From positions 124,001 to 188,000 of the forward strand of contig JADNRV010000090.1 of assembly GCA_015499995.1 (NCBI GenBank): DNA of 64,000 nt. The letters run 5' to 3'. Positions 1 to 64,000 of the stretch are shown here, piece after piece. The translations under genes and the position numbers were made by a program. Under the pieces are notes generated by a model. That model had not been told where the DNA came from. It saw nothing but the letters and a program-made list of their open reading frames with translations, and made no database searches. The DNA is from Flammula alnicola (lineage: Eukaryota; Basidiomycota; Agaricomycetes; Agaricales; Strophariaceae). Every line of letters starts with the position of its first letter. Position 1 is the stretch's first letter.

Positions 1-492
1 TGAACTTTTCGACCTTTTTTCTTGATTCTAAACTTCCTATCAATGGAGACTTCCTGAATGCCTTGGACGAGGTCGATAAGACGATATGCAGAAGAATGAC
101 TGCCACTTCCTATTGCTTAAATAACGGAGGCGAAGATAATTCCACGGGAGCACCCTTCTAGTCTCCTCTGGGCCTTTAGTTAGAAGAGATATTCACATCT
201 GCGCTGGCCAAAACTCAACATTGAGATATGTAAGTGAAAACCGACGCGCACTCGACAGGACGTTTGATCTGCATTTAGACGCAATTATCGATCCATGCGT
301 CATATTTGGAATGCGCGATTTATTCCAAGCCTGATGACCGTTCAAAGTCATAATGACGGTCCACTGAGCAAAACGTCGTCATGTAGAGGTCCTTGAAATT
401 GACTTGCGATTGACTGGTAGCTGAGGTGATTCCGGGATATCCTTGTTCTCTGCATTTGTTCCCTCCCCCCTCCAACGATTTACTCGACTCCT
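1..492. other. No gene seen
   Basis: This stretch lies downstream of the small secreted protein gene. I see no reading frame with splice logic or a recognisable motif on either strand. Confidence 0.5.
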
Positions 493-1429
493 TCAAGAGC
501 AGAAAGTGATAGCAAGATTGACCTATAATTTTTTTAAGACTGTAGAAGTCATCAAGAGATGTAAGTCTTACGTCGTTAGCGTCGCATGCAACTTGAAGAC
601 CGGTGTCAGTAGGAACGAGGAAAGCCGAACGGCAGTTCGGGTTAGTGCCTGGCATCATATAATGTTTAGAGACGATAATGGCAAGGCTCGTTAATTATAA
701 TTATCACTTACAATCGGCGCCTGCTCCATCGCATCCATCGTAATACCTGAGAAAGGATAGGACTTAAGATCCTGTAGCGCGTTATCCCGAAAATTACTTA
801 CCCGAATCCAGAGGTCACGGAAAACGCATGGCTTTACAGTTTACTTGGCGTTAGATCTAAGAAAAACAGGAAACATATGGAATACAGAACTTACGGTGGT
901 ATGAGCGAAATATAAGTGCTGGAGCCATTTCCTGGAGAAGTGGGATTGAGCAAAGTCGTCCCAATAAGGGTGCATCCCTCGCCATTGAATCCACAGCCTC
1001 CTGTAATAGAGATCAGTTCTTGTATATCTCAATACCTGAGACTCGACGGTACCTGTTTGCAAGTACCTGCATTTAAAATTGGTGAGGCGGCATCGTTGAT
1101 TTGTTTAAATAAACGTACGAAATGGCTGAGATAAGAGGGCCATTGATGGTGAAGTCATCGCCGGTCGAAAGAACGTTTGTGCCTTGAATAAGGGTTGGCT
1201 ACAGCAATATTATATGAGACGGCCATATATCGTGGATCCAAGGATACGCTAATATGTCAGTGACTTACAGTGCCAAAACCACATCTAAAATACACGTTAG
1301 TCTCTGATCATGGCATTTTAAATGTGTATCCCCTCTTTACCCATTGAAAAAGTGCACGGTATGTATCTCCGCCCTAGAGCCAATGACAGCACTGGCAATG
1401 AGTAGAGACAAGAATTTGAGGGAGAACAT
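493..1429 (-). CDS. Small secreted cysteine-containing protein (glycopeptide-like)
   Basis: The gene is split into about nine short exons. It starts at the ATG at 1429 with a clear signal peptide (MFSLKFLSLLIASAVIGSRA) followed by HTVHFFNGCGFGTPTLIQG. Later exons give GGCGFNGEGCTL, the block HAFSVTSGFGYYDGCDGAGA, then CTNPNCRSAFLVPTDTGLQV and a C-terminus ITFCS before the stop at 493. Cysteines are spread in pairs, which suits an extracellular disulfide-bonded protein. Two exons are only 14 and 16 nt long, so plain ORF scanning misses most of it. It resembles a family of small secreted Agaricomycete proteins often labelled glycopeptide; the biochemical role is unknown to me. All splice sites I used are GT-AG and the frame is kept throughout, so the gene looks intact. 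Confidence 0.8.
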
Positions 1430-4333
1430 GTTAATTGATGAGCGTCAAAAGTTGGAATCGAGGACTGAAGGCCGTAGAAATTTTGGCTGAGGTTCGAGGT
1501 TCAAGAGTTAGAACCTGGCTACTTTTATACCCCAGAACACCTATTAGAATAGCTCACGCCTATGATGCAGATTGTAAAGAGCCCTATGATAATCATCTCG
1601 GCGGGGGACCAGCCTCCTTCTATTACGTACATGTTGTACTACATGTATTCTGCAGAATTCTGGGTTGCCCGAGAGTGCTCGAAATTTTACTGATTCCCAT
1701 ATATACAAGGCGAACTTCGTGTATGCATGGGTCCAAAGTTAATGTTCTACTAACGGATTGTTGAATGTTTGCAAAATGTTTGCCGTTTTAATACGAAAGA
1801 TGTATGTGGGAGACTAGCTTGGGCAGGTTACCTCACATAGTTCTCATTAGCGCAGCCTACTCTGACATGGAATCCTGAAAAGGTTTGTAGTATTAGTTTT
1901 TAGCAGTTCTCCCCGTCGAACCCGTAGGTAGTTGATACCCGCCCATCAATATTTACGTAATTACTTTTTATGTACGGTGGGAGGATAGTAGAACTCGCAA
2001 AAATATGCAAGCCCAGATGTATCAGAGGAGTACTATATGGACCATTGACAGGGGTTTAAAAAAACATACGCACTAGCCTTGCAGTACTTGTAATTAAGCT
2101 GAAAGGTGATTTCCACAGACAGGGCGCTCGGCTAGATTAGATTAGATAGTATCGAGGCTGTGCATGTCCCTTTGTACTATGTAAACACCTTCCGCATTCG
2201 TAGACGAACCATCCTTGCCTTTTGCCATTGCCTGCGACGCTATCCGCACGGCTTCCCTCCTCGACGCGCATCTTCGGCGAGCACATCCCAGAGCAGGTCA
2301 GATTGGCTTTCTCCAACGTTGCTGACTTGAAAGTATCTGACCTTTCGAACTCCAGCTGATGGCTCTGGACCGGTTGGACTCGGTTCCCGCCGCCCAATGT
2401 ATAAACAGCATTCGAGACACCTGAAAATCGAGATGGGTCATCATCGAATGTCGTTTTATACAGGACCTACATTGGAGCTACATAATACTATTGCACATGT
2501 AGAACTCAAGTGGGCCTGCCATCACATAATTATCAGGCGAAAGAGAGGTAGTGGGACGGCACAATAGGGTTTGGCGATAGGTCAGGAGAGAAAAGGCGTA
2601 AATATGGGAATGATGCGTCCCTCAGGTATCGCCTTATCCAGCCTTTTGAAATATTATTTGATGAGCAGGATATTCGACTTGGAACTACGCGATTCTGACC
2701 TCATCCTCCGTCGGAGTCTGGTTTCAACTTCACGGGTCCACTTAAACATTTAAACGTTGAATGCCGCCGAATTCGAACATCCCAAACATTATTTCTCCTT
2801 AACCAAGGCTACTTTTGAAGTTCCATTCTTCGTACCATTGGGTGGCTTTTATCGGCTCTAGCTCACGCTGTACATTTTATATTCTCTCTCTTTTCTTCTC
2901 GAAGCTGGCTTCCCAATCTCCAGCCAATCTCCTGCCAGAGAAGGAGTTGCAACGCATCGTCGTGTGCCGCACTTCATCCCTTTCCCAGTCTTAAGCTTCC
3001 GACTCAGATACTCCAACTAGTCAGCGATCTCCCCAGGGCCTTCCTACACCAGCTGATTTGGGGCACGGCTTTCTATTCCACGTCGCCGGACCGCACCTGC
3101 CCTCCTCTGGCTCCCTTCCTCACTGCCCCAGTTGTCCTATGGATGGAGAACCATATCCTGCCATGCGACTGAAGTTTGGGATCGGCCCCCCAGGTCCAGA
3201 GTCTCAGGTGCCACCGAGTTCGTGGCCCTCATGCGCTTGAGACAGCGATGTTCACAGACGTGCCCCGCCTTTGAGAGACTACTTTTATTTCCGTGGAACG
3301 CTACATTCACTTTTGGCCGGGGGTGAGCCATGTCGAGGCAATTTTCGAGAACGGTGATCATGCAAACAGGTACACCTAAATGCAAGAAGGTCATCTTTGC
3401 TTAATCCCGAGATATGTGAAGTATGTTCAGTGGACGCGGCTTTCGGGATCTGGGGCCTTGTGTAATGCCACAGACCCATCTTACGGATTTATTATCCACC
3501 CGCTGAAGAGCTACAACCCGCGTTGGACGTGAAGATGACATACCAAGGCGTCTTTGGCGATTGGCGCATCATACCATTCACCACCCTACTCCAAACTAGA
3601 TCTAGAATGCTGAAACATTGTACGTTTGAGCAGATGTCGGCAGGAACGAGGACTGAAGCTTGAAGATGGGCAAATGCCACCATGCTCATGACTGGGACCT
3701 CGCCTTTTCAGGTCTCCATACTCGGCAAGCAACGTTGACAGGTTGCGTCACTTGAATGGTTATCCAGCGCCTCGGAGAATATTGTACATATTCCCTCCAA
3801 ATCGCTCGGAGATTCTTATTCATCGGCCTTGGTGTGCCCCCATGCGTTTATAAGACGACGCTCATACGGTTCTCCGTGATTCCCTATCATCTCTAAAATA
3901 ATATCTGTGAGAACGCGTGTTCTGGCCAACTCTGATATCGGAGATGCGAAAGCACCGCACCGATTCTGATGCCACGAAGGGCGGCGTGTTGGATGCTGTG
4001 GCCAGAGCGACTCGATAAAGAATGCAACACGTCTCTTACCTACAACGACCGTACTGCGGTCTTGTCAACTTCAAACGCGTCCGGCGCTCAGGAGGAGTAA
4101 AATTATATTGGCCTACTCCATCGGGAGCTCGAAGGTGTACTTCCCCGAGGAAGTTCCGGCCATGCTACCGACCGTGCACTGTACATACTGCTATATTCCT
4201 ACGGACTGGCCACTACGTACTCTATACGCGACATGATGTTACGAACAACTGGTTACACATTAGCAAATATGTAAGTACTACAAGGAAGTGTATATCGGGA
4301 TTCCATATTTTTACCAAAGTGTGTATTAATGGG
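1430..4333. other. Intergenic, weak unassigned coding signal near 3.0-3.55 kb (+)
   Basis: Most of this 2.9 kb shows nothing definite. On the plus strand near 3000-3550 there are short open stretches that could be small exons (for example CNATDPSYGFIIHPLKSYNP around 3460-3525), but I could not join them into a convincing gene or recognise a family. Confidence 0.3.
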
Positions 4334-5681
4334 TTATGCGGGAGCCTGCTCTTTGTTGTACTCTTCGTCGCCAATACTTTCCTCGAGGATAACTGACTCC
4401 GTCACCTTTGATACGTTCGAAATTATCGAAGGTTTCAACGTCGTGCCGGAGGCTTTGGCAAACGATATGTTTCCTAGCCGTACGTTGTTTCCGTCTTGCG
4501 TCGTTCTCGGCAACGTGCTTGTCAGCATGCTGGCAGTATCCGCTGACCAGGCCGTTCCAGAAACAACTCGGAATATGATCATAAGAGTGGCGATAATCTG
4601 GATGCAACAGCCGTCGGTCAACGATTTTTTCTCTGCATATAGGGCGCGAAGGAAGGGCTTGCCTGTGCCAATGGTACAACTTGATCAAAGACATTCTGGA
4701 CTGGGTGGTTGATAAGGAAGGTCACTAGGGAGAGAAGGGAGAAGGTCGAGTAGACGATGGCAGATTCGACAATCATGGAAACAACGCCCAGGTAGTCAGC
4801 GCCATGTGAGTGCCCCATCACGCGTCTCATCCTCCAGCGGTGCAAGATTAACCTCAGCACAAGGGCGATCGAGAGCACGATGTTCAAAGCCAAAGATAGT
4901 GCAATGTATGGCGCAGTGAAGTTCGTCGTTGCGGACCACGGTGAGAAGGTCGGATTGCAGATCTGAATCGCCCACAGGATACCCATCGCTGTGGAGGACA
5001 CAAAGTCAGAAAAATGCGACGAGGGGACTAAAGTTTGAGATGGCGATTCCTGTCACTCACCAATGGTACCGAGATAGGCAAGGATGGGGATTGCCATGAC
5101 TATCCAGATAGGGAACCTACAAGTCGAGTAAATGACGAAAACACGCCATAGCTAATATTTCAGGAAAATTGTGAATTAATCCACCTGTTCCGCTATCGAG
5201 AGGCATTGTAGGCTAACCAGTATTCCATCGCATGTCCAGAGCGCGATGACCCAAAACACATCCGCAGCAGCATTTACTGGAAGATCGAAGAAGGCAACCT
5301 CAAAAGCCGCTATTCAAAAAATCATGTTACAAAGATGAATTTCCGGGAAGCAGAGAAGTGTTATTGGGAAGACTTACAAGGTCCTCCGGGGAAATTACGG
5401 TAATCGATAAAGGCGTACTCGTTGATTTTTTCCCCGCCAACCGAAAATACTGTGGCGCACACCAGTAGTAGGAAGACCACTCCTATCCAAAACCACTTCT
5501 CGCGTTTGTTGTTGGCATTCATGGATCGGTAGAGATACGCAAAACATTGAATCGACAGAGTGATGATGACTCCGTAGGCTAACGCCAACAGGAAGAGGCC
5601 AGAAAACCATGTTTTTTCGGCGAACAGCGCCTGGGATCCAACATCGGGGGTCCAGCTTGGGTCAAGGGCGCCAGTACTCAT
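4334..5681 (-). CDS. Seven-helix integral membrane protein, unknown function
   Basis: The ATG at 5681 is preferred because the upstream in-frame extension has no ATG. Exon 1 gives a short outside N-terminus and two helices (around LFLLALAYGVIITLSIQCF and IGVVFLLLVCATVFS). Following exons add VFWVIALWTCDGILL, a helix in IWIVMAIPILAYLGTI, AMGILWAIQI, a long helix IALSLALNIVLSIALVLRLI, IVESAIVYSTFSLLSLVTFL and IIATLMIIFRVV, then a polar tail ending EEYNKEQAPA. This gives about seven membrane segments and a cytoplasmic tail, a layout common in lineage-specific receptor-like proteins of mushrooms. I do not recognise a ligand-binding family. One intron (about 4571-4634) appears to be GC-AG, because keeping the frame between PLAQ and IIATLM needs a GCAAGC donor. 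Confidence 0.75.
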
Positions 5682-7165
5682 GTTGGAGCCTACTCGAACG
5701 TCGGACGAGGCGGGGAGGGCCTGGGGTGTTGTAAGGATCAAAGTCGCCTTCGTGAAACTTCTAAATACTTAAATAGATCATGGTTGTGGACAGAGACACA
5801 CGACCACACGGCCTCTCCCACTTTCCCATTTTTCAACCGCGTACCTCGGACTTTACTAATTGTCCCGCTTTTGGTGTGCAATCAAACAACGGTGGAGATA
5901 GAGACGCGGAAAAACTCCCCAGATGGGGTAATCAACTCGGTAATTGATAGATGACTTGTTCACTTATCCTGCGTTATCAGTACCCAGAATGTCCAGTGGG
6001 CGCACAAATGTCGATTCAGAGGCAGCGGGCTGACGTGTATTCAGTGGAATACATCCCAATCGACCGTAACATCTAGGTGAGCCCTGTCTGAACAAATTGA
6101 CATCGCTTAAGTTCTGGTTTATTCCTGGCTATGTCTCGTGCACATTGCCGCCCTTTGGCTATTAATGTCATAGGCCCGCCCCGTCCCGCGGAATAAATCC
6201 AAAGGAGTACGCAATGGGCACTGCAATGATATGGACCCCATTTCCTTCTCACGCCGACCTTTTACTGAGGGTGTCGTGCTCTGTTCCAGCCAAAACAGTG
6301 TCTGAAATCCCTTCCGCATCATCTGAACACAGGACATGAGAACGCTTCTGTGTCAATAATTTCCCCTTGAAAACAGTTTTATCTGTACATCGTGACCATA
6401 TGATGCACAAGCTCATATGGAAGAGGATAAACAAACTAGGAGTATGATTTAAGAGGCAGGAGCTTGACATCTAGTTTGAACTGGGTTGTGGCCAGGGCCG
6501 CCAACTGGCCACCACTGCATATCGTGTCCAATGTCAGAGGAGAGTAGGCATCGTTGATGAGTTCCCCCGGATCAGAAGCGGTCAGTCTACCGACAGCTAA
6601 TATACCACTAGTAGCAGTTATCTACATATACATTGCCAGATATTCTTGACCACTCTGATCATCTACAGCGACGCACCACGCGGAACAGATCCCGGAAACA
6701 CGAAATCGGGGCTGTTGGTGTGATAGCGCCAGCGTGAGAATGGCCATCCAGGCATAAAACGCGAGTTAATCTTTCTCTAGCGTTGCGAATACATAGCTTC
6801 CGTCAGACAACTGTTCGATGAACACGAAGAAATATATTACCAATGCTAGATCAATAGTACAGTGACGGGGAGAGAAATGGCCGTTAGTGATACACGTCGG
6901 AGGATTTCTCCATCTCCTTGCATCTCCTTGAACGCACGGTGATGGTGGGGAAGTTGGATCTTTTACAGGACGTCCTGTACGACCCATCAGGGTGTTCTTG
7001 ATGATGATTCTCATATGCCACACGCTTCAATGATAGTTGTGCATATCTATGTTCGTATCAAAATGGATCGTATTTATAACCTCGCCCAAATCGCCATGGA
7101 TATTTGCGCGTCGAAAATGTACCACTCCCACTGTCGGTAGCCTTCAGCCGAGGATTTATGGACGT
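5682..7165. other. Intergenic region, nothing supported
   Basis: No convincing coding exons on either strand. It contains the upstream region of the membrane protein gene and the 3' side of the alpha/beta hydrolase. Confidence 0.5.
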
Positions 7166-8430
7166 TTAGTTCTCTCCCAAGAACTTTTGAACGACGCTGA
7201 GGTACCTGGGGTGGAATTAGGCTATTGTGGGAGAGGGGAGACATACAATACGCACTTTTCCTGGTCTTCGTACATCGTCATATGGCTACCTTTCTCAAGC
7301 TGAACCCACTCGATATTGGGGACGCTTGTCATCCAGGGCTTCAGCGCCTTTTCCTGGGCCTGATCCTTCAGAGGGTTCCCTGACACCATCAAAATTGGGT
7401 AGGTAATCTTAGGCAAAATATCGATGATGTTCCAATCTCTAAGACTGCCAGAAGTCTTGAACTCGGACGGACCGATCCTATGGAGTCATAAGAACGTGGA
7501 AGAAAATAACAGCACAACGAGCCACTCACGTCGCCATCCACACAGTTGGATCAGCCGCAATCATCATGAAAGAGCCCAAGACATCTTCCGGCCACGGGTC
7601 GAGCGTACAGACGTGCTTCTTCATGAACTGCATATTGCCGTTCTGGTATTCTGGCGAGTGGGCTGTGCCTTCGTCCTCGTGCTTGCGCATCATGGAAACA
7701 AAATCGGACGGGAACTTTTCCAGAAGATCGTTAGCGCCCTGCTCGAATAGCTTCATTGAAGCGGGAGTGCTGATCAGGATCAGTTTCCTTAAACCCTTTG
7801 GCTGTCTTTCCGCTGCAAACTGGGCAGCGAGCATTCCTAGAGCGACAATTAGTCTGGCTTGATTTGAAGTCGCGCAATATCGATGCGAAACGTACCTCCC
7901 CAACAGTGGCCTACGAGCGCGAAGTTGTCACTGATACCGAGGTGATTTAAGAGGTTTTCAAGTTCATCCATGAACAACTTGGGAGTCCAGAAGTCACTCG
8001 GTGCGTCCGGAAGATGGGTCGAGTTTCCATTGCCGATTTGGTCATACAGCACGATGGGCCTCCTGAAAGATCGTTGGCATGAGCGATATCAATTAAAGAT
8101 TAAAATATTAACGGCCTACATCTGGCTCGTCCATAGGTGTTTATGATTCCTGCATGAGATTTTAGCATATTAAATACGACACTCGATAATTAGACACGTA
8201 CAGCATGCTAACAAACGTAGGTTGCGCTGAATTGAGTACATTTTCGATACCTGTGGTGTTCTTTGGGGTGCTTACTACTGGTGGTTGAGGCCAGGGCCTC
8301 CATGGATAGTAACCAAAGGAGTCTTGCCAGACTTGAGATTTCCAAGCACTTTGTACCAAGTTTTGTAGCTTTGACCATCGACGACAAAGGTGGCGGTCCC
8401 CGTCGCTTCTGGAATTGGAGAAGATGCCAT
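7166..8430 (-). CDS. Alpha/beta hydrolase, proline iminopeptidase / amino-acid amidase type
   Basis: The start at 8430 gives [20 protein letters not shown]. The oxyanion loop reads HGGPGLNHQ, followed by [18 protein letters not shown] and the nucleophile elbow GHCWGG. Here the residue at the centre of the elbow is Cys in a W-containing GxCxG context, where most family members have Ser (GHSWGG). The C-terminal part carries ILMVSGNPL (acid region) and [11 protein letters not shown], which supplies the catalytic His. The last short exon, ending VVQKFLGEN, lies after an intron and stops at 7166. About six exons keep the frame. S33-family members remove N-terminal Pro or other small residues, or hydrolyse amino-acid amides. 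It stands beside the UstYa-like genes, so a role in trimming a peptide product is possible but only inferred. The Cys nucleophile is unusual and merits attention. Confidence 0.85.
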
Positions 8431-8928
8431 TGCTAAGTGGATGCGAGGATGTTAACCGACCTCGTCCCTTAAATTGATGTCTAAGAACGTCCCCTGTGAG
8501 AGTTGATGTCGTAGTGGACGGCGTGGAAGTGTAATGGCTGTGGGAGACTGACGAATATGCATCAGACAAGTACAATTCTGGGTGCTAAAGCTCCGGCATC
8601 GGACATGTACGCTTTCAATCACCCATGTGGTTGTCATCAGCTACGCGTGATGTTCATCAAACCCACTCCCACTAAAAAGACGAAGAGAACCTTCGCTCTC
8701 TTCCACGAGAAGCCTGACCGTCATCATTCGCAGATGGATACACACTTTAAATTCGGGTAGATAACTGTGTACCTTAAGTTTAAGGGATTACTATAAGTAC
8801 CGACTGGCAATTTTAGTCCTCGGAATTTCGTATCGTCAAAACTTGCACAGCCCTGACCATATCAATCCAGCGCCAATGAATCCAATAATAAAGTTGATAG
8901 TCGTCCTGGTATGTAGACTACCCCTCCC
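8431..8928. other. Intergenic, nothing supported
   Basis: About 0.5 kb between the hydrolase start and the 3' end of the neighbouring UstYa-like gene. I see nothing definite. Confidence 0.5.
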
Positions 8929-9603
8929 TCACTCGACTGATATATCCGCATCCTCCCATGCATGTGTCAGAGACACGCCCTTCCATTCGTCCTGATTGTC
9001 TTCTACGAACTTGCGAATTTTTGACCAATCCCGGCATCTATGAAGCTCTCCTTGCGTTCCATTTACAGGAATCAACGTCAGGTCCGGATGACAAAGGAGG
9101 CCCTGTCTGAGGAAGTGGATACAGTGGGTATTGTGCATGTAGCTTGTATCCACATTCGAATCGAGGGTTAGCCCGAGGCGGGCAACCATGTACATGTATC
9201 GAATGGAATTTAAGCAATGGAGCTGGTGGTAAATGGCGAGTCCAAATGGCCTTCCCTTGGGTCCTATACGGGTAAGCCCAAGTTCAGGAGGAACCAGGGA
9301 GTTCCAGGCGTCGTTATCGGTCAGAGGATATGAGGTATCGTTCTTTTCGAACAATAGAGCAACCTCTCCATATTTTCCCGGCAGTTCTCTTGGGAAGTCG
9401 AACCCGACATATTCTGTGGAATTCGTTGTCATTAAAAGTATGAAAGGGGTATTTAATTGCCTACTATAGTGTGGCGATTCCAGAGCTTGAAATCTCTGGA
9501 TAGTTCTGAGCAATTTAAAAGTATAGGTGGCTTTATGACCGACAAAGGTGACAAGGAGGACGATGAAGATAGATTGGATGATGGTTAAACGTCGCGCACC
9601 CAT
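8929..9603 (-). CDS. UstYa-like (DUF3328) oxidase, motifs intact
   Basis: The protein has an N-terminal membrane anchor (IIQSIFIVLLVTFVGH), then the DUF3328 body. Both signature motifs are present: HQLHC in IYHQLHCLNSIRYMY, and the second motif HCIH in HNTHCIHFLRQGLLCHPD, followed by ELHRCRDW near the C-terminus. UstYa-family proteins are copper-dependent oxidases that cyclise or otherwise oxidise peptide side chains in ustiloxin-type RiPP pathways. The frame is open throughout, but alignment with the related gene at 16949 argues for a 51-nt GT-AG intron at about 9413-9463 whose removal gives SPHYKYVGFDFPRELPG, the family-typical junction. This is one of five UstYa-type sequences between 8.9 and 17.7 kb. 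Confidence 0.88.
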   Translation of the reverse strand: MGARRLTIIQSIFIVLLVTFVGHKATYTFKLLRTIQRFQALESPHYSRQLNTPFILLMTTNSTEYVGFDFPRELPGKYGEVALLFEKNDTSYPLTDNDAWNSLVPPELGLTRIGPKGRPFGLAIYHQLHCLNSIRYMYMVARLGLTLDSNVDTSYMHNTHCIHFLRQGLLCHPDLTLIPVNGTQGELHRCRDWSKIRKFVEDNQDEWKGVSLTHAWEDADISVE

Positions 9604-10338
9604 GTATCTCCTGAAAGGGATGGTTGAGGGTTGTGGTTAACTTTGCCATAAAGATCGTATCTTAACCAAGGACTTGGTGACCGTGAGGGACTTTTTACTG
9701 GATGGCGCGCCTAACGGCCCGCAGCGGGTCGCACGATCGAATGCACGGGCCAGCGTCGGAAGACGAATCTTTCGGCAAGCGCCCATCCGGGAAGGCGTTG
9801 CCCTTCCCGGCTCTACGTTTATGCACATACCCGATCTCGGAATCATTTGCTATCTTCGTCATGCTATTACATTGATACGCCAAATCATTTCTGGACCGGG
9901 GTACCCGTACAAGAATGCCAGTTCCGAGTACGACCATATTTAGGACACGTACTGCACCCTCGCGATCGTGGAGAAGACAGATGTAGAAGTCGACACGCTG
10001 CGAGCCAATAGTGCGAATATATATCCGTGTTTCCGAGGCCTGTACATAAGACATTGTTTTTTTTTTTTTTCCAAGTTGCCCCCTCATCATCGGATCTAAG
10101 GATCCTGGAATCTCCGAGTCTACCCATATCAATCAAAGAAATCAAATATTGCCCTCATCTTTTCTCATACTTCTGTACTTCTGCGATGAATCCGGTGCAA
10201 GTCTAACTATTAATAGTCTCTTTGTTGCACTGGCAAACGCAAGCTTTCCCCTTGAATAATTTTGCGTCACAACTCCTTGTTAATAACTAGGATTCTTGTC
10301 TTTGCGATCATAGTCAGTCGCGCAATTTTCATTGGACT
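9604..10338. other. Intergenic with A14 tract and one long uncertain ORF
   Basis: A run of fourteen T on the plus strand (A on minus) lies near 10056-10070. A minus-strand ORF of about 145 codons spans 9695-10132, but it has no recognisable domain or conserved motif, so I do not call it a gene. Confidence 0.35.
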
Positions 10339-10630
10339 CGTAGTATTTGAACTTACCTTTGGCATACGACGACAAGCCCACAAATGGATCCGGGCGAGGC
10401 AGGGATGCGAGGTCTTTTCTCTCGCAGGACTTCAAGAGTTCCGCAGCTTTGGAAGCTTGAACGGCATTTGTGAAGGAAAGAATGAGGTTTAATGCGAGGA
10501 GAATGGACAACACCCATAGGATCCAGCCTCCTGGACCTGAAGTGGGCCGTGAGTGAACGCCGCCGGGGTGCAAAGGCTGGGTACTTTCTTCGAAGTCTTC
10601 CTTGAGGGGAGTATATTCGACTGAAGACAT
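10339..10630 (-). pseudogene. Truncated UstYa-like gene, N-terminal exon only
   Basis: The exon starting at 10630 encodes MSSVEYTPLKEDFEES, a proline/glycine linker, one transmembrane helix (ILWVLSILLALNLILSF), and the family-typical end DPFVGLSSYAKG at a good GTAAGT donor. The downstream sequence (10338 down to about 9900) contains none of the remaining UstYa parts: no HxxHC, no second HC motif and no HRCRDW. The gene therefore looks like an N-terminal remnant. An alternative is that the remaining exons were displaced or rearranged, because two UstYa-like bodies on the plus strand begin less than 0.4 kb away. Confidence 0.6.
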
Positions 10631-10998
10631 GGTTGCCAACTGACGCCAGAGATGCGTGGCTATAATATGCTAGCATAGGAATGCTGATTATAAATAACGG
10701 ATCCCTGAAGAGCGCCCACGCGTGCCAGTATTGATTCATCACGATCCATGGGAATGAATCTAGGTGCAGCTTCTCTCTACGATCATTCTGATACGGCTAC
10801 GAGCGGTCTTTTCCCCTTTCCTATTAATATTACATCTTCGGCACAGGTCAATAACCTCTCTGCGTTGCTGACAACTCGGACGTTTGCCATACTGCGCCTT
10901 CGCGTCCAGACCTGGGTTATTTTATTCGGTGAGTGACGCATTGAAGGTGCGTTGTCGTACGATGTGAAGAGAATTCGCATCCCATATACTCTATCTAG

Positions 10999-11687
10999 AT
11001 GTCGCATCGCATACCAACGCCTTTGCTTGTATTGACCATCTCTCTGCTGTTGTTCGCAACTATCTGTGAGATAGTGTGTGCCCTATACTGGAAACACTCC
11101 GGGTTGAACACTCGTTCCAGGAATGTGGAATCTCGTGCGTACATCTTCTGGACTAAATTTTGAAATTCTATTCTGACTTCTTGCACAAAGCGTTCGACAG
11201 CAATAATCTTCCTTCAGAGCTACCGCTGAGCGATGCATATGCTGCAAAGCAGGTGGCAATGCTATGGGACAATCATAACTATGAAGCCACGGCGTCACGA
11301 CAATGGGATACGCTCTTCCCGAGAAACAAGGGCAGGATTAGTCTGGACGACAGCGGACGACAGTTTCAGGTTGCAATGTATAGTCACCTGGAGTGCGTCA
11401 ACAAAATCCGCCTGGCGCTTGTGGAAGCCAGGGATCTCTTGAAAGGCACCTCACTTACACCGACTTCGCCTCCATTCCAAGCTCGAGAGGAAATTGATGC
11501 TTGCTTTGGTCAAATTCGTCAAGCAGTCCTTTGTGCCGGAGATTTCACGACCAACCCCACTGTCCTAACATTTACGAATGACTCTTTGGAGAAATTTGAT
11601 ATCGATACGGTCGAAGTTGGTACATATCACAGATGTAGGGACTGGACAGCAGTGCGTGAAGCAACCACAAGGATGAGTATAAAATAA
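10999..11687 (+). CDS. UstYa-like (DUF3328) protein lacking the HxxHC histidines
   Basis: Exon 1 (ATG 10999) gives a membrane anchor, LLVLTISLLLFATICEIVCA. After a short intron the body reads PFDSNNLPSELPLSDAYAAK, then RQWDTLFPRNKGRISLDDSG. The position of the first catalytic motif reads MYSHLECVNK instead of HQLHC, and the second reads EEIDACFGQIRQAVLC instead of HCxHxxRQ, so the usual histidine ligands are missing. The C-terminal HRCRDW box is kept. The overall fold signature (W at the AW/QW box, HRCRDW) still places it in the family. It may be a non-catalytic partner of the intact paralogues, since UstYa proteins often work in pairs (UstYa/UstYb). The frame is intact, so I do not call it a pseudogene. 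Confidence 0.8.
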
Positions 11688-12622
11688 TAACATTGTTTGT
11701 TTCCATACTTACATCATGGGTGGTCATCAGAATTTCGAGAGCGCTTCCTTAGAATATTATGGAATTTAGGTAACTAACTTAATTCCCTATGTGAATGTAG
11801 ACGATACATCTGCAATGCACTTGGATCCAGGTAAATACGCTCCATAATCTATCCGGGATGGAATACGTATGTACGCACTTTGGTAAAGTAACTTTCATTG
11901 CCTACCACAGATATACTTAGGTTTGAGCGCACATGTATTGTCTTCGATCTATTCTTTATCAAGTTCCCGAGCCCTCCTTAAACACCGCATCATAAAAACA
12001 TTTCAGGTGCGACACTTGGAGATTGAGATACTCCACGCAGTAGCCATGCCAATCATCAAGCTCAAGGCATAGTACTTCTCGTTCTCTTGATTCGTATGTA
12101 TATATGCTTCGCGGGCTGGACGTTCCGGGATCCTTCATCTATATCAATGATAAGAACCGCTACCCTCCTTCGAGCTGGAACTTAACCGCCAATTCCCGTG
12201 CTCAGCGTTCATCATTCATATGCGTCAAACATCCCATGGTGTCCAAAGATAATTCAAAGGATTCCAAAATGAATTTCCCATGTTCTAAGTGCATACTTAG
12301 ACTCTACGTAAGTACATGTTTCGTAGGGCTCACATCCACTTCCCAAAATAGCATATCTTTGAGCCTTCCATTGTAGCACGTATCTTTAACATCACAAGTC
12401 CCGGTGATGCCTGGTGACGCCAAGTCATCGCCTCAACAATCTAGATCGTTTTACCCGATGGGAGGCATTGCGCAACTCCAATCAATACATGTGGAAGCAG
12501 TCACTCCGGGTGCGGGAAATACTGTAATATGTAAACCTCAATTCGTGTAATTTAATACTCCCACCAAATTCCCAACCTTCACTCTTCTCTATTTCGCTGT
12601 GGGCCCTGGGGACATTATTATT
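11688..12622. other. Intergenic, nothing supported
   Basis: A 0.9-kb spacer between two plus-strand UstYa-like genes. No coding exons that I can support. Confidence 0.5.
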
Positions 12623-13330
12623 ATGATGGTATTTATCAATAATTTGCACTACTGGTAATTATCCCTGGTCGCTAAATCCATTTCCCTAGCTGCCAAATGG
12701 TCTCACGGGCGCCATCTCTCTTGGCATGGTTCTGCTCATTATCTGTTCGGCAACTCTTGATGTAGCCACATTAACGCTGCTCGTCCAGTCTGGAAAGAAG
12801 CTCATGTGTCAGTCGTCCTCCATAGTCATCTAATATCTTGCTAATACAGAGAACACCTAGACGCCCAAATACCAAGCACAAGTTCGAAGCTGTTTAATCC
12901 TAATCGTCCCATACAAAATATCGCGACGGAATTCTACAACGATCGCTACAACATCACGGCGCATTCGGCCTGGGCGTCGTTAATCCCAGAAAACAGAGGC
13001 ATAATGCCGGTCGGCCAAGAGGGAAAGAAAATGCAGGTTGCCCTTTATCAGCAACTTGAGTGCATTAACAATCTGCGCATATCGATGCTCCATCTGTATA
13101 ACGTTGCAACTGCAGAGCCGCATATTCCTCCCGACTTCGCGAAGTCGGAGATGTGTTTCGGGGTGTTGCGCCAGCTTCTTCTGTGCGCTGCGGACCCAAC
13201 TATGGAGCATACGACGCCCGAATATCATGCCGACGGCACAGTGGATGAGAAGAGTACTATACATGGCCTCGAAGACACTCACAGGTGCAGAGATTGGCGA
13301 CAGGTCTGGGACTTGGCAAACGATAAGTGA
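12623..13330 (+). CDS. UstYa-like (DUF3328) protein lacking the HxxHC histidines, second copy
   Basis: The start is uncertain: ATG 12623 with a 6-nt first exon spliced to LPNGLTGAISLGMVLLIICS, or ATG 12726 inside the same membrane helix. After an intron ending at about 12849 the body reads QNIATEFYNDRYNITAHSAW, then LIPENRGIMPVGQEGKKMQ. As in the neighbouring copy, the first motif is degenerate (LYQQLECINN) and the second is KSEMCFGVLRQLLLC, without the histidines. The C-terminus keeps HRCRDWRQVWDLAND. The sequence GHxxxW/AW box and the two conserved Cys positions agree with the family. With the 10999 gene it forms a divergent, motif-less subfamily, in the same orientation and about 1 kb apart, so a tandem duplication is likely. 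Confidence 0.78.
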
Positions 13331-13836
13331 CTGTACCTTAGTAGAATACCTACATACTGTACACCCATTGAATCGAGTCAAAGTATAACAAGGATGATTT
13401 TATTTTCCCTTTACTCATATGCTCGTCTACAAATGAGCTCGGCGTTTACATGGTATTATGACGGCGAAGTTACCGGAGAACAATATTTCATAACGATATC
13501 ACTCCTTAGAGTATGCAACCTAAGAGTCGAAACTTGCATTATCGGCAGTACATCCAGAGCGCCTTCTTACTACACCAAAAGTACGAATTTATTAATATTG
13601 TTCATCACCTTCGCATAAATCGAACGAACAACCGTTAAAGCTATGGACATATAGTTATTCGGAGATAATCCCAGAACGCCGGCGCCAACAACTACTTGAC
13701 AGAATCCTTCTACGGAGATAAATTATCGAATATTGGGGATATTGTTCTATACCCCTGCAAGATGCTGAAAAGTCAATGGGTGATATTTGCGTCAGCTTTA
13801 TGTCAGTAGCGGACATAATAACTTACAAGCGCCCCC
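13331..13836. other. Intergenic, nothing supported
   Basis: Convergent spacer between the plus-strand UstYa-like gene and the minus-strand repeat peptide gene. Confidence 0.5.
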
Positions 13837-14905
13837 TTAGACGGTTGCCGACGCGGTTTCTATGGCTGAAGTTTATATATCACATGGGGCAAAGCCTCAA
13901 TGGACAATAGACGGAAAATAGTTTATATATCAGTGTGGCGCAGGGAATGAGTTAACGTGTCTACTTACATGCACTTGCATCGTGGTCCGGGGTTGGCGTC
14001 CTAGAATCTAGGATTCAATTGAGTACAGGTGAGCTAATCTGCAGATACAACCCATAATTACCTATCTTTCCTGTCGCAACTGCGGCATGCGCGACTGGCA
14101 ATTGGTCAGATTGGCGTCGAATCCGTAGATTCAATATATGCACGTACAAGCCCGTGTAGAGACATCTTCATGCTCCACTGTCTTATCTCCTGCTCTCCAG
14201 TTAGGAATTATTGAATGGTAGAGAGGATTTTATCAATGATTACCTAGCTTTCCTGTTGCAATATCGGCATTCACGACTGAAATTTGGTCAGACTGGCATC
14301 GAGGTAGAGACTCAATACAGCAACGTACAAGCCCGTGCCGAAACAACTTCGGGCTCCACCTTTTTATCTCCTGCTCTCGGGATAAATATTATCGAATTAT
14401 GGAAAGGATTCCATTGAGAATCACCTAGCTTTCCTGTTGCAATCTTTGCGTTGACGACTACATTTTGGTCAACCCATGTAGACACTCGAATTTGACCTTT
14501 CTACTTACAGGCACGTTCAGAAACCGCATTGGCTGGCTTAGCCTCTGATGGTTTTTGGGTAAGCACGCGGAGATCACGAAGATCTAGACCATAATCACCA
14601 ATATTTCCGGTTGGAAGCTTGACTTTTGCGACTGCGGTTGTCTCTGAGTTTTGCCCGAAAGAATGAAAAACCATATTAAAACGTACAGGCTCTTTCAATG
14701 TTGCGGTTCACTTTATTTAGTGTCAACATTCACTCGTCTGGAATAATTCATGCTGTGAACCTACCAGCCAGTTCAGCTACGGAAGAGACATTAGTTTATG
14801 ACAACATATATATTCGCCCTGAGACTTACAGACTGGGGACGCAAGCGCTATACCAATAAGCGCAAGAATGAGGGCGGCAAAGTAAACCGATCGGAAAATA
14901 GCCAT
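13837..14905 (-). CDS. Secreted repeat peptide, candidate RiPP precursor
   Basis: The ATG at 14905 gives a textbook signal peptide (MAIFRSVYFAALILALIGIA then LASPV). Proposed exons: 14905-14830, 14776-14765, 14710-14687, 14631-14509, 14457-14425, 14370-14329, 14276-14244, 14189-14148, 14094-14062, 14007-13969, 13865-13837. They sum to 486 nt (161 codons plus stop), all in phase. After the leader come four imperfect repeats, each starting at an AG acceptor followed by TCG, giving (F)AKVKLPTGNIG, (F)VNAKIATGKLG, (F)VNADIATGKLG and (F)AHAAVATGKIG. Each is followed by a variable acidic segment ending in SERA, SARA, STRA or ASA. Repeats 2-4 are 33-nt plus 39-42-nt exon pairs around a 54-nt intron. 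In repeat 1 the matching 54 nt is open and could be coding (GDYGLDLRDLRVLTQKPS). No consistent dibasic Kex2 site is seen. Neighbouring UstYa-like genes suggest an oxidised peptide product; this is inferred. Confidence 0.7.
13969..14631 (-). repeat. Tandem exon-pair repeat, four units, period about 174-182 bp
   Basis: Unit starts lie at 14631, 14457, 14276 and 14094 (minus strand), giving spacings of 174, 181 and 182 bp. Each unit has the same internal order: AG acceptor plus TCG, 33 nt encoding the TGK(L/I)G-type motif, a 54-nt GT...AG segment, then 36-42 nt up to a GTAAG or GTACG donor. The units are clearly related at the DNA level, including in their introns, so the whole exon-intron block was duplicated. 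Confidence 0.85.
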
Positions 14906-16948
14906 TGTGGTAGTCAGGATGCTCAGTTGCGTCTCGATAGTGTCATACCCGGTAGTTCTTATATCAATGCGGTGTACATTGATCTATACAAATAGAAGCC
15001 ATCGGGTTATTGGGTGCTGGTAGGAGTCAGAAATGGTTGCCATAACGGGACTCTCAGAGCTCCGAGAATATCCTCGAGACAATTTTGTTAAGTTCGGTTA
15101 TAAATATTACTTGCGCGGACGTGTATCAGAATTGTGTTTTTCCATTACTTTCGATCACTATTAATGAACAATCCTCGGCTTGGCTGGATACATACCAGAA
15201 GCCTCGGCGGCGTGATGGATCTCAATCCATGGCAAATGAAACACCATCACCCAAGCAAAGATAGCAAATTTGGGGATGACTGAGGTAGACACCTTGGGCT
15301 TGAGAAAATTTACTATCCCAGAACGTGCTCATGTGGGATCGCACTGCTGAAGCATATGTGGACCATCATCACGATCATGATCGTCAAAAGACGTGCCATT
15401 CACGTCGAGGACTTGAAATATGTTCAATGTCAGAAGAGAAAGGCTAGTTGGAAGCCATAACCGTGTCTGGCGTTGGGCGCTGTTCGAGTTTTTCCTTGTG
15501 GTCGATTCGACTTTTCACCTCGCTCTGCGTACATGTACCACACGGAGTCTGATGGAAGGACTTACGTGTAACCCCGGAGCTCGCACTTGATTATGCCCAT
15601 CACTTGATAGGACATTACGGATTGAATAGAGTATAGAGCGGTATTCATGACCGCATTTCCCGATTATAATTGAGAATTCACTGAGCGCCTGTCCGATTGC
15701 TGACAAGATGCGAAAATGCATCTGGGAAAATCCAATTCCTCAAGATGCCATTGACACTGGCACAGCGTGATAAATTGTTCACTGGGAAGAAAGTTCATAT
15801 ATGACACACAACCTTTGAATGAAATTGCTCGAACTGTCGTCAATGGCGGACGTGAGCCATCTATCGAACCTGTACGCTCCAACTGATGTCTTGTGCTCCA
15901 TATTCAGAGTACAATAGCACCCGTTCAAAAATAGGCGGCAGATTTGGGATAGAAGGACAGGGAGCCCGAGTGTGAGAAGCTTAAGGTTGCATCAGTATGA
16001 TAAGCCAGCGTCCGCATACACAGCCAATTTCCCGATGATGACCGCACGGATCTGCGGGAACTTGAATCTGCATCACCTAGGCTCCTTGAGCTCTGAAAGC
16101 GCTCTTCTTCCAACAGTCATGCGGTCGGTTGATAAATCTACTTTGAGTTCCGGGTAGAATCAATCTTCCACGTGTGAGGGTTATTTAGAAGGAAAGAAAG
16201 GCACCATTAAGGACATCCTAAATCCCCACCTGAACTACGCGTAGATTGAAAATTTCCCAAAATCATTGGCTGACAGTGATAGTCTGACTTCGAAGTTTGA
16301 CTCAGACTCCGAAGTATGGGAATGATGCCATGGTTTTCTCTACGGATGCTGCGCATCCGGTCTCTCGCGCTGCTCGGGAAGATTCCGAGATATCATGGTG
16401 ATGGAGGGATGGAAGAAGGTAGGCCTCTGAAGACAATAAATTTCCTCCCCACCGAAATGTAGTCGATGTGGATTGAAGAGCGCCCATCGCGATATTATTA
16501 TGTTACCACGGTGTGGGAATTTGGAATATTCTATTTATAACCTCTAGAGATACTCGGCCAAGCCATGGTGCTTGCGCGCTTGGAGAGGAAGAGCAGAAAT
16601 GGAAGCCATGGGCGTATGCCTATGAGCGCAAGTAGTCGGATTTTTTTAAATTCCCTTCTTCTCTTCAGAATCTATGTTGGGGAGACGTGTGGGAATTGAC
16701 AGAGTATGATAGATGCAGGACTTCGGAGAGAACGGTTACCCAGTTATAAATCGGTGGTACCAAGGTACCGTACCGACAAGTCCGGGACATTTTGGATCAG
16801 GAAATTAGAAGGGGCAACAGTCAGAAGTTCATCAATGAAGCCTCCCATGCACCACATCGCTTGTATTTTTGGTCTCTTAGTTTTCCCATCTATGCATACT
16901 TATAAGTAGATACTAGAGACACAAGCACCGGCTTTGATTCTTCGCATC
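14906..16948. other. Intergenic, nothing supported
   Basis: A 2-kb stretch between the repeat peptide gene and the next UstYa-like gene. No reading frame or splice pattern that I can support on either strand. Confidence 0.45.
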
Positions 16949-17654
16949 ATGCGTACTTCCATCAATCCTGGGATGTCATGTTTAGCCTTCGCTGGTTGGA
17001 CGCTTGCCCTGCTCATTGCTTCTTGCTTCAGAGGCTTTGCTACTCTTACATTATCCAATGCAGTCAAGCAATTCGAAACATTACAGTCGCCAATATACAG
17101 TATGCAGCTCATGTTCCATTCACTTCTTCCCGCTTATAATAATTCGCCCGAACCCTGCAGGTTGGAAAGCGCCCGACTTTCCACAAGAGTTACCAGGACT
17201 TGACGGACCCGAAACTGCCATGTTCTTCACGAGAAATGACACCACCCAATATCCGCTAGACGATAACGACGCTTGGAACACCATAATTCCTCCCAAGTTA
17301 GGCGTCTTTCGCATTGGTCCCAAAGGCAGACGATACGGATTAAGCCTTTACCACCAACTTCACTGTCTGAACTCCATCCGGTACGACTACATGGTTGCCC
17401 GACTAGGGCTTTTAGAAGATGTTCCCAACGAACTATCACATCATGATACACATTGCATGCATTTTATTAGGCAAGGTATCATGTGTCACGCAGATACGAC
17501 TCTCATTCCACTTGAGGAAGAAAGCGGGACAGAGACGTCGGGAGAGTGGCATAGATGTCGAGGGGATTGGACAAATATACGGACATTTATAGAGGACCTG
17601 CAGGCGAAGTGGAAAGGTGTACCGCTCACACATGCATTTGAGGATGCGGACTGA
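16949..17654 (+). CDS. UstYa-like (DUF3328) oxidase, motifs intact
   Basis: Exon 1 from ATG 16949 encodes an N-terminal anchor (LAFAGWTLALLIASCFRGFA) and ends SPIY at a GTATGC donor. A short intron ends in CAG, after which the protein continues WKAPDFPQELPG. The two family motifs are complete: YHQLHCLNSIRYDYMVAR and HDTHCMHFIRQGIMC. The C-terminal box here is HRCRGDWTNI, with one extra Gly compared with HRCRDW. It is close in sequence to the intact copy at 8929-9603 (shared DNDAWN, RIGPKGR, EWKG/KWKGV, LTHA.EDAD), so the two are recent paralogues flanking the divergent copies and the repeat peptide gene. Expected activity is copper-dependent oxidation of a peptide substrate in the secretory pathway. 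Confidence 0.88.
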
Positions 17655-17754
17655 TAGAATAGACCAAAGCAAGGCTTCGTTTTGATGTCCTAGAACTAAG
17701 AAAGGTCAACGTGCTGTGTTCCAGTACGGAGGAGACCAAAACAGTGTAGGAAAA

Positions 17755-18349
17755 TTATATGTTTCCCAGGTGAGACACAATCTTTCCACTTCGGTAGAAA
17801 GTCGTCCACTCCTCCGCGGGAGGGACATGGGCAGCCCATGCTGGCGGCTCCTCAAACGGCTTGTTCGGATCCATATAGTTTGCCCGGTCCACTTACACGC
17901 GGTGCCCATCGCGTCCCACGGCGCAGTCCCACTGAAATTTTACGATTAAATTGCCACACTATTTCCTTTGTGATGCTAGCGACTCGCTAGCATCACAGAT
18001 TCACAATAGCGAACAGGGTTCGGGTTTTTCGGATCCGGTATGTCCTCGACGCGCCACTCCTTATGACGCCAGACAAATTCCCCTTCGAGCATGGTGAGGT
18101 TCTCCATATCAGCGCATGCTGCATCATGGATCCGATAGAGAGACCGGAGGGGCGTATCGCGAAGCTTGAAGAATGGGAAGATCGGAGTCTTATAATTTTC
18201 TTCCTCGTAATATCGATGAACAATCGAGGGTATATCACGAATTTAAAGTGAGTCTAGCAGAGTTGGGAGCCTGTACTTACATGGTATAGGCCAGAAATGA
18301 ATCCAAGTGTGCGCCACGGATGTATACAGCTTCAAGTCGCGTTGTCAGT
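17755..18349 (-). pseudogene. Decayed hypothetical gene, unknown function
   Basis: Three coding pieces can be read on the minus strand: SLTTRLEAVYIRGAHLDSFL (about 18349-18283), a 66-residue block beginning near DIPSIVHRYYEEENYKTPIF and ending KNPNPVRYCESVMLAS (about 18220-17980), and FQWDCAVGRDGHRV plus VDRANYMDPNKPFEEPPAWA to the stop at 17755. The last two are in one frame but separated by a TAA where a sense codon would be expected, and the middle block runs into a perfect 27-nt palindrome that ends it in a stop. No start codon was found upstream. The coding character (codon use, charged and aromatic composition) is convincing, but I do not recognise the family. An unrecognised intron at GTAAGT (about 17888) is the main alternative to a nonsense mutation. 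Confidence 0.45.
17970..17996. repeat. Perfect 13-bp inverted repeat with 1-nt centre
   Basis: GTGATGCTAGCGA, then one C, then its exact reverse complement. It sits inside the decayed hypothetical gene at the point where its reading frame ends. Confidence 0.9.
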
Positions 18350-18986
18350 GACTGCGGCAACAACAAGAATGATAGGATTTATACTATTTTAGATCATGTA
18401 ATATCTTCTAAAGTTTCAGGTCCTTTATCTTTTGGAGCACACCGCGTAGTAGGTTGAGAAGCATCGCGCTCTAAGATTAGGAAAACATGGGGACCGACTC
18501 CTACCGACTTGGACTTGGACATGAGCAAACACGTTCAAGTTGTTCAAGTTGAAAATTTCAACGTTTCAGGGAAGGAATTGTGACGGTCACATACTTATCG
18601 GTCACATATGCCAAATGAATGATTCACATTCACTTTTGCCGCTCACTTTCTGCATAAGATCGATGCAACATTTCAGCTGGCTGCGCCATGTACTCCTAAA
18701 ATTTAAGGCCCTGAAACTCTGGGAGACACTGCACGATCTCAAATAGTATGAATCTTATCCCTTTTATTGCGGCAGCCACAGCGAAAAAATTCCCGGCGTT
18801 GAATTTGTGACAGAGCGTTGGTCCTCATCCATAATTTAAAGACAATTATCTAGAATTGCAAGATCTTAAAATGATAGTAGGAAGAGGTACCGAAATCCCA
18901 ACCTCAAGGACGACCAACCGTCCTGTCGATGCCTACTGGTACACATCCGCTGTGCAATCACCTGGCACAGAACGACAAGGACCACT
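18350..18986. other. Intergenic, nothing supported
   Basis: Between the decayed gene and the 3' end of the large alpha/beta hydrolase. Nothing definite; a possible missing first exon of the decayed gene would lie here. Confidence 0.45.
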
Positions 18987-21445
18987 TTAAATTACGATTT
19001 CACCCCCACTATGATAAATCGCCAATTGATTGATAGCCTTGCGGAGCCGTAAATCGCCGTCCAAAATCAGCTGAGTGGCCTCGCTGGTCGCGCCCAATTC
19101 AGGGAAAGTCTGTAACTCGTTCTTACAGAAGGACCCATTGACAGGCGTGTTGCCTTCGAAGTAAGCGTGCTTTAGCTTTGCTATGCAGAGGGATGGATTC
19201 AAAAGTGAGCTGTGCTGTTGGCCGCGTGCGTTTAGTATGGAGTTAGATATGGAGAGGCGTGTGCGTACCCCAGGTCCTTCTTGGATAATCAGTGACGAGG
19301 AATGTGCTGGCATGAGTGCGTTGACATGCGAGCCGCTAGCTATCGGTGTTATCCTTGGTATATATCAGCTTTTATGCCCGCAAAGTTCTTTTCAAAGTCA
19401 CCTACGGATCTGCCTATAATATTATCATCCATCAGCACCGACCAATCAAAGCTAGTCAAAGACAACGCTCACCGTGTTGCTGACGATTAACATCGGTCTA
19501 TCCAAAGAAGCATTCCAAGGACCGTTGAACCGCTCGGGACCTCTCGCAGGCCAGTACTCACATCCGCCATCGCGTTCAACAACCCCAATGCTCAACCCAA
19601 AATGCCTCGACACTTCCTTCAAGTTCAAAATTCCCTGATCGGCAAGGAGTTCGGGCGTCGGCATGTCCTCAGGGCCTTCGGGCGGCGGGGCATCGAGGCA
19701 CGCGACCGCCTGGCGCGTCAAGTCGTAGAGCGGGATGGGGCCGGGGATCTGTTTGTCGTAGTCTGCGATCAACGCGTTGAAGATGGCCGTGCCGTTCCCT
19801 TGCATGGCTGCGTGGAGAGCAGCGGCGCTTGCTGCCCATCCTGTAGGGCGCATGAGGTAGAGAAGCATCATCCCTGTTTGATCCGGGACAATGAGTACAC
19901 TTATATGTAATGGGAATACATTGAGGACACTCACCTCGAACCGCGCCAGATGTAAGGAAGCCCGGTCGTCTACCATCTGGAACGGGCAATGGATGGTGCA
20001 CGAGGCTGTCGAAGAAATCTTCCAACCGCGCCTCGATATTCTCCCAAGGTTCGCTCTTCTCCTTAGCCAAGGGACAAAGGGACGGACCGGCCTGCGTTAA
20101 ATGTAAACCATGCTCTTGGATGCGGCTGGTAGTTTTCTTACCTGAGCACAATCTTTGAGGAAATATTCATATGCGGCTTCTGCAGAGGAAAGCCAGTTAT
20201 GCGCCCACTCGTGAGTAGGCTCATCTGCGAGCATTCAGAATGATATGACACATCAATTGGAAAGTACGCACTGGCCCAGCTAACGGGGTCCACAATTCCG
20301 TCGATGACAATGTATCCGACGCGTTCCGGGAACCTACCATGGGTTGAAGTCAACTCTCAATAGATCGGGGAATACGATATAGCAACATACATATTGACAA
20401 GCCATACACCAATAATGGCTCCATAAGATGCGCCATGGAAGTTCCTAATCAAAGGAGAAGGGAAAAATTAGAAACTTCATATAAATTCATGCAGGGATGT
20501 CGTACACTTTGGCATCTTCCCCATCGAAGACTCGTGTCATGAACTCCAAGTCCCGTGCCACAGTCGCGGTACCCATGAATTTCAGCTCATCACCCATGAC
20601 CTCTCCACAGCGCTCAGCCTGACTCTGCTTGATGACCAGAAGCTGTCTAAATTGCTCTACGACATTCTCCCTGAACAAAGGCGAAGAGAAGTTGGCCATC
20701 GGTGGTGTAGTGATGCCGCCTTCGACGACCGTGTTTGAGATATAGAGCTGGTGGGTAATGAAGTCGGGGAAACATTGCACTGCCGGTCTAAGAATAAAAT
20801 TAGTTGGTTCGTACGTTCATCGGTAAGAAATGATTGTACTTCGACTGCCCAATACCCCTAGGATCAAAGCCAACGAGATCCCAGTCGTCCCCAATAAGTG
20901 CAGCGTATTGCGGTCCTGCGACTGCGGCGAGGCCCATACCTGCACCTCCAGGGCCGCCTAACCAGGGAGATTCATGTCAGCTTGCACAATGCACTGGTCC
21001 GATAAGCCATTGACTAACCCGGGTTCAAGAAAACCGATCCTTTACTAGGAGTCTTTTTAGCGCGATAGGTTGCAAAAGCAATCGACGCGGTACCCCCAGT
21101 CTCCACGTTAAAATAGTCCTTTGGAACGCTTTCAACCATAAGCATATTGCGCAAACCAGTTGAAACGAAAACGTACATGACCGAGCCACAGTCTACGTTG
21201 GGAAGTGAGCCGGGCGGGCATTCCTCCCAAAGGATATCTCCCAGTTTATTGGATGTTTGACTCGGACGATGGCCAGAGACATGTTGTAGGTAATAGACAT
21301 GAAGAGCCACGAACAAGAGCACCGCAATAATGGCTGTCCTCAGCAACCGCAGCGGGCGATAACCGTGCGAAATATTTGCATGTGGTGAGCGGGTCGCGTT
21401 TGGTTGTTTTTCAAGGGAGTCCATCATGGCCAGAGGGGTAGCCAT
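18987..21445 (-). CDS. Membrane-anchored alpha/beta hydrolase (peptidase S33, TAP-like C-terminus)
   Basis: The start is one of ATG 21481, 21445 or 21427; all precede a type II anchor (LRTAIIAVLLFVALHVYY). The oxyanion loop reads NPGGPGGAGMGL, then DLVGFDPRGIGQSK. The nucleophile elbow is NFHGASYGAIIG, giving the catalytic Ser in GASYG. A cap region follows, and the C-terminal TAP-like part reads VSNT-ADP-ITPIASGSHVN and QEGPG-HSSLLNPSLC, supplying catalytic Asp and His. About ten exons keep the frame to the stop at 18987. The exon carrying the catalytic Asp codon is only 8 nt (19406-19413). Relatives cleave tripeptides or small residues from peptide N-termini or act as esterases. The extracellular or lumenal catalytic domain and the position next to the UstYa group make peptide trimming possible, but this is inference. 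Confidence 0.85.
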
Positions 21446-22532
21446 CAACAGCGAACTGGGCTCAGCGTTGCATATATACATTCTCCGTCCTTCTGAAGCC
21501 GTGGCTAATCAGGATTCCATTCTGATGCCCTGTTGTCGTGGAACACGGTGTCAATTCCCACATTGTCAATCAAGAAGCGAAGGAAGGCGCATGGGCGTTG
21601 GCGTCGAAAGGTACTCTGTCTTTTCATATCATCAGCAAACTCATGGTCTAAAATTGTATCTCGTTCAAGGGATATTTTCAATACCTATGTAGAGTACACA
21701 TATACATACGTCTCAATACGTCTTTGAATTTGGTTAATCCGATTTGAATCCGATGACTTTGTACCTCTGTGATCAGCCAGTACATAGATTAGATTAGATG
21801 AGATGACAAGGTGGTTGTGCTTGTCCACGACCGTGACGCGATCCAGAATACTGCCCTCTCTGCTCTCCTCATGAGCTTTGAACGAACGTTTGAACCTTCG
21901 ACCTCCAAGGTCAGCCTGCGAGTGATATCAGACCACGCGAGCCATTTTCTCGTCGAGCTGTTCTAACTCCCAAACGACCAACAAACGACAGAATGAACAT
22001 TTGATTTGCATTTGATATACCCCACTGGCAGGAATACAACTGTATATGGAATCGCGACCACCGGAACTGCGTAGGCTTTTTAATCGTACACGAATTCGAA
22101 CTGGCGTACTACCAAGAAAAACACTACACACCAGAATGGACATACGGAACGCATGCCAAAAGTGACGACTCCGAATCACCCTCCGTCTTACGGTTTTATA
22201 GAGTGGCATCATGAAGCGCTGTCGTTCAATCGTCCGAACTTCCTTCATCGTGGCTGAGATGTTTCGAGGATTACTACATAAAGCATTTTCGGGCGTGGAA
22301 ACGTTGCATGTCTTCTCAATTAACCTTGGGATATCAATTCTTCTTGTGGGATGGGGGATAGGGAGTCAACGGTACCGGTGGCAAGTAGTACGAGGATCTC
22401 ATCAACAGCGACCCTACGTCTGATTAATTTCGAGGTCTGGATATTGTGTACATCACATTACAGAAAGTGTGAGGTAATTATTTAATTGTACAGTGTCTAT
22501 ATGATACAGTTACGATAGGGGGTCGAAAGCGT
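21446..22532. other. Intergenic, nothing supported
   Basis: Upstream region of the alpha/beta hydrolase and downstream region of the lectin gene. No supported coding exons. Confidence 0.45.
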
Positions 22533-23546
22533 TTATTCGTCGAGAGCGGGCAATACGGACCATTTCTACACATTAACCATCAGTGATATTCCTCTCAGTC
22601 AGCTGCACGAAATAAACCCACCTGGTTCGGGTTCTGATAACTGCAATCCCACATTTGGATCTATATACAAAACACGGGATCAGTCTCCATCCTCCATGAC
22701 ATCCCAAACGACAACTCGGACTTACCCTCGTATCATCCTGCACCACACCATCCGTCAAGTCCATGCACTTTCCTGGCAGGTGCATCCAGCTGATATGGTC
22801 CTCGGGCACGATGAGCTGTACGTGATCCCAGTGGTAGAATTGCTGGTTCCGCGCGCCGTCGACACACGTCCAAACTTGGAGCTTGGCACCGTTGGAGGTG
22901 TTGCCGTCCGTGACATCGAGACATTTGTTGGTGCCTACCAACTTGAGGGTGCTGCCGTCGAAGAACCACGTTTGAAGGCGGTTGAGCCCAGAGGAGAAGT
23001 TACATTCCTGGAAGCAGATAATGAGTTGAGGATTGGGGGGGAGGGGAATATCTGGGGAGAGGAAGAACGTACGTCGATAGTGACGGGTGCTCCGTCGTAG
23101 TTTTTTGCGCTGATGCATTGCATAGAGTTTGCGGATGGGTAAATGTGGTAATTCCCAGCCTTGGGAACGGTAGCCGGGCATGCTGGGTTACTATCGCGGC
23201 CGGGCTGGGGAACATTCGGGGCGTGGTATAGGGTGTGGTTGGAGAACTGCCCAAAGAAACGACGATGTTAGCGAGGACGAGATAATGGAAGGAGAGAATC
23301 ACGTACGTCATACCAGCAGAACTGATCGTCTCCTTTCGTAGGGTCATTATCCCAGTACCAGCACTGGTAGTATTGACTGAAGGTGGAGGCTTCCACTAGC
23401 CTATAAGAGCCGCCCCCGGATGGTGTCAATTCAGAAGGGCAGGCGAGGTACACTGGGATCCATGGTGCTCGGGGTGAGAGAGGTGAGGAGAGCACTAGAG
23501 GGAGGAAGAACAAGAGCGGAAAAGCGAGTACGTTAATAAAAGTCAT
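22533..23546 (-). CDS. Secreted ricin B-type (beta-trefoil) lectin-like protein
   Basis: The ATG at 23546 begins a signal peptide (MTFINVLAFPLLFFLPLVLS). A unique N-terminal part with Cys/Trp-rich YYQCWYWDND is followed by a carbohydrate-binding beta-trefoil: YHIYPSANSMQCISAKNYDG, LVGTNKCLDVTDGNTSNGAK with LQVWTC, and the next subdomain PGKCMDLTDGVVQDDTR, IQMWDC, then QNPNQ-KW, the QxW signature of ricin-B repeats. CLDVTDG and CMDLTDG are the classic sugar-contact motifs. Six exons, all GT-AG, with the last one short and ending at 22533 (KWSVLPALDE). Such proteins bind galactose- or GalNAc-type glycans outside the cell and act in defence or in targeting enzymes. No enzymatic domain is attached. 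Confidence 0.87.
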
Positions 23547-23800
23547 TGATTGAGTGTGTAATTGAGACTCACCTTCTGCACTTCAGAGCGTCTTATATAG
23601 CTACCGTTCTGGCACCAGAGGGTGCTGGCCGGACCTCGTTCAGCTGAGGCACTGCTCCAACAGCCAAGCGTAAGGCATTTCTAGCCCTGTTATTTATTGA
23701 CAAAGATCAAAGGGGCTAGAGGCAGGGAATAAGCGCGCGAACCTTGGTCGAACCCGCTCTTTCTCCGACAACGTTTAAGTGGATACGATTTCCAAGTCCC
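23547..23800. other. Lectin upstream region
   Basis: About 0.25 kb upstream of the lectin start. No element recognised with confidence. Confidence 0.4.
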
Positions 23801-24185
23801 GTGCCGCTTTCGACAACCGTGATATTTGGAGCTGGTGGGTAATGAAGTCGGGGAACACTACTGGTCTTGGAATAACATTAGTTTCTGGGCTTGTACGTTC
23901 ATTGGTAAGATGTGCTTGTACTTCGACTGTCCAATTCCCCTAGGATCAAAGCCAACGAGATCCCAGTCGTCCCCAATAAGTGCAGCGAAGTATTGCGATC
24001 CTATAGTGGCTGCGAGGCCCATGCCTGCTCCAGGTCCGCCTAAATGACAGTTTCCTTTGAGCTCGCGCAAAGCAGTCGTGTAATGGGTTGACTAACCTGG
24101 GTTCAAGAAAACAAATTCTTTGCTGGGAGTCTTTTTAGTGCGGTAGGTTACAAAAGTGATTGACGCAGTATCCCGGGACTCGGAA
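23801..24185 (-). pseudogene. Duplicated fragment of the S33-type alpha/beta hydrolase
   Basis: This stretch matches part of the hydrolase gene at about 20720-21100, including exon, intron and exon order. It encodes GGPGAGMGLAATIGSQYFAA, then DDWDLVGFDPRGIGQSK, and before that the end of the previous exon (KKTPSKEFVFLNPG in the same relative position). Exon parts are much better conserved than the intron parts. The nucleophile elbow, cap and C-terminal catalytic residues are absent, so it cannot encode an enzyme. It lies about 2.7 kb upstream of the parent gene start, in the same orientation, which points to a local segmental duplication followed by loss. Confidence 0.85.
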
Positions 24186-24534
24186 AAGATCCGGGCCGGA
24201 TCATGCCAGAATTACATAATTCCCTTCCGGAAATTTCCGTGGAACCGTCTTCAGTTCTAACCACTCAACATTCCGAACACCATCGCTAAGTTGCAAGATT
24301 GAACATGTAGTCCTCATTTCTGGAGCTAGAGGCAAGATTGGCAATGGACTTGTAGCGCTTGTAACTTTCTATCAGGTATTCGAAACGACGGACCGAAGAC
24401 ATACTCGAACAATGCGTAACACTGGTGTAGAATTCGTTTCAAGAATAGCCAAGGTCAGCAGACCGAAGACCATAGGATGCAGTATATAAGGAAGTAGGTA
24501 GGCAACTAAAAAGATCCCTCACCTCAGAATTTTA
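24186..24534. other. Upstream region of beta-mannosidase gene
   Basis: About 350 bp between the hydrolase fragment and the GH2 start. I see no further gene. Confidence 0.4.
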
Positions 24535-27500
24535 ATGGCAACTTCCAGCACTCCTTACCGAAGCACGACATTAGTTTTCGACGAGAAACAGAGCTGGTTT
24601 TGGAAGCAACGCAAATCGTCGACGGCTTCAGTTCTGGACGAGGTTGATGTTGCGGAGGATAAGGATATCGTTCGTGGGTGGACAAAAGCTCGCTCCTCTC
24701 CCTCCGAAATTCATGTTGAGCTTCTGACAACTGGAGCCATTCCTGATCCTTACATCGGATTCAACGAACACAAGGTCCAATGTAAGCCAAAAGGCAGTGC
24801 TTACTGCTATCATGGAGTTCTCTGACGCGAAAAATAATTCGATCTATTAGGGATTGGGGATATGGAATGGCTGTACAAATGCCATTTTCCTTTCGACAAA
24901 TCCACCCCTCATAAATACGCGATCCTGACATTTGAGGGTCTGGACACTTTGTGCGATGTCTATCTGGTGCGAGCAGTCCTACACCAGACATACATTTCGC
25001 TAACGTCCCACATAACTTGAAAGAATAATCACAAGATATTATCGACGAATAACATGTTCCGCACATACACGCATGGCATCGCACTCGCCCGCAATGAAAT
25101 CGTCCTCAAGGCCGAAAATACGCTTTTTCTCCATTTCAAATCAGCAAAGGCGCTGGCGAAAGCTGAAGAAGCGAAATACGGCAAGGTTCGCGCAGGTTCA
25201 ACCAACCTGGGGGATCCCAGCCGCGTTTATGTGAGGAAAGCACAATATGATTGGCGGTAAGTTAGTAATTGGTTTACGATTGGTTTACGCTAAAACTCCG
25301 TTGTATAGGTGGGATTGGGTGAGTCCTCCAACTTTGGCGAAACTACAATTGAAATTGATATGAGTGTTAGGGCCCCGAGTTGATGACGTGTGGGCCCTAC
25401 CGCCCTATCACACTCACCACATACAATGCGCGTGTCCAAGACGTCCATGTTCGCGCATTAGCCTCTATCCAACCTGATGGCGCCTTTACCGCCTCATTGA
25501 AAGTAGACGTCGTCCTCTGTGGCTCGTGGGATCCCTCGATGGATGCACTACTCATCACCATGACAGACAAGGAAAAGCACACCCTCAGGTCTGAGCGTGT
25601 CGAAATCCGCCAATGGAAGAAGGAAGGATCGCATTCAGATTATGTCCAAAACGCTATTGTGGCATGGAACGACCTTCAAGCCGATGGGGTGCAGCTCTGG
25701 TGGCCAGTGGGGTACGGAGAACAGACCATGTACACGGTGGAGGTGTCCTTGGTCGCACCTGTGAGTGAACTTGTGGTTGTGTTGTTATTTCCCGTTCTGA
25801 TTGGGACTAGAACGACAGCGTCATCGATAGCAAGACCAAGCGCGTGGGGCTTCGAACTGTAGAGCTCGTTCAGGAACCGTTGTCGAATCCAGATCAGTAC
25901 GGTACAGGCACTACCTTTCTTTTCGAAATCAATGGAGTCCGGATGTTCATGGGCGGTAGGTTCAGTAATATGTGGTATGATGGACCCATCTTGACATTCA
26001 ACCCCCATCAGGTTCGAACTGGGTCCCTGCTGACAACTTCCTTACCACGATTTCTGAAGAGCGCTATCGAAACTGGCTGACGTTACTCCGCGATGGCAAC
26101 CAAAACATGGTCCGATTATGGGGTGGAGGTGTGTATGAGCCCGACATATTTTATGACATTTGCGATGGTACGAGTCTTCGTACATATATCGGGAACTACT
26201 GCAATTAATCGTCATTATTCCCTACATAGAACTGGGGATACTCGTCTGGCAAGACTTCCAATTCGCGTGTGGTGTCTATCCTGCACATGACGACTTTGTC
26301 GCAAGCGTTAAGCAAGAAGCTGAAGATAACGTTACCCGCCTCCGGCATCATCCATCCATTGTCTGCTTCTGCGGAAACAACGAAGATTATCAAATGGTGT
26401 TGCAGTGGGGTGGTGCGTATCTCATCCTACAGCGAGAGCTTGTCGCTCACGTTGTTTGAAAGGTATTGGAGATCTACCGGCGCGCCTTATATATGAACAT
26501 GTTCTCCCGGAAGTCGTTTCGAGGCTGACGGATCCCCAAGTGCCTTACCACAGAGGATCACCATACGGCGGTAAAGGCTGGGACACAAGCGATCCGACCA
26601 TCGGCGATGTCCATCAGTGGAATGTTTGGGGAGGAAAAGAATTCCAATATCAGGAATATGATAGACTCGGAGGCCGTTTCGTCAGGTACGTATTGAAACC
26701 AACTTCCGCCGGACCAATCGTTGTGCTTATAGAAAACTTATGTTTATTTTTTTAGCGAGTTTGGCATGCCCGGTATGCCGTCCATGAGCACGATCAAGTA
26801 TTGGATGGACGGAGCCGACAAGTCTCAACTTTATACCCAATCCCAATTAATGGCGCAGCACACAAAGGCCGGAAGCTTTGAGCGGAGGTTCGCGATTGTC
26901 ATGAACGAGAATTTCCGACTGACGAGCGACTTTGAAACGTAAGTCTGACTTTCCAGTGCTCCTCCGCATCCAAGCTTATGGTCACCAGGCATGTTTTTAA
27001 TACGCAGCTAATGCAGTCGGAAGCTGTCAGCTTTGCTTACCGAGTGTGGAGACGTGAATGGCGAGGCCCCGGCCGCGAATATGTTCGCATATTTCGTCTT
27101 CAGTGCTCTGCTGTTTCCTAACGTCTGCTTATATTTATTTTCAGTGTGCTGGCGTTCTTGTTTGGCAAATGAATGACTGCTGGCCGGTCGTTTCCTGGGC
27201 TATTGCCGACTACTTCGTGAGTGGCTACATAGTCTATCGCACGATCTGACAACTAATGCCTCCGTTAGCTACGCCCTAAGCCAGTTTACTACACTATCGC
27301 TCGCCAACTAGCATCCTTCACGGTTGGAGTTTTCCGAACTGTGAGACCTTTTTTATTTCTTTCCTAGCTTTACGCTAATTCTTCGATAAGGTCGTAAAGA
27401 ATAGAGATAACGATCGGCCTCGTCAGGTGTGTTTGTTAATTCTTTATTTTTGTGTCCTGGCCCGTTCTTAATTACGACACAAGTTCTATGAATTCGGGGC

Positions 27501-28080
27501 AATTCAATCTTCCTATGCGACTCTCGACATCTGGGCAACAAATAGTACACTCAAGCCACGCTCTGCCAAACTGGAGCTCCTATTCTTCGACCTCCTTTCA
27601 CCAGACTGGTCTCATTCCGAAACCCACGATGTAACCCTACTCCCTAACCAATCTACGGACCTTAAGACTCTCCGGTGTCCAGGCACTAATCGTGAAGGAG
27701 TTTCACAAGGAGATCCTCTCTTTGTAAGCTCGGCTAATGTTGTTGTCTGCGCTCGTCTGTTGGATTCTGTGTCTAGGCTGGTATTGGCAAGGTACTCTGA
27801 CTGGCCAGAGCCATACCGATTCCTACAGCCACCGGATCCTGGCTTGGAAGTCAACGTCCGTACGGCGGAAGATGAGGGGGACACTGTCATGGTTCTTACC
27901 GTAAAGCGGCCTGCAAAGTGTGTCGTCCTATCCACCGATGACTCTGACACCAAAGTCAGGTGGAGCGATAATGCTCTCGACCTTGTTCCTGGAGATGGAC
28001 AGGTACTGATAGCAAAGGGATTGGGAGGTAGGCAGGTGAAAGTGGCGTACTTTGGAAGAGAAAAGGCTCAAAATATTTGA
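24535..28080 (+). CDS. GH2 beta-mannosidase
   Basis: ATG 24535 gives MATSSTPYRSTTLVFDEKQS, then GWTKARSSPSEIHVELLTTG and IPDPYIGFNEHKVQWIGDME, typical of the GH2 sugar-binding domain. The jelly-roll part continues with the W-rich YDWRWDWGPELMTCGPYRPI. The TIM-barrel active site shows the acid/base glutamate in CFCGNNEDYQM (NE pair) and the nucleophile glutamate in SEFGMPGMPS; WQDFQFACGVYP and LVWQMNDCWPVVSW are further GH2 landmarks. About fifteen exons run in phase to the stop at 28080, with no lesion. No signal peptide is evident, which fits the cytosolic mannosidase B type that cleaves beta-mannosyl residues from the non-reducing end of mannan-derived or N-glycan oligosaccharides. Length (about 850 residues) suits the family. 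Confidence 0.92.
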
Positions 28081-28210
28081 CGGCATTCGTCTTTGTACAG
28101 GTGTACTACGGCAGCGACAGCATGCATATTCAAGATTGTATAACATGAAACGTTCATTCTCTGATCATCTGCACTAGAAGCCCTATCTATAAAATGGAGC
28201 AAGGTATGAA

Positions 28211-30337
28211 TCAGATCATAGGTTCAAGCGTAAGTTCCATGACGACTCTCTCTATCAACCATTCACTTGTTTCCGCGTCCACGATTGTACATGGGACCTT
28301 GATCTGCCCAGGGGTGAATCCGGTGTTCTTGATTTTCCAATCGCGATAGGCCTTGAAAGTGCCAGGGGCAACAATTCTTACTGTGGGATCACCGATATAG
28401 CCAGCATCGGTGTACTTCTTGTAGTCACCATGGGTGAGCATTTTTTCCTTGAGTTGAGTGAGCGCTGAACCAGAGTTCGAACCTAAACAGAAAGAAATAT
28501 GAGATTTGCTGATCCCAAGTCGATCAAAAATAAAGTTATGCGAACCAAGATCTCCTTGGAGCTCCACGAAGAAACCGTATGCACGTAGGGGAGCTTCCTC
28601 TCATCTAGCTCAATAGAGAACTCCAAAACACCACCCAAGGTGTTTGATATTGATGTGATGGCTTCCTGTAGGAAGGATTGAGTCAGGAATTCGCCCGCGG
28701 CACGGAAGGCGACTCTGAAACGAAGTTAACATGGGGATATAATGAGAACATGACGCCTACCCTTTTCGCTCGATATATCTGATGAGCGGTTGGCCGTCAG
28801 CTGGGCTAAATCCTGCCACCTGTACTATGTCCTCGAGCATGTATCGCCACAACCCATCTTTATTCGTAACGACGACCTCATATTTCCTTCCAGGCTCCAC
28901 TTCCCACTGGGGGACGAAGTTAGCCAATTGCACTCAATCAGAGGTATGCCGCGCACCGGTTGAGAGAGGTTTTCAATCGATCTTTCTTTCTCAACGTCCA
29001 GAAGTTCGATGTGCTCGTCCGAATCGAGGCGATAGAGATTAATATCGTTAGCGTCATATCCATAGCCAACCATCGTCTCTGTTGCTGCGTAGATCACGCT
29101 TTGGAGGTTGACAGTGGGTCCGAAGTGGTGTCGAAGCTTTAATGTCTAGATGTGAGAAAGACTATTCGATATATAAACAAACCATTGCCTACCTTTGAGA
29201 GCGGCATCGAGTATGATCCACTGAGGGTGACTCTAATGATAGCAAGCGAGGGCCACACTTTCTTCAGCCACCCTTCTTTCCCTTTCTCTATCTCACGTAA
29301 CTGGTTAGCTCTGTCAGAATTGGGTTTGACATACGCCTTTTCACAAAATTTGTATCAACATCGGGCATTCGTACAGTAAAGATGATCGCACCTGTAAATA
29401 GGGCTTGAAATCTCCGAGATCCGGTATATCTGGAAGGTAACCTTTCTCTATAGCGTGTATCCAGGCGTCCCAATTGGTTTCTATGACACGAACAGCATCA
29501 TACAGAATAGTTGAGATTGGTGCAGCCATGAAAGCCAGAGAAGGATTCATCACGCTAAAAAACGCGGTCATATAAATATTGCTTGTGTACGAGGGAAGGA
29601 GCCAGACAGCAAACGGCGAGGTCATGAAATGGGCTGACAAAAAAGGAGCGCTCGTCATATAGCGGCATCAGGGGACTGCGAAGAAGATGATCACCTTTCT
29701 TGTCAATAATTTTCGCGTCATCCCTTGGACCAATTCCGAGGACTGATCTTGTACCACCACTAGATATGATGGTGACGGGGATATCATCGACGATGCTCCC
29801 ATCATCCGTCACGACTTCGATTACTCGATTGAGGCCGATGGCGCCGAATTGGCACATCGTAACCTTCTCGTAGCGCTCGTCCACTTCATTTCTGTCCCAG
29901 GGAACAGGTTTGTACAGTGGGTTTGGGTACTTGAGAAAGTATTTGGGACCAGCGCCGGACGTCCCAGAAGTGTGAGCCACAAAAACCGGTAGGCCTGGTG
30001 AGAGGAGATCGCGGACGTCAGAGACGCGGCAAGGCGAGGTGTGACATAGCCTGGTGACATATGGGAAGTAGTCGTCGTAGGTTGTGAATGGAATGGAAGA
30101 GAAGAATTTGCGATGCAGTTCCTCGTCATCGTCTACGATGTCCAAAGGCTTGCCAACCGCCGAGATGCCTAAAACACCTCGCAAGGATTTCAGAGCAGGC
30201 GATTCGTGGTAGAACACGGTTCCTGAAAGCTTCTTGACTAGCTGAGATAGATTGCTTTGGACCCGCGCCTTCAAGGACCGCTGGAGCTCAGGCGTTAACT
30301 CGGTGAGGGGCGCAGGAGGGTTGAATGGGAGGCTCAT
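28211..30337 (-). CDS. GH3-type acyl-acid adenylating enzyme, with apparent frameshift
   Basis: ATG 30337 gives MSLPFNPPAPLTELTPEL. The ATP/adenylation motif is clear: VFVAHTSGTSGAGPKYF, matching the TSGT(S/T)G loop of the GH3 (auxin-responsive) family. Later landmarks are YAATETMVGYGYDAND, LWRYMLEDIVQVAGF and GFTPGQIKVP near the C-terminus. These proteins couple carboxylic acids to amino acids or other acceptors through acyl-AMP in the cytosol; the fungal substrates are not known to me. Near 28575-28595 the frame shifts: the upstream exon reads LEFSIELDERK but the downstream family sequence AYGFFVELQGDLG lies in the next frame, with no possible intron in the 20-odd bases between. A one-base deletion (real or an assembly error) is the simplest explanation. 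Apart from that, about eight exons join cleanly. Confidence 0.82.
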
Positions 30338-30753
30338 TATGTAGAATGTTAGTTTTTGACTATGACGAGAACGCAACCTTGATGGGAGTCTGTATAAGAG
30401 CAATGGGCGCGTCTTCTGCAGGTCGGTCGATATGCGACAAAACATGCTGCTTTGTATTTAAGAAGCAAAAACGATTAATGAGTGAGCTCACTGTAGTTCG
30501 TATGAAAATGAAATCATTCCACGCCCCAAGTGATATTAATTTCCGTATTATCCAACTGCCATCTTCCATTCGGTCCATTCGGCATTGAAATCCGGGCCGA
30601 TAAATGGAAATTCGAGCGCAAAGAAGCAGTGTGATCTAAGGGTGATCGCATGGATCTCTATATTAGTGGACATTGTTAAAATCGTACAAGTACAAATTGC
30701 TTTCGAGATTTAAATGAGACGTGTATCCCCACCGACTACCAACAATGCAGGTC
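30338..30753. other. Short intergenic spacer
   Basis: Separates the GH3-type gene start from the GH15 3' end. Nothing else seen. Confidence 0.5.
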
Positions 30754-33700
30754 CTAAAATGGTTTGGCAAGCGTCCTTGAGAGGTTATACGCAGCGGAAA
30801 TGAGTGTAACGTGGCTGGGAAAAGTGCATTCGAATAAGCCACAATCCAGCAGGTTAAAGAAAGGGTAAACTTACGTAAATCCTTGGACCGCATTACCCAA
30901 ACTGTCGTCGAGAGAAAAGCGAGATAGAAAGCGAGGAGCCCTCTCGTCAGTACGTGGTAGTGTATCGATAGAAGGAAGATACGCACGCCTCTCCCGCATC
31001 AGAGATTTCCTCCGTGCAAAGTCCGACGTGGTTGAGGTAGAGAAGGAAGTCCTGTATATGGATTCGAGATTCAACGTTGTCAGCTACCGAATATTCTACC
31101 CGAGAGATGGCTGCGCCGCTTGCCTCAAACATGTTGACTGCCTTAGGGATGAGACGCTTATCGACTTCTCCAGCGCGCGTTAACGCCTCGATGCACCTAA
31201 ATCAAGAAGATGAGTTAAAATATCAACTCGGGCTTCGCAGGCGGGCAATCGCCGGAAAAGAGTAGTGACGCACCACAAGGTGCACAAACAAAAGGTGCCT
31301 TCTTCGCCACCCACACCATCATTCGATTTCCGCACGTCGTACCGATAGACAAGGCCCTAAGTGCATGGAGGTCAATCAGAATGTGTGATTCGAACAGAGT
31401 GAGTACGTACGTTGGAAGTCAAACCCCCCTTCTGAGGCGTTTTCATTATCTGATTGAGGGTGCTCACAAACCTTGGATCGGACTAGGATGCGCGACGACG
31501 TTACTATATAAAAATGAATGGCAGAAGCGAATTACGCACAGCATGCATGAAGAATACCAAAGGCATAATGAGGACGGCCGAATCGAGCACATCATTTTCT
31601 TCGTAGCTTTGACCAAAGTATTTCGCGTCCTTGTTCCACGCTTTCGCCATGATTTCTTCATAGAGCTCGTCGCGGGCTGCCAGCCACTTGAGTCGATTTG
31701 GACAGGGCAAAGACCTCTTCTCAGAAAGGCGGATTCCTCGGTCAATTGCAACCCTGAGTGCAGGTTCAATTATTAGATGTTTAAATCGGGTGACGAGAGT
31801 TAGGTACAAACCAGAGCATGACCTTCAAAAGCAACGAGTTCTTCGATAAATGTCAAAAGAGGAAGAAACTGGACTTACTTTTGAATACTAGCAAATGCAG
31901 ATAATTTTAAGACAGGACTTAAAGAACTGAAAATAAGACGATTTACCGTGAAGTGTCGCTTCTTGTTACGCACTTCCCTATGTCGGTGAGTTAGCAAAGC
32001 AGTCGCACTCCTTCATGATCAAGGAATGAGATGTACCAGATTGACCTAGGGAGAATGGTCAATCACCAAGATCAACAGGGGCCGTCGAGAAACGGACGTA
32101 CAGATCAGGATCTTTACAAATAGTAACAACATCTAAGAATCCAAGGCAAGTGATAAATCCCAAATCCTTCACAAACCCAAGGAGCGAAGCACTCACAATC
32201 GACTCTGGGAGAGGATAAGCTACGTCAGTGGAAACATAAATGACAGTCAATGACAATGCGCTTACAGTTCTCTGACAAGCACCCTGGAAGGAGAAGGTTG
32301 CATCAATGAAACTCTCAAGTCAATGAAGTGACCCACCAGTCATCATAGGCCTACAGTACAATATTCGATCCAAGTTAGAACCAAATCGCAACTTGCATAG
32401 TGCACAGTCATACCAATGGTTTACCGAACTGATACAATCCCTTAGTATAATGCAACGTAAGGAAAGTGGAATCACGTACCTTTTGGCCGAGATAGATACA
32501 ATCCATTCTAATCGATGAAACAATCAGCCGTCAGTAATTGATTACCAGAAAGCTCAGACAAGACCCGGCGAAAGCAGGTAACTCACAGTTCACCATAGAT
32601 ATCCTACCAAAAATATCAGTACGAGACTCAACTTTAAATAGACAACCAAACACACCAACTGAATGTGGTCCGCGGCTCCGTTCCCGACACGAACTGGACG
32701 AGAGCCTTTATGTCCATCCAAATGCTTCAATTCGATCTCTTCTAAGTCCTTCCCTCCTGTTGTCCGTAGCGGTGCAAGTCAGCTCCATTGTTTCCATCGC
32801 ACCACAGGAAGATAGGAGCGCACCATGAATGGTATACATGATCTGCAGACTGCCATCTGGGTTCTTATTCCTCAGACGATCGAATATGAATTCAAGGTAA
32901 GCTGGAACATGATTAATACAAGTCACAATATCCCCTAAAGGCGGTTGCTCACTATTAGCCTCTTCAGTAAACCCAAGTCGGATAAGGGCGTAAAGCGTGA
33001 ATGAAGAATCTCGGATCCACGAATAGCTACACCGAGCACAAGTCAGGATACTAGACACGGGATCAAGACAAACAAAAGCATACCGATAGTCCCTGTAGGC
33101 AGTAACCAATCGCGCGGTCAGAAAATGCATCGTGGTCATATCATGAGTTATAGAGTGAGGACGATACAATACCAATTTCTCACACCGCCTATATATTCCG
33201 GAAGACTGAATGTCGGACTGGCAATAACAGCGCCTGTAAGTAGAAAACAATACGATTGACTTTCAATCAACCCCATTACAGCATTGAGCGTCAAAGGTAT
33301 CGGCTCACCAGTAGGCTCATAAACCAATAGCTTCAGCGCGAGCGCACTGCGCAGGACCGACTCCTTCCACGAGCCTTTATACGTCGACTGGCTGACCCAC
33401 TCGTACCAGTACCGGTTTGTCGCCTACAAACCACAGTAAGTTCAGATCAGCCACGGGGGAACAGACAACACGACTTGCGTGTAACAGTGCGCCCACGAGC
33501 TCCTTTGTCAACAACGGGTCATCTATCGCCCTCGGCGTCGAAAGCGCAGACAGACGCCACTCAGGCTTGGAGTCCGACGCCGCTGGCGTCTCTTTCTGGC
33601 TCTGGCTCTGGGCCTGCGCAGGCGGCGTCCTCAGGATAAAAGTCACGCACTGGCCTTCCGAGAGCTCAATATCGCTCTGCACAGCAAGGCCTTTATGTCC

Positions 33701-34984
33701 ATTGGCCGACAGGTCCAAAAACTCAAACACCACGTCCGGAAGCGCCGGCGAGCCTTCGGCGCCCGCGCCCGTGTTCTCGACGACGTATCGCAGGTCAAGG
33801 GAGAGGTCGTCAGATTCGAACAGTGCTTTCTTCTGTACGATGTTGAAGGGGAGGCTGTCGTCGTCTACGATGGATGTGGTGTGTGGGGATTGAGCGTAGT
33901 TGAATGCAGGAGCGCATTGAATTTGTATTGGGAGGTGCCCCCGGATGCACTCGACGCGGCGCATGAGCCAGGGGAGAAGAGGTTTCAAAGAGGCAGGACT
34001 TGAGGGAGAGTCCTTACGCGGACGGGGTAGGAAATCTGGGGATTCGAAGTTCGGTGGTTATTTTTTTTAAAAATCATAGAGCTTAATTATGTACCTGTAA
34101 CACTGACGACACCCTGGTCATTCATATATTTGGTTTGAAGTACCTGAAGGAACAGTGATCAGCGCCTAACGTCGTGGAATTCTCGAACCCTGGGAAATAA
34201 AGGATTGGTTTGGGTGAAATGGGCCATTTGTCGATGCACATCGTTCGGGCTGCAGAGACACCTCGACCTATATACAACTGAGACGAATGTGGGAATAAAA
34301 ACCCGTCTCGTAAATAGCTAGAGGCATGGTTTGGTGCAGTCTCGCAGAAAATCACAACCTGGCTTCCCAAGAATGCCACTCCTCGTCCCAGCGGACCCTC
34401 CTCATTTCCCTCCTCGTCGTGGCTCAAAACATGTCCGGCTTCCGTCTTCTCCGCTTCCAAGCAACACCCGGAAAATACCCCGGGTATCAGAGATGCCGTG
34501 GAGGACCATATTTCCACGTAGTTTGGAAGTGAACGCAGCCGGATCATGAATACACGAACGACATGTGAGACAGTGCCAGCGTTCCTCCGAAAACGAGACC
34601 CACTAACAAACGCGATACATCAAAGATACACGCACATTTGAGCTTGCCAAGTAGTTCTGTTTCGCAGAGAACGGTATCTTGGGCATAATCGAGAAGTGGC
34701 CCCCCTTGTCCTTGTCGAGGATTCGCGCGAAAACCGACGGCGAATCAAAGTTTGGAATGCAGTAGCTCTCGACTGCGAAACGTTCCGTCAATACACGCCT
34801 TATTTCAAGCTTAACATGAACAGCGCACTGGATCCATCGATGCTGACCAGTGCAGCCGTCCTAAGATTCCCAATGCTATGACGAAGTCAGCTCAAAGAAC
34901 TACAAAATAGAGCTACGTCGCTCACAGGCCATGATCTGCAATGGGTATGTAACCACGTTCGTCCCTGGGGTTGAAAAGGTTCAT
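30754..34984 (-). CDS. GH15 glucoamylase/trehalase-like enzyme (intracellular type)
   Basis: ATG 34984 gives [20 protein letters not shown], then [20 protein letters not shown] with [15 protein letters not shown], the start typical of bacterial-type GH15 proteins. Next come [30 protein letters not shown], then [18 protein letters not shown], the most conserved GH15 block, in which DYR is on a 9-nt micro-exon (33084-33092). The catalytic side carries [40 protein letters not shown] (with the catalytic base Glu in EEGTF) and [20 protein letters not shown] near the end. The stop is at 30754. About twenty small exons keep the frame. No signal peptide, so cytosolic turnover of alpha-glucans or trehalose is likely. 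One intron (34144-34635) is 492 nt, about nine times the usual length in this window. Confidence 0.85.
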
Positions 34985-36868
34985 GACTCGTTTGTATGTG
35001 CGTTTGGGAGGAATAGAGAAGGAGAAAGATATCAGGGAGCGTTTATGTGCACATCGATGAAGCATGGGTATATATGGCCTCGCTTGGCTTTCAAGAACCC
35101 GTTTGGTATTCGGTTTCATTCGGCAGGTCAGGTAATTAAGTAAGGAGGTCACGTGCTATGTTTTCCGAACACCGCGGCAACGCGCCCATCAAGTTGCCTT
35201 GAAGTCGCCGTCCAAGTCGCGATCGTCATCATTGATTGACAAAAACTGCGGAGCACTGAGGTACACATATTCTATGCTCCAGGAAATATGGTTCTCAACT
35301 ATCGATCAAGCACTAACAACTTTGTGCAATCTCCTAGGACATCTTGAGGCGATGTTAAACTGGTAATGGCTAAATCTGAATGGCAGAGGGTTGACGCGCT
35401 TAGAAATACCAAATCTTTCTATATATTATATGTGATGTAAAGATTTGGGTTTTAAAGAATGCAACACAAGGAGAGGCTGTGTGGAGATAAACAAGATGTC
35501 TTGCGGAAGACATCTTGCCACTCTGTGTATAGCTTTCTCGTAAGCAAAAATTCGCGCAAGCGATTGTCGATAAGTAATCCACCTCAAGGATCCGATTGAA
35601 ATGAGCATGTATCCTGTGGCTTCACTAATCCGTACTATTTCAAAGTCATACTGCTCCCTCGGACTCGGAGAAATGTAATGTAACGTTAAGACTTGAATCA
35701 CTTGCTCTGTCACCGTGTTTTGCATTCAACAAATATCCGAGGGGTTTAGCGCTGTACAATTAAGATGCCTAGAATGAGAGTTTCTTATCTCCATTCCTCC
35801 CTGCTTTACCCTGCCTTTAGCCTGTTGTTTTACCTTTCTTTATATAATATTTAATCCGCATCAGCAAGCACGTATGTTTATCTACCAGCCTGGGATTTAG
35901 AAGACAATGGCCTTCCTAAAATCTACACATTTTTTCGTGCTAAACCTTGCCATTACCCAGAGTATGTCACCGAGAAATTTGACTTGGGCGCCTAGTACCT
36001 ACCAAAGTCTGCATCGACGACGAGTCACATTATTTAAAAATAGAACCCAGCCCGAGGAATGATTTTACTATATTTTCTCAATCTCTTCAGTGGTTCTTGA
36101 TATTAGAGGGCAAAGAGCTGTTTGTTCTCAGCAAGTTCTCAGAGAAAAAGCAAGAGGAACTTGAGAGCAACCTATTTTTAGCATATTTTGACTTTCCCAC
36201 AATCACGCTTTGTGATATTTTTCTCCCCAACTTCAAGCCACAGAAGCGACAAGGCCTACAGTCAATATTGTTGATTGTGCTGGCCTTTTGACCAGAAAGC
36301 CCTTAGACGGATCTGAACTCCACAAGAAACACTCAAAAAATGACCACTTTGGCGTTCTCCGATCTGCATAAAATCACTGGAACCCGCGCCCCACAATGGG
36401 AGCTTCAAAGTTCACCGGCACCATGTTTGCTCTCTAATAGGACGATAGGACTTGTGCATCTCTGATTCCCGGCTTAGTGGATGCCATCGAAAACCTGGGT
36501 CATTTCTCACATGGCTAGTCAATTCCTGAGAATTAACGGACGGGAAACTAGACCGGGAAACTTTCGGCCGCCGGTCTACGATTCTTCGAACAAAAGCTTC
36601 CCGTCGGGAGCAACTGGTACATCATGCTTATTTGACTATTTGGATTGGAAGACGTCAACGAGGCCTCCATATCTCGATTCTCGAGGTCGGGTAGCCGACG
36701 AATTCTTCGGACTCTTCGCTCGGCAGTCGCAAAAAATCAAACGGATGGTGGTGCCATAGTGCAGCATCTGTTGATCACACAATAAGTTGGCAATTTCTTG
36801 GTCTCTCGCGATCCCATTTGACTCGCCCGGTTCAGACCCTCTTTACTTGTTATTCTTTAACATTTCAG
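34985..36868. other. Intergenic, nothing supported
   Basis: Divergent spacer of 1.9 kb between the GH15 and the P450 genes. It holds the promoters of both. No exons with family signal. Confidence 0.45.
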
Positions 36869-38998
36869 ATGACGCTTGAAATTAACAAGACATACTTCTT
36901 AGCATTCGTCATTGCTTTGCTATGTCTCCCCATAATCCGACGTCCAACCAAAGGCGTACGTCCCCCACCCAAGCTCCTCGCTCTGTCATCCCCACTTACG
37001 AAAACCACTCGTACAGCTTTGCAACATCCCAACAATGGGCCCATCCGGTTTCCTATTCGCGATATACAACTCCATCTGCTTTCTCGTCCGTGGACGTGCC
37101 ATGATCGATGAAGCCAACGCGCAGTTCGCATCTTTTGGGATGTTCAAGATGCAATTTTTCAGCGGCTGGAACGTCTTTGTGCTGAGCAAGGAATATATTG
37201 CTGACCTGAGGGGTTCGAGGGATAAGGACCTTTCTTTATATCATGCACAGAATGACGTGAGCGATTGGAGAGTCCGTTCTTTTATTTTCACATTCACTCA
37301 TGGTTTATCCGTTTTAGATTTTGGCACTGGATTATACGATAGGCGCCGTCCCTGCGGACGAAGATGACCTGCACAATAAGATCCTTCAACGCATGCTAGC
37401 GTCCAATTTCTCCGAGAACGGGTAAGCCCAATGTAGCCACTGACAATTGGCGAAAACGCGACTAATTTATATCGAATATTAGAGTGGATTTGTACGACGA
37501 ATCCGTTAGAACATTGGCGGAAATATTCCCTGTCGAACATGATGGTACGAAAACATCGACTTTACCTGGAAAGCTCTCTGCTAACATCTTTCTCTTTGTT
37601 CCCGAAGGATGGCACTCGGTGACATGCTACAAGAATATCCTCCACCTGGTGACGCGTGTAACAAACAGATTCTACGTCGGCGAGCCTTTGTGTGCGTATC
37701 CTGCAATCTCATGACAGCGCATTATCAGTACACTCAGTACATAACATCCAGGCCGGGATCCGAAGTACATTTCACTCGTAATGGACTTCGTCCAGGGTGT
37801 ACCAAAAGCCGGAATGCTGATCAACCTCTTCTCATACTTCCTCCGGCCGTATGTCTTCAAGCAGTCCCTCCTTCAAGAGATGATGCCAATTGACCGGATG
37901 TTTTTCGAACAGATTCGTAGGCCCTTATATCTCTCCTCTCCCCCGCTACGAGCGCTTGGCAACCGAAGTCATTGGAGACATATTGAGATACCGCATTTCT
38001 ATGTTCGAGAAACACGGTAAAAATTGGGAGTTGAAACCGGTTAGTGTACATCTACTTCCGCCAGCGGATATCTTCCAATGCCGAGCGCTGACTAGGATTG
38101 TACCCAGAGGGATATGATTACTTGGCTTCTCGAGGAAGCAGAACCATACCAACGCGACCCGACTCACATTGCCATGCGTCTTCTGCGCGTCAACTTCGCA
38201 GGTCTCATGTCAACCTCTTTCGTACGTTTTATCTCAAATCTATTCCTACTCCTATTTACCCATCTAAAATTATCAAGTTCCTCCCGCAAGTCCTGTACAA
38301 ACTCGCCGCATCGCCGGAGTACGTCGGACCTCTGCGCGAACAAATCGACTCCGTCGTCGACAAGTACGGATGGACAAAAGAAGGTATCAGCAAGATGTAC
38401 AGGATTGACAGCTTCATCCGTGAGGTCTCGCGCTTGAAAGGCTTTAGTGCACGTCAGTAGCGCCATTCCCTGGTTCTGTGCTTAATTAATGACGCCAATC
38501 AACTCCAGTGGTCCTTCACCGTAAGGTCATGAACCCGGAAGGCTTTAAATTCCACGACGGAATCACCATCCCGCAAGGAACTCACATCGCTGCTGCGTCC
38601 TGCGTCGTCAACGTGAATGAGGATACCTTCGAAAACTCCGATAGATTCGATGGGCTGCGCTTTGCTCGGTTGCAGGAGGAAGCCGACGACGTCAACATGA
38701 AGCACCAGCTCACCTCGCCTGCGATGAATAACCTCTTTTATGGCGTTGGGAAACACGCTTGTCCTGGACGGTATGCTCTTCCGCCTTTGTCTGATTTAGC
38801 TTAGAGGTGGCAAGATTGTTGATTCAGTGGATACGTAGATTCCTCATGACGTTTATCATCAAGATACAGGTTGCGCTCATCCTACACAACTACGATATCA
38901 AGGTGAAGGACGATGTACTCCCCAAGGACCGCTGGCTGGGTGCCATCTGCATGCCCGATATGAATGCCGAGTTGTTGTACAGGAAACGGCATATTTAG
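36869..38998 (+). CDS. Cytochrome P450 (KHACPGR heme motif)
   Basis: ATG 36869 gives an N-terminal membrane helix (TYFLAFVIALLCLPIIRR), then LCNIPTMGPSGFLFAIYN. The I-helix region is FAGLMSTSF, the K-helix ExxR is in FIREVSRLKG, and the heme-binding loop is NLFYGVGKHACPGR, a full FxxGxxxCxG signature with the Cys ligand. Other joins: PLC-RDPKYISLVMDFVQ and FLRP-FVGPYISPLPRYERL. About eleven exons, all in phase, stop at 38996-38998. The KHACPGR type is common in fungal P450s of secondary metabolism, including triterpenoid-related ones. The I-helix lacks the usual acidic/Thr pair (AGxDT), which may mean altered oxygen activation. Anchored in the ER membrane and dependent on a reductase encoded elsewhere. 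Confidence 0.87.
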
Positions 38999-39280
38999 AC
39001 AACGAAATTAGTGGTACTATGGAGCGCGGCCTATTGTCAAGGTCATATGACTATTGAATACTGCGATTTTGAAGGCGGAAAGTATCACCAAAAAATATGA
39101 CATCTGCCTTAAACTGGACCTTGACTGCGTGAAGACTATTGAGAGAGAAGTTCCTCCCGCGCCGACCTAGCGCTATATATGACTTGAAGCCCTGAGTGTT
39201 GAACCACATACATGTTACAGAGGATGATTTCGATTCTCTATTCAAGTGTCCACCAAGAAATGTACAAAGAAGGCATAATT
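38999..39280. other. Convergent spacer
   Basis: Short 3' to 3' spacer between the P450 and the first acyltransferase gene. Confidence 0.5.
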
Positions 39281-40832
39281 CTAAGAATTGATACTGGCAT
39301 CTTCAATGAGCTTAGCCACGCCTTGCTCCAAGCTCTTCATTCGCCTCGCGTTCAACGCAACCTCGAGGATTGTACGCCCATCCTCACCCTCGCCGACGAT
39401 TGTGATAACATTCGCCATCAGAACTGGTATGTTGATCATCACCTTGCTCGCCCGACAAACAGTGCGCCCCCCTCCCACACCCGTCCAGTCAAATTTAGTG
39501 ACATTTTCCGTAGACATGTCGGAAATGGTCATTATCTCGTCTGCATTTATGCGATCCATGGGAAACATCATCTTGAACGACCTCGAAGGTTTGGCGGATT
39601 CTTGAAGATGTTGATAGCTAAACATGCTGCGTGCGAGCGAAACTTCGGATTTGGCGTTCGCAATCCATGATGCTAATACGTAGGTTGGAAGGATTTTGAG
39701 CTCGGAGACGGTAACAATAGGATACTGGCGTGGTGTGAAACAGTTATGGATATAGTTCTTAGTTTGGATATCAGGGGATATACGGGAATAATCCATGTTA
39801 CACAGATTTGTCCGAGTGGTGACATTCGTTTCGTCAGCATAGACTGTCTATTAGAAGGAAATTAATTAGTGCAAGACGATATATTTTAAAATGAATGCAA
39901 CCTTGTATATCCAAGCTGTTAGGACGTCAGTAGTTGACAGATGGTCTTTTCCGCCTCCTTCGCGAGACGCAGCATTATTTGCGTCGTCGACAAGCTTTTC
40001 AATCGCATTCTGAGGCAGAAGCATGATACGGCGATCGGCCTTGTGCCAAACCCACTGCCATATCTGCCAGACTAAAAAGGTGACGAGGGCCCACAAACCC
40101 TGAATAGAGACTGTCGGATATTCAGAGGGATTAGGAAGTTCGAGTGTTGTTCTTCCCCCCGTCATATCACTTTGCAAGCGATCCAGGAATACTTGAAGTT
40201 CGTTTTCGTTCTCCCCAACATGAAGCGGTGGAGGAACGTCCCATTTTTGGCCGAGCATCTCCGCCTCTACAGCTTGCAGTACCACCCCGAAACCTGGCCC
40301 GTCTACGAGGAGGTGCGGAATAACCAATCCAATGCAGGTGTATTCTTGGCCAGGTCGTTTGAAATATGTGAGATGCCATTGCATCAGAGGTAGGTTACGG
40401 GCCATCCAGTGACTGGCCACGAGCGGGACATTTGACCGCATGAACAACGACAAAGGAAGTACCTCCGACTGGGTGGGTACCGGTAACTTGACGTAGTCCG
40501 TAATGGGGGATCCAGATACAGTAGAAGTGAGGGTGAAGGGCTTATAGTCTTTGGGCAGTTGACCAAGGGGAATTTTGACTCTGTAATGCGATTTCTTACC
40601 AAAGGTATGTCAGAACATGAAGTAACGAAATATAGCAGTTTCTTACATCCGTTTGTTCAATCCTACCTGCGAGCAAGGGCCACTTAACCATTACTCGACG
40701 TAATTTGGAATCTATCTCGTCGACATCCACTTGCCCCTCAACAATCCATCCGACGAAGATCGAGGCAGTCGCGGCCAAGCCATCGAAAAGCGTTAAGGGA
40801 TAGTAGGCGAAATTTCCGCTCAAACCCGTCAT
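39281..40832 (-). CDS. BAHD-like acyltransferase, copy 1
   Basis: ATG 40832 gives MTGLSGNFAYYPLTLFDG, then VKWPLLAGRIEQTD. The active-site HxxxD is in IPHLLVDGPGFGV. The C-terminal counterpart of the DFGWG motif is FDWTGVGGGRTVC. Other shared blocks are PLMQWHLTYFKRPGQEYTCI, LSTTDVLTAWIYK and a long hydrophobic stretch GLWALVTFLVWQIWQ, an unusual internal membrane-like segment. Three exons; stop at 39281. Enzymes of this type move an acyl group from acyl-CoA to a hydroxyl or amine, for example on terpenoids. It sits tail to tail with the P450 and beside a second copy, then squalene epoxidase, which suggests acylation of a terpenoid. Confidence 0.85.
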
Positions 40833-41159
40833 GTCAAGGGAAGTCGAAATGTATGAACGCGATCAGGAGTATCGAGGTCGCACTCATTCGAATAGAGGTT
40901 GCAGCTCTTCGATATATATACAATTGTTACATGTGGCGCTAAAACGATTCGATAAGCCCACTTTCCGAGATATTCCTGCGAAATTCATGGACATCGTGCC
41001 ATCAAGACGATGCTTCGACTGTAGAAGAAAAACCGGGTACTTTCGCTTCAACTACGTCCGTTCCGCAACTTCCGCTGTAAGAACACAATTTTGTCCTTAA
41101 TCAATATGGTAATTGTCGTTTTACATTCCCCATCTACGACATAATCGACTCAAGATCTT
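40833..41159. other. Spacer between the two acyltransferase genes
   Basis: Upstream of copy 1 and downstream of copy 2. Nothing else seen. Confidence 0.5.
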
Positions 41160-42723
41160 TTAGTTGTTCGAAGTACACACTGTCGACTCATCAGCTGCCT
41201 TGATCAGTTTGGCGACTCCCTCTTCTAGACTTCGCATGCGCCTCCTGTTCAATACGACGTCTAGTACCGTACTCCCATCGTCTAACCGTCCAGCGATAGT
41301 CACAATATTCGAAATCAGAATAGGAGATTCGCTGAGAATCGTCTTGTAGCGGCATATCGTCCTGCCACCGCCCACACCGCTCCAATCAATGTCCACAATA
41401 CGTGCAATGGACATATTGGACATGGACATGCTCTCGTCTGCGCTAGGGTCATATGGTAGGACAGCTCTGAAGTTGAAAAAGCCGCTAGAGGGCTTGACAG
41501 AGTCCTGGAGTAGCGTGTAGACTTGAATGGCGTGACCGAGTGACAAAGCGGATCGGACGCTCGCAAGTTTGTAGGCTAGCGAATGAACTGGTGTTGCTTT
41601 CAGCTCTGCGACGGTGAGGATCGGATACGGGATGGGAATAAAGCAATTGTGGGCGTATTGCTTGAGGGCGACATCGGAAAACACGCGAAGGGAGGCCATG
41701 TTGGAGAGATGCACGCGAAGGGTAGGGTATTCTTCTTCACTGAAATAGACGGTCTATACGAGTTCTGTTATTAGTCGCAATGAACCTGAGAATGCGAAGA
41801 GCTGATGTTACCTTGTACAACCAGGCAGTCAAGACATCTCCAGTTGACAGCCGAACATCCTTCTTCCCCTCCCGAACCATTGCCTCTCTCGCATCACGAA
41901 CGAGTTTCTCGTATGCCTTTGCAGGTACGAGGATAAGACGACTACGGGCCTTGTGCCAGAGTTGCTGCCATAAATGCCAGGCCATGAACGTGATTATGAA
42001 CCACAAGCCTACAACCGATGCTGCTCGGTAGTTAGCAGGTAGTTTCTTGACATTTTCTTGCATCCGATCGAGGAAACTTTGCATCTGATTCTCGTTGCGG
42101 CCAGCGTGAAGGGTCGGTGGGATAGCCCAAGGTCGGCCGAGCGTCTCTGCTTCAAGTGCATGGACAACGGCTGCAATTCCCATTCCGTCGAAGAGCCCGT
42201 GAGGAAAGGTCACCCCGATGCATGTGTATTCACAACCACGCTGTTTGAAATAGGTGAGGTGCCAATAAGTTAGAGGCAATTGTTTAGAAACCCAGGCACC
42301 TGGTGCTCTAGGTGCTGTGGAATGCATGAAGAGCGAGCTCGGAAGAACGTCTGATACAGTGGGGAGAGGCAGTTGAACGAATTTGTCGATCGGAACATCC
42401 GAAACTCTCGATGTAAGGACAAATGGCGAGTATCCGGCGGGGAATGGGACCAAACCAAGCGGAACTTTGATTTGAAACAGTAATTTCTTTTCGCAAGTGT
42501 AAGTATGACGGATGTTACAGATGGGAAAACCTTGACATACGTCGGTTGACTCGAGCCTTCCTGCAAGCATCGGCCATTTCATTGTAAGGCGATGCAGAGC
42601 TGCTTCAATTTTTGTTAGGTCGAGCAAACCCTCCACGAACCATCCCGTTACAACGCCAGCATCCTTAAACATGCCATCAAAGAGAGTGAGAGGATAGTAG
42701 GCATATTCTTTCTCGGTTTTCAT
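41160..42723 (-). CDS. BAHD-like acyltransferase, copy 2
   Basis: The ATG at 42723 (MKTEKEYAYYPLTLFDGMF) is used because the open frame upstream lacks an ATG. The catalytic HxxxD reads FPHGLFDGMGIAAV and the C-terminal motif is IDWSGVGGGRTICR. As in copy 1 there are KWPMLAGRLESTD, LTYWHLTYFKQRGCEYTCIG, the hydrophobic segment GLWFIITFMAWHLWQQ and LSTGDVLTAWLYK. Three exons with the same intron positions as copy 1, so the two arose by tandem duplication; they have since diverged to about half identity by eye. Stop at 41160. It is likely an acyl-CoA-dependent acyltransferase, possibly membrane associated, in the same pathway as its neighbours. Confidence 0.87.
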
Positions 42724-43725
42724 GTCGGAATGCAATGAAATGCAAGAGCGAGGTCGAGGATTGATTTACTTTAAGGATGAAGCCAAAGAATTCGGCGAGA
42801 AACGAGAAAACTTTGCGCGTCGGCCCAACAAAAACCTAACCGGACAAAAAGCAGGCCCGAATACGAATCCATATTCACGTTGGAAGAGTATTGGCCATGC
42901 AGCGATGCGGGCATAGAATTCCATATCAATCATGATGACTTCGGAGCCTTAGTTTCAGAACTGCAACCGAGGATGCAACCCCAGATTCTGGACGTTCGAT
43001 TGGTTGATTCGCCATTCGCATCCGCCTTCTGGGTGAACGTACGTTCTACGAGAAAGGATGTACTCACCCCTAGGATGGAACAAAGAATGCGCCCTCAACG
43101 CGCTTCATTGGCTGGATAAGCCGTCGGATAATAACGGCGAGAATTTCGTCTCGAACCCCACGCCGCCATCTCCTGCAGCTCAAACTCCGAGATAGATGCC
43201 ACCGAACAAGTACACGTGGAAAATGAAGTCGTCTCGTAGCTCATAGGATTCCCATGGCCAGATAGAGTTAGTCCACTGGAATCGCGGTTATTGTTATAGG
43301 AGGGTAGAAAGGGTTGAGAGAAAACCAGAAGGCGAGAGAAAGTCCTCAAACTCAAGGAAAACAAATACAAGAAAAATAAACATTGTTATTTGTTGAGGTG
43401 CTTACCAATTAGAGCCAAATATTGGACCTTGGAGGTCCAGCAAGCAACCATCAAAGGTCCATAAGTATTAAGTAATTGTGGACCCCGTTAGGTGCGACTC
43501 GATCCAAGTTCAACGAAACAAGGGAACTGAAAACAAAATGCAACTCTCCATTGACAGTCATACAAAAAATACATATTTACAATTTTTGAACAACTGAAGT
43601 AAGTCTAGTTAGACTCTCGACCGTCCACATAGACGTCCGTCTATTGAAGATGCTGTATCTAAATCTATATAAGTACTGTACAGGGCAAGAAAAGCGATAG
43701 GAATAATCAATTTAACAAGGCGGTA
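42724..43725. other. Intergenic, nothing supported
   Basis: One kb between acyltransferase copy 2 and the 3' end of the squalene epoxidase gene. No supported exons. Confidence 0.45.
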
Positions 43726-45439
43726 CTAAAAGGACTCAGAGGGAGCCCACCACCTTATCTCGCTCCACAGAACGGGGAGGAAGACCCCACATGCTCCGCA
43801 GAACTGTTCAAACGAACAAATCAGTCGTTCATCTGCCTTTTTCATGGAAATCGTCAACTTACCATACGGATACCCTTCAGCGTGAGAGCAGGATACTCTG
43901 CAGGAGACGGTGCTTGATAGGTAAGCGTCCCGACATCTCCGCTGTGCCTCGACTGCGTGGCTCTTGGGTGGGTGAATATCACCCAGATGGCGTAGAATAT
44001 GACCGCAAAGAAGTGGCTAGCCAATAACAGTGGTGAGGGAGATAATCTAAGCAAGCGTATTTGTAAGTTATACATAGAAATATCGCTGGAAAAAGTGCGT
44101 ACCCCGAGAGCAAAGATACAGGGTCGTCGATACACTTCCCGCCTCGTTGAAAATACTTGAAGCAGCCTTTACGAAGGGCCCTATAATCGTCGTCTACACC
44201 TTTAAATAAGCAAAAAAAAAACTGTGACCGAAAAACAAATCAACCCACCATCTTTTTCAAAGAGACCATAGAGAGTCCCGCTTAGGATGTTGATGGTAGA
44301 CGACAAGGGCTTACGACCCCAATGCCAGTCGCGCAGGGCGTATTGAATCTCCTCCCAATCGTCCAAATTCTGAATGGAAGCAAAGACAGCTCGGAGATAG
44401 ACAACGTCGTTGAGGGCGACCGTCATTCCACCACCCGTGAGAGGATGGCGCATGTTCCAAGAATCTCCCAGCAGGATAACGCCCTTTTTGGACAAAGAGC
44501 TGCCCTGTTGAACGGAAGGCAAGAACGAGTTGGGCATGCGCCTGATTCGACCCTGAGAAAAAGCGGCTCTGACAGCGTCATGAATCGAAGCAGGAAGTTG
44601 AGGGAGGATGTTTGTCAAGATATGAGTCTGTGCGGATTTCGTCAACAGCGGGAAAAACAAATATTGAAACAACCCACTCTCAAATCAGCTGGAAGCGGGT
44701 GCTGGATGTCGATGAGCATACGAGTATCGTGCTCCGAGATTTGGTAGAGTAGAACAGGACCATGCCCTTGGGGAAGAATAACTGTTCCGTGCCCAGCTAC
44801 TGGAAGGACGGCGTCCGTTAAAACTGTGCCAACAAAGTAACTCTTGGTGGTCGCCTTGCAAGCCGCCTTGCCCATAACGATATTGCGAAAGTTCGAGAAG
44901 CAGCCATCTGCGACGATGACCAGGTCACCATAAACACCAAAGCTCTGCTCAGTTACCGTGTCACAATCCACAGGTGATTCGACAGGTTTGGTTTTTGAGG
45001 TGGCTCGAACGCCAATCACTTGGTTCGTGTGCGGACACTCGATAAGGTCGGCGGCTGTGGCTTCGATCGCGTCGATGTTGGCGTTCTCCAAGGCAATGCG
45101 ACGGAGCCCCATAACAAAACGACCATGGTGAAAGCTGCGACCCTCCTTTCCTTTTGGGTAAGGAATTTGGACAGTGTCGCCCCCTTCGACGAGCAAGTAT
45201 CCGGACACGGTAATGGCATCAATACCCTCGATGCTGGGTGTCATGTTGAGGGTTTTGAGAGCTTCGACTCCGCCGGGTTGGAGGAGCTCGCCGACGATTC
45301 TATCCGGCTCTGAGAAGGAGCGCTCTATCAAAGCAATCTGGAGGAGCTTTGGTCGAGGAAGAGTTGCAAGGGCATGCGCGAGAGCAGACCCTGCCACTCC
45401 CGCTCCAACGATGATAATGTCGTAGTGAGACCTGTGCAT
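43726..45439 (-). CDS. ERG1: Squalene epoxidase (squalene monooxygenase)
   Basis: ATG 45439 gives MHRSHYDIIIVGAGVAGSAL, a Rossmann FAD-binding motif (GxGxxG). Next come IALIERSFSEPDRIVGELLQ and PGGVEALKTLNM, characteristic of squalene epoxidases, then YGDLVIVADGCFSNFR. The second FAD motif is GVILLGDSWNMRHPLTGGGM with TVALNDVVYLR. A C-terminal hydrophobic anchor follows (LLLASHFFAVIFYAIWVIFT), and the last small exon ends SEIRWWAPSESF at the stop 43726. About five exons, no lesion. The enzyme converts squalene to 2,3-oxidosqualene in the ER, the committed step to sterols and triterpenoids. If it is the only copy in the genome it is housekeeping; its placement between P450 and acyltransferase genes leaves room for a specialised role. 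Confidence 0.92.
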
Positions 45440-46920
45440 TGGCGATAGATGGGATGGTACGGACTCAATCCTGACTTCACAAACCAGTCTGCTCGCTATC
45501 TTGCGAGTTATAAGTGAATGGAGAACCTAAATTGGGGAGGGCCAATGCTAGTATGCGAGGACAAAGTCGGAGAATGCACAACAACGATACGGTGCACTTT
45601 TTCTTGCGCGAAATCATGCTGCATCTCGATATCGATGTGTATTGGTCTATCAAAGAAGATATCGTTGTGGTGACGAAATTTGGGATCAAAATTATAGGTA
45701 ACTTACTTGAAGTTGTAAATTGTAGATCGGTCTTCGGGAATGGTCGGACAAGCGCACCGTAAACGAGGACGTAAGAATGACCTCTATTGAAATTCTTTGC
45801 TGATTTAATCAGTAATTTGTAGCAACATCGGTGCCATGATGGCGATAGCGCCCGAAAGCCCGCCACCGATAATTGAGCAGATGCATATAGTATCGGCTTA
45901 TGGCAATGGGTTGGCTGAAGGAATCGGGAAAACGAGGAACTTCGAGCACGGATTCTAAACAGAAGCGATATTCGGTAGCGTCCGCGTTAGAGAACTTTTT
46001 GTCGGGTGGCGCGCATTGCGATTGTAGATTCGCACAGAAGTGCAGCAAGCAATCGATGCCACGGAAGCGAAATCCGTCGTTTCACAAGGCGAAAAGTTTG
46101 TGGATCAACTAGCGAAGTTTAAACTGCAAGCAAACTGCGAGTTGTACATTCTGAAGCATAGTTGACACAGCGAGGCAGGTTTTCCGACGACCAGAGCTGT
46201 CAAACGAGGACTGAATCGCGAGTTTGTTTGTCCATTTTAGCACCACTGAGTGAGCACTACTAATACTATTTGTTTTTGTTGTACAAAACCTTCAGGATTT
46301 GTCAGACAATACTCAGTAAGTAGGCGCGAAACAAATTTTATCACAAATTGAAATTCTACCTCAACGGTACACTGGTATCAATTGAGAGTGCTGAAGCTCG
46401 GTTATAACTAAAAGGTTATCGTGAATGGGAGTATTGTTCCCATTTTACTACACGAAGTTTGCAAGGCACCGTATTTCAATCCCCGATCCTTTGAATTTCA
46501 CCAGCGATACACTTGTCGATACATTTTCGCTCGCTTCGGCAATGACTCTGTCCATGAACTGATGGACCCTTTTGGAAGCAATGGGTTATCTTCTCGAGCG
46601 TCCGCCATCGTCAGAATAAAGAGGATCGGATATTTTGAGTACTATTATCCATCACTGTACGGCGGCGTTATGCTGGTGGTCCGAACAACGTCAGAGCGGC
46701 AACGGTGTAGCAGCGATAACAGCACTTCTCAACTGAGTACTTCTCAACTCAACCGGTTGAAGGGGACGACCGAACAACCCTTCTTTTACCTGATCAAAAA
46801 GCTGTTCCTTGATCGATTCCAAGCAGGCTTTATTCTCCGACCGCGTTTTCACTTCAGCATGGACAAGGTAGTTCATAGACACCCTTGGACTCCCTGTCAA
46901 TAACTGAACTTTTCCTCTAG
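45440..46920. other. Intergenic, nothing supported
   Basis: Divergent spacer of 1.5 kb between squalene epoxidase and the second P450. A short duplicated 12-mer-like tract (actgagtacttctcaact) occurs near 46730-46750. No gene supported. Confidence 0.45.
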
Positions 46921-49356
46921 ATGCCCTTCATTTTGAGCACTGTTTTCGACCTCAACGTCGCTCTCTTTGGGGTGTGCTCTGCCGTCTTGTATCTCGTCAT
47001 TCGTAGATGGTTCAAATTCCGTCCACTCTCCAATATCCAGGGACCTCTTTCTCCATCTTTTGTGTTTGGTGCGCCTCACGAACTCTATATCTCACGTCCG
47101 CCCACTGATTGTTTTTACAGGTCACCTCATTGACTTACAGCACCAGGAAGATGCTGGAGAACTAGAACACAAATGGGTCAGTCAATATGGCGAGGCCTGC
47201 AAGATTGCTGGATCATTCGGGGTTCTGTTTCCTTTCCATTCTTCGATGGCTCGTTGAGTACTGACCATGACGCAGCAAGATACGCTTATGTTGGCCGACC
47301 CAAAGGCGCTGCACCACATCGTTCAAGCGTCTGGTTACCGCTATCCCAAAACGCCGGATACAAACCAAGCCATCCGACTCATGATGGGCCGAGGGATATT
47401 CTGGGCTGTTGGTAAGTTCATATTTTCCTTTTCCCGGCTTCTTCTGATGTACATATTCGTGTTTTTTCAGGGGATGACCACAAGCGCCACAAGAAAGTCA
47501 TGAATCCCGCCTTTGACATCAGCCGTTTACGCTCTTTTTTGCCACTTTTCCAAAGATCTGCAGGAATGGTAAATTTAAAAAAAAAACTTCAATCAATTCG
47601 ACAAATACTAACACCCCAGTGAAGCTCGCAGAAAAATGGAAAGCAGAAATCAAGCTCAACGGCCATATGATCGACGTTACTACCTGGATTTCTCGTCTCA
47701 TGCTCGACAATATTGGAGAAGGTGATTTCGTTTCATTGGCTTCAAGAAGGCCATGGTTTTTTATTTCCCAACAGCTGCATTCGAACATCAATTTAACGCG
47801 GTTGATGGCGGGGGAGTCGGAGAGCTCTCGGATGCGTTCACCAATCTCTTGTGAGCGCTTATCTATTTTTACATATTGCCACCTTTCTCATTATCCTCAC
47901 ATTCAGTGCGGATTCTCTGCTCTTCCCGGACAAAGGAACAGTACTTTTTACCTCTCTGTGGAGATTCATACCGCCCGATATCCTACGTTACGTTGAATAT
48001 CTTCCAGCACGTCAAGTCCGTCGCTTCCGCAGGTTTTTGAAAGTGTCCAAGCAGGCCGCAAGAAATGTAATAAGCAACCGTGCATCCAGTATCAGCTGTG
48101 ACGACGAGAACAAAGATATCCTGAGCATCCTTGGTGGGTAAAGTCACTTTTTATTCTCTGCCATGCTCTGACGCGAACACAGTACGATCAAACTCCTCTG
48201 TTGACGCTAAGAAGAGGCTCGATGAAGATGAATTACTGTCACAAATGGCGTAAGTGTTTATTTCCTGTTTTATATGAGAAGGAGGGTTAATGTTCAACAT
48301 GACAATCGCAGAACTATCATGTTAGCGGGCCACGACTCCACCGCCATGTCGCTTAGTTGGCTTCTATACGACCTTTCTCTCAATCCCGAGGACCAGAAAC
48401 GCGTCCGAGAGGAAATCGTCAGCGTCAAATCCCAGAGCGACACACCAGACTGCTTAGGTATAGTTGACTTTGAAGCAATGACCTACACCAACGCCGTGAT
48501 AAGGGTAAGTTCATCGAAAATTTCCTTACGAATTGGCTAATAGTACTTCGATGACGAATTCCACAGGAAACCCTTCGTTTGCATCCTATCGCGTTTATGC
48601 TTCCTCGGATGGCCGCTGAAGATGACGTGATACCACTCGCCACCCCGATTACCACGAAGACAGGAGAAAGGCTTTCAGAGATACCAATCAAGAAAGGCCA
48701 GAGCATCTACATGGCCATTTATACTTACAATCGGTTCGCTTTCTTTCTCCCATCATTCCCAGACAATGAGCTTACACTATGCTCTGGCGATTCAGACTCA
48801 AGGGCGTGTGGGGAGAAGACGCCGACAAATGGAATCCTGGACGGTTCCTCGGGAATACGAAGGAGAAAGAGTACACCATGGGCATGTTTGCTAACTTGTA
48901 AGTGGGCACGTTTCGGTTATGCTTTCCAAAGTCTAATACTCTATGCCACAGATTGACATTCTGTATGTTCGCCTTATCACTCTTCGGATTAACTCACTAA
49001 ACGCCATATGTACAGCGGGCGGTGTGCGTGGTTGCTTAGGGTGAGTGTCCGTCCGATCGTGAGAAAACCTGCCAGAGCTGACGTTTTATTACATTCATAG
49101 GTGGCGTTTTGCGTAAGTCTCCCTCCATCCAAGAAAGAGTAACCTTCCATTAAGCTCACTGCATTATAGTGTTCTCGAACTACAAGCTACCCTGGTCGGA
49201 CTCATGGAACAATTCGAGTTCTCGCCGCCTCCCGGAATCGAAATTCAAGGCGCTCCTGCTGGGAGCATGATACCTGTCATTCGAGGACGGGCACGCGAAG
49301 GGACCCAGCTTCCTCTTTGCATCTCTGCGCTCGACAAAGGCGAACGTGATTTCTGA
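46921..49356 (+). CDS. Cytochrome P450 (CYP4-like clan)
   Basis: ATG 46921 gives MPFILSTVFDLNVALFGVCS and a membrane helix. Conserved parts: QASGYRYPKTPDTNQAIRLM, DDHKRHKKVMNPAFDISRLR, the I-helix LAGHDSTAMSLSWLLYDLS (AGxDST present), K-helix ETLRLHPIAF, the WNPGRFLG meander and the heme loop FSGGVRGCLGWRFA with the Cys ligand. The heme loop is spread over four exons, including a 12-nt micro-exon at 49101-49112 that encodes WRFA. The stop is at 49354-49356 and the frame is intact. It is a canonical ER monooxygenase, likely hydroxylating a hydrophobic substrate. It is head to head with squalene epoxidase (1.5 kb apart), so co-regulation is conceivable. Confidence 0.9.
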
Positions 49357-49663
49357 TAGAATGATGTACACACGTAGATTGATCTAGCTTTACCTCTGAA
49401 TATTATCGAGTTCGTAATTGGAATGAGCAGCTCAGTGAGGTAGACGTATGTGTATTTTTCTACTGCATTTATCTGGTACTTCTGTATTTAATTTAGATTC
49501 GATTATTGTTCTATCAATCCAAGGTCGTTTCTACATTCTGATCCATTCCATTGTTATGTCTATAAGCGCCTATCGTGATCAGTTAGAATTTGATCCCATA
49601 AGCGCCGAAAAAAATGTGGCACGTGGGAATATCATGACTAACCAGGCCGCCGCCTTCCCTCAC

Positions 49664-49671
49664 GCCCAAAT
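49664..49671. repeat. 8-bp target site duplication, left copy
   Basis: GCCCAAAT, identical to 50274-50281 directly after the other end of the inserted element. Confidence 0.85.
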
Positions 49672-50273
49672 CAAGGGGGTTCTGGAACCAGAATGCCGGA
49701 CCGGGGGTCGGTTAGTTAGTCCGGCCGTAGGCCGCCCAAAAAAATTTTTGGACCCCTCTACAAGTGCCCTGAAATTTGGAATTTTGGGCGATGCAAAGGT
49801 GTTTTATTACCTCTCTACACTCATAATCTCTTTAATAGGCTGTTAGAGCATCTAGAATGAGAATAGAATGAACAATCATTGGTTTGTAGCAGTTACTGGA
49901 TGACTAAGCCGGTCTATCTGTGGCCTCACACTCGCGATTTCCGTAAACTGCAAATGTTCGGACCTTTTACAAAACATGATGGGTATATCTTTATTTCAAA
50001 GTCAAAAAATCGGATTTCATTGTAATATTTGTACTAATACATCTGTAATATCATCTAAAATGTATCAGCCTCGAGAAAATCTCTCAGAAATGGGTTTGCG
50101 AGACGTGCGAGGGATCTGGATTCTGGAGGGAGAGGTGGAAAGTGCACGTGCCGGTGATGTCATATTACCATATCGGGACGTGTGCCTGATTACATAGTTA
50201 GTTAGTCCAGCAAAAGTGGGCGAAAAAAATAATTCGACCCTAGGTATTTTTTTTTGGTTCGCGAACCCCCTTG
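49672..50273. mobile_element. hAT-type MITE, 602 bp
   Basis: The ends are terminal inverted repeats: left CAAGGGGGTTCTGGAACCA (49672-49690) and right TGGTTCGCGAACCCCCTTG (50255-50273), matching at 17 of 19 positions. Identical 8-bp direct repeats (GCCCAAAT) flank both ends. An 8-bp duplication and short inverted ends are hallmarks of the hAT superfamily. The interior has no transposase-like frame and is AT-rich with subterminal direct repeats containing agttagttagtcc (about 49711 and 50196), so it is a non-autonomous element. It inserted 36 bp upstream of the BTB gene start codon. Confidence 0.88.
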
Positions 50274-50281
50274 GCCCAAAT
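50274..50281. repeat. 8-bp target site duplication, right copy
   Basis: GCCCAAAT, pairs with 49664-49671. Confidence 0.85.
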
Positions 50282-50316
50282 CTTGCCAATGTTCTCAACT
50301 TTCCTCGACACTGGCT

Positions 50317-51465
50317 ATGGAAGCACAGGCCATATCGAATTCAGATCATGAAGAGCCAAATACACTCCTTCATCTAGGTAATACTACTCCCACGTCCGGA
50401 TCTGTGGACCTTATAGTCGACGACGACGATCCAAGTCTTGGTCACCTCAGCGCTCATCCGGATCTATGGTTCGACGATGGATCCTTGGTTTTGCAAGCCT
50501 CCAACGTCGGATTTCGTGTCCACCGCACCATTCTGTGCAAACTATCCGAAGTCTTCCGAGACATGATGATGATACCACAAGCTCCTGGGGAGGATTCAGA
50601 CACATTTGAAGGATGTCCTCTCGTCAAACTGCCAGATGATGTCACAGATTTGACCCAACTTTTGAAATCTATCTACGAGCCAACGTCAGCTTCCTTTTCT
50701 TATTCACTATTTTATTTATTTATTTTGACGCTACGGAGCTGACTTGCCGCATCGGACAGCTATTTCGATGATTTAAGCTCTACGATTCAGGATGAGAATT
50801 TTGTTCTTGGAAATATATCGGGTGTCTTGCGCCTCACCACCAAGTACCGATTCAAGGCGCTGCGTCAAAAGGCCATTAGAATTCTCAAGGAAATCAACCC
50901 CACCGACATGGATCGATTCGTTGTTCGTTTTACGAAGCTCTTGGACTCCCGGTCCCGAAACAGGGAAGAGCAGAAAATCGCAACAGCGGAGGAGATCATA
51001 TCGTTATCCATCGCCTGTAATGCACGTACTTTATTACCCGGAGCCTTCTACCGCCTATGCCAAATCCTCGGCACCGATGGTAGCAGAGATCACCTGCTCC
51101 TTGGCTCGTCGAACATTAGCGACCTCGACAAGGCATGGTGCCTGTCTGGCAGAACGCGCATTTCTGCGCAAGTGGCCAATAGCGGGGCGTATCTCATCAG
51201 CGATTCCAATACTCCAAGGTGTAATTTGCCAGAAGCAACCACTCGATCACAAAGATGTCGCGGTCGTCCACCACGTAAGGACCCTAGGTTTACATTTGAG
51301 GATGTTGTTTGGACGTCGACTGAAGGCGCATGCCATAAGTGTATGTCGCTCTATGAAAAACAACACCGATGCAGACGGCAAGAAATATGGGATTTGCTAC
51401 CTCAATACTTTGGATTGGGAAAGAGCTGGGAAGAGATGCGTAGGAATGATGCCAATTGGGAGTAA
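50317..51465 (+). CDS. BTB/POZ domain protein
   Basis: ATG 50317 gives MEAQAISNSDHEEPNTLLHL. The BTB core follows: HPDLWFDDGSLVLQASNVGF, then RVHRTILCKLSEVFRDMM, with LVKLPDDVTDLTQLLKSIYE. After one intron of about 60 nt (50684-50759) come YFDD and TTKYRFKALRQKAIRILKEI, the helical part usual for mushroom BTB proteins, and a C-terminal region with CHKCMSLYEKQHRCRR (Cys/His pair). These proteins form dimers and may act as adaptors for Cul3 ligases or transcription; the specific partner is unknown. The hAT MITE sits within 40 bp upstream, so the promoter probably lies inside or beyond the element. Stop at 51465; no lesion. Confidence 0.87.
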
Positions 51466-51612
51466 CGATGCAGGCATTTAGTAGTATTTGCATTGCCTAG
51501 CACTTACATATATCTCGTGGCGGGGAAGGAGGTGATCAAACTTGTATGTTTTACTCGATGAATCTACGGACATATATATTATTGAGACCTATCTCTTGCG
51601 ACCGACTCATGC

Positions 51613-53408
51613 TCAAGCTCGCGCCTGGGATGGAGGAGCCACCTCGGGCAGACGAAGACCAAGGTTGTCGGGAAGTGCCAGGGTATCATCAGCGGCGCTC
51701 GCAAGGTGGCCACCGAACCCGACAGCACCGTTCACAGCCCGGAACTCGGCAATGCGACGTTCGACTTCGGGGCGGAAATGACGCATGAGACCTTGGATAG
51801 GCCAAGCAGCGGCATCACCCAAGGCGCAGATGGTGCGACCTTCAACTTGTTTTCTATGAGTAATATCAGTACAGAGCTGAAGTTGCAGGCGAAGAGAAAA
51901 ACCTACGTCAGCTCGAGCAACATGTCAATCTCGCGCACGTGACCGCGGCCTTCAACCATGCGGTTCATCATGTTCATCATCCAGGTCGTGCCCTCTCGGC
52001 AAGGCGTGCATTGACCGCAAGATTCGTGCTTGTAAAACTGAGAAAAGCGGGCGATGGCAGACACGATGTCGGTGCTCTTGTTCATGACGATGACGGCGCC
52101 AGTGCCGAGACCGGACTGGGCATCCTTGAGAGAGTCGTAGTCCATCCTGTGAGAAAAGGTGAGAAGAAGGAACACCGAACGAAAGGTATGACCCACAGGA
52201 CCTCAGCACACACGTCAATGGGAATTACTGGAACGGACGAGCCTCCAGGGATGATGCCCAAGAGGTTGTCCCAACCACCAACAACACCTCCACAGTGCTT
52301 CTCGATCAGGTCTTTCAAGGGAATACTCATCTCTTCCTCAACGACGCAAGGGTTGTTGACGTGCCCGCTAATGCAGAACAGCTTGGTGCCCTGATTCCTC
52401 TCGCGACCGAAACCTGCGAACCAGCTGGGACCGCGCCTGCAGATTGTCGGGGCGACAGCAACAGTCTCGACGTTCGCTACGGTCGTTGGGCAACCGAAAA
52501 GGCCAACATCGGCGGGAAAGGGAGGCTTGAGACGCGGCTTTCCTTGCTTTCCTTCTATACTCTCGATGAGGGCAGTCTCCTCGCCACAAATGTAGGCTCC
52601 CGCTCCGCGGTGGACGTAGACATCGAACGAGTAACCAGATCCACAGGCGTCTTTGCCGAGGAAGCCAGCGGCGTACGCTTCGTTGATGGCCTGCTGGACG
52701 TGGGATGCCTCTTGGTAGAATTCTCCACGGATGTAGATGTAGGCAGCAGTGGCGTTCATACCGCGTCCGGCAACAAGACAGCCCTCGATGAGTTTGTGGG
52801 GATCACCACGGAGAATTTCACGATCCTTGCAGGTGCCCGGCTCGCCCTCGTCGGCATTAATAACAAGATAACGAGGTCTGAGGACTAGGGTGAGGACGAA
52901 AAATGCACGCTGACACGGAAATCTCACCGTGGGTCCTTCTCCCAACCAGGCTTGTTCATGAAACTCCACTTCAACCCACTCGGAAAGCCAGCACCTCCTC
53001 GACCACGGAGACCAGAGTCCTTTATACTCTGGATGATCCAAGAGTCGCCCTTTAACAAGATATCTTTTGTGCGATGCCAATCACCTCGGGACTAAATTCT
53101 GGAGTGTAAGACAGTTCGCGATAACAACCAGTGCAGTACTGACCATAGCTCCCTTGATACCATGGTCATGCCGGCAGTATGCATTGGTAAATATGCGGTC
53201 TTGATCTTTCAAGCCGCCATAGCGTCGAACAGGGGGGTCAACGGCGGTCGCCAGCGAGCGACTCGTTCGAAGTTTTGCGCGAAATGGTCGCGACACTCCT
53301 GCGGGGTACTATAAACTTGAGGACATATAAGAACACGAACAACATACTAGAGGTAGAGGCCGTTGCCCTCAGCAACGCCTGAGATGACGAAGACGAGGCT
53401 TTGAACAT
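51613..53408 (-). CDS. NUO51: NADH:ubiquinone oxidoreductase 51-kDa flavoprotein, complex I
   Basis: ATG 53408 gives a mitochondrial presequence ([20 protein letters not shown], rich in Ser/Arg), then [20 protein letters not shown]. The FMN/NADH-binding motif is [20 protein letters not shown], then [20 protein letters not shown]. The next block is [20 protein letters not shown]. The 4Fe-4S cluster N3 ligands are in [16 protein letters not shown] with a fourth Cys in [12 protein letters not shown]. The protein ends PPSQARA at 51613. Several short introns, intact frame. This is the NADH-oxidising subunit (NDUFV1/NuoF) of respiratory complex I in the matrix arm, a conserved housekeeping gene. 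Confidence 0.95.
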
Positions 53409-54020
53409 TGTGCTCGTCGTCGTTGGGAACGATGAGCTGGAAGCGGAGTTTCTCGGATTCACCTTTATTAATTATGTAATTTTGCTAAGACTAATATTTT
53501 CCATGGCCAATTTATTTACAAAACTGATGAAAAACCAATTGAGAACCTAGATTAGATTAGATCAATTTGTGGCTGTACAGGTCATGAAAATAAGATCGCC
53601 GACAAGCCGGCCTTCATGATGTCGGAATCCACCTTGTCCAACTTGTGAGATCGGGCTATCTCACGACCCTTCGAAAGTTGCAGGAGGCGACATGTCGCCA
53701 ATGTCAGCAGCAAGGCACGATGCATTGATGACGCACATGTATTTGACCAGCGCAGAGAGTCCAGAGTCTTGTCAGTTGGCAGTGGCAGAACCGAGCCGAA
53801 TAATTCTTTCAATCCTAGGCTAACCGACTGTATCCGCAGGTCTCTGGGAAATTTTCATTGTATCCCTTGACTAATTTCCGACCTATGTGCGCAACTTACT
53901 ATTCTCCTTCAAGTCTGTCCTTCGGATTCAGCAAGCTTCTTTACTCGAACGACTTTCTTGCGTTGGGGGATACCTAGGCCTTTATCGTACTCGACTTGCG
54001 TGCAGCTCTAATCACAGTTA
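53409..54020. other. Divergent spacer
   Basis: Promoter region shared by the complex I gene and the FMO-like gene. It contains a (TAGAT)n-type short repeat near 53549-53562. No gene supported. Confidence 0.45.
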
Positions 54021-56354
54021 ATGTCGCCGAAATCCAATAATTCTTCACAAGCTTCAACCATTGCTCCTCATTTGAATGCCAGCGTGTTATCCGAACCTGT
54101 TGGCATCCTCGGAGCGGGAGTTGCCGGCCTGATAAACGCGTATGTTCTCCTTCAAGACGGGTTCACCAATGTCACGGTCGTCACTCGCGACCGCTCTGTA
54201 GGAGGTGTGTGGTCGAGAGACCGAGTCTATCCAGGTTTATGCATCAATAAGTATGTGGACGTATCGTACTTAGCTCCAACTTTGACTGATGGGATCTTTT
54301 GTCTCTTCCAGTGTGCATGGAGAGTACCGCTTTTCCCCGCTCGAGATGGCCCTACCAGAGGACTCTACTCAGACAGGAGGCCACATCACCGGCATGGGGA
54401 TGTGTGAATACATGGAGACATTTTATTCGAAATTCCTGCAGGATAAAGCCACATTTCGATTCGAGGCTGAGATTCTCTCCGTTACCAGAGATGAAACAGG
54501 TCTATGGAGAGTCAAAACTGAGGACATACACTCTGGGGAAGGCGAAGTGCTGACTTTTTCTCGTGTCATTCTATGCACTGGTGTATGTGTCATTTTCTCG
54601 ATCACGATTTCGAAGCTGATCAGCTGAGATATTTACCGTAACAGGGATGCAGTAATCCAAAGATACCCCATGAGTTGTCGCTAGAGTCCTCAGAGAAAGC
54701 GCAATATAGGGGAATCGTGATTCATTCCTCTCAATTCCGCTCCCGGTTGGACGACATATTAGCGAGAGTGAAACCTAAGGAGTTCGATGGCGACAAGGAG
54801 AAGGGTACAGTTCTCGTTGTAGGCGGTGGGAAATCTGCAATGGAGTAAGGCTCATCGTAACTGCCGATTGTCCATGCTGACTCGCTCAAAGCATTTGTGC
54901 AAAGCTAGCCAACGAAGGACGGAGAGTGGTTAATGTCTTTGAGTCTCCTGACGTCTTCGTCGCTTCGAAATCAGCGATTCCCGATTTCATTCGGAAAAGC
55001 AGGTAATTTTTTATCCCCTGGCCGCACCACTAAGAGTTACCGAATATTCCAGGTTCTTAAGTGTCATTTCACCTCACCGAGAGTTAAGAACGCGGCTGGA
55101 GTGCGTGAATTTTGTATACTCGTATACATCTTCCAATACCAATCATCATGTTGACGCGTCGCTTTTTAATATCAGACGCTTCCTCCACATGACAAAAATC
55201 GGAAGCTGGATCACGCACTTCATCTGGAAGAACCTCGGAGAATCTTCCGTAAGCTCTGCAAAGACTGCAAGCCTCTAGATCTTGCCTTCCGTCCCGTTCC
55301 CTCATGGATGTCTTTTTTTTATTCAGTTTGCTGCATACTCTATTCCTAAATCATCTCCACTTCGAAGCCCCCATTCAATGTTTTGGGGTATCCGAACGAA
55401 TGACGAAGGCCGCGTTCATCCTAGATCGTATTATTCCCTCGTTAACGCAGGAGCAATCGAACTCGTAGCTCCTGCCAGAGCTCTGGGCTTCGCGGAGGAT
55501 GGTCGATCGATCTCCTTGAGCAATGGTACAGAGGTGACTGCTCAGGTAGTCATACTGGCGACTGGGTGGAAAAGCTCGTGGACTGGTATTTTCGACGGTC
55601 AGTTTCTGGTTTCCTTGCTGCATCATGGAAACATGAATTTATATTTCTTGCAGAAAAAACTGCAGCAGAGATCGGAATAGGCAGACATCCGCCAATGTCT
55701 AATCTCGAAAGCGTTGATGGTTCCTGGAACTACGAGACGTTGGCTAACCCACCTCCTGCACACCCAGAAAATACCACCCAGAAATGGGTCACCTCTATAT
55801 ACCGTGGCCTGGTTCCAGGCAAAAACATCAACAGACGTGACTTTGCAATCGGTGGCGCTATGGTAGGGTCGACCTGTGTTTCCTCATTCTCCAACCCTGA
55901 TACCAACGCATCCTAGTTTTCTTCCAACATCGGGTATATGTCCGAAGTTTGCGCACATTGGGTATCTTCGTACTTCCAAAGCGACCCCATGCGGCTTCCT
56001 TCTTCCCCCGAAGACGCCATCGCAGATGCCGAGCGTTCATCTGCATGGATGAGACGTCGATATCCCAATATGCTTTCGTGGATCAATGAAAGCTATAGTA
56101 CCACACTTGATTTCTGGACGTGCGTATTTTCTTCATACGCGCTGCGACAAATTTCCTAACGAAAACGGGATGGATACCCTAGTTGGCCACAGGCTGCAGA
56201 CGAACTTCTTGAGGATATGTGCCTCCCTAGCATGCGTAGCGGAGGGAATTTGTTGACTTGGCCTTTCCGTGTCATTGACCTCAAGGAGCTGTCGACGCTC
56301 GGACAGGAACGACGCGGTCTCAGGGAAGCACGAATGTCAATTGGACCGCTGTGA
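54021..56354 (+). CDS. Flavin-containing monooxygenase-like protein
   Basis: ATG 54021 gives MSPKSNNSSQASTIAPHLNA. The FAD motif is VGILGAGVAGLINAYVLL, then VGGVWSRDRVYPGLCIN. The second dinucleotide motif is GTVLVVGGGKSAM (NADPH-binding GxGxxx). Later: RFLHMTKIGSWITHFIWKNL, MFWGIRTNDEGRVHPRSYYS, VVILATGWKSSW (ATGW/ATGY motif of FMOs), AHWVSSYFQSDPMRLPSSPE, AWMRRRYPNMLSWINESY, and the C-terminal block WPQAADELLEDMCLPSMRSG with TWPFRVIDLKELS. Stop at 56352-56354. About ten exons, all in phase. It probably oxygenates a soft nucleophile or a ketone using NADPH. Part of the oxidoreductase-rich region, but separated from the terpenoid-like genes by the BTB and complex I genes. Confidence 0.87.
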
Positions 56355-57076
56355 TTTATGAAACATTTTTGTTGTCAGTGTACGCAGTTTTCTAGGCCGG
56401 CCTGGAACACGACACTCCGAGAATGTTTATTTCGAACTTCTACGAACCCTAGCTATCTCCGTACGGGACCACTTTTCGGTAATCACATCCGCATCTGAGA
56501 GGAGTTCCCATCGCTTCCTTTGCTGTTATTTCAAGTCTCCTGTTTGGTAATCGAACAATATTTTTGTGTGCTCCTCGTGCGTGCTGTACGTCGAAATGTA
56601 CCCTTAACGAAGCCGTATTTCCTCCTCGCCGATCTCACTCCAACGTTGATATGGAGGTTGAACGTTGACTTGAAATGCAACACCATATGTATTCTTCGCA
56701 AACAATACCATCAATCCTGTTAGCCTCCACTCACCTGTATCCTTAAGTCAACTAAGTAGTCACCTTTGAACCTTCCTTGTAACAACCTGTTGTCCCAAAT
56801 GTAACTGTTGCCCTGAAGATGTTTATAAGTTCGGGCCCGGAGCAGGTAAGATCTAATCTTATCTCTTATTTTATTTTCGGATCTCGGAGGGCCGGCCTGA
56901 TTCAGTTTGGGGCCTGGGCAAGACCCGCTTGTCAATGTTCGCTTCGAGCCTCAACTTGAGTCGAGAGCTAAACGGTCCCACACAAAAGTACATATGGTTC
57001 GTTCATAAAGTATAAGATGTCCTGGACTTACTTAAACCCTGTTCGTGACCACTAGGATTTGCGCCCTAATGAAGCT
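56355..57076. other. Intergenic, nothing supported
   Basis: Spacer between the FMO-like gene and the potassium channel gene. Confidence 0.45.
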
Positions 57077-59852
57077 ATGGGCGAACCCGGTTTTGAAGAC
57101 GTCGTCTCGGATTCAGTTCACCATCCACTTCAACGCGCCGGGGGCGCATCGACGAATGGCAAGGACCCTCCCAACGAGACCGACACATCGCTCGATCCAA
57201 TAAACGAAAAGAGCAGTGAACAGAATACCCACTCAGATCAAAACGGAGACCTTCAAGAGCCCGAAAAGCGACATAAACATCATAGCCAGCGGAAGCCTCG
57301 TCATCACTACGACGAAGTCGACGAGGAGGAATCCAGTATCTATCAGCCAACGTACGACTTCATCTATCTTACAAGTCTTTGCAACAGAAATTCATGGCCA
57401 TCTAGGTTGTGGTGGTTCACTTCGACGGCCTTCCCCCTGTTCGCGGGAACCTTTGGTCCCATAGCCAGCTTATTTTCAGTATGTGGTCTCGTCGAAACAT
57501 GGCGTATTGGGAGAGATGATGGCAGAAGGATTCGAGACCCGACTTGGTGAGTTACCTGGTCTTTGCTTTCCCTTCTTCCGCCTAATGTGTTGTTGATTTC
57601 CCCGTGTGGGCAGGACGATAGGGCTTAACGCATCCTCGCTCTTTCTCGCCTTTTTTGCAAACATAATTCTCTTGTTCAACTTCGCACGACGTATCCGTTA
57701 TGCAATAGCCCAGCCTCTGTCAATTTCACTCTGGTGTGTATAAAATGACCCCGGTTTGTCAATCGCATGCATCCTCTTACTTGTTCACCTTTCCTTGCAC
57801 AGGTATATGTCGGCCATTTTTCTTATCGTTCCCATTGGCTTCACTCACGGTTCAGACCTGATTTCAAACTCGGGCTCCGCAATTATCTTTTCCCAGTCAT
57901 ACTACTACGCGTTCATATCTAGTATTCTCTACTTTTCAATCTCTTCTCTACTCCTTATGTCCTCTCTTGGGTCGATCGTATTCCATGCGTATCCGCCCTC
58001 CTTCTCGACTTTAACCAGACCTCAGAGGACGTTGATGCTCCAGACCTTGTCTTTCTCGCTCTACCTAGCTTTGGGTGCTGGCGTATTCTCGTCCATCGAA
58101 AATTGGGGATTCGCAGATGGGCTTTATTGGGCCGACTATACAGTGTTGACCATCGGGCTAGGCACGGATTTCCCGCTTACGAAGACGCTAGCACGGATGC
58201 TCCTCATCCCATACGCGGCCTTCGGGATCACCTTGGTCGGTTTGGTCGTGGCCAGCGTGCGCGGGCTGGTCCTGGAGCGTGCCCGCGCGAAAGTGGTCAG
58301 ACGACACCTGGGCAAACAGCGCGAGAAGTGGAAGAAAAACATCAAAGAACGACATCAGCTGGCGATTGTGCACGAGATGTCGGCACAGACGCAGGATCCG
58401 AATACGCCGCAAAGTCCCTCGAGTCTGAGCTGGCGCGAGAAGTGGAAGGAGCAGCGGCTCACGCGCTTGCCTCGCCGTCTCGTCAAGCATGCTTCAACAC
58501 CACTGAAACACGAGGATCAGCGGGGCGCGTGGCACCGGCCAGAATTTGAGCTAATGCGGTTTCTTGAAAGGAACGCGGAACAAACGGAGCGGTACGCTTC
58601 GTTGGGAGTGTCTTTTCTCGTTATGCTTATCGTCTGGGGTGCGGGCTCTCTGATTTTTTGGTACACCGAACGGGTACGCACGCCTCCATCGCCCTGTTAC
58701 ATCCGACGCTTCAATTGAGACATTTCACAGAAAACACAGGGATGGACGTACCCAGAATCGTTTTACTTCACGTATACGACGCTCCTCACTATTGGATATG
58801 GTGACTTTTTCCCGACCTCACCTTCCGGAAAGCCATTCTTCGTCGTATGGAGTTTGATATCTGTACCGGCGATGACAGTTCTCATCTCGAATATGGGAGA
58901 TACAGTGGTCAAGTGCGTGAAAGACATGACAGTGTGGGTTAGTAAGTGGACAATCCTACCAGAGCGAGACTTGGACAAGGTGGGGCTTGGAAAAGAGGAT
59001 GGACCAAAGAAGAAGGGAAGAACTGCCAGAGAAGGAAACAGATCCGCAAGGTCTACTAATGCCAACGCTCCACACTCTCGTCCGCAGCTGCATGCGCAGC
59101 GTTCCACCTCTCTGAGCGGGCATGCCTCCTCCTCGAAAACGAAGCCCGCCACCTTGGAAAGAGATGTCGAGTTGATGGGGAAGAAGGTCGAAGGTTTCGA
59201 ACATTCCGAGGGGAGGCCAAGCAGTCTCGCCGCTCGGCTAGCAAGAGAGATCTCAAAGTTGGCGAAGGACCTGAGGAAGGAGCCCCCAAAGAAGTATACG
59301 TGGGATGAATGGACGAAATGGCTGGATATGTTAGGCGAGAGGGACCAGGATGAGAACGCTCCAGAGGCCGCGGGTGACCACGTGAAGTCGAGGAAGGAAC
59401 CATGCGGTCCTCCAGTTCCCATTCTCCTCGCGCCCCACGGGGGCGTGGTTCTGCAACACACCCTCTCTGCCCCTCCTATCGTCGGCGACGACCATCTTCT
59501 TCGCTCTGAAACTGTCACGCCTACCGAGGACGAACAGCCCTCTGAATTGTCGCAAACCGAGCCACCACAGGGGCCGCACGCAGGCACAACTGTTGCGAAT
59601 TTTCTGAACCTCAGGACCTGGCGGCACCCGTGGATTCACTATCAGAAACGCCCCACAGAAACAGAGTGCGACTCCGGCGCGACGGAGAAGGATGTCGATT
59701 GGCGGTGGACGTGGCTCGGTGACCAGGGGCCCTTATTCAGCCGGCTGACAGAGACTGAGTGGATCATGGAAAAGCTATGTTTCCGGCTGGAGGAGGTGCT
59801 TGAAGAAGAGATCCGGGAAGCTCACGCCAGTGCTGCTGCGAATAAACGATGA
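57077..59852 (+). CDS. TOK1: TOK-type two-pore outward-rectifying potassium channel
   Basis: ATG 57077 gives a long polar, histidine-rich N-terminus (KRHKHHSQRKPRHHYDEV). Then eight membrane segments can be traced, including AFPLFAGTFGPIASLFSVCG, SSLFLAFFANIILLFNFA, YMSAIFLIVPIGFTHGSDLI, and LSFSLYLALGAGVFSSIENW. The two pore loops carry selectivity filters TIGLGTDFPLT and LLTIGYGDFFPTS (the P1 filter is degenerate in the usual TOK manner, P2 a classic TIGYG). Long cytoplasmic tails rich in KR follow each pore (RRHLGKQREKWKKN) and the C-terminus is charged. The TOK layout (8 TM, two P-domains) is specific to fungi; the channel sits in the plasma membrane and conducts potassium outward. Four exons, intact. 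Confidence 0.93.
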
Positions 59853-60214
59853 CGGACGCAAGATTTTCTGATTTGAGGGCTCATACGATCATCATGTACG
59901 TTTTGGTGCGTTACGTTATTTTGTATAATGCTTCACTCATAGTCCAGAGTAATCATCAATCATTTGCAATCTCCGTCTCTCTTAGTAATTTTTTGGTCGC
60001 TGGAGGTAGAGGCTCCGTCCGATAATTTGACGGCAAGATTCACGACTGTAATGAGCTTGACATCGATCAGATGAAAAATAGCAGAGTGTTCGAATCTAAA
60101 CCAAATCTAAATACAAGCAATACGATCCATGATATCTGACTATGAGTCCGTCCCGAAGGTGTTTCAACTTTCAACTACAGTCTACAGAAAACCATCAAGG
60201 CTCGTTGACAGTCT
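59853..60214. other. Downstream of the channel gene, nothing supported
   Basis: No exons with family signal. Confidence 0.4.
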
Positions 60215-61824
60215 CACTATGAACCTAGGCCCGGAAACAATTCTTAGTTTGACCAGAAATAATTCTTTTTTCCTGGTCTAGCAGGGATCCGACGGGGAAA
60301 AGTCGTTTCTGGTAAAATTTCCCCGTCTTCAGACTGGTAAATATTTTCCTGGTTTCACAGGATTTCTTTTCTCACTTACCAGATTTATACTAAATTTACT
60401 AAAAATTTGTCTTGAACCTTGTCCGTTGCAGTTTCTACGCCAATTCCAGACTTTCCCATGTGTATTCTAACTCTTATCCAACAAAAAGGACCATAGTAAG
60501 CTTGTAATAAGCTCAAATCAAGGAGTAAGTAATTCTTTTTTCCCGGTCTGGCGGGTACATTATTACCGTATATATTTGACGATTAGGGGAAAATTGCTAA
60601 GTCCAAACAGCGTCATGTGATTCTCCGTATTCAGCATGAGCGGCGAGCGCGGAATTTGAATATTTCGTCGCTCTCACCGCCATCAGGACTCTCACCGCCA
60701 AGGATCTTCCTCGCCCACATCCATCTCCCACCCTCTGCGCTTCTATTCATGCTTTTTCTTGACATTGCCCATTTTCCAAAGCAAAGGAAGCGCCAGTTCT
60801 CTAGCTGTACAACAAGAATGCATGGATGAGGCCCCAGGTCCGATGTCAGCCGCCATCGCCGTGGCTGCTGCAACTTGTCTTACGATAAGGGTCAATGTTT
60901 CAGTGTCAATTTCCATACCCCAGCTTTGATACCTCACATGCGTCACAGCAAGTTAAAGAAACCCCACTTATGTCTGTCCGCTTTCAGACGTTCTGCGAGT
61001 TCAACCAACATCCAGTCAGTCTCCGACGCCTTCATGCTGAAATTGGATGGTTGGTTTGGAGACAGATTAGTGGTGAAATTGTTATACCTGGTGCGTTTCA
61101 TTTTGCTTGCACCATCCAGACATTCTAACTGCCTTGGTTTTCTTCCCGCCTTCTCTGCCCCTTTCCAGGCTCCAGCTGGTTCGCCACCCTTCTCCTCTCG
61201 TCATCATGCTTTTCCATATTTGCACATCACAGCTTTGCGATCGACGACCAAACCCTTGACTTCGAGCTTTTGGATTGCTAAAGGTGAGTATTCATGTGTT
61301 TCATTTATATCTATATATTAACATTGAGCCACACCTCAACCTGTCATGTTGTGCCGTTTCACCAAGACGTAATGTTCAGATTCGAAGGTGCTGTAGTCAG
61401 TTTTGTCATCCTTCTTTCATATTGTACTATCACCCCCCAGGCTTCTTGTGTACTGTACCTACTATGTATTATGTACATTTACTACCATTAAATTTGGAAT
61501 TTATTTGAACGATCCAAGTCCATATGCCGTCTGACCTAAGAAAAAACTACCTGAACTCGAGTAAAACAAACTAGTAATACCAGGAAAATCAGCCCATGCT
61601 AGCCTCAGGAAAGATTCTACATGAAACTAGATGAAATTACTAGTTATACCCTGTCCAGACAAAACCGGGAATGGTGGCCATGGGGCAGGACATTTTTCCT
61701 GGGTCGTTCCTGGTTATGGAATTTCCCGTCTGACGGGGGAATCTTTCCCGGCCAGACAAGGAAAACTCCCTTGAACGACGAGTTATCAAACCGGGAATTC
61801 TTCCCAGCCCTAGGGTTCATAGTG
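60215..61824. mobile_element. Possible 1.6-kb element with imperfect terminal inverted repeats
   Basis: The left end CACTATGAACCTAGGCCCGG plus AAACAATTCTTAGTTTGA (60215-60252) is related to the reverse complement of the right end (61786-61824), which reads CACTATGAACCCTAGGGCTG plus GGAAGAATTCCCGGTTTGA; roughly three quarters of positions agree. Inside, both sides contain several short blocks built on cctggt, cccgtc and cccgg, including near-identical copies (aattcttttttcctggtct at about 60258 and aattcttttttcccggtct at about 60531). No transposase-like frame was found. The right end overlaps the last codons of the CsbD-like gene. A target duplication is not clear; a 3-bp TCT is all I can suggest. 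Interior 60620-61500 has open frames but none I recognise. Confidence 0.45.
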
Positions 61825-62318
61825 TCTGCTGAACTTTGCCTTCCTCTTTCTGCGTGTTTCCTAAACGTCCCAAAGTCTGTTCGGCGTGACAGATCGAAGA
61901 AGAGGAGCAAAAACCTACCGGAGGTCTGCTGGGATTTATCTCCCGTGATAGCGCCAACGACGGAATCCTTGTAGCCCATGGCTCTGTCCTTGGTGCCCTC
62001 CACGTATCCTTGGGCCTGAGCCGCCTTGTACTCCGCCTCGCCTTGCGCGTGTTCTTGCTTTCCGGAGCTTTGCCAAGACGTAGAGCCGGTCAAGCTCCCG
62101 ATCTAATTATTGACATAGAGACGGCGGCCACGGTCAGTACGATAGTCGGACCACATATGAGCTATTTTGACGACAAATGAACATACATTCTCAACGGCGG
62201 TCCCCTTCGCGGAGTGGAATTGGCCGGTCGTCTTGCTATAAATTTATTGTTAGCTTACATTCGCCAACATGAAGTTTCAATCGAATGCGTACTTTGGTTC
62301 ACCAGTAGAGTATGATAT
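61817..62318 (-). pseudogene. CsbD-like stress-response gene, start codon lost
   Basis: Exons in phase: TGEPN plus KTTGQFHSAKGTAVEN, then IGSLTGSTSWQSSGKQEHAQ, GEAEYKAAQAQGYVEGTKDR and AMGYKDSVVGAITGDKSQQT, and a last short exon GNTQKEEGKVQQTL to the stop at 61817. These match the CsbD-like (mismatched base pair and cruciform DNA recognition) family of small, hydrophilic, glutamine-rich stress proteins of fungi. The family start would be at 62318, where the codon is ATA instead of ATG, with a TAA three codons upstream in frame and no other ATG in that frame. Therefore it is either a pseudogene, uses a near-cognate start, or carries a sequencing error. The three introns are normal GT-AG. Confidence 0.7.
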
Positions 62319-64000
62319 GTTTGTTTATGTAGTGGGGATTCGTGAAAGGCCCTTCAAATGAGTTGGTTATGAGAGGTTTAAAGTTGGGTTGCAATGTAAT
62401 GAACCTGATGGCAAACCAAAGGATGGAACGTCCATCCATTTTATAGCTAATTTTTTATCTCCTATCATATACGAAAAGGAGGTCGTGATGACAATTTCGA
62501 CTCTAGGCTGGACTAATAGTCTCCTACAGAGGTAAGGGGTTGAAAACGATATACTCTACGATCGGGCCGGATCCGGAACTTTGACCAGTCTGAGCACGAA
62601 TAGATCGCGGACCGATAGGCGGGAAAAAGTGTGCCGCCTCAGTGCCTTGTGCGTTTTTGTTTCATTACATGTCTTTGCTCATCCTCGTACCTGTGTTGGC
62701 GAGCACCCATTTCCAATATATATGCTTGCAATCCGACTACGCATATGTCCCAGGCCTGCCTCAGACAACGCCCCAATTTGGCCACTGTCCAAAGTTGGTG
62801 GTGTTTAACTCTGCGGCACCATAGTTAGCGGAGATTCATTCTATCATTCTTGTGCGCCACAGTTTCCAGGGATAAGCTAACGAGGATCTTAACACCAATA
62901 CTCCACAGGACGTCAAATTTCAGCTTGCGACGCTGCTGCTCCAAGCAGAGCGTGCCATGATTTTTTCTCACGAACTTCCAACAAGCTGAACGATGTGATG
63001 ACTATTATTCCTTTTGATGCGATTTCCTCTGGCTAGTACTACTTAGTTGACATAGGCAACATTTGTGACCTGTGCTTCTTGTGTCACTCCCTCATCGCCA
63101 ATTTTTCTGCGCAGATTGAGTGTTTTACAGTCAGAAGTATTTTGAGAGACCAAACCTAATTTTCTATAGTACTTGAAGCAGCTTGTTTCTTTTCGATATT
63201 AGACAATGTGCCCCACACTTTTATCCAGAAATCTTTCGGGTATACTCACATGACGTCTTCGGCATAGTCGTGAAGGGCGGTATTTTAGGAAGGGATCTTC
63301 AGTCACGAAGCAAACGACCGATAAGCCGACTTGTGCTTGATATCAACACAAATTTATTATTCTATTTCTCCGAGACTGAAGTCCACAACCAATGTTACTG
63401 GGTTTAAAGCACACTTTGAACATTGCCACATGGGGGCCTCGAAGCATAAGGTACCAATTTACTTCTCGAGGACAAGAGAAGCTGAGCTACTATTGTGTTG
63501 CCTGACCATCTGACAGATTGTGGCCCATACCTGGCATGTTTCAGCACTTGTGAAGATCCACCAACTATAATCTGTACATCTGTTTCGCCCAGCAGAACGC
63601 AGGAGGCATCTCACAGATGTCCGAAACCTTGTTCATGTCCACCGATTCTCGTTATCTAGGCTTTGTCGGATATCTGCGCCCATATGATATGATGCACACG
63701 GTTCTGGCAAAGGCGAAGCTAGCTGCCATAGGGAAAGCCGCAAGAAGACACTTAAAATCGCTCGCGACAATCCTCTTCATTGGATTGACCGTTAGCTAGT
63801 GTAAGCAAGGCCATATATAGATCATCAGAACCACAATAGCGTGCGGAACTCTCGGCGCTGTCTATTGATGTCTACTTCCTCTGGTTCCTTACAGACGCCG
63901 AGATCCTTGGACATCATGCTGTTCTAACTTAAAAACGCGGAGGCAATAGTACACAGTGTTTACGGAGGTAGCGTAGGCGGCGACCGGTAGGTTCAATTCT
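62319..64000. other. Intergenic, nothing supported
   Basis: The last 1.7 kb holds a few short ORFs, one of them (62669-62824, plus) with a signal-like start MSLLILVPVLASTHFQYICL, but no family match or splice structure. I do not call a gene. Confidence 0.45.

Follow-up and report, generated by a model that had tools for sequence, protein, structure and literature searches.

What product is encoded by a tandem repeat gene that has a signal-peptide-like start and lies among four genes of the UstYa (DUF3328) family? This question is raised by a locus of Flammula alnicola in a stretch of 64,000 nucleotides of contig C852, the whole of which is referred to here as the window. Dibasic sites on either side of the repeats are described as the defining feature of KEPs and dikaritin precursors (PMC9769878), with DUF3328 genes bearing a double HxxHC motif as a further one for dikaritins (PMC12048977). 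Mining for fungal repeat precursors has been based on annotated proteins and dibasic sites, in a study whose main text uses neither the word intron nor the word exon (PMC7329392). The initial annotation of the locus proposed a RiPP precursor whose repeats are each divided by a GT..AG segment.

Structure of the repeat peptide gene

From the sequence, the repeat peptide gene is read on the minus strand, from 14905 to 13961 or 13837. Its tandem array (TRF period 181, score 438) is one of two in the 64-kb window, the other scoring 61. The product consists of a signal-peptide-like start, one degenerate unit (unit 0) and four units, A to D, of 23-25 residues. The exons and introns discussed below are as follows.

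14830..14905, minus: exon 1, encoding MAIFRSVYFAALILALIGIALASPV, a start that by eye resembles a signal peptide
14765..14776, minus: exon 2 (12 nt), encoding SELA, with which degenerate unit 0 begins; shared with the deposited protein
14711..14764, minus: intron (54 nt) within former exon 2, from the exon chain of the corrected model
14687..14710, minus: exon 3 (24 nt), encoding VNRNIERA, which completes unit 0; likewise shared with the deposited protein
14599..14631, minus: unit A, first exon (33 nt)
14545..14598, minus: unit A intron, 54 nt with an open frame in haplotype 1, 55 nt in haplotype 2; kept as coding sequence in the deposited model
14509..14544, minus: unit A, second exon (36 nt)
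14425..14457, minus: unit B, first exon (33 nt)
14371..14424, minus: unit B intron, 54 nt, open, retained in the deposited model
14329..14370, minus: unit B, second exon (42 nt)
14244..14276, minus: unit C, first exon (33 nt)
14148..14189, minus: unit C, second exon (42 nt), preceded by a 54-nt intron with two in-frame stops
14062..14094, minus: unit D, first exon (33 nt)
13961..14007, minus: unit D, second exon, to the stop at 13961 or to a donor at 13969; the deposited protein ends in ACK
13837..13865, minus: optional last exon (SIETASATV, stop), the end of the initial annotation; absent from the deposited protein

The repeat architecture proposed at the outset, four imperfect units each made of a 33-nt exon, a 54-nt GT..AG segment and an exon of 36-42 nt, is confirmed, on the minus strand, with second exons of 36, 42, 42 and 39 nt in units A-D. 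A further, degenerate unit (SELA / VNRNIERA) brings the array to five. The signal peptide also claimed for the start is seen by eye in exon 1 and was not picked up by a crude hydrophobicity scan at its threshold. The original chain of eleven exons totalling 486 nt does add up to a multiple of three; it is not open, however, and was ruled out by two in-frame TGA codons in its 90-nt exon 2 (14776-14687), which translates as SELAGRFTA-stop-IIPDE-stop-MLTLNKVNRNIERA. A 10-exon model that left out this exon (396 nt, 131 aa) was in turn replaced when the deposited protein described below revealed exons of 12 and 24 nt in its place.

In the corrected form, 11 exons give 411 nt and 136 aa, with translation ending at the stop at 13961 (..DASACK). 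With 12 exons, a 103-nt intron is followed by SIETASATV and the end at 13837 (432 nt, 143 aa). The unit products of A-D are FAKVKLPTGNIEAKPANAVSERA, FVNAKIATGKLGDKKVEPEVVSARA, FVNADIATGKLGDKTVEHEDVSTRA and FAHAAVATGKIDSRTPTPDHDASA. Introns preceding and separating the units measure 51-55 nt. Every intron of the corrected model is in phase 1, and thus exons or whole units could be gained, lost or skipped with the frame intact. About 0.4 kb upstream of the gene there is a short ORF with a signal-peptide-like start, MARLLTIMIVMMVHICFSSAIPHEHVLG followed by a stop (15313-15399, minus).

Deposited protein, haplotypes and splicing of the 54-nt segments

Most of the UstYa loci found are present twice in the assembly (74.4 Mb, 861 contigs), as in a two-haplotype assembly. 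The allele of the repeat gene region lies at C177:48038-49106 and is 98% identical. A protein search with the spliced product, the query being the earlier 10-exon, 131-aa model, gave, out of 48 candidates, a single match with E up to 1: BDZ97DRAFT_1923140, a hypothetical protein of Flammula alnicola of 172 aa. No relative of the precursor outside this species was present among those 48 at the same limit. The gene, first suggested to encode a possibly undescribed precursor, had therefore already been deposited, with a different splice model. BDZ97DRAFT_1923140 maps letter for letter on the window DNA as nine exons, the same exons as in the corrected model except that the 54-nt introns of units A and B are retained.

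The second haplotype bears on this difference. It carries one additional base in the unit-A 54-nt segment, which breaks the deposited protein and leaves the fully spliced model open, and so favours full splicing; the base could possibly be an assembly error. Both one-base indels between the haplotypes fall in introns, and the 11-/12-exon model is open in both. In units A to D, none of the donors of the 54-nt introns (GTGATT, GTGATT, GTAATC and GTAATT) has G at +5, unlike those of the remaining introns (GTAAGT, GTAGGT and GTACGT). The first introns of all five units (0 and A-D) are 54 nt long in haplotype 1; those of A and B are open and those of 0, C and D contain stops. As judged from sequence, partial retention of the 54-nt introns is possible. 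Retention, if real, would give unit A a Tyr and unit B a Trp.

Constraint on the coding sequence

Between units B and C, identity is 28/33 and 33/42 in the exons and 36/54 and 38/53 in the introns. In the coding part there are 8 synonymous changes per 19.0 sites and 6 non-synonymous changes per 56.0 sites (Fisher p 0.005). For the 33-nt exons, pS is higher than pN in the pairs A-B, A-D, B-C and B-D, is about equal to it in A-C (0.37 and 0.36) and is the lower of the two in C-D (pS 0.18, pN 0.22). These alignments indicate clear protein-level constraint in the B-C comparison only. Between the haplotypes there are 6 differences across 432 coding bases: 3 are synonymous, and 3 change an amino acid (D to V, T to I, A to T). 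A further 16 fall in the 637 bases of intron. Taken alone, this comparison gives no sign of constraint.

Putative processing sites

The claim that a regular KR or KK site is lacking holds for dibasic sites, of which the 136-aa product has one, a KK in unit B. It missed a recurrent single Arg: R-A-F stands at the start of all four units (NIER/AF, VSER/AF, VSAR/AF, VSTR/AF). Four of the seven Arg residues of the product are those at the junctions of units A-D, the others lying one each in the signal peptide, unit 0 and unit D. The spliced product of the 136-aa model has no Tyr beyond the signal peptide. For Agaricomycete repeat proteins expressed in another host, the peptides obtained are reported to suggest Kex2-type cleavage after a single Arg (PMC9769878). 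In the genome, S8 protease and P-domain matches adjoin each other on C334, C301 and C293, and kexin-type proteases are thus likely to be present. No paralogue of the gene was detected in the genome, either by DNA search (the two alleles apart) or by protein search (E up to 10).

UstYa genes and other neighbours

The UstYa-like neighbours reported earlier amount to four PF11807 genes above cut-off, which flank the repeat gene within 8.9-17.7 kb and are all present on both haplotypes. The nearest ends about 0.5 kb from the repeat gene. For W2, W3 and W4 the coordinates do not include the first exon(s).

8929..9636, minus: W1, UstYa family (PF11807), both HxxHC motifs present
11157..11687, plus: W2, UstYa family (PF11807), the four motif His replaced
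12845..13330, plus: W3, UstYa family (PF11807), the four motif His replaced
16986..17654, plus: W4, UstYa family (PF11807), both HxxHC motifs present
7255..8073, minus: alpha/beta-hydrolase-like gene; Pfam match on a frame with stops read through, PF00561 just over cut-off, PF12697 below it

W1 and W4 are 55% identical, and both carry HQLHC together with HNTHC or HDTHC. W2 and W3 are about 35% identical; in both, the four aligned His are replaced and both Cys are kept, and W3 of haplotype 2 has RH instead of RQ. In CctR, two coppers are reported to be bound by the HxxHC motif, and replacement of its His and Cys by Ala inactivates the enzyme (PMC12435403). W2 shows 96% identity over 78% to BDZ97DRAFT_1414990 of Flammula alnicola. 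A profile search with W2 and W3 gave six proteins among 320 candidates, two of which correspond to the window itself or to its deposited counterpart. The His-less pattern (YQQLDC, ENCFGIIRQ) is common to P0005, Gymnopilus junonius CPB84DRAFT_158242, and P0006 (metagenome); the two weakest matches, P0007 and P0008 (Trametes sanguinea), carry both HxxHC motifs. Retention of the His-less type in two genera or more argues against mere decay. In the UstYa comparison, five of nine loci (L001, L010, L012, L013, L023) were left out, their frames not being UstYa. No solved structure matched the UstYa profile at E up to 1.

In a six-frame Pfam scan of 1-24 kb, where split exons may be missed, no tyrosinase, methyltransferase, peptidase or transporter was matched. 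The alpha/beta-hydrolase-like gene is possibly a member of the cluster. The same scan gave a sub-threshold DUF1918 match. A ricin-type beta-trefoil lectin domain (PF14200, PF00652) lies near the cluster at 22723-23010 (minus).

Other candidate precursors in the genome

Seven regions around other UstYa loci were searched for repeats. Five contained some repeat, of which the one on C778 alone is precursor-like; the others are short matches of two or three copies, along with an array of 70-nt tandem repeats on C556 (764954-765629, about 3.5 kb from a UstYa match). The C778 gene (114195-114774, minus) is a KR-type repeat gene at a distance of about 1.2 kb from a UstYa gene; ADAVEKPHAWGGYSEKRDFAK is an example of its units. 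Each unit has an exon of its own, the introns (65, 52, 55 and 52 nt) are in phase 0, and KR occurs in three of four units. The first exon of the gene contains a 26-nt tandem duplication, and the frame leading to the repeats begins at the second ATG. A copy of the locus on C732 is 99.9% identical over 5.7 kb. A protein search gave one relative among 3417 candidates, a metagenome protein (E 3.5e-10).

At two further places a signal-peptide-like exon is followed by a short exon. On C767 (77840-78043, plus), amid four UstYa matches, the latter ends in ..ARRGSDNLALCF and a stop; on C556 (747432-747641, plus), about 3 kb from a UstYa match, it ends in ..TRRQDADWLKSSGN and a stop. Each is possibly a single-core precursor.

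Comparison with known systems

The repeat gene shares with the dikaritin precursors (ustiloxin, phomopsin, asperipin-2a, victorin) a signal peptide, repeated units and DUF3328/UstYa neighbours (PMC9769878, PMC12048977, PMC9233826). In contrast to them, it has no dibasic Kex2 sites between units, and every repeat is split by introns. Both HxxHC motifs are present in only two of its four UstYa proteins, W2 and W3 having none of the four His, and the 1-24 kb region gave no match to the tyrosinase, methyltransferase, peptidase or transporter genes of the early dikaritin definition, which were later reported to be dispensable. Unlike most described dikaritin cores, the spliced product is devoid of Tyr after the signal peptide. 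KEPs too are secreted repeat proteins, with which the signal peptide (by eye) and tandem units of the repeat gene agree; their defining dibasic sites are missing, a single Arg standing at all four unit starts instead. The repeat gene is therefore not filed as a KEP. The epichloecyclin precursor GigA also has imperfect repeats behind a secretion leader; by description it is probably Kex2-processed and gives Tyr-Ile cross-links (PMC9233826), whereas the product described here has no Tyr after the signal peptide. The C778 gene resembles the focal gene in its introns between repeats and its nearby UstYa gene. It differs in having one exon per repeat, phase-0 introns, KR sites, and Tyr and Trp in the unit. 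Searches of open-licence PMC papers brought up no account of intron-split repeats in such precursors, or of this cluster.

A candidate dikaritin-like precursor

The sequence evidence points, with somewhat better than even probability, to the repeat gene supplying the precursor for a UstYa-linked peptide pathway and working like a dikaritin precursor. In support of this are the open, phase-consistent model in both haplotypes, the deposited protein, the B-C constraint, the four PF11807 genes and R-A-F at four of four units, together with the single-Arg cleavage suggested for expressed Agaricomycete repeat proteins, the kexin-type candidates and the C778 repeat gene near a UstYa gene. Against it stand the one dibasic site, the missing Tyr, the lack of a precursor relative or paralogue in the searches made, the weak 54-nt donors, the three protein changes among six haplotype coding differences, a constraint clear in B-C only, two of four UstYa proteins without the catalytic His, and a Pfam scan of 1-24 kb that yielded, apart from a weak alpha/beta hydrolase, no tyrosinase, methyltransferase or peptidase match. 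The RiPP proposal is partly supported, by the signal-peptide-like start, the repeats, the UstYa genes of both haplotypes and the B-C constraint, and the precursor role itself is what they suggest.

On this dikaritin-like reading, the protein would enter the secretory pathway and be cut after the single Arg preceding Ala-Phe (VS[EAT]R/AF three times, NIER/AF once) by kexin or a like enzyme acting at single Arg. The predicted peptides would start with AF after the Arg, for example AFVNAKIATGKLG. Once freed, the whole unit or the half that is better conserved (AF..., T-G, K or N, L or I) would then be oxidised or cross-linked by the copper-type enzymes W1 and W4, and the His-less W2 and W3 would be partners, not catalysts. 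The four invariant Phe and the core Leu/Ile may supply a Phe-Leu pair for the UstYa enzymes, as in victorin (PMC9233826).

An alternative is that the product is a small repeat protein, either surface or effector-like, which is secreted uncut, and that the UstYa genes act on something else. Having a single KK as its sole dibasic site and no Tyr after the signal peptide, the product is unlike most dikaritin cores, and UstYa enzymes are reported to act on non-ribosomal peptides too, for example cyclochlorotine (PMC12435403). R-A-F at every unit start, the position of the gene between four UstYa genes, the nearest ending so close to it, and a second repeat gene near the C778 UstYa gene count against such a protein, which we regard as unlikely though deserving of some weight. 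A precursor of 172 aa with the A and B segments retained, whose cores would contain Tyr (GDYGLDLRDLR) or Trp (GDSQWNPFHN), agrees with the deposited gene model, the weak donors, the open A and B segments and the uniform 54-nt length of the five first introns in haplotype 1. The additional base of haplotype 2 breaks this model, and the corresponding segments of units 0, C and D contain stops; it appears distinctly improbable.

That the array is a decayed or non-coding tandem repeat, its GT..AG pattern merely gene-like, is very improbable. Chains of GT..AG segments are easily built, as the original chain with its two stops illustrates, and unit 0 is degenerate. Such a repeat is hard to reconcile with the synonymous excess between B and C, the frame kept in both haplotypes and an independent deposited gene call for the same exons.

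Implications

Beyond the single locus, the dikaritin-like reading would extend to a basidiomycete RiPP family, a proposal that is at present speculative and itself unlikely. Its members would have an exon-cassette array with a core exon and a spacer exon per unit, phase-1 introns and single-Arg cuts before Ala-Phe. Peptide sets would be generated in frame via duplication, skipping or 54-nt retention, and in maturation a copper UstYa pair would be joined by a conserved pair of His-less UstYa pseudoenzymes. Intron-split repeats that are resolved unevenly in the deposited model, together with single-Arg units, would let this gene escape dibasic and protein-based mining twice. The second UstYa locus, on C778, with one exon per repeat, suggests a recurring pattern. 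We infer that such genes may partly explain why just 103 of 1680 basidiomycete KEPs are reported to adjoin DUF3328 genes (PMC7329392). The occurrence of the His-less UstYa type in two genera makes the idea of a copper enzyme acting with an inactive partner testable.
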